Virus record (IMG/VR): IMGVR_UViG_3300035187_001913
Location: 1-42,399 of that record
Length of the DNA stretch: 42,399 bases
Reading direction: 5' to 3' (one strand)
DNA from: a virus
The position numbers were made by a program, and so were the translations under genes. This document shows, piece after piece, positions 1-42,399 of this stretch. The number at the start of each line of letters is the position of its first letter. Position 1 is the stretch's first letter. The notes under the pieces are model-generated. The model searched no databases. It worked only from the letters and a program-made list of their open reading frames with translations, and was not told the origin of the DNA.

Positions 1-43
1 GTGGTCAAGCCGTTCTGGTGCGTGGAAGCGGCGGCGGACTGGC
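1..43. repeat. terminal direct repeat (contig closure overlap)
   Basis: Bases 1-43 are identical to bases 42357-42399. One open reading frame continues in frame across the join. This is the overlap expected when a circular or terminally redundant genome is assembled as a linear contig, so one copy should be dropped when the circle is closed. It may not be a physical repeat in the virion. Confidence 0.95.
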
Positions 44-69
44 TGACGTTCCTGCGCAAGCGGCGCTGA
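1..69 (+). CDS. metallophosphoesterase, C-terminal end (continues from 42399)
   Basis: This is the last 22 codons and TGA stop (67-69) of the HTH-metallophosphoesterase that starts at 41403. Codon phase at base 1 matches the phase at 42357, so the two pieces form one 340-residue protein. The end reads DWLTFLRKRR. It is the last gene of the late plus-strand transcription unit. Confidence 0.93.
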   Translation: MVKPFWCVEAAADWLTFLRKRR

Positions 70-142
70 ATGGCTGGGTGAATAGCTGGCCGAATAGGAG
101 GGAATGAGCTGTCAAGGATTCCTTGACGACTGCCCACGAAAA

Positions 143-163
143 ACGCCCCAGCGCTTGGGGCGT
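143..163. terminator. hairpin terminator between late genes and integrase
   Basis: An 8-bp perfect stem (ACGCCCCA 143-150 with TGGGGCGT 156-163) closes a 5-base loop. On the minus strand the stem is followed by TTTTTCG, and on the plus strand only by a short pyrimidine stretch. It can stop late plus-strand transcription before int and, more convincingly, stop minus-strand read-through from the early left operon. Confidence 0.7.
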
Positions 164-491
164 CTTCGAGTGCTGCGGCCACCTTATCCGCCCCAGGCCG
201 GCAGGAGAATCCGGGGAGCTACCCCTTCCGGCCGCTCGGGAACGGCTCGCGTTTGGCACTGCGCGGAATGTAGCACCCTGCAAGCCGCGTGCCAACCCCC
301 GCAGATTCCCCACGACGCACTTCTTAGAGGGGACTTCGATTCCTGCCGGGGGGACTTTGCCCAAAGCCCGACATGCCCGCCCGTACCCGCACGAATCCCC
401 CTAGAACGGCCCACCGGCTCCCCATCGAAACCGGACGAAGATTGCCCTAACCGGCCGCACCGCTCCCCACAGCGGCCCCGCAGTCTTCCCC
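164..491. other. non-coding region upstream of integrase, likely attP
   Basis: About 330 bases with no convincing gene. It lies directly 5' of int, while the 3' end of int is occupied by xis, so this is the only place near the recombination genes with room for attP. There are small dyads (for example CCGCT/AGCGG near 460-475) and a TTCGATTCC string at 335-343 reminiscent of a tRNA T-loop, but flanking bases do not form a proper T-stem. No core can be assigned without the host sequence. Confidence 0.4.
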
Positions 492-1478
492 ATGGCCTCA
501 ATCTACAAACTCCCCAGCGGTCTATGGCGCGCTCAGATCGCCCGCCGCGGTGTGCGCAAGTCGCTGACCTTCGCCACGAAGGCGGCGGCGTCTGCATGGG
601 CTGCGCGAGAGGAGGCGGCCATCCTTGACGGCAAAGCCTCACGGTGGCCCGACAAGACGCTCAGGCAGGCATTGGAGCGGTACGAGCGGGAGGTAACCCC
701 GTCGAAGGGTTCCCGCGTCTTTGAGGGCGTCGTCATCCGCACGACGATCCGAGACTTCCCCGAGCTGGCCGCGATGCCGCTGCACGCGATCACGACGCAG
801 GATCTTGCCCACTGGCGCGACAAGCGGGTGCAGGAAGTCAGCGGGTCAACCGTGGTTCGATACGCGGCCATGCTGCGCAACGTGTGGACGGTGGCGGCGC
901 GTGAATGGGGATGGTGTGCAGAGCCTTCCCCATGGCGTGCGCTGAAGCTCCCAGCGCACAATCCTCCTCGGGAGCGGGTGCCGTCCTGGCGGGAGGTGCG
1001 GGCCGTGCTTCGTCGGCTGAACTACATCACCGGCAGGTCGCCCGACACCATCATGGGACAGGTGGCCTATGCGTGGCTCATCAGCCTGCGAACAGGCATG
1101 AGGGCATCCGAGGTGCGGTCAATCCGGCCTGAGACGACGGACCTACACGCCCGGGTCATCACCCTGCCCCACCACAAGACGGCGCACCTGACGGGGCGTG
1201 CAAGGCGGGTGCCGATCACGAAGCAGGCGGCGCGGCTGGTCGCCTTGTGCCCGAGCTTCACGGTGACGGCGCGCAGCCTAGACGCGGTGTTCAGGAAGGC
1301 GCGGGATCATGCCGGGCTGGATGGCTTCACCTTCCACGACGGCCGGGCGCTGGCGCTCACGCTGCTGTCTCGGCGGGTGGACGTGCTGACCCTCGCTCGG
1401 ATCAGCGGGCATCGGGACTTGCGGGTGTTGCAGACGTACTACCGGGAGGCGGATTCTTCCATCGCTGCGCGCCTGTAG
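492..1478 (+). CDS. int: site-specific tyrosine recombinase (phage integrase)
   Basis: A 328-residue tyrosine recombinase that should integrate and, with xis, excise the prophage. The N-terminal part (1-160) looks like arm-binding and SAM-like core-binding domains. The catalytic domain shows R204 in TGMRASE, H282 and R285 in FHDGR, H307 in SGHRD and the nucleophile Y316 (or Y317) in LQTYYRE. No IntI-type insertion is evident, so it is a phage integrase and not an integron integrase. The ATG at 492 lacks a clear Shine-Dalgarno. Its last 77 bases overlap xis on the other strand. Confidence 0.93.
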   Translation: MASIYKLPSGLWRAQIARRGVRKSLTFATKAAASAWAAREEAAILDGKASRWPDKTLRQALERYEREVTPSKGSRVFEGVVIRTTIRDFPELAAMPLHAITTQDLAHWRDKRVQEVSGSTVVRYAAMLRNVWTVAAREWGWCAEPSPWRALKLPAHNPPRERVPSWREVRAVLRRLNYITGRSPDTIMGQVAYAWLISLRTGMRASEVRSIRPETTDLHARVITLPHHKTAHLTGRARRVPITKQAARLVALCPSFTVTARSLDAVFRKARDHAGLDGFTFHDGRALALTLLSRRVDVLTLARISGHRDLRVLQTYYREADSSIAARL

Positions 1479-1638
1479 CCCAGCGCTCGACATCCTCGGC
1501 CCGCCAGTGAACCGTGCGGCGCGAGATACGCCGTGCAGGCTTGGGGAAGTCCGGGCGCTTCGTCCACTTGTCGGTAACGGTTTCCCGCTTGACGCCGTAG
1601 CGCTCGGCGATTTGGGCAGTGCTCAGATACTCGCTCAT
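1402..1638 (-). CDS. xis: AlpA/excisionase-like DNA-binding protein
   Basis: A 78-residue protein beginning MSEYLSTAQIAERYGVKRET, a MerR/AlpA-type winged helix, followed by a WRAEDVERW strand-helix typical of phage excisionases. It is the last gene of the minus-strand early operon and overlaps the preceding gene by ATGA (1635-1638). It converges on int with a 77-base antisense overlap, so xis and int transcripts are complementary at their 3' ends. The C-terminal Pro/Ser tail (PPPGSTSATPASPDAR) lies in the overlap and looks unstructured. Excisionase function is inferred from fold and position. Confidence 0.78.
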   Translation of the reverse strand: MSEYLSTAQIAERYGVKRETVTDKWTKRPDFPKPARRISRRTVHWRAEDVERWATGAQRWKNPPPGSTSATPASPDAR

Positions 1639-1928
1639 CGCCCCTCACCGATGGCCCGGATGGCGCGGGCGTACACCGCCGCATAGTTGTGCATGTGCTT
1701 GCTGCGCTTGTGCTCGGTGTCAAGCAGCACCGCGCACCGCTCGCGCTCGTCTGCCGCAATCGCCCGCTCCGCAGCCATCAGCCGCCGCGCAGTCTCTCGC
1801 GCTGCTGCAAGCTCGGCTGTCAGGCGCTCGATGGTGTCGGCGGCTTCACGCAGTAGCGAAGGTGGCGGGACTTCGTAGCACGCTGGCTCGCTTGCCCAAT
1901 CGCGCAGCCGCTGTATCAGGTCGCTCAT
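1635..1928 (-). CDS. small coiled-coil phage protein, unknown function
   Basis: A 97-residue protein from the ATG at 1928, chosen because GAGAGGGG lies 5 bases upstream. An in-frame ATG at 1931 and a longer frame to 1949 are alternatives. Residues ~20-65 are Ala/Glu/Arg-rich and should form a helix or coiled coil (REAADTIERLTAELAAARET). It resembles the Ead/Ea22-style accessory proteins of temperate phages in composition only. It overlaps xis by ATGA. Confidence 0.7.
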   Translation of the reverse strand: MSDLIQRLRDWASEPACYEVPPPSLLREAADTIERLTAELAAARETARRLMAAERAIAADERERCAVLLDTEHKRSKHMHNYAAVYARAIRAIGEGR

Positions 1929-1939
1929 CATCGCCCCTC

Positions 1940-2272
1940 TCATGTCCAAAAGTCGCTACGTGGCGACGGAACCCGCTGGTAGCTCTTGCGCAGCCATTCA
2001 AGCGCTGTAGTCCACCCGCAGACCTTCCACGGCTTGCCGTCTGCCTCGACCCGATACGAGTCAACACGACGGGTCCGCCACATCCGCAGCTCGTGCGTCA
2101 CCGGCTGGCCTGAGTCGTAGTCCGTCACCGTCACCACGCGCCGCAAGTCAGGCAGCGTCGGCGGGTACAGCCGCGCCGGCTTGCTCGCGTTCGCTCGGTC
2201 GCGGCCACGGCGCAGGGCTTCGAGCTTGCGCGCGTGGGCGGCCTGGCGCTTGGGGGATGGCTTGCGGTACAT
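1940..2272 (-). CDS. hypothetical basic phage protein
   Basis: A 110-residue protein with a strongly basic N-terminal 40 residues (KRQAAHARKLEALRRGRDRA) and a C-terminal half with beta-rich segments (RVVTVTDYDSGQPVTHELRM). No recognised family. It is the first non-cassette gene downstream of the attC array; its ATG lies 31 bases from the left half site. No good Shine-Dalgarno is visible, so the truncation that created the half site may have removed its original leader. Confidence 0.65.
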   Translation of the reverse strand: MYRKPSPKRQAAHARKLEALRRGRDRANASKPARLYPPTLPDLRRVVTVTDYDSGQPVTHELRMWRTRRVDSYRVEADGKPWKVCGWTTALEWLRKSYQRVPSPRSDFWT

Positions 2273-2302
2273 GCAGAGCTTGCGAGGTTTGGCGATAGCT
2301 TA

Positions 2303-2309
2303 GTTGGGC
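2303..2309 (+). other. attC half site, R' core only (left end of array)
   Basis: GTTGGGC fits the R' consensus GTTRRRY. To its left there is no RYYYAAC partner within 100 bases and no clear L' box, so only the R' side of a site remains. It marks the left boundary of the array, three bases from the stop codon of the first cassette gene. Confidence 0.6.
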
Positions 2310-2311
2310 GG

Positions 2312-2629
2312 CTAGTAGCAGATCACGCGCGCAAGGTGCGCCACGGTCCGCACCTTGATCGTCTTGCCGCTGGTGCTTGTCACCTCTAGCCCCTTTGCGC
2401 CCATGTCGTTCTCCCAGCAGTACCAATCGAGCCATTCGTTGTCGTCGCCAACCTCGCGCCCCAGGCATGCGGTGTAGGCGTCCCACATACGCCCCATAGC
2501 CAGCGCAATCGGCGCTTCTGGGCCGCACTTCGTCAGTGCTTGCAATGCCTCGTACTGGGCCTGCCAGTCGTCGTACCTGCCCTGCCACTCCAGCAGGCGC
2601 GGCGCAATGTCTGCGGGCTTCTTCTTCAT
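2312..2629 (-). CDS. cassette 1 protein, hypothetical
   Basis: A 105-residue Trp-rich acidic protein starting MKKKPADIAPRLLEWQGRYD and containing NEWLDWYCWENDMG. The start at 2629 is preceded by AAGGGAAAAG at ribosome-binding distance, while the longer frame to 2674 would run into attC1. The stop TAG (2312-2314) falls just before the R' core at 2303-2309. The leader between attC1 and the ATG is about 34 bases, the compact layout of a gene cassette. No family recognised. Confidence 0.75.
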   Translation of the reverse strand: MKKKPADIAPRLLEWQGRYDDWQAQYEALQALTKCGPEAPIALAMGRMWDAYTACLGREVGDDNEWLDWYCWENDMGAKGLEVTSTSGKTIKVRTVAHLARVICY

Positions 2630-2663
2630 GCGTCTTTTCCCTTCGTGCCTTCGTTCACCAGCC

Positions 2664-2730
2664 GCCCAACCCATCGCTCAACCGGAGGTCAGCGGCAAGC
2701 CGCTGCCCCCGGTTAGCTCAAACGTTAGGC
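2664..2730 (+). other. attC site 1 (67 bp)
   Basis: R'' GCCCAAC 2664-2670; spacer CCATC; L''-side arm starting GCTCAACCGG; L'-side arm ending CCGGTTAGC; spacer TCAAAC; R' GTTAGGC 2724-2730. The arms pair except for an extra C (in GCT-C-AACC) and an extra T (before CAGCGGC) on the R'' side, plus one A/G mismatch. This is the 5- and 6-base spacer pattern and two-extrahelical-base pattern of classic 59-base elements such as aadA1. Polarity is plus. Confidence 0.9.
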
Positions 2731-2960
2731 CCCTTTGGCGCATGCTTGCAGCGGCAGTTTTCGCACACTTCGCGCAGCACCTGCCGCGTGCAAATGTCGG
2801 CCTGCAGTCCTACGTTTCGAATCCACGCCTTCAGCGTTTCAACCTCAGTAACGTATGCTGCCTCCCGCCTCATGGCTTGCCGCACATATGCTGCTGTTCC
2901 AGCGCGGGGCCTAACTGACGGTTCAACCCGGACTGTTGCCGGCGTGTCGCTTTTGCTCAT
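2718..2960 (-). CDS. cassette 2 protein, Cys-rich, starts inside attC2
   Basis: An 80-residue protein (MSKSDTPATVRVEPSVRPRA...) with a helical middle and a cysteine cluster near the end (ICTRQVLREVCENCRCKH) that could bind metal. The ATG at 2960 has AGGAG 7 bases upstream, so translation on the minus strand is well supported. An in-frame ATG at 2966 is too close to the AGGAG. Both start and ribosome-binding site lie in the central part of attC2, and the TGA stop (2718-2720) lies in the R'-side spacer of attC1, so the gene is embedded in recombination sites at both ends. Confidence 0.72.
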   Translation of the reverse strand: MSKSDTPATVRVEPSVRPRAGTAAYVRQAMRREAAYVTEVETLKAWIRNVGLQADICTRQVLREVCENCRCKHAPKGPNV

Positions 2961-3009
2961 TTGCATACTCCTGTAGCGCCGGCATCAGCCGGTTAACCTA
3001 GCGTTAGAT
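2909..3009 (+). other. attC site 2 (101 bp) with coding central region
   Basis: R'' GCCTAAC 2909-2915; spacer TGAC; arm GGTTCAACCCGG; arm CCGGTTAACC; spacer TAGC; R' GTTAGAT 3003-3009. Extra bases on the R'' side interrupt the repeat (GGTT-C-AACC-C-GG-A-CTG), and pairing extends through TGCCGGCG. The roughly 40-base apex holds the Shine-Dalgarno, the ATG and the first codons of the cassette 2 gene. Polarity is plus. Confidence 0.87.
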
Positions 3010-3174
3010 GCTTGGCGCATCTTTGGCCTTCCGTATCAGCGCCTCCAGCCACTCAGTGCCGTTGCGCGCCACTTTCTCCGCAATGTCGGGGTAGGTCCGC
3101 ACGCTGATGCGCGCGGTTCGCTTCAGCTCGGGCGGCAAGGCCGGGCGGCCCGGCTTCTTCTTGTCGTCGCTCAT
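3004..3174 (-). CDS. cassette 3 second gene, ribbon-helix-helix-like small protein
   Basis: A 56-residue protein: basic GRP linker (KKKPGRPALPPELKRT), one beta strand (RISVRTY) and two helices (PDIAEKVARNGTEWLEALIRKA), the order seen in Arc/CopG-type DNA-binding proteins. Start ATG at 3174 overlaps the stop of the upstream gene (ATGA, 3171-3174), implying translational coupling. Its TAA stop (3004-3006) is exactly the TTA after the crossover G of attC2's R' core. Repressor function is inferred from fold alone. Confidence 0.75.
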   Translation of the reverse strand: MSDDKKKPGRPALPPELKRTARISVRTYPDIAEKVARNGTEWLEALIRKAKDAPSI

Positions 3175-3353
3175 GCGGAGCGACGGATCGGCGTGTAGGG
3201 CTGGCCAACAACATAAACCAGAATGATGGGGTTTCCGTCTTGGTCAAATTCTGTTCGCTGGTACTCGTCGCCAGGGTTCAGGCCAAAAGTGTTCTTCATG
3301 TACTTTTGGTGAGCTTCGAGTCGCTGTTGTTCGGCAAGTTGGTTGCGGGTCAT
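3171..3353 (-). CDS. cassette 3 first gene, hypothetical
   Basis: A 60-residue protein: helical N-terminus (MTRNQLAEQQRLEAHQKYMK) then a beta-rich part (YQRTEFDQDGNPIILVYVVG). GGAG lies 6 bases before the ATG at 3353. It forms a two-gene unit with the RHH-like gene through an ATGA overlap and is preceded by a good promoter (3399-3428). Such pairs in integron arrays are often toxin-antitoxin modules, but neither protein matches a family I recognise, so I do not call it one. Confidence 0.72.
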   Translation of the reverse strand: MTRNQLAEQQRLEAHQKYMKNTFGLNPGDEYQRTEFDQDGNPIILVYVVGQPYTPIRRSA

Positions 3354-3398
3354 GCTGCTCTCCGGTTAGTTGCTGCTGCGTCTTGCTGCAGTGACTCC

Positions 3399-3428
3399 AA
3401 TGTACGCCATAAACTCTGCGCAGGTCAA
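3399..3428 (-). promoter_or_regulatory. sigma70-like promoter inside cassette 3
   Basis: Reading the minus strand: -35 TTGACC (3428-3423), 18-base spacer, -10 TACATT (3404-3399), about 45 bases upstream of the ATG at 3353. This fills the otherwise empty 115-base leader of cassette 3 and would give its two genes expression independent of the phage PL promoter, for example in the lysogen. Confidence 0.55.
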
Positions 3429-3468
3429 GTGTTTATGTGCGCCACAAATGTAAAGTTCGCCAGCACGC

Positions 3469-3540
3469 ATCTAACTCGGCGCTGAACCCGGACCGCCCTA
3501 CGGCTACGCCTCCGGTCGGCCGGTTAGCTCTGCGTTAGGC
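3469..3540 (+). other. attC site 3 (72 bp)
   Basis: R'' ATCTAAC 3469-3475; spacer TCGGC; arm GCTGAACCCGGACCG; arm ending GGCCGGTTAGC; spacer TCTGC; R' GTTAGGC 3534-3540. The R''-side arm has extra G, C and A (GCT-G-AACC-C-GG-A-CCG), at the same places as in attC2. A CTACGGCTACGCC segment forms the apex. Polarity is plus. Confidence 0.9.
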
Positions 3541-3729
3541 CTCAAACCAGCGCACCGCGTCAGCCTTGCCGGTGAACACCAGCCACGCGGCGCGCAGGCG
3601 GTGGCGCAAGCCCAGGCCCTGCCAGCCCATCGGGCGTGCTGCAACCCATCCCAGCGTCGGGTGCGAGTGCGAGCAGTGCTCTGTCAGGTCCACCAACTCA
3701 TTTACCCAATACACACGCGGGCAGTTCAT
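3535..3729 (-). CDS. cassette 4 protein, phage-type hypothetical
   Basis: A 64-residue protein beginning MNCPRVYWVNELVDLTEHCS with a conserved-looking GWVAARPMGWQG core and a C-terminal helix (LRAAWLVFTGKADAVRWFEA). I recognise the style from small genes of Burkholderiales and Pseudomonas temperate phages; no function is known to me. AGAGAGGTGAT precedes the ATG. The leader from attC4 is 26 bases, and the TAA stop (3535-3537) is the TTA of attC3's R' core. Confidence 0.74.
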   Translation of the reverse strand: MNCPRVYWVNELVDLTEHCSHSHPTLGWVAARPMGWQGLGLRHRLRAAWLVFTGKADAVRWFEA

Positions 3730-3755
3730 ACATCACCTCTCTGGCCTGCATTGAG

Positions 3756-3842
3756 GCCTAACCCTGCGTTCCAGCGGACGTGCCGCCAGCAGGGCGGTTG
3801 CTCGAATGTCCAGCGGGCACGCCGCTGAACTCCACGTTAGCC
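3756..3842 (+). other. attC site 4 (87 bp)
   Basis: R'' GCCTAAC 3756-3762; spacer CCTGC; arm GTTCCAGCGGACGTGCC; arm GGCACGCCGCTGAAC; spacer TCCAC; R' GTTAGCC 3836-3842. The arms pair completely except for an extra C and an extra A on the R'' side (GTTC-C-AGCGG-A-CGTGCC). R' deviates at one position from GTTRRRY. Polarity is plus. Confidence 0.88.
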
Positions 3843-4016
3843 CGCCTTCTGTTCGGCGCGGGCTCTTTTCCTCGCCAGCTTGTCGGCGTACTCCGTCAGC
3901 GCTGGCACATCGTCAGGATGCACCCAGCGCTTCCACTGCACGCGGCCTGCGGCTAGTTCGCGGGCTTTGCGCTCGGCTTGGCGCTGGGCTGCTGTCTTGG
4001 CTGTCGGTTGCGTCAT
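3837..4016 (-). CDS. cassette 5 third gene, basic helical protein
   Basis: A 59-residue highly charged protein (AAQRQAERKARELAAGRVQW... EYADKLARKRARAEQKAG). It overlaps the upstream gene by ATGA (4013-4016), which fixes the start at 4016 in place of the longer frame to 4052. The TAA stop (3837-3839) coincides with the TTA of attC4's R' core. Lys/Arg-rich helices suggest nucleic-acid binding, but this is only composition. No family recognised. Confidence 0.68.
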   Translation of the reverse strand: MTQPTAKTAAQRQAERKARELAAGRVQWKRWVHPDDVPALTEYADKLARKRARAEQKAG

Positions 4017-4228
4017 GGTTGCATTACCGGCTCTGAAACCCACAATTCCCATTCATCTCTGGAAAACCTAGTAAAGCCTTCTCCGCTGTCGCGGGCTGCT
4101 TTTGTAAGTTGCCACACGGTGCCGCATTTAGCGCACCAGTGCCGGGTGTAGCCCCAGGCTGAGGCATCTACGGTGTGAATCGACGGCGCTTTGCAGCAGC
4201 CGCCGATTTCTTCGGCGGCCATCTTCAT
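4013..4228 (-). CDS. cassette 5 second gene, small Cys-rich protein
   Basis: A 71-residue protein with CC at residues 11-12 and a zinc-knuckle-like HWCAKCGTVW in the middle, so a possible small zinc ribbon. The ATG at 4228 has GGAAGG 7 bases upstream and overlaps the stop of the gene before it (ATGA 4225-4228). A longer frame to 4246 is less likely. Unknown function; middle gene of a three-gene coupled cassette. Confidence 0.68.
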   Translation of the reverse strand: MKMAAEEIGGCCKAPSIHTVDASAWGYTRHWCAKCGTVWQLTKAARDSGEGFTRFSRDEWELWVSEPVMQP

Positions 4229-4389
4229 GCAACAACCTTCCACCAACCCATCTCTTCGCCCAGAGCCACGTCGGTTTGCTTTTGCAGCAAGGCCACGTTG
4301 TCGAAGAACTCGGGCAGGCTGGTCAGCGGGATAACGCGGAAAGCGTAGAGACTGCCTTGCTCGGTAACAGTGATGGTGGTTGCGTTCAT
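4225..4389 (-). CDS. cassette 5 first gene, 54-residue hypothetical
   Basis: A 54-residue ORF beginning MNATTITVTEQGSLYAFRVI, with an apparent beta-hairpin N-terminus and a helix (PEFFDNVALLQKQTDVALGE). GGAG lies 8 bases before the ATG at 4389, and the stop overlaps the next start by ATGA, which strongly supports translation despite its small size. It heads the three-gene unit behind the promoter at 4425-4453. Confidence 0.7.
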   Translation of the reverse strand: MNATTITVTEQGSLYAFRVIPLTSLPEFFDNVALLQKQTDVALGEEMGWWKVVA

Positions 4390-4424
4390 GTTGCTTGCTC
4401 CGGGTTGCGTGTTGCGATGTAGAG

Positions 4425-4453
4425 ACTATGCCTCATCGTGAGCACTCACGCAA
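4425..4453 (-). promoter_or_regulatory. promoter with palindromic operator in cassette 5
   Basis: Minus strand: -35 TTGCGT (4453-4448), 17-base spacer, -10 CATAGT (4430-4425). A perfect 14-base palindrome, CGTGAG CA CTCACG (4437-4450), overlaps the -35 box and spacer, the usual place for a repressor site. The rest of this ~105-base leader is empty. Box matches are moderate (3/6 and 4/6), so the promoter call rests partly on spacing and the palindrome. Confidence 0.5.
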
Positions 4454-4495
4454 GCACTATTTTCACCGTTACATCTGCGCGCTCCGGGTGGGGCG

Positions 4496-4569
4496 GGCTA
4501 ACTGCTCGCACAACCTGACCCCCTACGGCGCTTCGCGCCTACGTGGGCAGGTTTCCTCGGGCGTTAGGC
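4496..4569 (+). other. attC site 5 (74 bp)
   Basis: R'' GGCTAAC 4496-4502; spacer TGCTC; arm GCACAACCTGACCC; arm GGGCAGGTTTCC; spacer TCGGGC; R' GTTAGGC 4563-4569. Extra C and A on the R'' side (GCA-C-AACCTG-A-CCC). The apex carries a GGCGC/GCGCC mini-hairpin. R'' deviates at one position (GGCTAAC), matching the deviant R' of attC4. Polarity is plus. Confidence 0.85.
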
Positions 4570-4576
4570 CACCCGC

Positions 4577-4906
4577 TCACGGCCGCTCGTTGGCATTCGC
4601 AAACACTTGCAGAAACTTGTTCCCGTCCGTGTGCGTGTCCACCACAACCATCGTGTAGTCGGCGCCTCGGTACACCCACTTCGGCAAGTGCCGTTGGGTG
4701 TAAATCTCGTTCTCGTAGTAATCGCCGTCTTCGCTTTCCAGTTCCTGCTCGGTCTTGGCGAAGCGCACCACGCCAGGGCCTTCTCCGTCCAGTTGCCAAA
4801 AGTATTCGCGGGCATCGTCCAGCGGCAGCACGCGCCAGTCCTCCACGTACCCGAAGTACGCGAACACCTCGGCCCGCAGTGCGTTGTATCGGTCTAGCAA
4901 TTCCAT
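4577..4906 (-). CDS. cassette 6 protein, acidic hypothetical
   Basis: A 109-residue acidic, aromatic-rich protein (MELLDRYNALRAEVFAYFGY ... DGDYYENEIYTQRHLPKWVY). The ATG at 4906 is 31 bases from the GTTAGGC (minus reading) of the right half site, with GGAG upstream, and the TGA lies 8 bases from attC5. It is the cassette nearest to PL. No family recognised; charge and size resemble small phage inhibitor or accessory proteins, which is speculation. Confidence 0.76.
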   Translation of the reverse strand: MELLDRYNALRAEVFAYFGYVEDWRVLPLDDAREYFWQLDGEGPGVVRFAKTEQELESEDGDYYENEIYTQRHLPKWVYRGADYTMVVVDTHTDGNKFLQVFANANERP

Positions 4907-4931
4907 CGTTTTCTCGCTCCGGTTAAAACGG

Positions 4932-4954
4932 GCCTAACCCCTCGCTCGAGCCGC
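4932..4954 (+). other. attC half site, R''-L'' arm only (right end of array)
   Basis: GCCTAAC (4932-4938), spacer CCCTC, then GCTCGAGCCGC (4944-4954), the same R''-5-L'' layout as the complete sites. No L'-R' partner follows before ninB, whose stop codon is at 4967-4969. The site is therefore truncated, and this cassette could not be excised through its own attC. Confidence 0.65.
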
Positions 4955-4966
4955 TTTTGTCGTTGC

Positions 4967-5359
4967 TCACGCGCTCGCCTCCCATGCCAGCAGCCATTCC
5001 AGAAACTCGCTGCCGTCTGCCTTGTCGAGCTTGCTCGTGCGGTTCGACACGTCCACCATGCGCAGCCCGTCCAGCGACTTGACCCACTTGCCGGGCCGCT
5101 TCGTCTCGCTGCGCCACTGCTCGACCAACAGCCAACGAAGCTCGTCCAGCGCTTGCGTGTCGGTCGGCCTGCCTGCCGTCTGAGCGATGCGCGCGACCGT
5201 GACGTGAATCAGCCGATTCTGCGGGCTCGTGCGGCGCTCTTCTTCGAGCGTGAGCTTGACGGGCTTGCCCGCCTCGGTGCGGCGCTTGATCCACTCGGCG
5301 GCCTTGGCGAGCACGTCGCTGGCCTGCTGCCATGTGTGAAGACTGATCGTGTGGCTCAC
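4967..5359 (-). CDS. ninB: NinB-like recombination protein
   Basis: A 130-residue NinB family protein. Features are the N-terminal helix QQASDVLAKAAEWIKRRTEA, the LEEERRTSPQNRLIH segment with QNR..H typical of NinB, and a C-terminal WRSETKRPGKWVKSLDG region. NinB (lambda Orf) helps RecA-loading in phage recombination. The GTG at 5359 overlaps the upstream stop (GTGA), which fixes the start; the longer frame to 5413 lies inside the nuclease gene. It lies directly upstream of the cassette array in the same transcript. Confidence 0.82.
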   Translation of the reverse strand: MSHTISLHTWQQASDVLAKAAEWIKRRTEAGKPVKLTLEEERRTSPQNRLIHVTVARIAQTAGRPTDTQALDELRWLLVEQWRSETKRPGKWVKSLDGLRMVDVSNRTSKLDKADGSEFLEWLLAWEASA

Positions 5360-5652
5360 TTGACGGTCACCTTTCCTTGCTTCGCCAGCTCGTGCAGCGT
5401 GAGCAGCGTCCACCGCTCCGCAAGCTCCCGGCGCTGTTCCTTGGTGTAGCTCTTGCCTTGGTCAAACTCGGTATGACAAGAGGGGCAGGCCGGGAACGTC
5501 CAGCAGTCTGGCGCCTTCATGCCCATGCCCTTGCCGATGTGGTTGACGTGCGCGGCCTGGCTCTCGCCCTCGCGGAAGCAGACCACGCACGGCAGCGCGG
5601 CGACGGCGCGGCGCCATGCTTCGCTGCGGTAGGTGTTCTGCTTGGCAAACAT
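5356..5652 (-). CDS. YbcO/DUF1364-like HNH-family nuclease
   Basis: A 98-residue putative nuclease with zinc-binding CVVC at 22-25, AAHVNHIGKGMGMKAPD in the centre and PACPSCHTEFDQG towards the end, the Cys/His pattern of the YbcO/Ref-like (DUF1364) family. It probably acts in recombination with its neighbours NinB and the annealing protein. Start overlaps the preceding stop by one base (TGATG), and its stop overlaps the ninB start. Confidence 0.75.
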   Translation of the reverse strand: MFAKQNTYRSEAWRRAVAALPCVVCFREGESQAAHVNHIGKGMGMKAPDCWTFPACPSCHTEFDQGKSYTKEQRRELAERWTLLTLHELAKQGKVTVK

Positions 5653-5960
5653 CAGAACGGGATGTCGTCGTCACCAGCGGGGGCGGCGGGCGGCGGGGGC
5701 GCGCGGCGCGGAGGCGGCGGCGGTGCGCCGGCCGTGCTCTTGTTGTACGCCGACAGCACCGCATCACCGAAGGCCCGCGAGGCGTAGACGTGGTTCCAGA
5801 ACTTGCCGTTCTCCTGCTTGCGCGACGGCCACGACACGAACGGGCCGGTTGGGCCTTGCATGATGCGGCAGCCCTTGATGGTGATGAACGGCTCATTGCC
5901 GGTCGGGGAGGTCAGCGCCACGTTGAACTGGTTGTCGTGGTGCTCGATTTCGATCTTCAT
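5652..5960 (-). CDS. SSB-like protein with acidic C-terminal tip
   Basis: A 102-residue protein. Residues 1-72 are beta-rich and contain GPFVSWPSRKQENGKFWNHV, similar to SpoVG-like or OB-type phage ssDNA-binding proteins. Then a Pro/Ala linker (APPPPPRRAPPPPAAPAG) and the tail DDDIPF, which matches the protein-interaction tip of bacterial SSB. Its place between the annealing protein and nuclease supports a recombination role. Exact family is uncertain. Confidence 0.72.
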   Translation of the reverse strand: MKIEIEHHDNQFNVALTSPTGNEPFITIKGCRIMQGPTGPFVSWPSRKQENGKFWNHVYASRAFGDAVLSAYNKSTAGAPPPPPRRAPPPPAAPAGDDDIPF

Positions 5961-6604
5961 GCGGCTTCCTTGATGCGCTTGGTGGTGGTGGTCGGGTACA
6001 GCGTGCGGATGTAGTCGCGGTCAGGGGTGGGCAGGCCAGACCAAACAGCGGTAGCGAACTCTTCGCCGAGGTCTTTGGCCGCGTCCCATTCCTGCTTAAC
6101 GCCGAGGTCGCGCTGCTCGGCCACATGCTCGCTGATGGCGTTGCGGACCTTCATCACAAGGGTGCGGTCAATCTTCGGCGCCTCGGGCTCGGGCGGCTCA
6201 TAGCCCGATTCGAGCGGCAGCTTTGCCCACAGCTCATAGGCAAGCCCGAAGGTCATTGCAGCGGCCATGCAGACCCCGCGGCGGTGCGTGTCGGTGACAT
6301 CGCGGGCGGTGATCTTGTCGCGCGGGATGGCGGCGTTTCGCGTGTCCATGACGGCCTGCGGAACAGGCGGCGTCGTGATGTCGTCCTTACGGAAGCGGAT
6401 CATCAGATAGCAGCCGACAGGGGCCGAGTGCAGGATGTCGCCCGCGGTTGTCGGCACCAGCTCGGGCAACCAGCCGGGGGCGTGCTCGCGCAACAGGTGC
6501 AGCGTGCGGCTCCAGTTGATGTACGAGGCAGAGAAGTTCCCGCCGCCGATCTTCTCGACCAGATCAGCGGTGGCAATGCCTGCGAGGTTGGGCAGTTGAA
6601 TCAT
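5957..6604 (-). CDS. Sak3/DUF1071-like single-strand annealing protein
   Basis: A 215-residue protein with the hallmark block PVMDTRNAAIP-like (residues ~82-95: QAVMDTRNAAIPRDKITARD) followed by VTDTHRRGVCMAAAMTFGLAYELW. This matches the conserved centre of DUF1071/Sak3 phage annealing proteins. It would anneal complementary ssDNA during phage recombination. Operon with the SSB-like gene (ATGA overlap 5957-5960). Confidence 0.75.
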   Translation of the reverse strand: MIQLPNLAGIATADLVEKIGGGNFSASYINWSRTLHLLREHAPGWLPELVPTTAGDILHSAPVGCYLMIRFRKDDITTPPVPQAVMDTRNAAIPRDKITARDVTDTHRRGVCMAAAMTFGLAYELWAKLPLESGYEPPEPEAPKIDRTLVMKVRNAISEHVAEQRDLGVKQEWDAAKDLGEEFATAVWSGLPTPDRDYIRTLYPTTTTKRIKEAA

Positions 6605-6780
6605 CGTTCGGCTCCTAGTGCAGCCTCGCGGGCGTACCGCTGGCCGACTGCGTTGGTAAGGTGCCGCAGTTGAATGCGGCAGATTCGGCGCTGTCGCAGC
6701 ATGCTCGGCAGCACGGGCAGCGGCTGCAGCGCGAGCTGAACGGCGCGGGTGTAGCGGTTGATCGGGTCGGGGGCGTTCAT
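6601..6780 (-). CDS. small hypothetical basic protein
   Basis: A 59-residue protein, MNAPDPINRYTRAVQLALQP..., rich in Arg and Leu. The start at 6780 is set by the ATGA overlap with the upstream gene (6777-6780); a longer frame to 6831 would overlap that gene extensively. It ends in an ATGA overlap with the annealing protein. Unknown function. Confidence 0.6.
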   Translation of the reverse strand: MNAPDPINRYTRAVQLALQPLPVLPSMLRQRRICRIQLRHLTNAVGQRYAREAALGAER

Positions 6781-6968
6781 GCGAACACCGCCACCAGAGC
6801 CACGATGCCGATGACAGCGGCAGCCGTCCATGCTGACTGCCAGTACCGCTGCTGCAGTTGGTCGGGCGTCTCAGGCGCCTCGCATGCCTCGGGGCACGGG
6901 CACTCCTGGCGGCCTTGGTTGCATGCGTCCGCGCTGCAGCGGCGGGCGGGCCATTGTGTTTCGCTCAT
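6777..6968 (-). CDS. small membrane-anchored Cys-rich protein
   Basis: A 63-residue protein with an N-terminal cysteine-rich stretch (RRCSADACNQGRQECPCPEA) and one C-terminal transmembrane helix (SAWTAAAVIGIVALVAVFA). Start at 6968 gives MSETQWPARR; the longer frame to 7139 is out of register with the gene on its 5' side. Tail-anchored topology suggests an inner-membrane host-takeover protein, function unknown. Confidence 0.62.
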   Translation of the reverse strand: MSETQWPARRCSADACNQGRQECPCPEACEAPETPDQLQQRYWQSAWTAAAVIGIVALVAVFA

Positions 6969-6981
6969 GATGAGTCCCATG

Positions 6982-7155
6982 TCAGTTGCCAGTGGCGCCC
7001 TGAGCCAGCAGGTAGCCCATAGCGATGAGAAGAAACCCGCCAACCGCCACACGGGCGGCGTAGGCAGCAACGGCGCGCAGCCAGAGCACAAGGCCCAGTC
7101 CGCGCGTGAACAGAAAGCGGTTCGGGCGCAGCGGCTCAAGGCGGGTGGGCTTCAT
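6982..7155 (-). CDS. 57-residue membrane protein
   Basis: A small ORF (MKPTRLEPLRPNRFLFTRGL...) with two hydrophobic stretches (GLGLVLWLRAVAAYAA and VAVGGFLLIAMGYLLAQ). Its start overlaps the stop of the upstream gene by ATGA (7152-7155). That coupling and the hydrophobic pattern support it as real despite its length. Role unknown. Confidence 0.58.
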   Translation of the reverse strand: MKPTRLEPLRPNRFLFTRGLGLVLWLRAVAAYAARVAVGGFLLIAMGYLLAQGATGN

Positions 7156-7382
7156 GCGGCCCCCTTGTGCTTGGCGATGGCGGCGCGGCCGGCGTCAGTG
7201 ATCGTCTCGGCGTCTGCGATAAACCCGCGGTCCATCAGCGCGGTAAGCACTTTCTCTCGCGCGTAGAACGCGAGAGGCCCGCGGCTGTAATCGTCCAACT
7301 CGCGGAACGTGCCGAAGCGGTCAATGCAGCGCAGTTCCGCCAGCATGGTGGCGGTTAGCGGCTTGAAGCGGGCGGCACTCAT
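7152..7382 (-). CDS. hypothetical, winged-helix-like
   Basis: A 76-residue protein (MSAARFKPLTATMLAELRCI...). The C-terminal half, REKVLTALMDRGFIADAETI followed by TDAGRAAI, resembles the recognition helix and wing of small winged-helix proteins. Overlaps both neighbours by ATGA. Function not known. Confidence 0.65.
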   Translation of the reverse strand: MSAARFKPLTATMLAELRCIDRFGTFRELDDYSRGPLAFYAREKVLTALMDRGFIADAETITDAGRAAIAKHKGAA

Positions 7383-7795
7383 TCCGCGCTCTCCTCGATC
7401 AGCAGTTGCTGAGCGCGCTCCGTCCAGCCGTATTCGTCGGCCTTGCGCTCAAGGTGCTTGTCAGCCCAGCAGCGGAAGTTGAGCCCCACCAACTCAAGGT
7501 CAGCAGTCGGGCAGCGCAAGATCAGGCGCAACCAGTCGTCCATGTTGTCGGCGTCACACTGAGCCTTGAGCTTGTCGATGGGCTGGCATTCGCTGCTGCC
7601 GCAGGTGTCGTACAGCGCCATCAGCGCTTCGCCGGCCGGGTTGTCGATTTCGTCTTCGATCAGCTCGGTGAGACGGTCGGACAAGTGGATGTCGTCCATG
7701 TCCTCGCGGCTGGGCTTGCCGGCGCTGATGTAGCCAGCGCCGCCGCGGGTGTTGTGGAACTGCGGGGGCTGGCCGAAGATCGCGTAGCCGTTCAT
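7379..7795 (-). CDS. first gene of the PL operon, hypothetical
   Basis: A 138-residue acidic protein (MNGYAIFGQPPQFHNTRGGA...). The ATG at 7795 has GGAAGGA 8 bases upstream. The longer frame to 7894 would start upstream of the mapped PL promoter and cannot be translated from it. Contains several Cys/Trp (CGSSECQP, LRCPTADLELVGLNFRCW). No family recognised. Confidence 0.72.
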   Translation of the reverse strand: MNGYAIFGQPPQFHNTRGGAGYISAGKPSREDMDDIHLSDRLTELIEDEIDNPAGEALMALYDTCGSSECQPIDKLKAQCDADNMDDWLRLILRCPTADLELVGLNFRCWADKHLERKADEYGWTERAQQLLIEESAE

Positions 7796-7852
7796 CGCCT
7801 TGTCCTTCCCGGCCCTCCGCAAGATCGCGGGGTTCTGTGGGCCGATGAAAGG

Positions 7853-7881
7853 ATTTAAGCATGCTTCACAAAAAGGCGCAA
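7853..7881 (-). promoter_or_regulatory. PL early promoter with operator
   Basis: Minus strand: -35 TTGCGC (7881-7876), 17-base spacer, -10 TTAAAT (7858-7853). The perfect palindrome AAGCATGCTT (7857-7866) covers the end of the spacer and the -10. The same -35, spacing and operator placement occur at PR (8371-8399), so both lytic promoters are controlled by the same CI/Cro-type protein. Predicted RNA start is near 7846. Confidence 0.85.
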
Positions 7882-7924
7882 GTATTCTTTGCATCCCTAG
7901 GGAAACTACTTAGGCAACGGAGGG

Positions 7925-8335
7925 TTACCGACGCAAGGGAATGACAGTCCCGGGGGTCGGGGGGTTGCGGTCGATCAGCGCGGATAGCTGGTCGAGTTGG
8001 GCGCGTGCCTGGTGCATCACCGATGCGGTGACTTTCAGCCGTTCAGCTTCGGGCAGGACGCGCAGGGCGACGATCAGGTCGCGCTCTTGCGGTGACAGTG
8101 ACATTTCTCGCTCAGCCTTCTCTAGGGCCATATCCCCTAGGTCAGCCGCGAGCCACTCAGTTCTGACGCCGAGGAACAGCGCCGCCTTGACGCAGTTCTC
8201 TGCTGTCAGTGCTCTAGTTGAGCCGCTCAGCACCTGACCAATAGCCTGCACGCTAACACCCAGCGCGCTTGCGAGGGTCTTAGGCGTGGCGTTGGCACGG
8301 GCAATCGCCGCTTGCAGCCGGTCCTGAAAGCTCAT
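7925..8335 (-). CDS. cI: CI-like repressor (short, XRE-type)
   Basis: A 136-residue protein. Residues ~5-62 form an XRE/lambda-type HTH (LQAAIARANATPKTLASALG, VSVQAIGQVLSG, TAENCVKAALFLGV). The rest is a helical region (MALEKAEREMSLSPQERDLI...) with no LexA/S24 peptidase signature, no Ser-Lys dyad and no room for one. Start at 8335 (MSFQDR) fits the domain. Divergent from cro across a shared operator region. Acts as the lysogeny repressor by context; lack of a self-cleavage domain implies a different induction route. Confidence 0.85.
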   Translation of the reverse strand: MSFQDRLQAAIARANATPKTLASALGVSVQAIGQVLSGSTRALTAENCVKAALFLGVRTEWLAADLGDMALEKAEREMSLSPQERDLIVALRVLPEAERLKVTASVMHQARAQLDQLSALIDRNPPTPGTVIPLRR

Positions 8336-8362
8336 GCTTGGAATTTTCACAGGGTGCCCGCT

Positions 8363-8399
8363 GAGCATGCTTGCGCGCATTCGGGAAGCATGCTTTAAT
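8363..8399 (+). promoter_or_regulatory. PR promoter and OR operators
   Basis: -35 TTGCGC (8371-8376), 17-base spacer, -10 TTTAAT (8394-8399). Two operator copies, GAGCATGCTT (8363-8372) and AAGCATGCTT (8386-8395), have centres 23 bp apart and overlap the -35 and -10 boxes. With the PL copy at 7857-7866 this gives three sites of one palindrome. The CI promoter on the other strand in this interval has no strong boxes. Confidence 0.87.
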
Positions 8400-8404
8400 G
8401 GCGC

Positions 8405-8596
8405 ATGACCAAGACCGAAGCTATCCGACTTTTGGGGGGTACGCCTGCGGCGGCTGCGGCTGCTGTCGGGGTGTCCGTGCAGGCAATCGCGCAGTGGCCC
8501 GAGGACTTGCCGCCGCGGATTGCTGACCGTGTGCAGGCTGCGCTGTGGCGCATGGCTCAAGGTCGCCCGGGGGTCACGTCGAAGGCTGTCGCCTGA
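8405..8596 (+). CDS. cro: Cro-like repressor
   Basis: A 63-residue Cro family protein: MTKTEAIRLLGGTPAAAAAA, then VGVSVQAIAQWPEDLPPRIADRV. The GGT-A-A..AVGVS.QAI.QWP pattern is typical of P22/HK022-type Cro. First gene of the rightward early operon. The ATG is only 6 bases after the -10 box, so the transcript should be leaderless or nearly so. Confidence 0.87.
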   Translation: MTKTEAIRLLGGTPAAAAAAVGVSVQAIAQWPEDLPPRIADRVQAALWRMAQGRPGVTSKAVA

Positions 8597-8850
8597 TGCT
8601 GCCGCTCGACGTAGCCCGCTGCGCGGGTCGCAAGCCGTTCACCGCTGACCGCTGCCAACGGCGCGACCAGTGCGCCCGATGGCTGGCGAAAAGCGGACCG
8701 GCCAGCCCGTTTTACCTGAGCGTGTGCGAGCAGGGCGACAAGTTCATCCATGCCGAGACTGTCGCAGCCCCGGCCGCCGCAGACCATCCCCTGCACGCAT
8801 CGTCCGAGCGGGTGATGTCCGCCCGTACAGGAGAGCAAGCATGGCCGTGA
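8596..8850 (+). CDS. small Cys-rich phage protein
   Basis: An 84-residue protein with cysteines in CAGRKPFTADRCQRRDQCAR and CEQG, a spacing that could coordinate zinc, and a less structured C-terminus. The start at 8596 overlaps the cro stop (TGATG). It overlaps the HNH gene by 10 bases. Unknown function. Confidence 0.68.
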   Translation: MLPLDVARCAGRKPFTADRCQRRDQCARWLAKSGPASPFYLSVCEQGDKFIHAETVAAPAAADHPLHASSERVMSARTGEQAWP

Positions 8851-9350
8851 CGAACCTGACGGCTGATGCTGCGCGCGAGAGGTTTAGTTATGACCCCGCA
8901 TCGGGGCGGCTTTGGCAGAGGCCAAGCCCGCGCATCAAAGCGAAGTTTTGTGAGACCCGAAATTCTGACGGATACGTGGTGGTCAAGTTTGCAAGACGCC
9001 AGTTCATGGCGCACCGAGTGATTTGGCTCATGGTGCATGGCAAGTGGCCCGTTGGCTGCATTGACCACATCAACGGCGTTAGGGACGACAACCGCCTTGA
9101 GAACCTGCGCGATGCTGATGCGCTCATAAACGCCCAGAACAAGTTGCCGCGCCCAACAGGCAGCAGGCCAGCAACAGGAGTGCGCAAGCATGGCCGCAAG
9201 TTTGCCGTCTACCTTGGCTATGCCGGCCGCTTGAACTACGTTGGGTTGTACCCAACGATTGAGGAAGCAGTGCAGCAGTACCAGCAAGAGAAGCGGTTGG
9301 CGATGGAGCGCTCGCTCGGCGGAAACACACTGCGCACAGGTGGCGAGTAA
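8841..9350 (+). CDS. HNH homing-type endonuclease with AP2-like domain
   Basis: A 169-residue protein. Central HNH_3 motif (residues ~55-95: HRVIWLMVHGKWPVG then IDHINGVRDDNRLENLR), then a C-terminal AP2-like DNA-binding domain (GVRKHGRKFAVYLGYAG, NYVGLYPTIEEAVQQY). This architecture is that of free-standing phage HNH homing endonucleases. AGGAG lies 7 bases before the ATG at 8841. Probably selfish DNA in the early operon, although a role in phage DNA metabolism cannot be excluded. Confidence 0.86.
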   Translation: MAVTNLTADAARERFSYDPASGRLWQRPSPRIKAKFCETRNSDGYVVVKFARRQFMAHRVIWLMVHGKWPVGCIDHINGVRDDNRLENLRDADALINAQNKLPRPTGSRPATGVRKHGRKFAVYLGYAGRLNYVGLYPTIEEAVQQYQQEKRLAMERSLGGNTLRTGGE

Positions 9351-9610
9351 TGACGAGCCCGCACTACACCGGCCACCACACGCGCCGCATCTGCCTGATT
9401 CTCAAGACCATCCGCCGCTACGGCTGGATGACGCGCGACGAGCTGATGACGGCTCTGGACGTGCCGCGCAATGGCGATCAACTCAAGCTGCTGCGCCTGC
9501 TGGAAGACGAGGGCATCCTCGACAGCCGAAAGCGTGTGAAGCCCTGGGGCAAGTCAGGGCCTGCGCCGGAAGAGTTCGCGCTTTCCTCTTCGTGGCGGGA
9601 TGACGCATGA
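9350..9610 (+). CDS. winged-helix protein, hypothetical
   Basis: An 86-residue protein with a predicted winged helix (ICLILKTIRRYGWMTRDELM TALDVP, then LKLLRLLEDEGILDSRKRV). It shares general layout with the next gene, so the two may be distant paralogues. One-base overlap (TAATG) with the HNH gene and ATGA with the next. Confidence 0.68.
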   Translation: MTSPHYTGHHTRRICLILKTIRRYGWMTRDELMTALDVPRNGDQLKLLRLLEDEGILDSRKRVKPWGKSGPAPEEFALSSSWRDDA

Positions 9611-9843
9611 GCAACAGCCCGATGACCCTGCGCGAGCGCGTGGTTCTCTACTTCGGCCGCAACCCAGACGAAGAGCTTACGTCTCACGACGTGCTCGCCA
9701 AGTGGGGCATCTCCGATGTTCGCATCGTGCGCAACAGCCTGCGCTATGCCGTGCGTCAGGGCGTCATCGCCTGCAACTGGCGGCCGGGGCAGCTCGCGGT
9801 GTACTCGGCCGGGCCGGTGCTGCGCCAGGAGGTGGGGGCGTGA
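9607..9843 (+). CDS. winged-helix protein, hypothetical
   Basis: A 78-residue protein: LRERVVLYFGRNPDEELTSH, DVLAKWGISDVRIVRNSLRY, AVRQGVIACNW and a GQLAVYS wing. DNA-binding winged helix by pattern. Coupled to the previous gene by ATGA. Possibly a replication-region regulator; no family assigned. Confidence 0.68.
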   Translation: MSNSPMTLRERVVLYFGRNPDEELTSHDVLAKWGISDVRIVRNSLRYAVRQGVIACNWRPGQLAVYSAGPVLRQEVGA

Positions 9844-9920
9844 ACTACAAAAAAGCGAACCCGGAGACGGCGGTAACCGTCCCGGGCTCTATCACCAACC
9901 AGCATAGGAGTGCTGACTGA
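9840..9920 (+). CDS. possible 26-residue peptide upstream of helicase
   Basis: GTG at 9840 overlaps the upstream stop (GTGA) and the frame VNYKKANPETAVTVPGSITN... stops at 9918-9920, abutting the helicase ATG at 9920. The overlap at both ends suggests coupling, but the peptide has no recognisable features and much of its sequence forms the hairpin at 9860-9886. It may be a leader region only. Confidence 0.3.
   Translation: MNYKKANPETAVTVPGSITNQHRSAD
9860..9886 (+). promoter_or_regulatory. stem-loop before the helicase gene
   Basis: CCCGG-A-GACGG (9860-9870) pairs with CCGTC-CCGGG (9877-9886), giving a 10-bp stem with one bulged A and a 6-base loop. No U-run follows, so it is not an intrinsic terminator. 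Sitting 33 bases before the helicase start it could control translation or stabilise mRNA. Confidence 0.5.
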
Positions 9921-11302
9921 TGACTAGTGAAAGTGTAGGGGACTACGGGGCGTTCCTGTTGTCCAAGAGCCAAGCCGGGGCTGATAGTGGGTTCGCCCCT
10001 GTCTGGATGCCGGATGCGTTGATCGACTTCCAGCAGTCGTTAGCAGAGTGGGCCATCCGCAAGGGCCGCGCTGCCAACATGGCCGACTGCGGGCTTGGCA
10101 AGACCTTGATGGGCCTGACCTGGGCGTCGAATGTTGCGCGCAAGACGGGCAAGCCGGTCTTGTACCTGACGCCGGTTGCCGTTGCGCCACAGACGATCCG
10201 CGAGGGTGAGAAGTTCGGCATTGAATGCCGGCACTCACGCGACGGCAACTCGAGCGGGCACATCGTGGTGACGAACTACGAAAAGTTGCACCTGTTCAGC
10301 GCGGCCGACTTCTCCGGCGTGGTGTGCGATGAGTCGAGCATCCTTAAGAGCTTTGCCGGCCAGCGCCGCGGCGAGATTACCGCGTTCATGCGCAAGGTGC
10401 CGTATCGGCTGCTGCAAACGGCCACGGCTGCGCCGAACGACTACATCGAATTGGGCACGTCTTCCGAGGCGCTTGGGTACATGGGCTACATGGACATGCT
10501 CAACCGCTTTTTTAAGAACGACCTGAACAACAGCGCGCAGGGCCGAATGCGCGGCGAGGTCATCAAGTGGCGGCTGAAGGGCCACGCGGAACAGCCGTTT
10601 TGGCGTTGGGTGTGTTCATGGGCTCGGGCAACGCGGCGGCCGTCAGACCTGGGGTTTGATGACGCGCGCTTTGTGCTGCCGCCGCTGCACGAGGTCGAGC
10701 ACTTGATCGAAGTCAACTCGCTGGCCGATGGCATGTTGTTTGCGCTGCCGGCTGTCGGGCTGAAGGAACAGCGCGAGGAACGACGCCGCACGGTGCAGGA
10801 GCGCTGTGAAAAGGTGGCCTCGCTGGTCAACCATACGGGGCAGCCTGCAATCGTCTGGTGCCACCTGAACGACGAAGGCGATCTGCTGGAAAAGCTGATT
10901 CCCGATGGCGTGCAGGTCAGCGGCAGCGACTCGGAAGAAGTCAAGGAGGAGCGGCTTACAGCCTTTGCCGAGGGCAAGGCTCGGATTCTGATCACGAAGC
11001 CGAAGATCGGCGCATGGGGTCTTAACTTCCAACACTGCAATCACGTCGTCTTCTTCCCCTCGCACAGCTTTGAGCAGTACTACCAAGCGGTGCGGCGGTG
11101 CTGGCGCTTCGGGCAACAGCGCCCGGTACGGGTGGACATTGTGACTACTGAGGGCGAGCGCGGAATCACGCGCAACCTTCAGCGCAAGGCGGATCAAGCC
11201 GACGAGATGTTTTCGCGCTTGGTGGCCGAGATGAACAACGCGCTTCGCATCGAACGCGCAAACAACGCAACGAAGACAGTGGAGATCCCCGCATGGCTGT
11301 GA
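9920..11302 (+). CDS. SNF2-like SF2 DNA helicase
   Basis: A 460-residue superfamily 2 helicase. Motif Q-like FQQSLAEWA, Walker A ADCGLGKT (55-62), DESS box (137-140), TATAAPND (motif III-like), and the C-terminal RecA domain with ITKPKIGAWGLNFQ and QYYQAVRRCWRFGQQRPV (motif VI). The compact SNF2-type layout is common in phage replication modules. Overlaps the methyltransferase by 10 bases, so the two are co-translated. Probable role in replication or DNA remodelling. Confidence 0.88.
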   Translation: MTSESVGDYGAFLLSKSQAGADSGFAPVWMPDALIDFQQSLAEWAIRKGRAANMADCGLGKTLMGLTWASNVARKTGKPVLYLTPVAVAPQTIREGEKFGIECRHSRDGNSSGHIVVTNYEKLHLFSAADFSGVVCDESSILKSFAGQRRGEITAFMRKVPYRLLQTATAAPNDYIELGTSSEALGYMGYMDMLNRFFKNDLNNSAQGRMRGEVIKWRLKGHAEQPFWRWVCSWARATRRPSDLGFDDARFVLPPLHEVEHLIEVNSLADGMLFALPAVGLKEQREERRRTVQERCEKVASLVNHTGQPAIVWCHLNDEGDLLEKLIPDGVQVSGSDSEEVKEERLTAFAEGKARILITKPKIGAWGLNFQHCNHVVFFPSHSFEQYYQAVRRCWRFGQQRPVRVDIVTTEGERGITRNLQRKADQADEMFSRLVAEMNNALRIERANNATKTVEIPAWL

Positions 11303-12276
11303 TTGACCAACTCGTTACCGACAAGTTCGCCATTTTTAACGGCGACTGCATGGAAGTCATGCAGGCTCTGCCTACGGGCAGCGTTCACCACTCGATCTAC
11401 TCGCCACCGTTTGGCGGGCTGTATCACTACAGCAGCAGTGAGCGCGATCTGTCGAACTGCGACGACTACGATTCGTTTTTTGAGCACTACGCTTTTGTGG
11501 TGCGCGAGCTGGCCAGGATCACTATGTCGGGCCGGGTGACGGCGGTTCACTGCATGGACGTGCCGCGCAGCAATAGCGGCACCGATTCGCTGATCGACTT
11601 TCCCGGCGACATCATCCGACTGCACGAGCGCGAGGGCTGGCGCTACACCGGCCGGCGCATGATCTGGAAAGAGCCTCTCGCGGTGCGCCTGCGGACCATG
11701 CAGAAGAACCTCGCACATGCTTCTCTGTGCGCCGATAGCATCGACTGCGGGGTGGCAAGCGGCGACATGCTGCTGACGTTCCGCAGGGCCGGCACGAACC
11801 CGGTACCGGTGCGCCATCCAGAAGGACTTTTCGACTACGCCGGGGAGCGCGTGCCGCCGTCTGACTTGCTGCCTTACCGCGGCTGGACGGGCAAGCAAAC
11901 AGAAAACCGCTGGTCGCACTGGATTTGGCGCCAGTATGCGGATTGCATGTGGGACGACGTGCGGATGAACCGCGTGCTTCCGTTCCGTGAGGCGCGGGAT
12001 GGCGAAGACGAAAAGCACGTTCACCCGCTGCAGCTCGACGTGATCGACCGTTGCGTCGAACTGTTCAGCAACCCGGGAGAAACAGTCTTTACCCCGTTCA
12101 TGGGCGTCGGCTCCGAAGTCTACAGCCCGGTTTTGCTTGGTCGGCGCGGCATGGGGGCTGAACTGAAGCCGAGCTATTACCGCCAGGCCGTGAAGAATGT
12201 GCAGATGGCGGCGGCTGGCCGGAAGGACATCGAAACCTCCGAAGCATTCGACTTCGAGGGCGCCGAGAGTGCCTAA
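11293..12276 (+). CDS. DNA methyltransferase (N4/N6 amino type)
   Basis: A 327-residue amino-methyltransferase. Catalytic SPPF (37-40) comes before the SAM-binding region FTPFMGVGSE (266-275), the beta-class order (motif IV, target recognition, motif I). SPP[FY] is seen in N4-cytosine and some N6-adenine enzymes. GGAG lies 8 bases before the ATG. No cognate restriction enzyme is nearby, so it is probably protective or regulatory, as in other podoviruses carrying a helicase-methylase pair. Confidence 0.86.
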   Translation: MAVIDQLVTDKFAIFNGDCMEVMQALPTGSVHHSIYSPPFGGLYHYSSSERDLSNCDDYDSFFEHYAFVVRELARITMSGRVTAVHCMDVPRSNSGTDSLIDFPGDIIRLHEREGWRYTGRRMIWKEPLAVRLRTMQKNLAHASLCADSIDCGVASGDMLLTFRRAGTNPVPVRHPEGLFDYAGERVPPSDLLPYRGWTGKQTENRWSHWIWRQYADCMWDDVRMNRVLPFREARDGEDEKHVHPLQLDVIDRCVELFSNPGETVFTPFMGVGSEVYSPVLLGRRGMGAELKPSYYRQAVKNVQMAAAGRKDIETSEAFDFEGAESA

Positions 12277-13066
12277 CCGCATCCTCCGCGAAGGCATCCT
12301 GACAAGCCCGCGCCTTGCGCGCCTGGGCTGGGCAGAAGAGGTGTTCTATCGGCGGCTGATGTCTGTCGTTGATGACTTCGGTCGGTACTACGCCGACCAC
12401 GGAATGCTGCGGGCGGCCTGCTACCCGCGGCAGTTAAGCAAGGTTTCCGACTCGGACGTAGGGAAGTGGCTGACCGTGCTGGTCGAAGCGGCCCTTGTAA
12501 GGGTGTACCCGGCTAAGGACGGGGAGCGTTACCTAGAACTGCTCGACTTCCGCCAGCAGTTGCGGGCAAAGGAAAGCAAGTTCCCATCGCCTGCAAGTGA
12601 ATGCGCAGCAGATGCTACGCAAGTGCCAAGCAAGGGAGAAGCGGATGCGCGCCTAGACGTATTCGTATTCGGAGACGTAGACGAAGGCGATAAGGCGCGC
12701 AAGCGCGCAGCGCCGGTGGCGCGTCCTCCTGATGTTGCCGAACAGGTTTGGACCGACTGGCTGCACCTACGCAAAGCCAAGCGCGCCCCGGTGACGCAGA
12801 CCACGCTCGACGGGGCAGTGACCGAGGCAGGCAAGGCAGGCATGACCCTGGAGGCGTTTCTGCGCGTCTGGTGTCGGCGGGGTTCGCAGGGGCTGGAAGC
12901 TGCATGGCTGAAGCCCGATGAACTGCCGGCGCAGCGTGTGGACGCGCCACCACCGACCGGCCTAGCCCTTGCCGAGGCCGAGCTACAGCGCCAGCGAGAG
13001 CACAAGGCCACCAAAGCGCCTGCCGAGCTGCTGGCGCGCGTTAAACAAGCCGTGAGGACCGTATGA
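12269..13066 (+). CDS. phage replication protein (O/DnaT-like)
   Basis: A 265-residue protein starting at GTG 12269 (VPNRILREGILTSPRLARLG), with GAGGG 8 bases upstream. N-terminal residues 1-100 look like the winged-helix replisome-organiser domain (WAEEVFYRRLMSVVDDFGRYYA...). A variable linker follows, then a helical DnaT-like domain (VWTDWLHLRKAKRAPVTQTT ... GAWLKP-like AAWLKPDE). Probably binds the origin or loads host helicase. Overlaps the methyltransferase stop by 8 bases. Confidence 0.75.
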   Translation: MPNRILREGILTSPRLARLGWAEEVFYRRLMSVVDDFGRYYADHGMLRAACYPRQLSKVSDSDVGKWLTVLVEAALVRVYPAKDGERYLELLDFRQQLRAKESKFPSPASECAADATQVPSKGEADARLDVFVFGDVDEGDKARKRAAPVARPPDVAEQVWTDWLHLRKAKRAPVTQTTLDGAVTEAGKAGMTLEAFLRVWCRRGSQGLEAAWLKPDELPAQRVDAPPPTGLALAEAELQRQREHKATKAPAELLARVKQAVRTV

Positions 13067-13239
13067 GCGAACCTGAGCGCGATCCGTTCGATACGCGCGT
13101 GCGCTGCGTGGACTGCCGCCACTTCCGCCCGTGGCAGTGCGGCAACTTCCGGCAAGCCCGCATCGGTGCGCCAGTCGTCGGGCCAGCGCTGGCGCAGTTG
13201 CCGCAAAGGTGCCCGGGGTTTGTGGCGAGGGCAGCATGA
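13063..13239 (+). CDS. 58-residue Cys-rich protein
   Basis: A small ORF (MSEPERDPFDTRVRCVDCRH...) with CVDCRHF, QCGNF and RCPGF, a four-cysteine arrangement common in small phage zinc-binding proteins beside replication genes. Both ends overlap neighbours by ATGA (13063-13066 and 13236-13239), which supports it strongly. Confidence 0.68.
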   Translation: MSEPERDPFDTRVRCVDCRHFRPWQCGNFRQARIGAPVVGPALAQLPQRCPGFVARAA

Positions 13240-13436
13240 ACACCGAAGCCCGCCGCTCAGGAGTAGCCGCTTTGCTACTCGACGGCAAGAACAACGCCCA
13301 AATCGCCGCAGCCCTCGGCGTGCATCGCCACACGGTAGAGCACGACATCAGGACGCTGCAGCAGCGGCACCAGGCAGGCAGCCGGGTCGCGCTGGCGCTG
13401 GCGCTTGAGCGGCTGCTGATGGCGGAGGCGGTGTGA
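13236..13436 (+). CDS. small HTH protein
   Basis: A 66-residue protein with a LuxR/Trp-repressor-like HTH: AALLLDGKNNAQIAAALGVH then RHTVEHDIRTLQQRH. Start at 13236 overlaps the previous stop. Probable DNA-binding regulator of the early operon; target unknown. Confidence 0.68.
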   Translation: MNTEARRSGVAALLLDGKNNAQIAAALGVHRHTVEHDIRTLQQRHQAGSRVALALALERLLMAEAV

Positions 13437-13786
13437 TGGGCCGCATGAGCCGCAACAAAGGCGCCCGCGGTGAACGCGAGTTCTTGGCAATGCTCGGCGC
13501 CGAGCTGGGCGAGATGCTGACCCGCAACTTGCAGCAGACGCGCGGCGGCGGTGCCGACTGCCTCATGGTCAAGGGCTGGGCCATCGAGGTGAAGCGCTGC
13601 GAGAGCCTGAGCCGGCCGACATGGTGGCGTCAAGCCGTCGAGCAGGCCGAGCGCGAGGGTGTTCAGCCGATGCTTGCCTACAGGCGCAACAAAGAGCCTT
13701 GGCGCGTGTGGATCAAGGAAGGCTGCGATATCAGCGTGGAGCAGGCGGCTTGTGCCATCCGCGAGAAGTTGATGGGGTGGCCGTGA
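13436..13786 (+). CDS. PDDEXK-type resolvase/nuclease
   Basis: A 116-residue protein: NKGARGEREFLAMLGAEL, RNLQQTRGGGADCLMVKGW, AIEVKRCESLSRPTWWRQAV. The E...D...ExK order is that of small Holliday-junction-resolvase-like nucleases that phages use in place of RusA. The ATG at 13436 has GGAG 8 bases upstream; GTG 13433 and ATG 13445 are alternatives. It probably resolves branched DNA before packaging. Confidence 0.75.
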   Translation: MGRMSRNKGARGEREFLAMLGAELGEMLTRNLQQTRGGGADCLMVKGWAIEVKRCESLSRPTWWRQAVEQAEREGVQPMLAYRRNKEPWRVWIKEGCDISVEQAACAIREKLMGWP

Positions 13787-13848
13787 ACGCCTTGACCGCA
13801 AAAACAGTCACTGCCGAGATAACGACCGCGCTGGCGCGCAGCTTGTAG
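13783..13848 (+). CDS. possible 21-residue peptide
   Basis: GTG at 13783 overlaps the preceding stop (GTGA). The frame VNALTAKTVTAEITTALARS... ends at 13846-13848 just before the Q-like gene's leader. Only the overlap supports it; it could be simply the leader of the next gene. Confidence 0.25.
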   Translation: MNALTAKTVTAEITTALARSL

Positions 13849-13856
13849 GGGATGCG

Positions 13857-14225
13857 ATGACACGAGACGAGATCGACTTCCACGCAATCCCCGAGCGCCA
13901 GTGGCCGGTTGATGAGCGGCTGCGCAACTGGGCGCGGTGGTGTAAGTCCTCGGGTCATCGGTCAGTTAATCCGATGTTTCGCAACTACCGCTCGTCCGAC
14001 CAATACACCGGCCACAGCGTCAGCGATCCGGTGGACACGCGGGAAGCCGTGCGGCTGCAAAAGGTGTTTGTCACGCTGCCCGAGCTGCATAGGCACGCGA
14101 TTCAGTGGCACTACGTCTATCCCGTGGCTCCGCGGCGGATGGCGCAGGCGCTGGGGCTGACGCTGGACGGGCTCAAGCAGACGGTGATTGATGCGCGGGA
14201 CATGCTGAAGAACAGGGGGGCGTGA
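13857..14225 (+). CDS. Q-like antitermination protein
   Basis: A 122-residue protein: RQWPVDERLRNWARWCKS near the N-terminus is typical of small phage Q/antitermination proteins, and the C-terminus has a sigma-region-4-like HTH (RRMAQALGLTLDGLKQTVID). It lies just upstream of the strong terminator at 14535-14555 and the late genes, exactly where lambdoid Q acts. Function is inferred from this context and pattern. Confidence 0.7.
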   Translation: MTRDEIDFHAIPERQWPVDERLRNWARWCKSSGHRSVNPMFRNYRSSDQYTGHSVSDPVDTREAVRLQKVFVTLPELHRHAIQWHYVYPVAPRRMAQALGLTLDGLKQTVIDARDMLKNRGA

Positions 14226-14428
14226 TGGACGAGGACGACGCAAAGTTTGAAGCAGATATTGCGCTGTGTCGCGCAAAGCTCGAAGGAACGGTTATGCCGG
14301 GGGATATGGCGGCCGTTGCTTACGCAATGCTGGAACTGCTGGTGGATCTAGAACAAGAGCCGGAAGAGCGGTATCGGTGGCATCGGTTTTTAGAAGAGGC
14401 GCTTCAAGAAACGTTTGTGAGGGCTTGA
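14225..14428 (+). CDS. small acidic helical protein
   Basis: A 67-residue acidic protein (MDEDDAKFEADIALCRAKLE...) with helices rich in Leu and Glu (AYAMLELLVDLEQEPEERYR). Start at 14225 overlaps the Q-like stop (TGATG). Last gene of the early right operon. Unknown function. Confidence 0.6.
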   Translation: MDEDDAKFEADIALCRAKLEGTVMPGDMAAVAYAMLELLVDLEQEPEERYRWHRFLEEALQETFVRA

Positions 14429-14592
14429 CGCACCCGCCGAACTGTGGCACGCTTCGGGCAACGTGTGAGCCAGTGGCATAGGACGCGCCTTCCATTTCGG
14501 AGGCGGCAGTGTCACTGCAGGCTGCACGTAGCAGCGCCCCGGGATGGGGCGTTTTGCTTTGTGGCTCACTGACCACGCCCGCGAGGGAAGTC
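14429..14592 (+). promoter_or_regulatory. late control region upstream of terS
   Basis: A 164-base non-coding interval between the Q-like operon and packaging genes. It contains TTGACG (14425-14430) without a convincing -10, and a sigma54-like element TGGCACG-N4-GGGCA (14445-14460) with exact GG-N10-GC spacing. It also holds an 8-base inverted repeat GTGAGCCA (14465-14472)/TGGCTCAC (14562-14569) that brackets the terminator. The late promoter must lie here or upstream, but I cannot choose among these. Confidence 0.45.
14535..14555 (+). terminator. intrinsic terminator, candidate target of Q
   Basis: CGCCCC (14535-14540), loop GGGAT, GGGGCG (14546-14551), then TTTT and GCTTT. A clear rho-independent terminator placed between the Q-like gene and terS, analogous to lambda tR'. 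Late expression would need read-through. Confidence 0.8.
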
Positions 14593-14874
14593 ATGCCACC
14601 ATCTGAAAAACAATCGCTCGGTATCGGTAAGGGCACTCCAGGCCCAGGCCGCAAGAAAGGCGTGCCCAATCGGCAGACCGCCGCAGCCAAGGACGCTATC
14701 GCAATGGCTGCCGAGGGGCTTGGCGGGGTTGATCGCTTGGTGAGCTGGGCGAGGGAAGACCCGCTAAACGAACGCGCCTTTTGGGCCACGATCTACCCGA
14801 AGCTGATCCCGGTGCAGTTGGCCGGCGACCCTGACAACCCGGTCGGCCTGAGCCTGACCGTCAGCTTCAAGTGA
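14593..14874 (+). CDS. terS: terminase small subunit-like protein
   Basis: A 93-residue protein with GTPGPGRKKGVPNRQTAAAK (a basic GRP-type N-terminus) and a helical middle (DAIAMAAEGLGGVDRLVSWA). This short DUF5681-like type precedes terL in many podoviruses. GAGGGAAG lies just upstream of the ATG. Its stop overlaps the terL GTG. It should recognise pac DNA; assignment rests on position and composition. Confidence 0.72.
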   Translation: MPPSEKQSLGIGKGTPGPGRKKGVPNRQTAAAKDAIAMAAEGLGGVDRLVSWAREDPLNERAFWATIYPKLIPVQLAGDPDNPVGLSLTVSFK

Positions 14875-16118
14875 ACGCAGAGTTCCCCGAGAAGCTCCGG
14901 TTCCTCTTCCACCCCAAGCGCTACAAGATCGCATACGGCGGTCGCGGCTCCGGCAAGTCATGGGGCTACGCCAGGGCGCTGCTGATCCAGGCTGCGACTC
15001 AGAAGATCCGCGTCCTATGCACGCGAGAAGTGCAGAAGTCCATCAAGGACTCTGTTCACAAGCTGCTGAGTGACCAGATCCAGGCGCTTGGGCTGGGGCA
15101 GTTTTTCGAGGTTCTGGAAACCACGATCCGGGGCCGCAACGGCAGTGAGTTCCTGTTTGCTGGCTTGTCCACGCAGACGGTCGAGTCGATCAAGAGCTAC
15201 GAAGGCATTGATCGCTGCTGGGTCGAAGAGGCTCAGAAGGTCACTAAGCGCAGTTGGACGATCCTGATTCCGACGATCCGCAAGGACTTGTCAGAGATAT
15301 GGGTCAGCTTCAACCCGGAGCTTGACGACGACGAGACGTATCAGCGGTTTGTGGTCAACACGCCGCCAAGCGCGCACGTCGTCAAGGTCAACTACAGCGA
15401 CAACCCGTGGTTTCCCTCCGTACTTGAAGACGAGCGGGCGCACGCTGAACGCACGCTGCCGAGCGACGAGTACCGGAACATCTGGGAAGGCGACTGCAAG
15501 GCAGCGGTTGATGGCGCGATTTATGCCGACGAGATCAGAGACGCCACCGAGAACGGGCGCATCTGCAATGTGCCGTATGAGCCGAAGCTAAAGGCTCACG
15601 TCATCCTCGACCTGGGCTGGAACGACCTGATGGCCGTGTCCATCGTTCAGCGCCAACTGTCCGAGTTGCGGGTGATCGAATACTTCGAGGAAGACCACCG
15701 CACGCTTGACTGGATCAGCGCCGAGCTGCGGAACAGGCACCTCAACTGGGGAAAGATGTTCCTCCCCCACGACGGCGCGCACGGCGACTACAAGACCGGC
15801 AAGAGCGCGATTCAGATCATGCGCGACCTGAAATGGTCGGTCTTCCAGGCCCCCAACAAAGCCATCGAAACCGGAATCAAGGAGGCGCGAGCGGCTCTGT
15901 CCCGCACGTACTTCGACAAGACCAAGGCCGCGCTGCTGGTCAGCCGCCTCAAGCGGTACAAGCGCGGCATTCCTGAGTCAACCGGAGAGCCTGGCGCCCC
16001 AGTTCACGACATCAACAGCCACGGCGCGGACAACTACCGCTACATCGCCGTGTCTGCCGCGCAGATGGTCAACGAAGAGTTGAAGCCCATCGTGTACCCA
16101 AAGAACGGGGTCATATGA
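14871..16118 (+). CDS. terL: terminase large subunit
   Basis: A 415-residue packaging motor ATPase/nuclease of the Terminase_3 type. Walker A GGRGSGKS (23-30), Walker B-like CWVEEAQ (116-122), SFNPE coupling motif, and an RNase H-like nuclease domain beginning ILDLGWNDLMA (245-255). GTG start overlaps the terS stop (GTGA). P22-like headful packaging is likely and agrees with the circular assembly. Confidence 0.95.
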   Translation: MNAEFPEKLRFLFHPKRYKIAYGGRGSGKSWGYARALLIQAATQKIRVLCTREVQKSIKDSVHKLLSDQIQALGLGQFFEVLETTIRGRNGSEFLFAGLSTQTVESIKSYEGIDRCWVEEAQKVTKRSWTILIPTIRKDLSEIWVSFNPELDDDETYQRFVVNTPPSAHVVKVNYSDNPWFPSVLEDERAHAERTLPSDEYRNIWEGDCKAAVDGAIYADEIRDATENGRICNVPYEPKLKAHVILDLGWNDLMAVSIVQRQLSELRVIEYFEEDHRTLDWISAELRNRHLNWGKMFLPHDGAHGDYKTGKSAIQIMRDLKWSVFQAPNKAIETGIKEARAALSRTYFDKTKAALLVSRLKRYKRGIPESTGEPGAPVHDINSHGADNYRYIAVSAAQMVNEELKPIVYPKNGVI

Positions 16119-16303
16119 GCCGCATCGGCCAGCTACTCGAACTGAAGAACCTGCGCGAGCGCCAAGCCGCCATTGAGCAGCGCGAGCAAGAGCGCGAGCG
16201 CGTCGTGCAGAACCTCATCGACTCATACGCAGACCTGTCCGAGCGTCTGCGTACCGTGGAAGAACGCAAAGGCCCAGGCCGACCCCCGAAAGCCCAGACG
16301 TGA
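16115..16303 (+). CDS. small coiled-coil protein between terminase and portal
   Basis: A 62-residue protein, almost entirely helical (LKNLRERQAAIEQREQERER VVQNLIDSYADLSERL) with a basic GPGRPPKAQT tail. ATGA overlaps at both ends of the gene. Probably a small packaging or portal accessory; no family recognised. Confidence 0.7.
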   Translation: MSRIGQLLELKNLRERQAAIEQREQERERVVQNLIDSYADLSERLRTVEERKGPGRPPKAQT

Positions 16304-18639
16304 ACGACACCCTTCTCGCAGCCATTGAGCGCCACGAAACGCTCGCCAGTTCCTACGGGGACTTGAGCGACGAGCGCTCGACTGCGCTTGATTACTACCT
16401 CGGCAAGCCGCTTGGCAACGAGGTAGAGGGGCGCTCGGCCGTCATCTCCCGCGACGTGTGGGACACGGTGGAATGGATCAAGCCGCAACTAGCCGACATC
16501 TTCTGCGGCGGCGATCAGGTGGTGATGTTCAGCCCGACCGGCCCGGAGGACGTGAAGGCCGCCGAGCAAGAGACGGAGTTTGTCAACCACATCATCACCG
16601 AGAAGAACGACTGGTTCACGACGTGGTACGGCTGGAGTCATGACGCGCTGCTTCAGAAAGTGGGCTACGTCATTGCCTACTACGAAGACCGCGAGGACCG
16701 GACGAAGGAAAAGTATCAGGGGCTGTCAGAGGATGAAGCCGCGCTGATGCTGCAAGACTCGTCGGTTTCGATTGTCGAAGCCGAGCAGGTGCCGACAGAG
16801 TACGGGCTCACGTTCAATCTGACGATTGAGCGGGTCGCGTCCTACGGCTGCGTCAAGTTTGAGAACGTCGCGCCTGAGCGTGTGCTTATCAGCCACAACG
16901 CCCGCGGCCTGAACCTGCAAGATCCCCGCCTCGACTTCTGCGAATACTGGGAATACAAGACGATCAGCGAACTCCGAGACGAGGGGTTCAAGGTTGACGA
17001 CGACCTGTCGGACCACGCTGACGGCGCGCAGGATTGGGAAGACGAGCGCCGCGATGCGCTGAATCCGTGGCGCAACAGCGAAGGCGACGAGAGCAGCCCC
17101 GCAGCGCGTCGCCTGAAGGTGCGGAACGTCTGGATTCGCTTCGACAGCGACGACGACGGCCTAACCGAACTGCGCCGGGTTGTTGTGGTCGGCACGACGG
17201 TCCTGTCGGACGAAGAGTGCGATCAGGTCACGCTGGTCGCGCTGTGTCCCGTGCCTCTGCCGCACCAGCACGCCGGCCTTTCAATGGCTGAAGCGGTCAT
17301 GGACCTGCAGCGCATCAAGACCGCGCTGCTCCGTGGCTCGCTGGACAACCTGTACTTGGCGAACAACGGTCGCCACGTTATCGACGAAGACGCGATCAAC
17401 CTCGACGACATGCTCGTCAGTCGTCCGGGCGGCGTGGTGCGCAAGAAAGCCGGCGTTTCGATGGCCGACGCGATCATGCCGCTGACGCACTCCGCAGCCG
17501 GCGACATCGCTGTGCCGATGATGGAGTACATGGACCGCATCAGCCAGAAGCGGACGGGCGTCAACGAGCAGAGCCAGGGGCTTGACCCCAACACGCTGAA
17601 CAAGACCGCCACGGGCGCGCAAATGCTCATGGGCGCCGCGCAACAGCGGATCAAGTTCATCGCCCGCATCTTTGCTGAGACTGGTGTGAAGGCCCTGTTC
17701 CGCGTCGTCCACGCCCTGACGCTGAAGAACGCGCGCAAGGCTGAGATCGTGCAGCTTCGCAATCAGTGGGTGCCTGTCGACCCGCGCTCGTGGAAGAAGC
17801 GCGAAAACATGAGCATCAGCGTCGGCCTCGGCACTGGTGACAGGCCGCAGCAGATCGCGTTCCTCATGCAAGTGCTGGGCATTCAGACCCAAGCGCTCCA
17901 GTTCGGTCTGACCGGCCCGGACAAGATCTACAACACCCTCAAGCGACTGACTCAGGCGGGTGGCTTCAAAGACCCTAACGAGTTTTGGTCAGACCCCTCT
18001 ATGAATCCGCCGCAGCCTCCCGGCCCGCCTCCTGAAGTGCTGAAGGAGCAGGCAAAGGTTCAGGGCCAGGCTCAGATTGAGCAAATGAAGGCGCAGAGCC
18101 AATCGCAGCTTGAACAGATGCGGATCGGCGCCGAGCTGCAACTGAAGCGCGAAGAGTTCGGGCTCAAGATGCAGGAGCTACAGGCTAACTTGCAGTTGCA
18201 GCAGTCCAACGACGTGCGCGATGCAGAGCGAGAGCGCCTTCGTGCTGAACAGCAGGCGCAAATCGACGCCATGAAGCTGCAGTTCGACCGCGAAAAGGCC
18301 GACCTCGAAGCGCAGATCACCAAGTACAAAACCGATCAGGACAACGCCACCAAGCTGCAGATTGCTGGCATGAGTGCCGAGCAGTCGAGCCAGTCACAAG
18401 CCCTGCAAATCGCGCACGACGCTGCGCAGAAGGACTCCGACCGTGTATCCCAAGCCCAGCAAGCCAAAGAAAAGCCCCGGAAAGAAGAAGCCGGGGAAGA
18501 AAGGGCGCTAGGCCAGGTCGCCAAGGCGCTTGAGACGCTGGCGGCGAATCAGACCGAGTTGACTAAGGCTGTAAAGGCCAAGCGCGTGCTTGTCCGCGGA
18601 CCTGACGGCAAACCGACGCACTCTGAACTTCAGGACTGA
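16300..18639 (+). CDS. portal protein (P22-like)
   Basis: A 779-residue portal. The N-terminal 500 residues fit the P22-type portal family (DYYLGKPLGNEVEGRSAVIS, VWDTVEWIKPQLADIFCGGD, LDPNTLNKTATGAQMLMGAA). Residues ~570-720 are a long Gln/Lys/Glu-rich coiled coil (QIEQMKAQSQSQLEQMRIGA...), likely the portal barrel that projects into the capsid. GTG start overlaps the previous stop. Forms the dodecameric DNA entry ring. Confidence 0.93.
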   Translation: MNDTLLAAIERHETLASSYGDLSDERSTALDYYLGKPLGNEVEGRSAVISRDVWDTVEWIKPQLADIFCGGDQVVMFSPTGPEDVKAAEQETEFVNHIITEKNDWFTTWYGWSHDALLQKVGYVIAYYEDREDRTKEKYQGLSEDEAALMLQDSSVSIVEAEQVPTEYGLTFNLTIERVASYGCVKFENVAPERVLISHNARGLNLQDPRLDFCEYWEYKTISELRDEGFKVDDDLSDHADGAQDWEDERRDALNPWRNSEGDESSPAARRLKVRNVWIRFDSDDDGLTELRRVVVVGTTVLSDEECDQVTLVALCPVPLPHQHAGLSMAEAVMDLQRIKTALLRGSLDNLYLANNGRHVIDEDAINLDDMLVSRPGGVVRKKAGVSMADAIMPLTHSAAGDIAVPMMEYMDRISQKRTGVNEQSQGLDPNTLNKTATGAQMLMGAAQQRIKFIARIFAETGVKALFRVVHALTLKNARKAEIVQLRNQWVPVDPRSWKKRENMSISVGLGTGDRPQQIAFLMQVLGIQTQALQFGLTGPDKIYNTLKRLTQAGGFKDPNEFWSDPSMNPPQPPGPPPEVLKEQAKVQGQAQIEQMKAQSQSQLEQMRIGAELQLKREEFGLKMQELQANLQLQQSNDVRDAERERLRAEQQAQIDAMKLQFDREKADLEAQITKYKTDQDNATKLQIAGMSAEQSSQSQALQIAHDAAQKDSDRVSQAQQAKEKPRKEEAGEERALGQVAKALETLAANQTELTKAVKAKRVLVRGPDGKPTHSELQD

Positions 18640-18641
18640 CC

Positions 18642-19082
18642 ATGCCCCTCTATACCGTCACCCGCACCTCTGCCGCGCTGTCCACGTCCAACGACCTTGT
18701 GACGATCACGGCCAGCAGCACGAAGCCGCTACGGGTCTACATCGTGGACCTGAAGGGCATGGGCACCGCGTCAGCGGCGAACGAAGTGCTGCTGTCCCGC
18801 TCGACCGGCGGCACGACCTCTGGCGGTGCCATCACCCCCGCGAAAGTCAACAGCGGCAGCGGCTCGGCTTCGTTCACTGTGGCGACGACGTGGAGTTCGC
18901 AGCCGACGCTCGGAGACACCCTCTGGCGCTTTGGCGTGAACGCGAACGGCGGCATCGACAAATTCGTGGCGATCCCGGGCGCTGAAGTGCAAGTGCCGGT
19001 CAGCGGGCAACTGTCCATCCGCAGCGCCTCGGGCACGTCAAACGTCGTGTTGTCGATGCTGATTGAGGAAGTGGACGGCTGA
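18642..19082 (+). CDS. beta-rich structural protein, possible decoration
   Basis: A 146-residue Ser/Thr/Gly-rich protein (MPLYTVTRTSAALSTSNDLV...) with alternating hydrophobic strands and no cysteines. AGGA precedes the ATG. It looks like a virion beta-sandwich protein. It opens a five-gene insert between portal and scaffold that P22 lacks. A role as head decoration or fibre is inferred. Confidence 0.65.
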   Translation: MPLYTVTRTSAALSTSNDLVTITASSTKPLRVYIVDLKGMGTASAANEVLLSRSTGGTTSGGAITPAKVNSGSGSASFTVATTWSSQPTLGDTLWRFGVNANGGIDKFVAIPGAEVQVPVSGQLSIRSASGTSNVVLSMLIEEVDG

Positions 19083-19912
19083 TGATCCCGCGCGCCCTGC
19101 GCCCGCCCTTGCGTGCCGTCAAGCGTGGCGGCCGTGGGCCTATGCGCGTGGGCGCGATGGAGCCGCCGCCGAACAATGCCCGCATCAGCTTCTGGGGCCA
19201 ATCCAACGCAGCCGGCGCTGCCCTGCGCTCTGGCGTTGCAGACATCACCGCAGATACAGAGCTAGTCGACTGGGACGACGGCACACTGACGTTTGACCGC
19301 GTGATGTTTTGGAACGGCACGGCCTACGCCACTTACGTGCCCGGCTCCAATCACGGCACCGACTCAACCCTTCTAGGGCCTGAGTTCGGATTTGCGGTTC
19401 GCTGGATGCGCGAGACGACGACTGGCGTGCTCTACATGAGCAAAAACGCTTTCGGCGGCACATCAATCGAACTGTTTGCGCCCCCGAGTGCGGCGCGATG
19501 GCTGGATGGTGTCGACAGTCACACCGCCCAAAACGCATGGCTCGCAACCAACGGCGTGAGCATTGACGACGAAAAGACCTTCTGGTTCTGGAGCCAGGGC
19601 GAAGCGGAATACACGCAGCCGCAGTCGTGGTATCAGCCGCGCCTGCAAGACTTGGCCGACGCCTGCGTCGTTGAAGGCATCCTCCCATATCGCGGCGTCA
19701 TAACACTGATTCCCGATGGGCACAGCCGCTACGGCCCGGGCATGAACGACGCGAAGCAGGCCGTCGCTGATGGAAGCGGCGGGCTTCTGGAGGCCATCAT
19801 GCAGCAGCTATACATGGAGCCCGACAACCTGCACTTCAACGCGCGGGGCATGGTGCAAACGGCGTTTGATACGTATGCGTTCTGCTTGGACGCCGCAACC
19901 ATCACGGTGTAA
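19082..19912 (+). CDS. SGNH-fold acetylesterase (SASA-like)
   Basis: A 276-residue esterase of the sialate O-acetylesterase (SASA) type. Block I FWGQSNAAG with nucleophile S41, block II GGTSIE (124-129), WSQGEAE (169-175), and the D247-x-x-H250 pair in DNLHFNARG. It should remove O-acetyl groups from a surface glycan. The N-terminal ~30 residues are basic and may anchor it to the virion. Location between portal and scaffold is unusual for a depolymerase-like enzyme. Confidence 0.83.
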   Translation: MIPRALRPPLRAVKRGGRGPMRVGAMEPPPNNARISFWGQSNAAGAALRSGVADITADTELVDWDDGTLTFDRVMFWNGTAYATYVPGSNHGTDSTLLGPEFGFAVRWMRETTTGVLYMSKNAFGGTSIELFAPPSAARWLDGVDSHTAQNAWLATNGVSIDDEKTFWFWSQGEAEYTQPQSWYQPRLQDLADACVVEGILPYRGVITLIPDGHSRYGPGMNDAKQAVADGSGGLLEAIMQQLYMEPDNLHFNARGMVQTAFDTYAFCLDAATITV

Positions 19913-19914
19913 GC

Positions 19915-20496
19915 ATGGCACGCAGCGACAACTTCAACCGCGCGGACACTGGCGCAGGCGGCCTCGGCACACCGAGCGATGCGGGCGGTACTTGGGACGA
20001 CCGCAGCACCACTTTTCAGATCGCCAGCAACAAGGCCAAGAGCACGGGCGGCGCTCAGGCGCTGGCGGTGCTGACTGACACGCTTTCAAACTTTGAACTT
20101 GAGGTGACTTGCGTCACCGGCGCGTCGTCGGACATTTGGATCCCGTTTCGCTTTGTCGATGACGCAAACTATTGGATTGCGGTTTGCGGCTCTGGCGACG
20201 GGCCGCGCCTGTTCAAGCGGGTGAGCGGCGGTTTCACGCAAGTGGGCTCCACCGGATCGGGCACATTGGCGGCCGGGACGCACGTTATCACCGTCGTGGC
20301 AAACGGCAGTTCCATCGAGCTGCTCGTGGGCGGCGTTAGCAAAGTTGGGCCAGTAACCGACGCCTTCCAATCGACCGCGGTAAAGCACGGCATCGGGTCT
20401 AACTCCGACACCACGACGACCTTTGACGACTTTTCGACCGTGGCCCTTGGCGGCGGCTCGTTCACCCCTCGCTCAACGCTGCTTGGCGTGGGCTGA
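19915..20496 (+). CDS. LamG/concanavalin-like structural protein
   Basis: A 193-residue beta-rich protein starting MARSDNFNRADTGAGGLGTP, with SNFELEVTCVTGASSDIWIP, YWIAVCGSGDG and a GSSIELLVGG strand, the pattern of LamG/concanavalin-like jelly rolls. Possibly a carbohydrate-binding partner of the adjacent esterase. It lies 2 bases after it and is surely co-expressed. Confidence 0.7.
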   Translation: MARSDNFNRADTGAGGLGTPSDAGGTWDDRSTTFQIASNKAKSTGGAQALAVLTDTLSNFELEVTCVTGASSDIWIPFRFVDDANYWIAVCGSGDGPRLFKRVSGGFTQVGSTGSGTLAAGTHVITVVANGSSIELLVGGVSKVGPVTDAFQSTAVKHGIGSNSDTTTTFDDFSTVALGGGSFTPRSTLLGVG

Positions 20497-20511
20497 CACA
20501 GGAGAAACAAA

Positions 20512-21015
20512 GTGGCCGACAACTTCGTAGCCAACGCCGGGAGCGGCGGCGCGACCTTCGCATCCGACGACATTAGCAGCGTCCAATACCCGCGCGTGAA
20601 GCCGTCGTGGGGCGCCGATGGCTCCGCGACCGACACCAGCGTGGCCGCGCCCATGCCGGTGCAGGCTTCGCTCGAATCCAACCAAATGACCGCAGGCGGC
20701 ACGGTGGTAACGCCGAAGTACGCAGTCATCGACGCGGCGACCTCGGGCGATAACACGCTTGTTTCTGCCGTCACCGGCAAGAAAATCCGCGTGCTGTCGG
20801 CGCTCCTCGTCGCGGCTGGCACGGTAAACGTGCGCTTTGAGTCGGGCGCGGGTGGCACGGCGCTGACGGGGCAGATGAACCTAGTGGCGAACACCGGCTT
20901 TGTCCTGCCTTACAACCCCGCCGGCTGGTTCGAGACGGGCTCAAACACGCTGCTCAATCTGGAACTGTCCGGCGCGGTGTCCGTTGACGGAAGCCTGACC
21001 TACATCGAGGTTTAA
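20512..21015 (+). CDS. virion structural protein
   Basis: A 167-residue protein from GTG 20512 (AGGAG 7 bases upstream). The segment YPRVKPSWGADGSATDTSVA is a recurrent N-terminal motif in phage head and tail fibre proteins, and the C-terminal part is a beta-rich fold (KKIRVLSALLVAAGTVNVRF...). Unknown precise location in the particle. Confidence 0.7.
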   Translation: MADNFVANAGSGGATFASDDISSVQYPRVKPSWGADGSATDTSVAAPMPVQASLESNQMTAGGTVVTPKYAVIDAATSGDNTLVSAVTGKKIRVLSALLVAAGTVNVRFESGAGGTALTGQMNLVANTGFVLPYNPAGWFETGSNTLLNLELSGAVSVDGSLTYIEV

Positions 21016-21018
21016 CCC

Positions 21019-21606
21019 GTGGCAAGCACCCCGGCGCCGCTGCCGTCGCTAGGGCTGCTGGACGGTCTAGGGGAGCCCGCAACCCCTGTAGACGACAGGC
21101 AGGGCAGCACCGATCACCCGGTTCCGGCTCATTGGAGCGTGGACCCGGGCCATGCCTCGGCCTATGCGTGGTATGCCCTCGGCGTGCTGGTGGCAAACCG
21201 CGACGAGGTGTCGCCCCCGCCCCCGCCTGCCTCTGGTGGCTCTGGTGGCGCCGCGTACCTGCCGCATATCGGCCTGCTGCTGGAGACGGGTTCACCGCCC
21301 CCGCCGCCGCCTTCGTCTCCGACCGTCACGCTCACGCTGTTCGACAAGTCAGAATCAGGGCGCACTGTGGTGCCTGACATCACCGGCGTCGAATGGGCGT
21401 GGTGGGACGACCCCACGCTGACGATGCTTCAGGCGCTGGCGACCACGCCGACCGATAGCGGCTCATCGGAAAGCGTGAGCGGCGGGGTTTGCGTGCTGTC
21501 GCTGCCGTCATCGTCTCGCACCTCGGGACAAGATGGCCTTCTGTTCCTTCGTTTGATGGACGGCGACAGTTCGCGCAGCTTGATCGATACCGCGACGGTG
21601 GACTAA
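21019..21606 (+). CDS. structural protein with proline-rich linkers
   Basis: A 195-residue protein from GTG 21019. Two proline tracts (SPPPPPASGG near 65 and SPPPPPPSSP near 90) connect an N-terminal segment to a beta-sandwich C-terminus (TVTLTLFDKSESGRTVVPDI TGVEWAWWD). Modular linker architecture suits a surface fibre. No named family. Confidence 0.66.
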   Translation: MASTPAPLPSLGLLDGLGEPATPVDDRQGSTDHPVPAHWSVDPGHASAYAWYALGVLVANRDEVSPPPPPASGGSGGAAYLPHIGLLLETGSPPPPPPSSPTVTLTLFDKSESGRTVVPDITGVEWAWWDDPTLTMLQALATTPTDSGSSESVSGGVCVLSLPSSSRTSGQDGLLFLRLMDGDSSRSLIDTATVD

Positions 21607-21944
21607 TGGCAACCGACCGCGTATTTAGTCTGACGCGCGCCGGCGCTGATCGGGTCTTCTCGTTCACGCGGCTGACCGAGACAGTCACGCGGCTCAAAAC
21701 CGGCTGGTTCAACAACCGAGGCCGCCGGAACTACATCGTCAAAGGTCGGCGCTACTTCGACCTGACGGAAGAAGAACTAGCGCAAGTCATCGCGCAGGAA
21801 TACGCCACCCGCTCGGAAGTGCGCGACGTGGTCAACGACAAACCAACCCGGAAGCTGAGTCGCGGGGACTTTGCTCGGATCGTCAAGCAGGCTCCTAAGC
21901 CTGAATGGGACGACGAGGAAGAAGCCGCGATGCTGCTGCTATGA
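21606..21944 (+). CDS. hypothetical head-region protein
   Basis: A 112-residue protein (MATDRVFSLTRAGADRVFSF...) with a short repeat (DRVFSLTRAGADRVFSFTR) at its N-terminus. The C-terminal region is helical and acidic. Start at 21606 overlaps the previous stop (TAATG). Unknown function. Confidence 0.66.
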   Translation: MATDRVFSLTRAGADRVFSFTRLTETVTRLKTGWFNNRGRRNYIVKGRRYFDLTEEELAQVIAQEYATRSEVRDVVNDKPTRKLSRGDFARIVKQAPKPEWDDEEEAAMLLL

Positions 21945-22210
21945 CACCAGACGAACGCATCCGCCGCGCTGATCGCGCTGTTGCCCTGCTGGCCGACCCG
22001 CTGTTCGCGGAGGCCGAGGCGCACATCGAGGCCGAGTGCTGGCGCCTGTTCCGCGAGTTGGCCCCCACTGACGTGGACGGGCTGGCTCAAGTGAAGGGGA
22101 TGCAGTACACGCATCAGAAGTACCTCGCATTCCTTCGTTCTGCCGTCACTGACGGAAAGATGGCGAAGGCGGCGATTGACGAGAAGCGGCCCCGTCCTGC
22201 GGGCTATTAA
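21941..22210 (+). CDS. small helical protein upstream of scaffold
   Basis: An 89-residue protein (MTPDERIRRADRAVALLADP...) with helices throughout. It is like the small conserved ORFs found between portal and scaffold genes in many podoviruses. ATGA overlap sets the start at 21941. Function unknown. Confidence 0.68.
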   Translation: MTPDERIRRADRAVALLADPLFAEAEAHIEAECWRLFRELAPTDVDGLAQVKGMQYTHQKYLAFLRSAVTDGKMAKAAIDEKRPRPAGY

Positions 22211-22221
22211 CCGGAACACAC

Positions 22222-23193
22222 ATGAACGAAACGACCACGCCGGAAACGGAAGTCGGAACCAGCGGCCTTTCAGAAGAGGGCGCTGTGCAAGAACTGCTCG
22301 GCAAGTGGGCCAAGGCCGAGCAGCCGCCCGAAGAGGAAACCACGGAAGAACCCGCACCGGAGCAGGCTGAACAAGCCGACGCGCCGGAGCCGGAAGAAGC
22401 CGAGGCGGAACCGGAAGCGGAGGCTGACACCGAGATCGACATCGCGGGCGAGAAGATCAAGCTCCCCGCTGCTCTCCGAGACGTTGCAAAGCGCATCGAA
22501 GCCAAGGCCAAAGAGGTTGAGGCAGGTGCGACTCGCAAGTTTCAGGAGGCTGCCGACGCTCGGAAGGCCATTGACGCCGAACGTGCTGCTATCTCGCAGT
22601 TGCGCGCTGTCGCTGAGTCGCAAGCAGACCTGCTGGCGGATCACAAGATGGTGACGCGGCGCCTGTCGCAGTTGGAGCAGATCGACATCAACAGTGTCGA
22701 TACTGACACCCTGACCCGCCTCAATGCGGAATACAACCAGCTCCAAGCCGCTCGCGGCCGGATCGAGCAGACGTACAAGACCAACGTCGCACAGCTAGAG
22801 GAGAAGCAAACAGAGGCTCTCCGTGCGCGTCAGGAACACGCCGAGAAGGTTGTCTCGCAGAAGATCAAGGGCTGGGGGCCTGAGAAGGCGAAATCCCTCG
22901 CGGAATACGCCATCGCTCGTGGTGCGCCGGCTGAAGCCCTGAACGGCATCACCGAGCCCTGGATGGTGGAAATCCTCGAGGACGCTGCCTATGGGCGGCA
23001 AATGCGTGAGCACAAGTCCACGCTCGACAAACGGGTCGTGCAGGCCCAACCAACGCTGAAGCCTGGGGCTTCAACCACACAACCGAAGGCCGCTGTGAAG
23101 GCACAGGACGCAATGACGCGCCTTGCCAAGACGGGCTCCACCGCTGATGCAGCGATGGCCCTCCTCGCGCGGTCGCAAGCAAGGAAGAAATGA
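22222..23193 (+). CDS. scaffolding protein
   Basis: A 323-residue very acidic N-terminus (Glu/Pro/Ala-rich, residues 10-75), long helical middle (ARKAIDAERAAISQLRAVAE...) and basic C-terminus (LARSQARKK), directly before the capsid gene. This charge pattern and position are those of phage scaffolds, which guide procapsid assembly and leave before maturation. Confidence 0.83.
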   Translation: MNETTTPETEVGTSGLSEEGAVQELLGKWAKAEQPPEEETTEEPAPEQAEQADAPEPEEAEAEPEAEADTEIDIAGEKIKLPAALRDVAKRIEAKAKEVEAGATRKFQEAADARKAIDAERAAISQLRAVAESQADLLADHKMVTRRLSQLEQIDINSVDTDTLTRLNAEYNQLQAARGRIEQTYKTNVAQLEEKQTEALRARQEHAEKVVSQKIKGWGPEKAKSLAEYAIARGAPAEALNGITEPWMVEILEDAAYGRQMREHKSTLDKRVVQAQPTLKPGASTTQPKAAVKAQDAMTRLAKTGSTADAAMALLARSQARKK

Positions 23194-23194
23194 A

Positions 23195-24172
23195 ATGGCA
23201 CAAGTAGCTGGAACCACTGACACCTTCGACCTCATCGGCCTTGCCGAAGACGTGCAGGACGTCATCTACAACATCACCCCGACCGAGACGCCCGCCTTTT
23301 CGATGGCGAAGCGCATCAAGGCTTCGGCGGTGAATCACCAGTGGCAGACGGATTCGCTGGCCGCGACCGGCGCAAACCGCGCTGTTGAAGGCGACGATTC
23401 GACGTATGCGACGGCAGCGCCGACGACCATGCTGTCGAACTACACGCAGATTTCCAGGAAGACCGTGATGGTGTCGGGCACCGCCGACGCTGTGCGCAAG
23501 TACGGTCGCAAGGAGGAGTTCGCGTACCAGATCGCCAAGCGTGGCCGCGAACTGAAGCGCGACATCGAAGCCGCAATGGTCGGCAACCAGGGCTCGTCTG
23601 CTGGCTCGACCTCGGTGGCTCGCTCGTCTGCTGGCCTGGAATCGATGATTGCGGGCAACCGCGTCCTCGCCGCCACGACCAACAGCGTCGGCACGACTGC
23701 TGGTTTTGCCGCGGGCGCCTGGACGGCACCGGTGGACGGCACGACCGCTGCGCTGACGGAAACGGCGTTCGTGGAAGCGCTGCAGGCCGCATGGGAAGAC
23801 GGCGGCGACCCGAGCGTGATCATGATGGGCGCCGCGCTGAAGCGGAAGGTCGCCACCTTCGGCGGTGCGTCGAAGTTCGCAGGCGTGAGCGTCAACCAGA
23901 ACCAAGGCCGCAACAGCAATGCTGTGGTGCTGGGTGGCGTTGACCTCTACATCAGCGACTTCGGCGAGCACAAGATCATGCTGAACCGCTACATGCGGAC
24001 CCGCACGGTGCTGTGCCTGGACCCCGAGTACTTGGCGACGGCGTTCCTGCGTCCGATCAAGTTCGAGGAACGCGCGAAAACGGGTGACGCAACGCGGGGC
24101 GAAATCCTCGCCGAGTGGTGCTTGGTCGTCGGCAACCCCGACGCTCACTCGAAGGTGCAGGACGCTTCCTGA
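23195..24172 (+). CDS. major capsid protein (SU10/DUF5309-type HK97 fold)
   Basis: A 325-residue capsid protein. TDTFDLIGLAEDVQDVIYNI, TPTETPAFSMAKRIKASAVN and the later GNQGSSAGSTSVARSSAGLE are typical of the SU10-type (DUF5309) family. AAGGAAG precedes the ATG at 23195. Followed by a strong terminator, as expected for the most abundant virion protein. Confidence 0.9.
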   Translation: MAQVAGTTDTFDLIGLAEDVQDVIYNITPTETPAFSMAKRIKASAVNHQWQTDSLAATGANRAVEGDDSTYATAAPTTMLSNYTQISRKTVMVSGTADAVRKYGRKEEFAYQIAKRGRELKRDIEAAMVGNQGSSAGSTSVARSSAGLESMIAGNRVLAATTNSVGTTAGFAAGAWTAPVDGTTAALTETAFVEALQAAWEDGGDPSVIMMGAALKRKVATFGGASKFAGVSVNQNQGRNSNAVVLGGVDLYISDFGEHKIMLNRYMRTRTVLCLDPEYLATAFLRPIKFEERAKTGDATRGEILAEWCLVVGNPDAHSKVQDAS

Positions 24173-24183
24173 TCTCCTCCCTG

Positions 24184-24238
24184 CTGCCTTCGGGCAGTTG
24201 CCTTCGGGGCCGGGCCTAACAAGCTCGGCCCCTTTTTT
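24184..24238 (+). terminator. double hairpin terminator after the capsid gene
   Basis: First a UUCG tetraloop hairpin (CTGCC 24184-24188/GGCAG 24193-24197). Then GGGGCCG (24206-24212) pairs with CGGCCCC (24226-24232) followed by six Ts. The T-run ends one base before the start codon of the next gene (24240), leaving no room for a separate ribosome-binding site. Confidence 0.88.
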
Positions 24239-24239
24239 C

Positions 24240-24569
24240 ATGCGAATTTTTGAATCTAGCGTTGACCGGCTGACCGGGCTGAAGACAACCATCGGCGCCC
24301 AGGATGGCAAGCTGGTTGTGCAGACCGAGCAAGACGTGTCGCCATCGCTCGATCACGCGACAAGCCTTCGGAATGCGGATGACTACAGCGCCGCAGGCAT
24401 CAAGGCCAACTTTTGGCACTGCGTCCACATTCCCGAGGCAATCGCCCTCAAGATGCTGACCGAAGACGGGTTCAACGTCTATTCAGCCCCCGCCAAAGAG
24501 GTGCGCAAGTTCCTCAGCCGGCATAAGGAAAAGTACGGCTCTCTTTTCACAACGCGGGGTGCGTTTTGA
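24240..24569 (+). CDS. conserved podovirus hypothetical protein
   Basis: A 109-residue protein (MRIFESSVDRLTGLKTTIGA...) with FWHCVHIPEAIALKMLTEDG and FLSRHKEKYGSLFTTRGAF. It belongs to a group of small proteins often found next to capsid or portal genes in podoviruses; function unknown. The ATG follows the terminator T-run directly, with no Shine-Dalgarno, so translation may depend on the hairpin or be weak. Confidence 0.72.
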   Translation: MRIFESSVDRLTGLKTTIGAQDGKLVVQTEQDVSPSLDHATSLRNADDYSAAGIKANFWHCVHIPEAIALKMLTEDGFNVYSAPAKEVRKFLSRHKEKYGSLFTTRGAF

Positions 24570-26017
24570 CTTCGTTTGACGAGCTTTCGCAGCTTATCGA
24601 CGACGACCCCGACGAGGCCAGCCGCCGCGCCGCGCTGTCGCTTGACAAGAACCCCGACGACGCATTGGCGCTGTTTGTCATCGCGGAGGTGTATTCGCGT
24701 GCCGAGCGCTTCGGCGTGGCGGTCAACCTTTACACGCGCATCACGCAACTGAAGCCCGAGCGTCCCGAGCCTTGGAACAATCTCGGAATGTGCTACGCCG
24801 GGCTTGGCAACAACGGCAAGGCCCGGGGTGCGTTCTTTGAAGCGCACAACCGCAACAAGCGAAGCCCGCTGTTCTCGGCAAACGTGGGAATGACCTATTT
24901 CGCCGACCGCGACTTTAAGAAAGCGGCCGAGTGGTGCAACAAGTCTTTAGCCATTGAGCCGAATGGCAAGTCAGCAACCAACACGCTTGGCATGTGCAAC
25001 CTGTCGCTCGGGAACTGGTCCGAGGGCTGGAAGCAGTACAGCAGCAGTGTCGGCGGCAAGTTCCGCAAGCAGATCCAGTACGCCGATGAGGGCATGTGGG
25101 ATGGGTCACCGGGTCAAACGGTGGTGTTCTACGGTGAGCAGGGGCTAGGCGACGAGATCATGTACGCCTCGTGCTTGCCGGACATGGAGAAAGCCTGCGG
25201 TCGTGTGATCGTGGACTGCGACAAACGGCTGGAAGGTCTGTTCCGCCGCTCGTTCCCTGGCATCGAGGTGCATGGCACCCGCCGCGATGAAGCGGTGCCG
25301 TGGCTTGAGGGCGTGCAGGTTGACGCTTCCCTGCCGGTGGGCCAGATGCCGCAGTTCTGCCGGCCAAGCCCGAAGGACTGCCCCGGGACTCCGTATCTGA
25401 TCGCTGATCCCGAACGGCGAACGCAGTGGCGGGCGTTGTTCGACTCATTCGGGCCAAAGCCAAAGATCGGCATTTGCTGGTCAGGTGGGTCGAAGCACAA
25501 CAAGCCAAAGGAACGCGCCATCGGCCTGGAGGCGATGCGTGGCCTGATCGAATCAATTGACGCAGATTGGATCAGCCTGCAATACAAAGACCCGACCGCG
25601 GAAATCAAGGAGTTTGGACTGCCGATCCGCCACTACAAGCGGGCCTGTGAAACAGACGACTATGACGACACGGCCGCGATGGTGGCCGAGTTGGACATGG
25701 TGATTGGCGTACACACAACCGCCCATCACCTAGCGGGGGCGCTGGGTGTCCCCGGGATCATCTTGGTCCCTTCACGGACGATCTGGATTTACTGTCTTCC
25801 GGATGGTTCGATGCCCTGGTATCGCTCGGCCTCGTTGTTCAAACAACGGGAGGGCGAGTCTTGGAAATCAACCATTGAAAGGCTCATCAATGATCCCCTT
25901 GTTTGTGGGTTTCGACCCGAGGGAAGCCGTGGCGTATCACGTCTTCTGCCAGTCAGTGATCAACCACTCGTCAAGTCGTGTGGCGTTTCACCCGCTGGCG
26001 CTGTCGCTGTTGCATGA
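24566..26017 (+). CDS. TPR-repeat glycosyltransferase-like protein (GT9/GT41 style)
   Basis: A 483-residue protein. Residues 1-160 are TPR-like repeats (NPDDALALFVIAEVYSRAER, RPEPWNNLGMCYAGLGNNGK, KSATNTLGMCNLSLGNWSEG). Residues 180-430 form a GT-B type domain with YGEQGLGDEIMYASCLP and KIGICWSGGSKHN, then GVHTTAHHLAGALGVPG. TTG start overlaps the previous stop (TTGA). The last ~42 residues overlap the next gene in another frame and look like an unconstrained extension. Likely transfers sugar to a virion or host component. Confidence 0.78.
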   Translation: MTSFDELSQLIDDDPDEASRRAALSLDKNPDDALALFVIAEVYSRAERFGVAVNLYTRITQLKPERPEPWNNLGMCYAGLGNNGKARGAFFEAHNRNKRSPLFSANVGMTYFADRDFKKAAEWCNKSLAIEPNGKSATNTLGMCNLSLGNWSEGWKQYSSSVGGKFRKQIQYADEGMWDGSPGQTVVFYGEQGLGDEIMYASCLPDMEKACGRVIVDCDKRLEGLFRRSFPGIEVHGTRRDEAVPWLEGVQVDASLPVGQMPQFCRPSPKDCPGTPYLIADPERRTQWRALFDSFGPKPKIGICWSGGSKHNKPKERAIGLEAMRGLIESIDADWISLQYKDPTAEIKEFGLPIRHYKRACETDDYDDTAAMVAELDMVIGVHTTAHHLAGALGVPGIILVPSRTIWIYCLPDGSMPWYRSASLFKQREGESWKSTIERLINDPLVCGFRPEGSRGVSRLLPVSDQPLVKSCGVSPAGAVAVA

Positions 26018-26570
26018 CTACGAAGAGACGCACACAGACGGCTCCAACGCATTCATCTACTCGCGTTTCCTTGTCCCGCACTTGATGGGGTACGAGGGAT
26101 GGGCGATCTTTGCTGACGGCGACATGCTGGTCAGGGACGACATCACCAAGCTCTGGAACATGCGCGACGAACAGTGCGCGGTGCAGGTTGTTCAGCATGA
26201 CTACAAGACGCGGCACCCGCTGAAGTACCGGGGCACGTCAATGGAAACGATTAACGCCAGCTACCCGCGGAAGAACTGGAGCAGCGTGATCCTCTGGAAC
26301 TGCGGGCACCCGTCGAATCGGCTGCTTACGCCGCGTTATGTGATGGACGCAACAGGCGCCAAGCTGCACCGCTTCGAGCATCTGACGGACGATGAGATCG
26401 GAGCGCTGCCGGCCGAGTGGAACCACCTCGTCAACGAGCAGGCCGCCGACCCGGGCGCGAAGCTGGCGCACTACACGTTGGGCGTTCCTGACATCGCGCA
26501 CTACCGCGACTGCGAGCACGGCGCGGAATGGCTGGAAACCAAGCGCCAGGCCACGGAGGTTCTGATTTGA
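25890..26570 (+). CDS. GT-A glycosyltransferase (GT8-like)
   Basis: A 226-residue protein starting MIPLFVGFDPREAVAYHVFC. It has the DxD-type metal/sugar-nucleotide site in WAIFADGDMLVRDD, and NWSSVILWNCGH with HYTLGVPDIAHY towards the end, the general form of GT8-like enzymes. AAAGG precedes the ATG. It overlaps the upstream gene by 128 bases. Second member of a sugar-transfer module. Confidence 0.78.
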   Translation: MIPLFVGFDPREAVAYHVFCQSVINHSSSRVAFHPLALSLLHDYEETHTDGSNAFIYSRFLVPHLMGYEGWAIFADGDMLVRDDITKLWNMRDEQCAVQVVQHDYKTRHPLKYRGTSMETINASYPRKNWSSVILWNCGHPSNRLLTPRYVMDATGAKLHRFEHLTDDEIGALPAEWNHLVNEQAADPGAKLAHYTLGVPDIAHYRDCEHGAEWLETKRQATEVLI

Positions 26571-27355
26571 ACGTGACGTTCAGGCACTTCGGCGCGCACT
26601 TGGCGTCGAGCCGGTATCGGTCGATCATCCCGGCACAGCAGCTACAGAAAGCCGGCCACGGGATCGGCACTGACTGGCTCGTGATTGGGAAACACGGCTG
26701 GTCATGGCGGCAGCAAGTGGCCGGCTTCGACAATGTGTGCTTCGACGTGTGCGACGACCACTTTGACGGCCCGCACGCTGACCACTACGTGAGCGGCTGT
26801 CGGCTTGCTGACGTGGTGACGGTCAACTCAGACGAGATGGCCCGCAAAGTCTATGAGCGGACTGGACGTAAGGCGGTGGTGATCCCTGACCCGTTCGAGC
26901 AGCCTGAGAAAGAGGCGCGGGTGCATGACTCGCTGTTGTGGTTCGGGCATCAGTCGAACCTCGGCGACCTCATGCCGTGGATGAGCCGGCTGGAGAAGCT
27001 GGAGATCGTCACCACGCTGCCGGCTGTCCACGGGATCACGCAATGGTCGCCTGAGACGATGGATCGGGCCTTCGACCGCGCGGGCATCGTCGTGATTCCG
27101 ACCGGCAAGAGCTTGTGCAAGTCAGGCAACCGGGCGATAGAGAGCATTCGCCGGGGCCTGTTCGTGGTGGCGGGGTTCCTGCCGGCTTATGCAGACCTCG
27201 GTGTGTACATCGGCGACATCGAGGATGGCGTGAAGTGGGCGCTGTCGAATCAGGATGAAGTGATGCGGCGCATCAAGGCATCACAAGCCTACGTTGCACA
27301 GACCTACAGCCCCGAAAGGATCGGCGAGCAATGGATAGCGGCCCTGTCAAGCTGA
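26567..27355 (+). CDS. GT-B glycosyltransferase (family 1/4-like)
   Basis: A 262-residue protein from TTG 26567 overlapping the previous stop (TTGA). RHFGAHLASSRYRSIIPAQQ at the N-terminus, VVTVNSDEMARKVYERTGRK and VVIPDPFE in the middle, and GNRAIESIRRGLFVVAGFLP near the C-terminus correspond to the nucleotide-sugar-binding E-x7-E-like region. Overlaps the methyltransferase by 25 bases. Confidence 0.75.
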   Translation: MNVTFRHFGAHLASSRYRSIIPAQQLQKAGHGIGTDWLVIGKHGWSWRQQVAGFDNVCFDVCDDHFDGPHADHYVSGCRLADVVTVNSDEMARKVYERTGRKAVVIPDPFEQPEKEARVHDSLLWFGHQSNLGDLMPWMSRLEKLEIVTTLPAVHGITQWSPETMDRAFDRAGIVVIPTGKSLCKSGNRAIESIRRGLFVVAGFLPAYADLGVYIGDIEDGVKWALSNQDEVMRRIKASQAYVAQTYSPERIGEQWIAALSS

Positions 27356-27882
27356 ACATCGGCTGCGGGGCGAAGCTGCTGCCCGGGTTCGTCAATATTG
27401 ACCTGCCCGGGAACTGGGCGGGCACCAAGCCAGACATCGAGTGCGACCTGACAAAGCCGCTGCCCTTGCCCGACGGCTACGCGGACGAGGCGCACGCGAT
27501 TCATGTGCTGGAGCACTTCTATCGGTGGCAGGCGCCGAGCATCCTAAAGGACTGGTTCCGCGTCTTGAAGCCTGGCGGTCTGCTGGTGCTGGAGATGCCG
27601 TGCTTAGACAAGATCGTCGGCCTGTACGCCGAGGCAATGGAGTCGGGCCAAGCACCGAATCCGCGCCTGACGATCCTCGGCCTGTTCGGTGACCCCTCGT
27701 ACCAAAGCGAGGCCATGTGCCATCGGTGGTGCTACTCCGAGCAGGAGCTTGCCATCGGCTTGGAAATGCTCGGATTCGTTGACATCGAAGTCTGCGAACC
27801 CCTGACCCATCAACCCGCGCGAGACATGCGAATCACTGCAAGGAAGCCCCATGGCGACGACGTACAGCGCGCTAAAGACTGA
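27331..27882 (+). CDS. SAM-dependent methyltransferase (class I)
   Basis: A 183-residue Rossmann methyltransferase: motif I KLNIGCGAKL (residues 7-16), acidic VNID, motif IV-like AIHVLEHF and motif VI LKPGGLLVLEMP. Its place after three glycosyltransferases suggests capping or modification of the same glycan or protein, not DNA methylation (no DPPY-like motif). It overlaps the adaptor gene by 32 bases. Confidence 0.82.
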   Translation: MDSGPVKLNIGCGAKLLPGFVNIDLPGNWAGTKPDIECDLTKPLPLPDGYADEAHAIHVLEHFYRWQAPSILKDWFRVLKPGGLLVLEMPCLDKIVGLYAEAMESGQAPNPRLTILGLFGDPSYQSEAMCHRWCYSEQELAIGLEMLGFVDIEVCEPLTHQPARDMRITARKPHGDDVQRAKD

Positions 27883-28444
27883 GATCGCGGACTTCTACGA
27901 GCGCAACGACCTGTCCTCGGTCGTGGACACGTTCATTGACCTCGCGGAATCGGAAATGCAGCGCGTGCTGAAGCTGCAAGGCTTCGAGACGACCGGCACC
28001 GTGACCGTGACCGATGGCTCTGGAACGCTGCCCACGGGGTTTGCGTCTGCCCGCGCGGTGTCGTGGGCTGGCTCGCCTGAGCGGACCCTTCGCTACATCA
28101 GCCCCGACGAATTGAACCGCGTCAACTTCAGCGACCCCTCGACGGTGAACTACTACAGCATCATCGGCGGCACGATCAAGACGGCAGACGGTGGCTCTGG
28201 CACGCTGAACCTGACCTACAACGCGAACTTCACGCCGCTGTCGGACTCGGAGCCGTCCAACGCAATCCTGTCGGGCCATCCTGCGGCCTATCTATACGGG
28301 GCGCTGGTTCACGCGGCGGTCTATTGCAAGGACTTCGACGGCGCGATGGCATACCGCACGCTGTTCGACGGCGAGATGAAGCAGATCAAGCGCGACAACT
28401 CTGAGAAGAAGTTTGTCGGCACTCTGGCGGTGAGGACGGCGTGA
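27851..28444 (+). CDS. head-tail adaptor protein (P22 gp4-like)
   Basis: A 197-residue protein (MATTYSALKTEIADFYERND...) with LAESEMQRVLKLQGFETTGT, LPTGFASARAV and PAAYLYGALVHAAVYCKD, the usual form of podovirus adaptor proteins that extend the portal. Its stop overlaps the next GTG (28441-28444). Assigned by sequence pattern and position before the gp10-like gene. Confidence 0.8.
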   Translation: MATTYSALKTEIADFYERNDLSSVVDTFIDLAESEMQRVLKLQGFETTGTVTVTDGSGTLPTGFASARAVSWAGSPERTLRYISPDELNRVNFSDPSTVNYYSIIGGTIKTADGGSGTLNLTYNANFTPLSDSEPSNAILSGHPAAYLYGALVHAAVYCKDFDGAMAYRTLFDGEMKQIKRDNSEKKFVGTLAVRTA

Positions 28445-29898
28445 ATCCGCTTCTCGGCTTTTCCCCCGACCTCGACCCAGCCGCGCCGGGAGTGGTCACC
28501 GATTGCGTGCAGATGGTGCCGACCTCGCGCGGTATGCGCTCGGCTCCTGCTGCGGTGTCTATCTCTGGCCTCGGGGCGCTGCCGGCTCAATGCAGGGGCG
28601 CTGCGGTGCTGCAGAAGACTGCAGGCACTCGGCGCACGTTCGCAGGTACACAAACGCGGCTGTACGAGTTGGCGTCGGGCACATGGAGCGGGGTTAGTGC
28701 GACCTATGGCGGCTCGTCTGAAAACCGCTGGTCGTTTGCTGCTTTCGGTGACGTGGCTCTAGCAACGAACGACAACGACCAGCTTCAGTACAGCACGGCG
28801 GGCACGTTTGCAGCCGTTGCAGGAGCCCCGAAGGCGCGGATTCTGGTCAGCGTGCCTAACTTTGTGGTGGCCCTCAACACGCAAGACGCCACGGCCTCGG
28901 CGACCTACGGGGACAGCCCGGATCGGTGGTGGTGCTCGGCCTTTCAAGATGCACAGGATTGGACCCCATCAACGGCGACGCAATGCACAACCGGCCGTCT
29001 TATCGGTGGCGGCGGTGAGATCACTGCGGGCGCGCAGTTAGGCTCGGGCCTGGTGGTCTACAAAGCCCGGGAGATGTTCCTCGGCCAGTACGCTGGACCT
29101 CCTACGGTGTTCGACTTCCAGCGGGTGCCAGGCGATCAGGGGTGCGTCGGACCTGAAGCCGTGACCGACATCGGCGGCGCGCATATCTTCGTCGGCGAGG
29201 ACAATATTTGGTTGTATGACGGCTCCCGCCCGATCCCGATCAGCGAAAACGTGGTTCGGCAGTGGTTCTACGACGACCTATCGGCTCAGTACAAGTACAG
29301 AACCATCGTCACCTATGACCGCAACAACGGCCGGGTGTGGATCTACTACCCATCCACGTTGAGCAGCGGGAACCCTGATTCGGCGCTGGTCTATCACCTT
29401 GCCTCGAAGCGGTGGGGGCGGGCAAACCGCACCATCGAGGCGGCGATGAACTACGTCACCGGGGGTCTGACTTGGGACACGTTGTCCACCCTGTCGGCCA
29501 CATGGGACGGGCTCCCTGATGTGCCGTGGGATTCGCAGTCTTGGCAGGTTTCCGGTCGTGCTGTGGCGGTGTTCGACACTGACCACAACCTCAAGACGCT
29601 GACCGGCTCGGGTGAGCCGTCAAGCCTGACCACGGGCGACATCGGCGACGACTCGACGGCTTCCTTCGTTTCTCGTGTCCGCTTGCGGTTCTACACGGAG
29701 CCGACGACCGGCACCGTGACGGGCTCTGTCAAAACCGGCTTGGGGCTGACCGGCTCTGTAACGGCAGCGGGAACCATGAGCGGCTCGAAGTTTGACACCC
29801 GGCAAGCTGGCAAGTGGCACCGCTTTGCCTTCCAGTTCACCGGCAACGTCGAAGTGGGCGGTGTTAAGGCCGACATCAAACCGGCGGGCGCGCGATGA
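28441..29898 (+). CDS. tail nozzle/packaged DNA stabilisation protein (P22 gp10-like)
   Basis: A 485-residue protein with a predicted beta-propeller (repeated GSSENRWSFAAFGDVALATN, VVALNTQDATAS, GGAHIFVGEDNIWLYDG). P22 gp10-like and related tail hubs have this length and the GLGALPAQCRGAAVLQK-type N-terminus. Starts at GTG 28441 overlapping the adaptor stop. It should close the portal-adaptor channel. Confidence 0.8.
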   Translation: MNPLLGFSPDLDPAAPGVVTDCVQMVPTSRGMRSAPAAVSISGLGALPAQCRGAAVLQKTAGTRRTFAGTQTRLYELASGTWSGVSATYGGSSENRWSFAAFGDVALATNDNDQLQYSTAGTFAAVAGAPKARILVSVPNFVVALNTQDATASATYGDSPDRWWCSAFQDAQDWTPSTATQCTTGRLIGGGGEITAGAQLGSGLVVYKAREMFLGQYAGPPTVFDFQRVPGDQGCVGPEAVTDIGGAHIFVGEDNIWLYDGSRPIPISENVVRQWFYDDLSAQYKYRTIVTYDRNNGRVWIYYPSTLSSGNPDSALVYHLASKRWGRANRTIEAAMNYVTGGLTWDTLSTLSATWDGLPDVPWDSQSWQVSGRAVAVFDTDHNLKTLTGSGEPSSLTTGDIGDDSTASFVSRVRLRFYTEPTTGTVTGSVKTGLGLTGSVTAAGTMSGSKFDTRQAGKWHRFAFQFTGNVEVGGVKADIKPAGAR

Positions 29899-30380
29899 AG
29901 ATCAACGAGAACACTCAGGTTCCGATCAGCGTCACGGGTTCGCTCCGTGCGTTTCTGTACGACACGCTGCAACTGTTCGCCCGCGCCATCAATCGTCGGG
30001 TGCAGATCGTCAACGGATTCGCCGACCCCTTGCAGCTTGGGTCTGGCACTGCCAACGCGACAACCTACCTGCGCGGTGATATGACCTGGGCGGCGGCGGG
30101 TGGTGGTGGCGGCGCCAATGCGGTAACCGCCACGGTGGACTTCGGCGCGTCGTTCACCGACAAAGCCTCGGTCGTGGTGACCGGGCAAACATGGGTGACG
30201 GTCAACAGCGAGATCGTCGCGCATGTGCTCACGCCGGCAAGCGTTGACCCCGACGAGATGCGCCTGCTGAACTTCACCACGGTCATCAGCGACCTTGCGG
30301 CGGGCGTCGGTTTCACCGTCACCGTCTATTCAGAGCCTGAAGCAAAGGGCTCCTACTCTGTCATGTGTTTGGGGGCCTAA
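29895..30380 (+). CDS. virion structural protein
   Basis: A 161-residue protein (MKINENTQVPISVTGSLRAF...) with a Gly-rich hinge (AAAGGGGGANA) separating an N-terminal segment from a C-terminal beta domain ending YSEPEAKGSYSVMCLGA. Fits a small tail or head fibre. ATGA overlap with gp10-like gene. Confidence 0.68.
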   Translation: MKINENTQVPISVTGSLRAFLYDTLQLFARAINRRVQIVNGFADPLQLGSGTANATTYLRGDMTWAAAGGGGGANAVTATVDFGASFTDKASVVVTGQTWVTVNSEIVAHVLTPASVDPDEMRLLNFTTVISDLAAGVGFTVTVYSEPEAKGSYSVMCLGA

Positions 30381-31852
30381 TGGCTGGCGCAAAGATTGCA
30401 CTCTCGTCCACTGCGGGCGAACTCAAGAACGACGGCAACGGCAACGCGCTGGTGACGCTCCCGCAAGTCCTCGCGCAGTCGGGGTATGCCCGCCTGATGA
30501 CCGAGAACGACGACGGCACGTTGTCTGGTGCGCCGTACCTCAAGAGCCCCGAAACGTCGCCCGACTACCGGCTACGCGTTGGCGTCGATTCGGTGCTGTT
30601 CCACGATGTTTTCAATTACAGCGCGCAGAACACGGCCGTTTGGCGTTACGTCTTCAACACGCTGACGGCTGCGCAACCCGGCGCGGGTACGGTGAATTTC
30701 TCGGCGGTGCAAGGCACGACGAGCGCGCATGGCGCGTTCATGCACACGAAGCAGTATTTCCCGCTGGTCAACACTGCCCCGCTGGCGGTTGAAGCCTATT
30801 TCGGCCAGTTCACCGCCGCGATGGTTTCGGGCGAGGTGTTCCTGCTGGGCTTGGGCCTGCCGAGCGCGGCCACCACGGTGCCGACTGACGGCTGCTGGCT
30901 CAAGATCACGTCGGCCGGCGTGTTTGGCGTCATCTCGTTCAACGGCACTGCGGTCGAAGATGCGCTTGATGCCGAACTCCCGCTGTCGGCGCTGACAGTC
31001 GGCAGCATGTTCAAGTTCTTGATGGTCGTGGGCGAGCGCGAGGTTCTGTTCTGGCTTGACGACAAGCTGCTCGGGCACATGGACATCCCCGCGGCGAACG
31101 GCTTGCCATTTTTGCAGGGTTCGCTCCCGATGTTCATCATGAAGTTCAACACGGGCAACGTGTCGAACACGAACACGATGCGCGTGTCCCGCGTCGGCGT
31201 GGGCCTCATGGACGTGGTGAGCAGCCGCCCGTGGGGCCAGCAGCAATGCATCATGGGGCAGTCGGCCTACCAAGGCCAGAACGGCGGCACGATGGGCACG
31301 TCTGCCCTGTTGCCGAACGCAACGGCGGCCACCACGGTGACGGGTGCTGCGCTGTCGCAGACCACGGCCCTTGCTACGGGCTTGGGCGGGCAGGTTGGCA
31401 TCACCGCGACCGTGCCGGGTGTCGATGGTTGGGTGACTGCGTTCACCAATCCCGCGGCCACGATCAACATTACCGGCCGGAACCTCGTCATCACGGGTAT
31501 CCACATCAGCAGCGTCAACATCGGCGCGGCGGTGGCAACCACGCCCACCACGGTGCAGTGGTCGATTGCCTTCGGTGGAACGCAGTTGAACAGCCTTGCC
31601 ACGGCTGAAAGCGGATCGTTTGTCACGGCAACGGTGAAGGCGGCGCGGCGTGTCGGCGTCGGCATTCAATCGTGGGTTGTCGGCTCGGCCATCGGCGCGC
31701 AGGCGGAGAATTTGCAACAAGACTTCAGCAGCGCGCCCATCGTCGTCGCGCCTGGTGAACTGGTCGGCGCGGTGGCGAAGTTCATTCAAGGCACGGCGAC
31801 GGGCTCTCAGGTCATTTGGACGCTGGTCACTTTCCGGGGCTACTACGAGTGA
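30380..31852 (+). CDS. large structural protein, possible tail or head fibre
   Basis: A 490-residue beta-rich protein (MAGAKIALSSTAGELKNDGN...). The N-terminal ~60 residues (NGNALVTLPQVLAQSGYARL) recur as an anchor in podovirus structural proteins. Residues 70-270 look jelly-roll-like and the C-terminus is a Thr/Ala-rich beta domain. Starts on the preceding stop (TAATG). Confidence 0.7.
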   Translation: MAGAKIALSSTAGELKNDGNGNALVTLPQVLAQSGYARLMTENDDGTLSGAPYLKSPETSPDYRLRVGVDSVLFHDVFNYSAQNTAVWRYVFNTLTAAQPGAGTVNFSAVQGTTSAHGAFMHTKQYFPLVNTAPLAVEAYFGQFTAAMVSGEVFLLGLGLPSAATTVPTDGCWLKITSAGVFGVISFNGTAVEDALDAELPLSALTVGSMFKFLMVVGEREVLFWLDDKLLGHMDIPAANGLPFLQGSLPMFIMKFNTGNVSNTNTMRVSRVGVGLMDVVSSRPWGQQQCIMGQSAYQGQNGGTMGTSALLPNATAATTVTGAALSQTTALATGLGGQVGITATVPGVDGWVTAFTNPAATINITGRNLVITGIHISSVNIGAAVATTPTTVQWSIAFGGTQLNSLATAESGSFVTATVKAARRVGVGIQSWVVGSAIGAQAENLQQDFSSAPIVVAPGELVGAVAKFIQGTATGSQVIWTLVTFRGYYE

Positions 31853-32256
31853 AGCTGATTCACGTCCCGCCCGCGTTTGTCGATCAGGCGTGGCGGGATG
31901 GTGCCTCCATGCTTGCAGAAGCCTGCAAGTGGGCCGAGGACGAGATCACAGCAAGCCAACTGAAGATGCTTCTAGCCCGCGGTGAGCGCAACCTCATCGG
32001 GCTGGAAGTGGACGGCACCTATCCGGCGTGGGCTGCTGTGCAAGTGCAACAACTGCCGAATATCCGCGTGCTGTACGTGTACGGCATGGCGGCAAAGGAC
32101 AACACCGGCCCGGCGATGTTCCGGCTCCTCGGTGATGTGGCGCGAGCCGAAGGGTGCTCGTCAATCAGGGGCGCGTGTCGGGATGAACTTATTCGCGGCA
32201 TGGAGCGCAAGTTTGGCGTTAAGCGCCTCTATACGACGTTTGAAGCGAGGGTCTAG
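31849..32256 (+). CDS. GNAT-like protein
   Basis: A 135-residue protein from GTG 31849 (VKLIHVPPAFVDQAWRDGAS...). GLEVDGTYPAWAAVQVQQLP and AEGCSSIRGACRDELIRGME correspond to the beta4-alpha3 acetyl-CoA-binding part of GNAT-fold proteins found beside podovirus ejection genes. Substrate unknown; may be structural without activity. Confidence 0.66.
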   Translation: MKLIHVPPAFVDQAWRDGASMLAEACKWAEDEITASQLKMLLARGERNLIGLEVDGTYPAWAAVQVQQLPNIRVLYVYGMAAKDNTGPAMFRLLGDVARAEGCSSIRGACRDELIRGMERKFGVKRLYTTFEARV

Positions 32257-32258
32257 AC

Positions 32259-33032
32259 ATGGGCGGAAGCGATACGGTTACCCAAGGACTGCCTGAGTTC
32301 ATGCAGCCCTATGCAGAAAACTTCATGCAGCGCACTCAGCAAGTTGCTGACATGCCGTACACCCCCTACACCGGGGCGACGGTGGCGCAGATGAACCCGT
32401 ACCAGTCGGGCGGCCTGAACGCAATGGCGCAGCGTGCCATCCAGGGCTCGCCGGTCATGGGCGGGGCCAACGCTGAAGCGCTGAAGACGCTGCAGGGCGG
32501 CTACTTGAACAGCAACCCGCATCTCGACAAGATGGTGGACATGGCCTCGCGCGACGTGATGCGCAACATGGACACGCTGAACGCGCGTTCGGGGTCGTTC
32601 GGCAACTCCGGGGTCATGGAGACGACGGCGCGAACCCTTGGCGACCTGTCGTCGTCCATTCGCGGGCAGGACTACACCCGCGAGCGTGGCTTTATGCAAA
32701 ACGCGCTCGGCATGGCCCCGACGCTGGCGAATCAAGACTACACCGACGCCGACCGGCTTCTGCAGGCGGGCGCGGGTTTCCAAGGCCAAGAGCAAGCGAA
32801 CCTGTCAGACGCCTACCGTCGATTCACCGAGGCGCAGAACTACCCGCGCCAGCAGTTGGCAACGCTCGGGCAAGGCGTGGGCATGAACTTCGGCAGCACG
32901 CAAACAGGCCCCGGGCAAGACCCGCTCGCCCCGCTTCTGAGCGCTGGCTTGATGGGTGCTGGTATGTATTTCGGCGGCCCGATGGGGGCGGCTGCAGGCG
33001 CATCGGCTGGCAAAGCCGCAGGAGGTAAGTGA
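32259..33032 (+). CDS. internal virion/DNA ejection protein A
   Basis: A 257-residue protein (MGGSDTVTQGLPEFMQPYAE...) with Gln/Met/Asn-rich helical segments and a C-terminal small-residue membrane-like stretch (SAGLMGAGMYFGGPMGAAAG). Position after the nozzle gene and before two other long helical proteins matches P22-type ejection proteins, which leave the capsid to form a conduit. Confidence 0.7.
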   Translation: MGGSDTVTQGLPEFMQPYAENFMQRTQQVADMPYTPYTGATVAQMNPYQSGGLNAMAQRAIQGSPVMGGANAEALKTLQGGYLNSNPHLDKMVDMASRDVMRNMDTLNARSGSFGNSGVMETTARTLGDLSSSIRGQDYTRERGFMQNALGMAPTLANQDYTDADRLLQAGAGFQGQEQANLSDAYRRFTEAQNYPRQQLATLGQGVGMNFGSTQTGPGQDPLAPLLSAGLMGAGMYFGGPMGAAAGASAGKAAGGK

Positions 33033-33400
33033 TGGGCGGCGGAAACAGCAACATGCTCGGCAATCTGATGCAGCAGCTTCAGCAGCCGGGGCAGATGGGC
33101 GGGCAAATGAGCGGGCAAATGCAAATCCCGCAGCAGCCGGGGCGAGCGCAAGCAATGGGCATGGGCGGCCAGTCGCCCTACGGCATGACCGGCATGGGCC
33201 AATTCGGCGCAATGCCGAGTTACTACCAGCCGCCCGCGTACCAGCCGGCCATCTTCCAGCCGCCGCAACTCGCGCCGGCTCAAGACATGGCAGCGCGGTT
33301 CCCGACCGGCGGTCTGCTGGGCGGCGACTTCAACGGCGGCAGCGGGTTGACAGGCGTGGACGACTGGCGCTCTTCCATCACTGGCGGCACTGGGGGCTGA
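33032..33400 (+). CDS. Gln/Met/Pro-rich virion protein
   Basis: A 122-residue low-complexity protein (QQLQQPGQMGGQMSGQMQIP, then YQPPAYQPAIFQPPQLAPAQ). GGAGG lies 6 bases before the ATG at 33032. Probably disordered and packaged with the ejection proteins. Contains a GQMGGQMSGQM direct repeat. Confidence 0.68.
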   Translation: MGGGNSNMLGNLMQQLQQPGQMGGQMSGQMQIPQQPGRAQAMGMGGQSPYGMTGMGQFGAMPSYYQPPAYQPAIFQPPQLAPAQDMAARFPTGGLLGGDFNGGSGLTGVDDWRSSITGGTGG

Positions 33401-33401
33401 A

Positions 33402-34589
33402 ATGGGCATCTTCGACGCGCTTCTTAACGGCACAGGCGACCCGAACCGCGACGAAGCGATGCGTATGGGCCTGCTGAACGCTGGCCTTGCCTTGCTTCAG
33501 TCGCGCGGCAAGCTGTTCCCGGCGCTCGGGCAGGCGGGGCAGGCGGGCTTGAACGCGGCACAGCAGACGCGCCAGCAGCAGGACCGGCGCCGGCTTGGTG
33601 GCATTCAAGAGCAGATGCTCGGCTTCCAGCGTGACGCGGCACAGCGTGAGAACGACATCGCCAAGCTGCCGATGCAGTCGATGGTCAAGCCCGAGTTCAT
33701 GGATAACCGCGACGTGGGCCAGCCGGGCGAAGCCGCGCCCACGTTCGACCAAGAGGGCTATCTCCAACGCCTGCGGCAGATAGCCGGGCCGGTGCGCGCG
33801 ATGCAGGAGCGCATGGCGCTGACGCCGAAGCCGCAGCGCGAAGTGGTAAGCGACAACCAGCGAATTGTGCAGTTCGACCTGTTGACTGGTCGGCCGACAA
33901 CGCTTGTCGATTCGAGGCCAGAGGCCCCCAAGTTGTCCACCGACTACAACACTTGGCTACAAGAGCGGGAGAAGGGCCGCACGACGCTCGACTATCCAGC
34001 ATGGTCGCGGTCCACCAAGCAGCCCGCGACCAACGTCAACGTGGGCACGCAACGGCAGGAGAACGCCTTCACAGCGGCGCAGGGCAAAGAGTTCAGCGAA
34101 CTCATGGGGCAGATCAACCGCGAGTCTTTTGCGGCGCCTTCTCAGATCCGCAAGTTGGAGCGCATGACGCAACTGCTTGAAGGCGTGGACGGCGGCAGGC
34201 TCGCCCCGGCTGGCCTTGAAGTTGCCAGCATGGCGAACTCGCTCGGCATCAAGATCGATCCAAAGCTCGGCAACAAGGAAGCCTCTCAGGCACTGGCGCG
34301 CGAGATTGCAGGCGGCTTCCGCCAGCCCGGCACCGGCCCGATGACGGATAAGGACTTTGACAACTTCTTGCTGCAAGTGCCGGACCTGTCGAAGACCGCC
34401 GAAGGCCGCAAGCAAATCACGCAGACAATGCGCAACGCGGCAAACCGGAACATCAAGCTCGGCGAGTTGGCGCGTGCTTACGTGCAGCGGAATGGTCAGC
34501 TTGACAACGGCTTCATGAACGAAGCGGCGCAATTCATCGCAGAGAACCCGGTCGTCGGCGACATGAACGCATGGAAGGTCCAACGATGA
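33402..34589 (+). CDS. internal virion/DNA ejection protein B
   Basis: A 395-residue protein, mostly helical and Gln-rich (QAGQAGLNAAQQTRQQQDRR), with a C-terminal compact domain (QTMRNAANRNIKLGELARAY ... FMNEAAQFIAENPV). That domain type occurs in podovirus internal proteins. Overlaps the next gene by ATGA. Confidence 0.72.
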   Translation: MGIFDALLNGTGDPNRDEAMRMGLLNAGLALLQSRGKLFPALGQAGQAGLNAAQQTRQQQDRRRLGGIQEQMLGFQRDAAQRENDIAKLPMQSMVKPEFMDNRDVGQPGEAAPTFDQEGYLQRLRQIAGPVRAMQERMALTPKPQREVVSDNQRIVQFDLLTGRPTTLVDSRPEAPKLSTDYNTWLQEREKGRTTLDYPAWSRSTKQPATNVNVGTQRQENAFTAAQGKEFSELMGQINRESFAAPSQIRKLERMTQLLEGVDGGRLAPAGLEVASMANSLGIKIDPKLGNKEASQALAREIAGGFRQPGTGPMTDKDFDNFLLQVPDLSKTAEGRKQITQTMRNAANRNIKLGELARAYVQRNGQLDNGFMNEAAQFIAENPVVGDMNAWKVQR

Positions 34590-36691
34590 AGGACTTCAAG
34601 ATCACGGCTCCCGATGGCCGCGTGATCGTCGTCAAGGCCCCCGAGGACACGCCCGACGCGGACCTTATCCGCATGGCGCAGGATCAAGCGGAGGCGGCGC
34701 CGAAGCCTGCGACGTTTGGTGATCGACTGCTCGCTTCGCCCGTGGGTCGCGCTGTCAAGGGCATGAAAGACCCAATTGATGCAGGCGCGCAACTGCTGCC
34801 GCGCGGGCTGTCGGCAATCACGTCGCTTGGCGGGCTCCTGCCGAACGTGGTGAGCAAGTACCTCGACGACGAGGCGCTGAAGCTCGACAAAGACATCGGG
34901 CAGTCTGAGGTTGACTACCAGACGGCCCGTTGGAACTCGCGCCCCCCCGGGAGCACTGAGGCGCCGGGCTTTGACGGTATGCGCCTGCTCGGCAACGTCG
35001 TGAACCCCGTCACGCTGGCGCTTGCCCGCGTCAGCCCGCAAGGGGCGATGACAACGCTCGGCCGGGCGGGTCAGGGGGCGGTCGCTGGCGCGATGGGCGG
35101 CACGCTGCTGACCCCCGTCACCGACACGTCGGAGACAGGATTCGGCGCGCAGAAGCTCGGCCAGGGCATCACAGGGGCCATTGGTGGCGCTGTGGCTACT
35201 CCGGTGCTGGGTAAGGCGTTTGACCTTGTGGCGCCTGCTGTGAAGCGGCTGCAGGCCAAGTTTACCGATCCGTCTGTGTTGGGCGCTCGTGCTTCGCTCG
35301 AAGCCGACATGGCGCTGCAACAGGTCATGCGCGAGGCGGGCATGGAGGCGGGGAACATCCCGCCCGAAACGCTTCGGCAACTGCGGCAGCAAGTGCTCGA
35401 CGCTACGAAGAAGGGCCAGAAGCTCGACGCGCCGTCTATGCTGCGGCAGATGGACTTCGACGCCGAGGATTTGCCGTACCTCCGTGGTCAGGTCACCCGC
35501 GACCCCGGCCAATACTCGCGCGACATGAACGTGCGCGGCATCGAGGGTGTCGGCGAGCCGGTGCAGAACACGCTGACGGCGCAGAACCAAGGGCTGACGA
35601 GCAAGCTCACGAAGCTCGGCGGGCCTGCTGCTGGTGAGCCGTTCGCGGTCGGCGAGAAGATGATTGCCAAGCTGAAGCAAGTGGACGAGAAGATGTCTGC
35701 CTCTGTTAGCCGGGCTTACCAGAACGCGCGCTCCTCTTCCGGCAAGGAATGGACCGTGCCGATGCAGGGGCTCGCGCAAGACGTGCAGGCCGTGATCGAT
35801 GACTTCGGGGTCGGCGCCGAGCGTAACGCTGTTCCGTCTGTCGTGGCCTCGCGGCTCAAGACGTTCGGCATCGTCGGCGACGACGGCATGACGCAGCGAA
35901 AAATCTTCAACTACGAAGAGGCCGACAAGCTGCTGAAGCAGATCAACGCGCTGGACGACGGGCAGAACGCTTCTCTTGGCGCGCTCCGTGCTGCGGTGAA
36001 GAAGTCGATCCTTGACGCTGGCGACGGCGCGCAGGGCGACCCGTTCGGCCCGGCGCGCAAGCTGGCGGCCGAGCGCTTTTCACTGCTCGACGCGGTGCCT
36101 GCGCTTGACGCGGTGGTCAAGGGCAAAGCCGCCCCTGATGACTTCGTGCAGCGCTACATCGTCGGCGGCAAGGTCAACGAGTTGAAGCGGCTGAAGGAAG
36201 TCATCCCCGACGACATGGTGGGCGAAGCTCGTAAGCAGATCGCCCGCGTGATCTACGAAGGCGCGTTCAAGAACAACGCGACAGGCGACAAGATGGCAAG
36301 CCCGGCCGGGTTGCAGCAAGCCATCAAAAGCATTGGTCAGGAAAAGCTGCGCGTTTTCTTCAGCGCCGACGAACTGGCAAGCATCAACCGGCTGACCCGG
36401 ATCGCGGCCTATGCCAACACGGAGCCTGCATGGGGCACCGTGGCGCGTGGCGGTAACCCGGGCGGCGTGCTGTTCGGCTCGCTGGCCCGCCTTGGCGGGG
36501 TAGGTGGCGCGCTGTCAAACAGCCTGCCGGTGATCGGCGCTTTGCAGAACGCGGCCCGCGCTCAGTCAGCGGTCAACACCACGCTGCCAAAGCGCGCGAA
36601 CCTTTCGCCCGAAGAGATATCCAGCCTTGCGCGATTGCTCGGGGTCGCGGGTCTTGGGGCGGGCACGGCGAGCACGCCAGCCAAGAACTAA
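34586..36691 (+). CDS. internal virion/DNA ejection protein C
   Basis: A 701-residue protein. The first ~40 residues (MKDFKITAPDGRVIVVKAPE DTPDADLIRMAQ) match the small N-terminal domain common on podovirus ejection proteins. A region of glycine-zipper-like hydrophobic stretches follows (GAVAGAMGGTLLTP, GAIGGAVATPV), then long helical segments. No lysozyme or transglycosylase motif was found. Likely the largest injected protein. Confidence 0.74.
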   Translation: MKDFKITAPDGRVIVVKAPEDTPDADLIRMAQDQAEAAPKPATFGDRLLASPVGRAVKGMKDPIDAGAQLLPRGLSAITSLGGLLPNVVSKYLDDEALKLDKDIGQSEVDYQTARWNSRPPGSTEAPGFDGMRLLGNVVNPVTLALARVSPQGAMTTLGRAGQGAVAGAMGGTLLTPVTDTSETGFGAQKLGQGITGAIGGAVATPVLGKAFDLVAPAVKRLQAKFTDPSVLGARASLEADMALQQVMREAGMEAGNIPPETLRQLRQQVLDATKKGQKLDAPSMLRQMDFDAEDLPYLRGQVTRDPGQYSRDMNVRGIEGVGEPVQNTLTAQNQGLTSKLTKLGGPAAGEPFAVGEKMIAKLKQVDEKMSASVSRAYQNARSSSGKEWTVPMQGLAQDVQAVIDDFGVGAERNAVPSVVASRLKTFGIVGDDGMTQRKIFNYEEADKLLKQINALDDGQNASLGALRAAVKKSILDAGDGAQGDPFGPARKLAAERFSLLDAVPALDAVVKGKAAPDDFVQRYIVGGKVNELKRLKEVIPDDMVGEARKQIARVIYEGAFKNNATGDKMASPAGLQQAIKSIGQEKLRVFFSADELASINRLTRIAAYANTEPAWGTVARGGNPGGVLFGSLARLGGVGGALSNSLPVIGALQNAARAQSAVNTTLPKRANLSPEEISSLARLLGVAGLGAGTASTPAKN

Positions 36692-36751
36692 CCACCAGAA
36701 AGCAATGCCGAGGGGCGCGGCGAGCGCCTTTCTCAAGTCCTCGTCATCCAT
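36566..36751 (-). CDS. possible antisense small membrane protein
   Basis: A 61-residue ORF (MDDEDLRKALAAPLGIAFWW...) with one hydrophobic segment (PLGIAFWWLVLGW) followed by a basic region (RARRARPKTR). It overlaps the 3' end of the ejection-protein gene on the opposite strand by 126 bases, and its ATG lies 8 bases from the plus-strand terminator at 36759-36779. The acidic-then-membrane-then-basic layout looks protein-like, but there is no clear ribosome-binding site. Confidence 0.38.
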   Translation of the reverse strand: MDDEDLRKALAAPLGIAFWWLVLGWRARRARPKTRDPEQSRKAGYLFGRKVRALWQRGVDR

Positions 36752-36758
36752 ACCGGAG

Positions 36759-36779
36759 CCCGCCTTGTGCGGGTTTTTT
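36759..36779 (+). terminator. terminator immediately before tail fibre 1
   Basis: CCCGC (36759-36763), loop CTTGT, GCGGG (36769-36773), then six Ts (36774-36779). The ATG of the tail-fibre gene starts at 36781, two bases after the last T. The ~90 bases between 36691 and 36781 contain only this terminator and the start of the antisense ORF. Confidence 0.82.
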
Positions 36780-36780
36780 C

Positions 36781-37437
36781 ATGCCTGTTCCGTCCAGCAT
36801 CAACGACCTTTCAACGACCGCAGGCAGCAACAGCCCGGCCGGTTCTGAGACGCCCGGAGAGGGCGACAACTATCTCCGCTCGCATGGTGCGTTCATCGCT
36901 ACCCTGCGGGACAAGCTCAACGGCACCAGCGACACCGGGACCGTCAAGTCTGCCACTTTCTCAGGAACGATGGCCGGCGCTGCTTCGTGGGCTGGTTTGC
37001 AGACCTTCGCGGCAGGCTTGAAGGCAGGCAACGCGGCGCAGTCGGACGCGAACACGCTGGACTGGTACGAAGAAGGCACGTTCACCCCTGCGGCGGTGGG
37101 CTCTGTCTCTGCCGGCGCTGGCACCTACGCCGAGCAAGTCGGCACGTTCACGCGCATCGGCAACCGGGTCATGTACGAGATCCGCCTGACGTGGACCGCG
37201 CACACGGGCTCGGGCAACGCGTCGATCAGCGGGCTCCCTTACGCCCCCGCAGCGTTCACGTTCCTCTATGGCGAGTGGCGCGATGGTTCGCAGTACGCAC
37301 CGGCCCGGGTCACTGTGAATGCGGCCAGCACTTCGACGAACGCGGTGCAAGAGTCGGACACGTTCAACTTCTTTGCCAACGTCAGCCTAGTGACGGGTAC
37401 GGCTGGCTTGTACTTCACAGGTCAGTACCGCGTCTAA
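36781..37437 (+). CDS. tail fibre/appendage protein 1
   Basis: A 218-residue protein. N-terminal anchor MPVPSSINDLSTTAGSNSPA followed by EGDNYLRSHGAFIATLRDKL is a common podovirus tail-fibre start. The C-terminal half is a beta-rich receptor-side domain (FTPAAVGSVSAGAGTYAEQV GTFTRIGNRVMYEIRLTW). The anchor is duplicated in the gene at 37607. No Shine-Dalgarno: the ATG follows a terminator T-run. Confidence 0.8.
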   Translation: MPVPSSINDLSTTAGSNSPAGSETPGEGDNYLRSHGAFIATLRDKLNGTSDTGTVKSATFSGTMAGAASWAGLQTFAAGLKAGNAAQSDANTLDWYEEGTFTPAAVGSVSAGAGTYAEQVGTFTRIGNRVMYEIRLTWTAHTGSGNASISGLPYAPAAFTFLYGEWRDGSQYAPARVTVNAASTSTNAVQESDTFNFFANVSLVTGTAGLYFTGQYRV

Positions 37438-37556
37438 GAGCACACGCGCGGATCAGTCGCGCACGGCGGTTTCCTGACAGCCACGTCTTCGTCTTCTTCG
37501 CTTCCGCCTCCGCAGGCGGCAAGCAGCACGACGAGCAGGACAAGTAAGTTTTTCAT
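37434..37556 (-). CDS. 40-residue antisense lipoprotein
   Basis: A short ORF, MKNLLVLLVVLLAAC then GGGSEEDEDVAVRKPPCATD... The N-terminus is a textbook lipoprotein signal with lipobox LAAC (cysteine at 15), and the mature part of 26 residues is acidic then Pro/Cys-containing. It lies on the minus strand exactly between the stop of tail fibre 1 (shared bases 37434-37437) and the terminator stem beginning at 37558. A TTGGCA -35-like box occurs near 37615 on the minus strand. By analogy with T5 Llp it could block phage receptors, which is inference. Confidence 0.5.
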   Translation of the reverse strand: MKNLLVLLVVLLAACGGGSEEDEDVAVRKPPCATDPRVCS

Positions 37557-37557
37557 G

Positions 37558-37585
37558 CGCCCGAGGCTAACCCCTTGGGCGTTTT
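37558..37585 (+). terminator. terminator between tail fibres 1 and 2
   Basis: A 9-bp stem with one G-U pair: CGCCCGAGG (37558-37566) with CCTTGGGCG (37573-37581), loop CTAACC, then TTTT (37582-37585). It sits 21 bases upstream of the second fibre gene. On the minus strand the same hairpin is the leader of the lipoprotein ORF. Confidence 0.8.
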
Positions 37586-37606
37586 ACTTCTACCCCCGGA
37601 AGTGTT

Positions 37607-38815
37607 ATGCCAATCCCTAACAGCATCGCTGATCTATCCGCCACGGCGGCAAGTAACAGCCCGAGCGGGTCTGACTCTCCGACCGAGGGCGACAACTACC
37701 TGCGGGCGTTGTCGGCCATCATTAAGCAAGTCTACGAATCGACCTTCACCAACGCGCACGAAATTGAAACCGTGGCGGCCGGTGATACGGTGGTGACGTT
37801 CACTTCGTTGACCTACACAGTAGGGACAAACAGCGTATGGGGTATCTGTGATGGCGTCGTTTTCACCGCAGCGGGCGGCGACTTCACCGAAAACAGTTCG
37901 ACGCAGTTGACGCTGGCGGCGGCCTCCACTCGCTCGCGGACGTTTGTGTTCTTCGCTGGTCGGCCGCTGGCTACAGGCGTGCCGATCTCGTCCCTTAGCA
38001 GCAAGGGGATAGCCGAAGACGAGGCGGGCGGCCCTGCTGACGAAGCATCGTTCCACTTCCGCCGCCGCGCTAACTACAGCGGCGGAACGCCTGGGTTGGT
38101 GAACTCCGCGATTCGTGGCGATACGTTTGTCGAAAGCAGCCCGGGCTTACCTTCCACGGCCACGTCTTTCGAGTGGGCTGGGTGCTTCGTTGTTCACAAC
38201 CGCTCCCCGTTCGGTGAGAACGTCGGCGCCTATCGGCAGGGCATCAAGTACCCCGGTGCTGGCCCGACGTGGGGCGGCACTGACGAGATCATCGACTGGC
38301 AGACCGACCCGACAAGCGGTGCGGTCGGCTGTGAGCTGTCTTTCACGGCCAACGGGACGGACGCAAACCGCACTCGCGTTGGCTATGACATGGCTCTGCG
38401 TAAGCGCGATTCTGGCGGGGCGTCTCCGACACTTTCGTGGGGCTTCCGCATCCAGACAGAAACCGGCTCCAAGGTCAATCGAGCGTATGGATTCGCTCCA
38501 AGCGCAACGGTAGACATTGCTTTTGACGCAACGGAGGCCACGGTCGGCCAGGCTGCTTTGGCGATGGCTGAGAGCCAGCCAATTGCGTTTAACGCTGCGC
38601 TGTCTAGGAAGCTATTTCACGACGGGACCGGCCTCAAGTTCACGGACGCATCAAACAACCTCTTGTTCCGCCTGAACGACACCGGCATTCCGCAGTTCGG
38701 CATCGCCTCGACCGCAGCAGCGACCCCGGGCAGCTTCGCAGCCAACCGGACGATCCGCATTCAACAACTCGACGGGACCGTGCTCTACATCCCGGCAATG
38801 CTTTCGACGTGGTGA
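37607..38815 (+). CDS. tail fibre protein 2
   Basis: A 402-residue protein. Its first ~33 residues (MPIPNSIADLSATAASNSPS... EGDNYLR) closely repeat the anchor of the upstream fibre, while the rest differs. The long beta-rich body contains FHFRRRANYSGGTPG and TLSWGFRIQTETGSKVNRAY. The C-terminus (IQQLDGTVLYIPAMLSTW) resembles trimeric fibre ends. Likely host-range determinant. Confidence 0.8.
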   Translation: MPIPNSIADLSATAASNSPSGSDSPTEGDNYLRALSAIIKQVYESTFTNAHEIETVAAGDTVVTFTSLTYTVGTNSVWGICDGVVFTAAGGDFTENSSTQLTLAAASTRSRTFVFFAGRPLATGVPISSLSSKGIAEDEAGGPADEASFHFRRRANYSGGTPGLVNSAIRGDTFVESSPGLPSTATSFEWAGCFVVHNRSPFGENVGAYRQGIKYPGAGPTWGGTDEIIDWQTDPTSGAVGCELSFTANGTDANRTRVGYDMALRKRDSGGASPTLSWGFRIQTETGSKVNRAYGFAPSATVDIAFDATEATVGQAALAMAESQPIAFNAALSRKLFHDGTGLKFTDASNNLLFRLNDTGIPQFGIASTAAATPGSFAANRTIRIQQLDGTVLYIPAMLSTW

Positions 38816-38819
38816 CCGC

Positions 38820-39824
38820 ATGAGCAACGCACAGCGCAACGCGGACAACCTGAGCAAGTGGGTTGTCGGCAACCAAACCCCGGTCGCTGCATCAAAGATG
38901 CAGATTCAGAACCTGTTCGAGATTTCCTCGTTCAAGCTCGAAGACGAGGCCGGCATCTGGGCGCAGCAGACCTACACGGATTGGGGCTTCTCGCGCGAGT
39001 TCACCTCGACGACGGTGCCGTCTGCCGGCGGCTCACCCCTCTGTGTCGGGTTCTTCTACGCGAACAACAACAACAGCCCCGGCGACGTGGTGGCGCTGAT
39101 CGCCTCTGCGAACGCGCGCACGAACAACGACACGGTGTTCGGCGCAAACATCCTCGTTCGCAACGCCACCGGCACGACGGGCACCAAGCTCGTCGGCATG
39201 GAAATCGACGTGCAGCCCACTGGCGGCACGACGGTTGGTGCGGGAACTGCTGGCCTCTACATCAACGCCTTCAACGTGGCGATGACTGCCAACGCCATCC
39301 AGATCGGCGGTGTAGGCGGCGGCTCGTTCTCGGACGGCCTCGTGATCTCTGGCGTGACCGGCGCGGGCGTGAGCCCGAACGGCGCCACGACCATGAACTC
39401 GCTGGTGAACAGCGGCAGCGCCACCTACAACGACGCGGCGGTCGTGTTGACTAACGGGCATCGGCTGCGCTTCAGCGGCACCAGCAGCACGCACGGCTTC
39501 ATCTTCAACGACTCGTCCAACAACATGATTCTGGCGCCGGGCTCTGGCGGCAAGTTCGTGTTGACCAACAACGCCGGCAACAGCGCGCGAGTCTCGTTTG
39601 TGGACGATGGCGGGCAGGGCGTGGTGAACATCGAAACGAGCGGCGGCGAATACCGGCTCAACGGGACGCGCGTACTCGGGGCGCGGATCACTGGCTGGGG
39701 TATCGCAAACGCCGCTGTCCGGCCCGCGGCTTTCGACGCCAGCACGGCGACGCTTTCGCAGACGGCCCAAGCGTTGGCCGCCCTCATCAACGACTGCCGC
39801 ACTCACGGCTTCATCAACACATGA
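38820..39824 (+). CDS. tail fibre protein 3
   Basis: A 334-residue beta-rich protein (MSNAQRNADNLSKWVVGNQT...). The central part (FGANILVRNATGTTGTKLVG MEIDVQP) resembles phage fibre beta-helix stretches. The C-terminus (ASTATLSQTAQALAALINDC RTHGFI) is a short helical end found in many fibres. Third consecutive fibre gene; overlaps the next ORF by ATGA. Confidence 0.77.
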   Translation: MSNAQRNADNLSKWVVGNQTPVAASKMQIQNLFEISSFKLEDEAGIWAQQTYTDWGFSREFTSTTVPSAGGSPLCVGFFYANNNNSPGDVVALIASANARTNNDTVFGANILVRNATGTTGTKLVGMEIDVQPTGGTTVGAGTAGLYINAFNVAMTANAIQIGGVGGGSFSDGLVISGVTGAGVSPNGATTMNSLVNSGSATYNDAAVVLTNGHRLRFSGTSSTHGFIFNDSSNNMILAPGSGGKFVLTNNAGNSARVSFVDDGGQGVVNIETSGGEYRLNGTRVLGARITGWGIANAAVRPAAFDASTATLSQTAQALAALINDCRTHGFINT

Positions 39825-39922
39825 ACATTATCGAACTTATCGCGGCGCATGAGGCCGCCTGCCGTCGTGTCCGTGCGCAAGTCGCCGCGGCCCTGCAATC
39901 CGCCGAACCGTGGGGGATGTGA
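39821..39922 (+). CDS. 33-residue helical peptide
   Basis: MNIIELIAAHEAACRRVRAQ then VAAALQSAEPWGM. The ATG overlaps the fibre stop (ATGA 39821-39824) and the TGA overlaps the next ATG (TGATG), so it is well placed for coupled translation. Unknown function. Confidence 0.5.
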   Translation: MNIIELIAAHEAACRRVRAQVAAALQSAEPWGM

Positions 39923-40107
39923 TGACGCACGTCGAACTTGTCGCCAATCAACTAGCCGTCCAACGGAATCAGGCGCTCAACGCGCTGGCCGAGTCCGAAG
40001 CTCGATTAGCCGCTGCTACGGCCGAGATTGCGCAACTTCGCGGGAAGCTGGGCGAGCAGCCGCACAAGAAATACACGCCTGAGGAACTGGCGCGGGCAAG
40101 CGACTGA
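39922..40107 (+). CDS. small coiled-coil protein
   Basis: A 61-residue protein (MTHVELVANQLAVQRNQALN ALAESEARLAAATAEIAQLR...) that should form one long coiled coil. Start at 39922 overlaps the previous stop. Lies at the entry of the lysis module; function unknown. Confidence 0.66.
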   Translation: MTHVELVANQLAVQRNQALNALAESEARLAAATAEIAQLRGKLGEQPHKKYTPEELARASD

Positions 40108-40109
40108 CC

Positions 40110-40358
40110 ATGAACAGCAACCCCCACACCTTCGACCAAATCGCCTCGGAGGCAGCCAAGATCGCAACGTATGGCGGTGCTTCTTCCGCTGCTGTCGGCG
40201 GGTGGCTGCTGTCGAGCGAGGGCATGGCCCTTATCGGCGTGCTGCTGGCGGCTGCGGGCTTCGCCACCAATGCGTGGCTCGGCTGGCGCAGGGACCGCAG
40301 AGAGCAGCGCGAACACGAGGCGCGGATGAGCGCTCTGGGGGCTGACGATGACGCTTGA
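40110..40358 (+). CDS. holin-like membrane protein
   Basis: An 82-residue protein with two hydrophobic helices (GGASSAAVGGWLLSS, GMALIGVLLAAAGFATNAWL) followed by a strongly charged tail (GWRRDRREQREHEARM). This matches class II holins of the HP1/P2-like family. It would form inner-membrane lesions that start lysis. Overlaps the next membrane gene by 11 bases. Confidence 0.77.
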   Translation: MNSNPHTFDQIASEAAKIATYGGASSAAVGGWLLSSEGMALIGVLLAAAGFATNAWLGWRRDRREQREHEARMSALGADDDA

Positions 40359-40578
40359 CACCTTCGGCGGCCGGCGCTTCCTGCTGACGCTCGGCTGCGG
40401 CATCGCCACGACCGTCCTGCAGTTCTTCGGCAAGCTCGACCCGGCCGGCAGCACTTACGCGCTGGTCGTCATTGGCACTGTCGGGGCCTACATCACCGGC
40501 AACACCGTCCAGAAAGTGAAGGCTCCCAATGGCACGAACAATCGACAACTGGCGCGCGACAGTGAAGCAGTGGGCTGA
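40348..40578 (+). CDS. second holin-like membrane protein
   Basis: A 76-residue protein with two hydrophobic segments (FLLTLGCGIATTVLQFFG and TYALVVIGTVGAYITGNTVQ) and a polar C-terminus. It may be a second holin or antiholin partner of the preceding gene. Overlap with both neighbours indicates one lysis operon. Confidence 0.68.
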   Translation: MTLDTFGGRRFLLTLGCGIATTVLQFFGKLDPAGSTYALVVIGTVGAYITGNTVQKVKAPNGTNNRQLARDSEAVG

Positions 40579-40606
40579 GGCTGTGCTGCGCTGGTGGCGC
40601 TCGTGA
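40529..40606 (+). CDS. 25-residue Trp-rich peptide
   Basis: MARTIDNWRATVKQWAEAVL then RWWRS; an amphipathic, Trp/Arg-rich helix. It overlaps the second holin-like gene by 50 bases in another frame, and its stop overlaps the following GTG (GTGA 40603-40606). It could be a membrane-active lysis peptide, but only the overlap supports its translation. Confidence 0.38.
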   Translation: MARTIDNWRATVKQWAEAVLRWWRS

Positions 40607-40731
40607 GGCGGCTTGCCAATCTCGTCGCGCCGGTGGTTCTGTTCTTGCCGCTGGTGCTCATCGGCTTGGCAGTGACAGCCTATGACCTGTGCCGCAGCGT
40701 TACAGCCCGGCGCTTGTGGAGGCGCTTGTGA
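40603..40731 (+). CDS. 42-residue single-pass membrane protein
   Basis: VRRLANLVAPVVLFLPLVLI then GLAVTAYDLCRSVTARRLWR. One strong transmembrane helix flanked by arginines. GTG start and TGA stop overlap neighbours on both sides (GTGA each). Candidate holin, antiholin or pinholin component; no family recognised. Confidence 0.52.
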   Translation: MRRLANLVAPVVLFLPLVLIGLAVTAYDLCRSVTARRLWRRL

Positions 40732-41189
40732 TCGCCCGCGCTCTCGGCGCTGCTTTGCTGGCGTCAATCGTCGCCTTTGGCGTGCAGACATGGCGGCTCG
40801 ACTCCGCGACCGACACGCTGGCCAAGGAAAGACAAGTTGCCGCAAAGCAACTGGCCTTTGCCGAGCAGCAGGCCCGCGCGCAGGAGCACGAGTTCGCAGC
40901 CAATGCGAGAAAGGCAGCCAAAATCTATGCGACCCAATCCACTCGCGTCCGTGCTGACGCTGACAGTGCTCGTGATGAGCTTGACCGGCTGCGCGACACG
41001 CTCGGTAGCAGTGTCGCCCAAGCCCCCGACGATTCCGCCTCCGCCGCCCGAGCTGATGTCGCCGCCCGACTCGTCGTCGTGGTCAACGAATGTGCAGCGG
41101 CTATTCAAACGATGGCAGGAGCTGCTGACCGAACAGCCGCGCAGCTAGAAGCGCTGCAGCAGTACGTGACCGGAATCACTAAGGACTGA
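40728..41189 (+). CDS. Rz: inner-membrane spanin (Rz-like, DUF2514)
   Basis: A 153-residue protein from GTG 40728. N-terminal signal anchor (ALGAALLASIVAFGVQTW), then a periplasmic coiled coil (AKERQVAAKQLAFAEQQARA QEHEFAANARKAAK). DUF2514-type i-spanins have this form and length. It should pair with the o-spanin encoded inside it to fuse the two membranes at lysis. Confidence 0.82.
   Translation: MIARALGAALLASIVAFGVQTWRLDSATDTLAKERQVAAKQLAFAEQQARAQEHEFAANARKAAKIYATQSTRVRADADSARDELDRLRDTLGSSVAQAPDDSASAARADVAARLVVVVNECAAAIQTMAGAADRTAAQLEALQQYVTGITKD
40927..41148 (+). CDS. Rz1: outer-membrane spanin lipoprotein (Rz1-like), nested
   Basis: A 73-residue protein MRPNPLASVLTLTVLVMSLT-GCATRS. Signal with lipobox SLTGC, then a proline-rich segment (KPPTIPPPPPELMSPP). 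It lies wholly inside Rz in another frame, the classic embedded Rz/Rz1 arrangement. AAAGG occurs upstream of the ATG at 40927; longer frames lack the signal at the N-terminus. Confidence 0.85.
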   Translation: MRPNPLASVLTLTVLVMSLTGCATRSVAVSPKPPTIPPPPPELMSPPDSSSWSTNVQRLFKRWQELLTEQPRS

Positions 41190-41193
41190 CCCA

Positions 41194-41403
41194 ATGGCCC
41201 CGAAAACCAAGGGGCCAGCGCCCCGTGATCGAACGTGCAGCAACTGCCTCCACTTCAAGCCCGAGGCGGATGAACCGAGCATAGGCGAGTGCCGAATTAA
41301 CCCGCCCAGCGTGCTCTATGACGTGGAGGACGGTGCGTTCTCCATGTGGCCGGTGGTGTCTGCTGCAGACGACTACTGCGGCCAGCATCGAGGGAGCCAG
41401 TAA
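41194..41403 (+). CDS. small zinc-ribbon-like protein
   Basis: A 69-residue protein with CSNCLHF, GECRINPP and YCGQH, a four-cysteine arrangement typical of small phage zinc-binding proteins. It overlaps the phosphoesterase gene by one base (TAATG). Unknown role. Confidence 0.7.
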   Translation: MAPKTKGPAPRDRTCSNCLHFKPEADEPSIGECRINPPSVLYDVEDGAFSMWPVVSAADDYCGQHRGSQ

Positions 41404-42399
41404 TGCCGGCCCACAAGATGACCGCAGAGAAGATGGCCGAAGCGGTGGCCGCGCTTGAACGCAACGGCGGCAACGTCTGCAAAGCCTCCGAAGAGCTGGG
41501 CATCCCCCGCGGCACGCTTCAGTGCAGGCTCAGAGCAGCCAACATGCAGCGGGTTCACGTTGACAAGATCGTCAGCGTAGCCCCGGCCCCTGACCCGAAC
41601 GAACCGCTGGCCGAACTCATCGCCCGCAAGCGGCTGGGCCTGGCGCGGCAGCAGGCTCATGAGAAGTGGGCAAACCTCATCGACGTGCAAGTGAACGACC
41701 CCGGCCCTATCGGTGTCTTGCTTGTCGGCGATCCCCATGTGGACGATGACGGGTGCGACATTGGACGGCTAGAGGATGATCTGTCCACCGTTGGACGCAC
41801 CAAAGGGATGTACGCCGGGCATATAGGCGACCTCACCAACAACTGGGTAGGCCGGTTAGCACGTCTGTACGCACACCAGAGCACGACCTTCAGCGACGGG
41901 CTACGGCTGACCGAGTGGATGCTTGGCCTCGCGCCTAACCTCTTCGTCGTGAATGGAAACCACGACCTCTGGAACCAGGGCGGCGACCTTCTCCGCTTCA
42001 TCGTGTCGGCCGGCGCTCATCAGTCGCACGGCGCTAGGCTGGCCCTGCGGTGGCCAAACGGCAAAGAGGTGAGGCTTCACGCCCGCCACGACTTCCCCGG
42101 CAAGAGCCAGTTCTCAGACACCCACGGCATGAAGCGGGAGATCCTCTTCGGCCACCGTGACCACATCCTAGTCGCGGGTCATACCCACGTTGACGAGGCC
42201 CGCATAGAGCCGAGCCTAGAGGGTGACGTGCATTGGTTTTTCCGCGTGTCGGGCTACAAGGTCATGGACGATTACGCGAAGGAACACCGCTTCAGGCCGA
42301 AGCGCCTCGCGCCGTCTGTGGCGCTGGTGATCCAGCCGGACGCAAAGCCCGCCGAGGTGGTCAAGCCGTTCTGGTGCGTGGAAGCGGCGGCGGACTGGC
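41403..42399 (+). CDS. HTH-metallophosphoesterase (continues at 1-69)
   Basis: A 340-residue protein when joined across the contig end. Residues 1-45 form a Fis-like HTH (KMAEAVAALERNGGNVCKAS, EELGIPRGTLQCRL). Residues 100-310 are a calcineurin-like phosphoesterase with GDPH (D110, H112), GD (142-143), GNHD (185-188) and AGHTH (258-262). The complete metal-site set implies an active two-metal phosphatase or nuclease. Target unknown. It is the last late gene before the hairpin at 143-163. Confidence 0.88.
   Translation, partial: MPAHKMTAEKMAEAVAALERNGGNVCKASEELGIPRGTLQCRLRAANMQRVHVDKIVSVAPAPDPNEPLAELIARKRLGLARQQAHEKWANLIDVQVNDPGPIGVLLVGDPHVDDDGCDIGRLEDDLSTVGRTKGMYAGHIGDLTNNWVGRLARLYAHQSTTFSDGLRLTEWMLGLAPNLFVVNGNHDLWNQGGDLLRFIVSAGAHQSHGARLALRWPNGKEVRLHARHDFPGKSQFSDTHGMKREILFGHRDHILVAGHTHVDEARIEPSLEGDVHWFFRVSGYKVMDDYAKEHRFRPKRLAPSVALVIQPDAKPAEVVKPFWCVEAAADW
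42357..42399. repeat. terminal direct repeat, right copy
   Basis: Exact second copy of bases 1-43; see the left copy. Both lie within the phosphoesterase coding sequence, in the same reading frame. Confidence 0.95.

Follow-up and report, generated by a model that had tools for sequence, protein, structure and literature searches.

An integrase-less attC cassette array at a conserved locus of a temperate phage, with cassettes very probably moved by an integron integrase in trans

Phage CALINs (attC clusters lacking an integrase) are already known: 17 were found in 10,705 phage genomes, with Tetrasphaera phage TJE1, Polaribacter phage P12002L and Pseudoalteromonas phage PH101 as examples, and 5 of 6 phage attC sites tested with IntI1 recombined (Qi et al. 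2023, PMC9892861). Complete integrons have been reported in Vibrio phage p16, P1 L-II and Shewanella phage M16-3 as pieces of bacterial integrons, and phages that have captured bacterial integrons are on record, one being a Vibrio anguillarum phage that holds a portion of a chromosomal integron (PMC9892861). The statement in an earlier note on this DNA that no well-described example was known from a phage early operon was therefore too strong.

The window (the whole stretch of DNA that was analyzed, 42,399 nucleotides of IMG/VR record IMGVR_UViG_3300035187_001913) has in common with the CALINs of Qi et al. that small genes of a phage genome are flanked by attC sites, with IntI absent. It differs from them in that longer arrays occupy one conserved locus of a phage lineage, cassettes are reshuffled between sister phages, and genes are consistently antiparallel to attC, with SD-ATG starts inside attC loops. 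The array is very probably a genuine temperate-phage CALIN that lies in the early region, at the cassette locus of the phage lineage, with cassettes moved by IntI supplied in trans. The record carries a 43-bp terminal direct repeat and is therefore probably complete. Coordinates of all features are provided in Table 1.

Table 1. Features of the cassette array and its flanks in the window (strand as read; attC sites with R1 score and fold z)
Feature	Position	Strand	Observation
Phage tyrosine integrase, 328 aa	492..1478	+	phrog_1 3.5e-43, PF00589
Conserved flank gene, 110 aa, left array edge	1940..2272	-	64-88% identity across 11 related loci
Fixed boundary, attI-like by position only	2273..2302	+	then G/TT crossover point at 2303
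Cassette 1	2303..2723		11-nt start/R'' complementarity (own R'')
Cassette 1 gene, 105 aa	2312..2629	-	ORF; weak phrog_28377 5e-4; coding score 25.9 minus vs 0.3 plus
attC site A	2664..2730	+	35.3 bits, E 4.7e-6; fold z -5.0
Cassette 2	2724..3002		10-nt start/R'' complementarity
Cassette 2 gene, 82 aa	2718..2966	-	ORF; start codon lies in attC B, preceded by AGGAG
attC site B	2909..3009	+	24.7 bits; fold z -3.5
Cassette 3	3003..3533		9-nt start/R'' complementarity
Cassette 3 gene a, 56 aa	3004..3174	-	ORF, minus-strand coding score
Cassette 3 gene b, 60 aa	3171..3353	-	ORF, minus-strand coding score
attC site C	3469..3540	+	24.5 bits; fold z -1.3, not significant alone
Cassette 4	3534..3835		12-nt start/R'' complementarity
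Cassette 4 gene, 64 aa	3535..3729	-	phrog_21988 1.3e-10, no assigned function
attC site D	3756..3842	+	26.9 bits; fold z -2.2
Cassette 5	3836..4562		11-nt start/R'' complementarity
Cassette 5 gene a, 59 aa	3837..4016	-	present in other phage arrays
Cassette 5 gene b, 72 aa	4013..4231	-	ORF
Cassette 5 gene c, 54 aa	4225..4389	-	ORF, minus-strand coding score 18
attC site E	4496..4569	+	24.5 bits; fold z -2.3
Cassette 6, attC truncated	4563..4938		GTTAGGCC start vs R'' GGCCTAAC, 8 nt by sequence
Cassette 6 gene, 109 aa	4577..4906	-	phrog_24232 3.1e-12
R'' half-site of truncated last attC	4932..4938	+	GCCTAAC by sequence; no L'/R' partner seen
NinB/Orf recombination mediator, right flank	4967..5359	-	phrog_72 3.9e-14

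Sites were scored using a covariance model (R1) that was trained on bacterial attC sites only, never included phage sites and is not the published IntegronFinder model. The top five places in the whole 42.4-kb genome were exactly the sites reported in the earlier note, all on the plus strand (35.3 to 24.5 bits, with the next-best place at 9.7 bits); a CALIN has at least two profile-recognized attC sites, and all five scored above the 20-bit threshold of Qi et al. under R1. R1 returned no match in 36 loci where no array had been detected, and Tetrasphaera phage TJE1 gave a single weak match (15.8 bits). Using a structural detector, sites A-E scored 10.5-12.0, and 300 dinucleotide shuffles of the region produced 0.003 matches per region at scores of at least 10.5. 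The first pattern had missed D and E (cores GTTAGCC and GGCTAAC) and was relaxed after both were inspected, so R1, being blind to phage, is the fairer test. When the bottom strands were folded, the R and L boxes (R''/R' and L''/L', with the extrahelical base) were paired in all five sites, and only site C had a fold energy not clearly better than that of its own shuffles. The arms were conserved across sites, and their covariation was well above that of shuffled arms (93.8% of cells paired; score 0.275 vs 0.089 shuffled, 0/500). An Rfam search returned no match and a tRNA scan was empty.

Sites A-E and two half-sites, of which GTTGGGC at 2303 marks the left start of the array, split positions 2303-4938 into six cassettes with nine small ORFs; the earlier count of five sites, six cassettes and nine genes was borne out. 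The cassette unit, which runs from G/TTRRRY (crossover between G and TT) to the next and has an R'' complementary to its own start, was recovered: all five complete cassettes open with 9-12 nt complementary to their own R'', and among 720 assignments of starts to R'' in the window the true one ranked first. Across 62 cassettes the start/R'' runs totaled 594 (a total that counts cassette 6 of the window as 0, where 8 nt match by sequence), whereas the highest total among 20,000 random pairings was 400. In a few long "cassettes" the runs are 3-4 nt, and each of these probably represents two units joined because the attC between them was missed. The fold of site C, no better than many shuffles, and the metagenomic origin of the records would suit other repeats (terminators, binding sites) that mimic attC by chance, or a misassembly. 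The independent attC model, the arm covariation and the cassette-unit pairing argue against chance repeats, and misassembly does not join sequences that share as little as those at the junctions described below; this explanation is largely refuted, with a probability close to nil.

Thirteen related IMG/VR loci were compared, and these share the locus and a boundary of about 30 bp, after which differing cassettes begin at exactly G/TT. The boundary is conserved in 12 of the 13 (it is divergent in L058), and the conserved flank gene always lies beside it in the 11 loci listed for that gene. An attI is a double-strand site recombined by its cognate IntI; the boundary, which serves as first junction of the arrays, resembles no attI seen, including the attI of IntI-bearing phages. 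Two sister loci, L055 and L005, have four cassettes in common (99.8-100% identity) in a different order, with one precisely missing and one moved to first place. At the junction between cassettes 4 and 5 of L055, 770 nt on the left match cassette 1 of L005 and 926 nt on the right match L005 from cassette 3 onward; where the L055 boundary meets cassette 1, 291 nt that match the L005 flank adjoin 283 nt that match L005 cassette 6. Past these junctions the match to the parent stops within 0-6 nt, inside the G/TTRRRY core, and crossovers spread through the attC arms were not seen in the junctions read. Cassettes with exact junctions were thus found in different places in L005, L055 and L053, a comparison that covers these relatives and lies outside the window's own cassettes. 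The locus is kept while its cassettes differ and are reshuffled, in line with the exchange proposed earlier, and they are not fixed repeats. Reshuffling between sister phages at almost 100% cassette identity indicates that the exchange is recent.

These junctions bear on homologous recombination by phage proteins between attC-like repeats, without IntI. A NinB/Orf gene adjoins the array and conserved arms are common to the attCs, but the 0-6 nt shared past the junction at G/TT are far too short, and the R'/R'' complementarity, specific to each cassette, is the one expected of a circular cassette, which leaves homologous recombination very improbable.

No whole copy of any of the window's six cassettes was found in other arrays; recurrence was limited to parts of cassettes 5 and 6. 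Both ends of cassette 5 are common to two L005 cassettes, with the middle replaced. Its gene a has 92-93% nucleotide identity to L056 and L115, with synonymous to nonsynonymous codon changes of 13:0 and 9:1, respectively. Relatives of the cassette 6 gene were found in 27 viral loci, one of them near an IntI gene. When the region was compared by BLASTN with 50,697 phage records, only weak Synechococcus phage matches were obtained, and these fall under the recombinase gene or a hypothetical gene. Scans of genome contigs with the flank gene and with the portal detected no prophage, and a host was not found.

Gene direction, which was overlooked in the earlier note, was opposite to the attC top strand in every cassette with a clear coding strand (antiparallel in 56/67, parallel in 0/67, unclear in 11/67). 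Cassette genes usually lie along the attC top strand, although this is not a strict requirement. The R/L box design, extrahelical base, top/bottom polarity, G/TT crossover and cassette unit are common to this array and to class 1 mobile and sedentary chromosomal integrons; genes there run away from the cassette start, whereas here they run toward it, and the array does not imply that an integron Pc promoter drives expression. The cassette genes point the same way as the neighboring phage genes, so their transcription would come from the phage operon or from promoters within the cassettes. An SD-ATG lies in the hairpin loop of 29/54 long attCs vs 6.6% of shuffles, and such loops may supply the start of the adjoining gene in many long attCs. 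Site B has AGGAG...ATG in its bottom-strand loop, and the coding strand of cassette 2 is unclear by codon score.

IntI (TIGR02249) was absent from the whole 42.4-kb record, so the window is not a complete integron (intI, attI and attC array); a CALIN, by definition, has no neighboring intI. The phage-type integrase noticed earlier is present, and it has neither a TIGR02249 match nor the IntI-specific patch, so it is not an integron integrase. Shuffling by this enzyme, a tyrosine recombinase close to the array, is even less probable than homologous recombination, given those two absences and its phrog_1 assignment as an ordinary phage integrase. Two related phages do carry IntI near attC sites (G015 and G023; 411 and 465 bits, TIGR02249), together with terminase, portal and head genes of phage and with genes related to those of cassettes 5 and 6 of the window; G015 has intI plus an attC array. 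They share IntI beside attC arrays in a phage record with p16, P1 L-II and M16-3 and, unlike these, have cassettes with relatives in other phages. IntI was absent in 23 of 25 related records, many of them fragments, and R1 detected no attC in Virus Rctr41k, which has an IntI. Many of the viral IntIs found cluster together, in a comparison with few bacterial references. The earlier view of a CALIN in a temperate phage stands, having withstood all three refuting conditions named with it (attC model score, folding of the single strands, fixed repeats in relatives); the host IntI that it proposed need not be the donor, because related phages encode IntI.

A single capture of a host chromosomal integron fragment that has since become inert, comparable to the case of the Vibrio anguillarum phage, would fit the absence of IntI, the truncated last attC and the lone half-site F, and such capture is documented (PMC9892861). 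Against this fossil stand several cassette genes that match phage families, one fixed phage locus with differing content across related records, the recent exchange between sister phages, and genes antiparallel throughout, unlike ordinary host cassettes; we regard it as unlikely. The truncation does suggest that part of the array may be decaying.

For the favored CALIN with mobile cassettes, the attC bottom strand, the one preferred by IntI in a functional attC, would fold into a hairpin and IntI would cut at G/TT in the R box. The freed cassette would then join the fixed left boundary or another attC. IntI would be supplied in trans by the host or by co-resident phages, some of which have IntI near attC and related cassette genes. 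In the literature we found no description of a fixed phage locus with cassettes exchanged exactly at G/TT in relatives, of phage cassettes antiparallel to attC with SD-ATG in the hairpin loop, or of IntI near attC in phages with which the window has two cassette genes in common.

Phages thus appear to use integrons to trade small genes of their own. A wider reading, which we hold to be evenly balanced between true and false, is that a distinct kind of integron belongs to tailed phages, with a phage IntI and attI, antiparallel phage-gene cassettes often translated from a start in the attC hairpin, integrase-less arrays moved in trans, and early genes traded via a shared pool.

The mosaicism of phage genomes is usually credited to homologous and illegitimate recombination. 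If the above is correct, site-specific cassette swapping would be another route to mosaicism of phage early genes, and such swapping may aid adaptation to hosts and their defenses. Such a system also offers a pool of small phage genes without known function, which may include anti-defense genes, and integrons would serve phages, not only bacteria.

The five attC sites of the window were each detected with a structural detector and with a covariance model. Each site consists, 5' to 3', of R'' (NNYYAAC), 5 nt, L'' with one extra base, a variable loop, L', 5-6 nt and R' (GTTRRNN). Detector matches at the scores of these sites occurred at 0.003 per region in dinucleotide shuffles of the region, and known class 1 attCs gave similar scores (about 9-12). 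The covariance model, trained on 21 bacterial sites (class 1 resistance cassettes, Shewanella, Vibrio) and searched unfiltered, returned exactly these five as its top matches (35.3, 26.9, 24.7, 24.5 and 24.5 bits), with the sixth-best match at 9.7 bits. The integron-like array proposed in the earlier note was upheld by this ranking and also by folding, in which the bottom strands paired their R and L boxes. Across 30 attC sites of the phage array family, 93.8% of arm cells were paired, and the arm covariation score was higher than in any of 500 shuffles or any slid register. The attC array inside a temperate phage is real; the window's own sites are putatively active attCs. A survey of 10,705 phage genomes recovered 17 CALINs (attC clusters without an integron integrase) and 3 complete integrons, and phage attCs were shown to react with IntI1 (Qi et al. 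2023, PMC9892861).

The record carries a 43-bp terminal direct repeat, so its 42,399 bp probably represent a complete genome, either circular or permuted. PHROGs matches (integrase, excisionase, repressor, NinB, HNH endonuclease, helicase, methyltransferase, replication initiator, terminase, portal and spanin) identify it as a temperate tailed phage. Among 50,697 phage records, the relatives of its integrase and terminase are all distant (<60% identity).

Coordinates and descriptions of features (L, loci from related viral records; G, related phage records; c, cassettes in order)
Feature	Record	Position (strand)	Description
Flank gene	window	1940-2272 (-)	boundary 2273-2302
Array	window	2303-4938	six cassettes
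attC A	window	2664-2730 (+)	
attC B	window	2909-3009 (+)	SD-ATG in loop
attC C	window	3469-3540 (+)	
attC D	window	3756-3842 (+)	
attC E	window	4496-4569 (+)	
Cassette 5	window	3836-4562	
Cassette-5 gene	window	3837-4016 (-)	
Palindrome region	window	4391-4460 (-)	upstream of cassette 5 gene c
Cassette-6 gene	window	4577-4906 (-)	
Helicase-methyltransferase pair	window	9920-12276	outside array
Large cassette	L058	1723-4106 (reverse complement)	2384 bp
IntI and array	G015 (IMGVR_UViG_3300044640_001880)	L114 8647-9720, L115 1-2400	39,785 bp, circular, terminal repeat at least 100 bp; terminase, portal, head, tape-measure genes
IntI	G023		26.7 kb; terminase, portal, head genes
xerD-annotated gene	KX853513 (L175)	4680-5678	Virus Rctr41k
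Shared cassette	L005 c1 = L055 c4		770 bp, 100%
Shared cassette	L005 c3 = L055 c5		488 bp, 100%
Shared cassette	L005 c4 = L055 c6		474 bp, 99.8%
Shared cassette	L005 c6 = L055 c1		279 bp, 100%

The first bases of an integron cassette are complementary to R'' of its own attC. Such runs measured 11, 10, 9, 12 and 11 nt in cassettes 1-5 and, by sequence, 8 nt in cassette 6; summed over 62 cassettes of the family they reached 594, whereas the highest sum among 20,000 random pairings was 400.

Relatives were retrieved using the flank gene and adjoining boundary as queries. In 13 loci, some of which may represent the same phage (L048 and L061, for example), the flank ran up to exactly G|TT and was followed mostly by different cassettes, bearing out the exchange of content at this locus envisaged in the earlier note. 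The bacterial attC model gave dozens of matches in these loci, nearly all of one polarity; a few near-palindromic sites matched in both orientations. It gave no match in 9 loci that have another gene in common but lack the flank, nor in 36 further loci. Arrays were also present in phages retrieved via the cassette-5 gene, the largest (L082) having 17 sites in about 7 kb. The large L058 cassette encodes helicase-like and DNA methyltransferase genes; compare the window's own pair outside the array.

Two of these loci, L005 and L055, are 96.9% identical in the flank and have four cassettes in common. L005 c2 is absent from L055, where the c4/c5 join combines the left of L005 c1|c2 (770 nt match) with the right of L005 c2|c3 (926 nt match), with matches of just 3 nt and 1 nt on the other sides. 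L005 c6 is the opening cassette of L055 and abuts the phage boundary (291 nt matched on the left and 283 nt on the right; 6 and 0 nt on the other sides), and the first cassette of L053 is L005 c5. Neither homologous recombination nor misassembly explains this shuffling, since the joins fall exactly at G|TT with almost no common sequence. Such joins point to integron integrase-type action, and are good sequence evidence that IntI-type recombination took place recently in this phage lineage. Cassette 5 and L005 c7 and c11 are three copies that retain the two ends but have a replaced middle, so cassettes also change internally. Upstream of cassette 5 gene c, a promoter-like stretch that also occurs in L005 cassettes holds the palindrome GTGAGTGCTCAC, perhaps an operator.

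No match to TIGR02249, by which integron integrases (IntI) were recognised, was obtained in the window or in 23 of 25 related records, many of them fragments; the other two, G015 and G023, each had one. The G015 IntI (357 aa) is followed, across the record end, by a GTTAGGC core and an array containing the window's cassette-5 gene (93% nt identity), and that of G023 (340 aa) lies close to an attC and a cassette-6 gene relative (75% aa). An IMG/VR scan recovered about 34 contigs (L122-L153), classed as viral and not necessarily all phage, with IntI at ≥37% identity. In about 20 the model places attC in the usual arrangement, upstream of IntI and on the other strand. An attI-like sequence ending GAATT..(N)|GTT recurs in several of the contigs. 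Eleven viral IntIs formed one supported group (99% SH-aLRT) in a tree with only few bacterial references. The xerD-annotated gene of Virus Rctr41k scores 383 bits against TIGR02249, which marks its product as an integron integrase; no attC was found near it.

All nine array genes are on the minus strand and therefore run from the attC side of their cassette toward its start, opposite to the usual order in integron cassettes. By codon score, the coding strand was minus in 56 of 67 cassettes, plus in 0 and unclear in 11; an SD-like motif and start codon lay ≤110 nt from R'' in 57. Comparison of the cassette-5 gene with relatives gave 13 synonymous and 0 nonsynonymous codon differences in one case, and 9 and 1 in another. 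Among 54 attC sites ≥80 nt, 29 carried an SD-ATG belonging to the antiparallel gene in the bottom-strand loop (6.6% in shuffled loops) and 0 on the top strand; none of the 21 bacterial reference attCs had one in the loop. The recombination hairpin of these 29 sites seems to serve also as a predicted translation start region. A literature search including few subscription journals or preprints found no report, in phages, of reshuffled arrays in sister genomes, of uniformly antiparallel cassettes or of start sites inside attC.

A minority of 45 cassette proteins matched phage families, most of which have no assigned function; those with a name included an RNA ligase, an N6/N4 DNA methyltransferase and an anti-TRAP-like protein. 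Our guess is that exchanging small early genes would help the phage to cope with variation or defence in its hosts.
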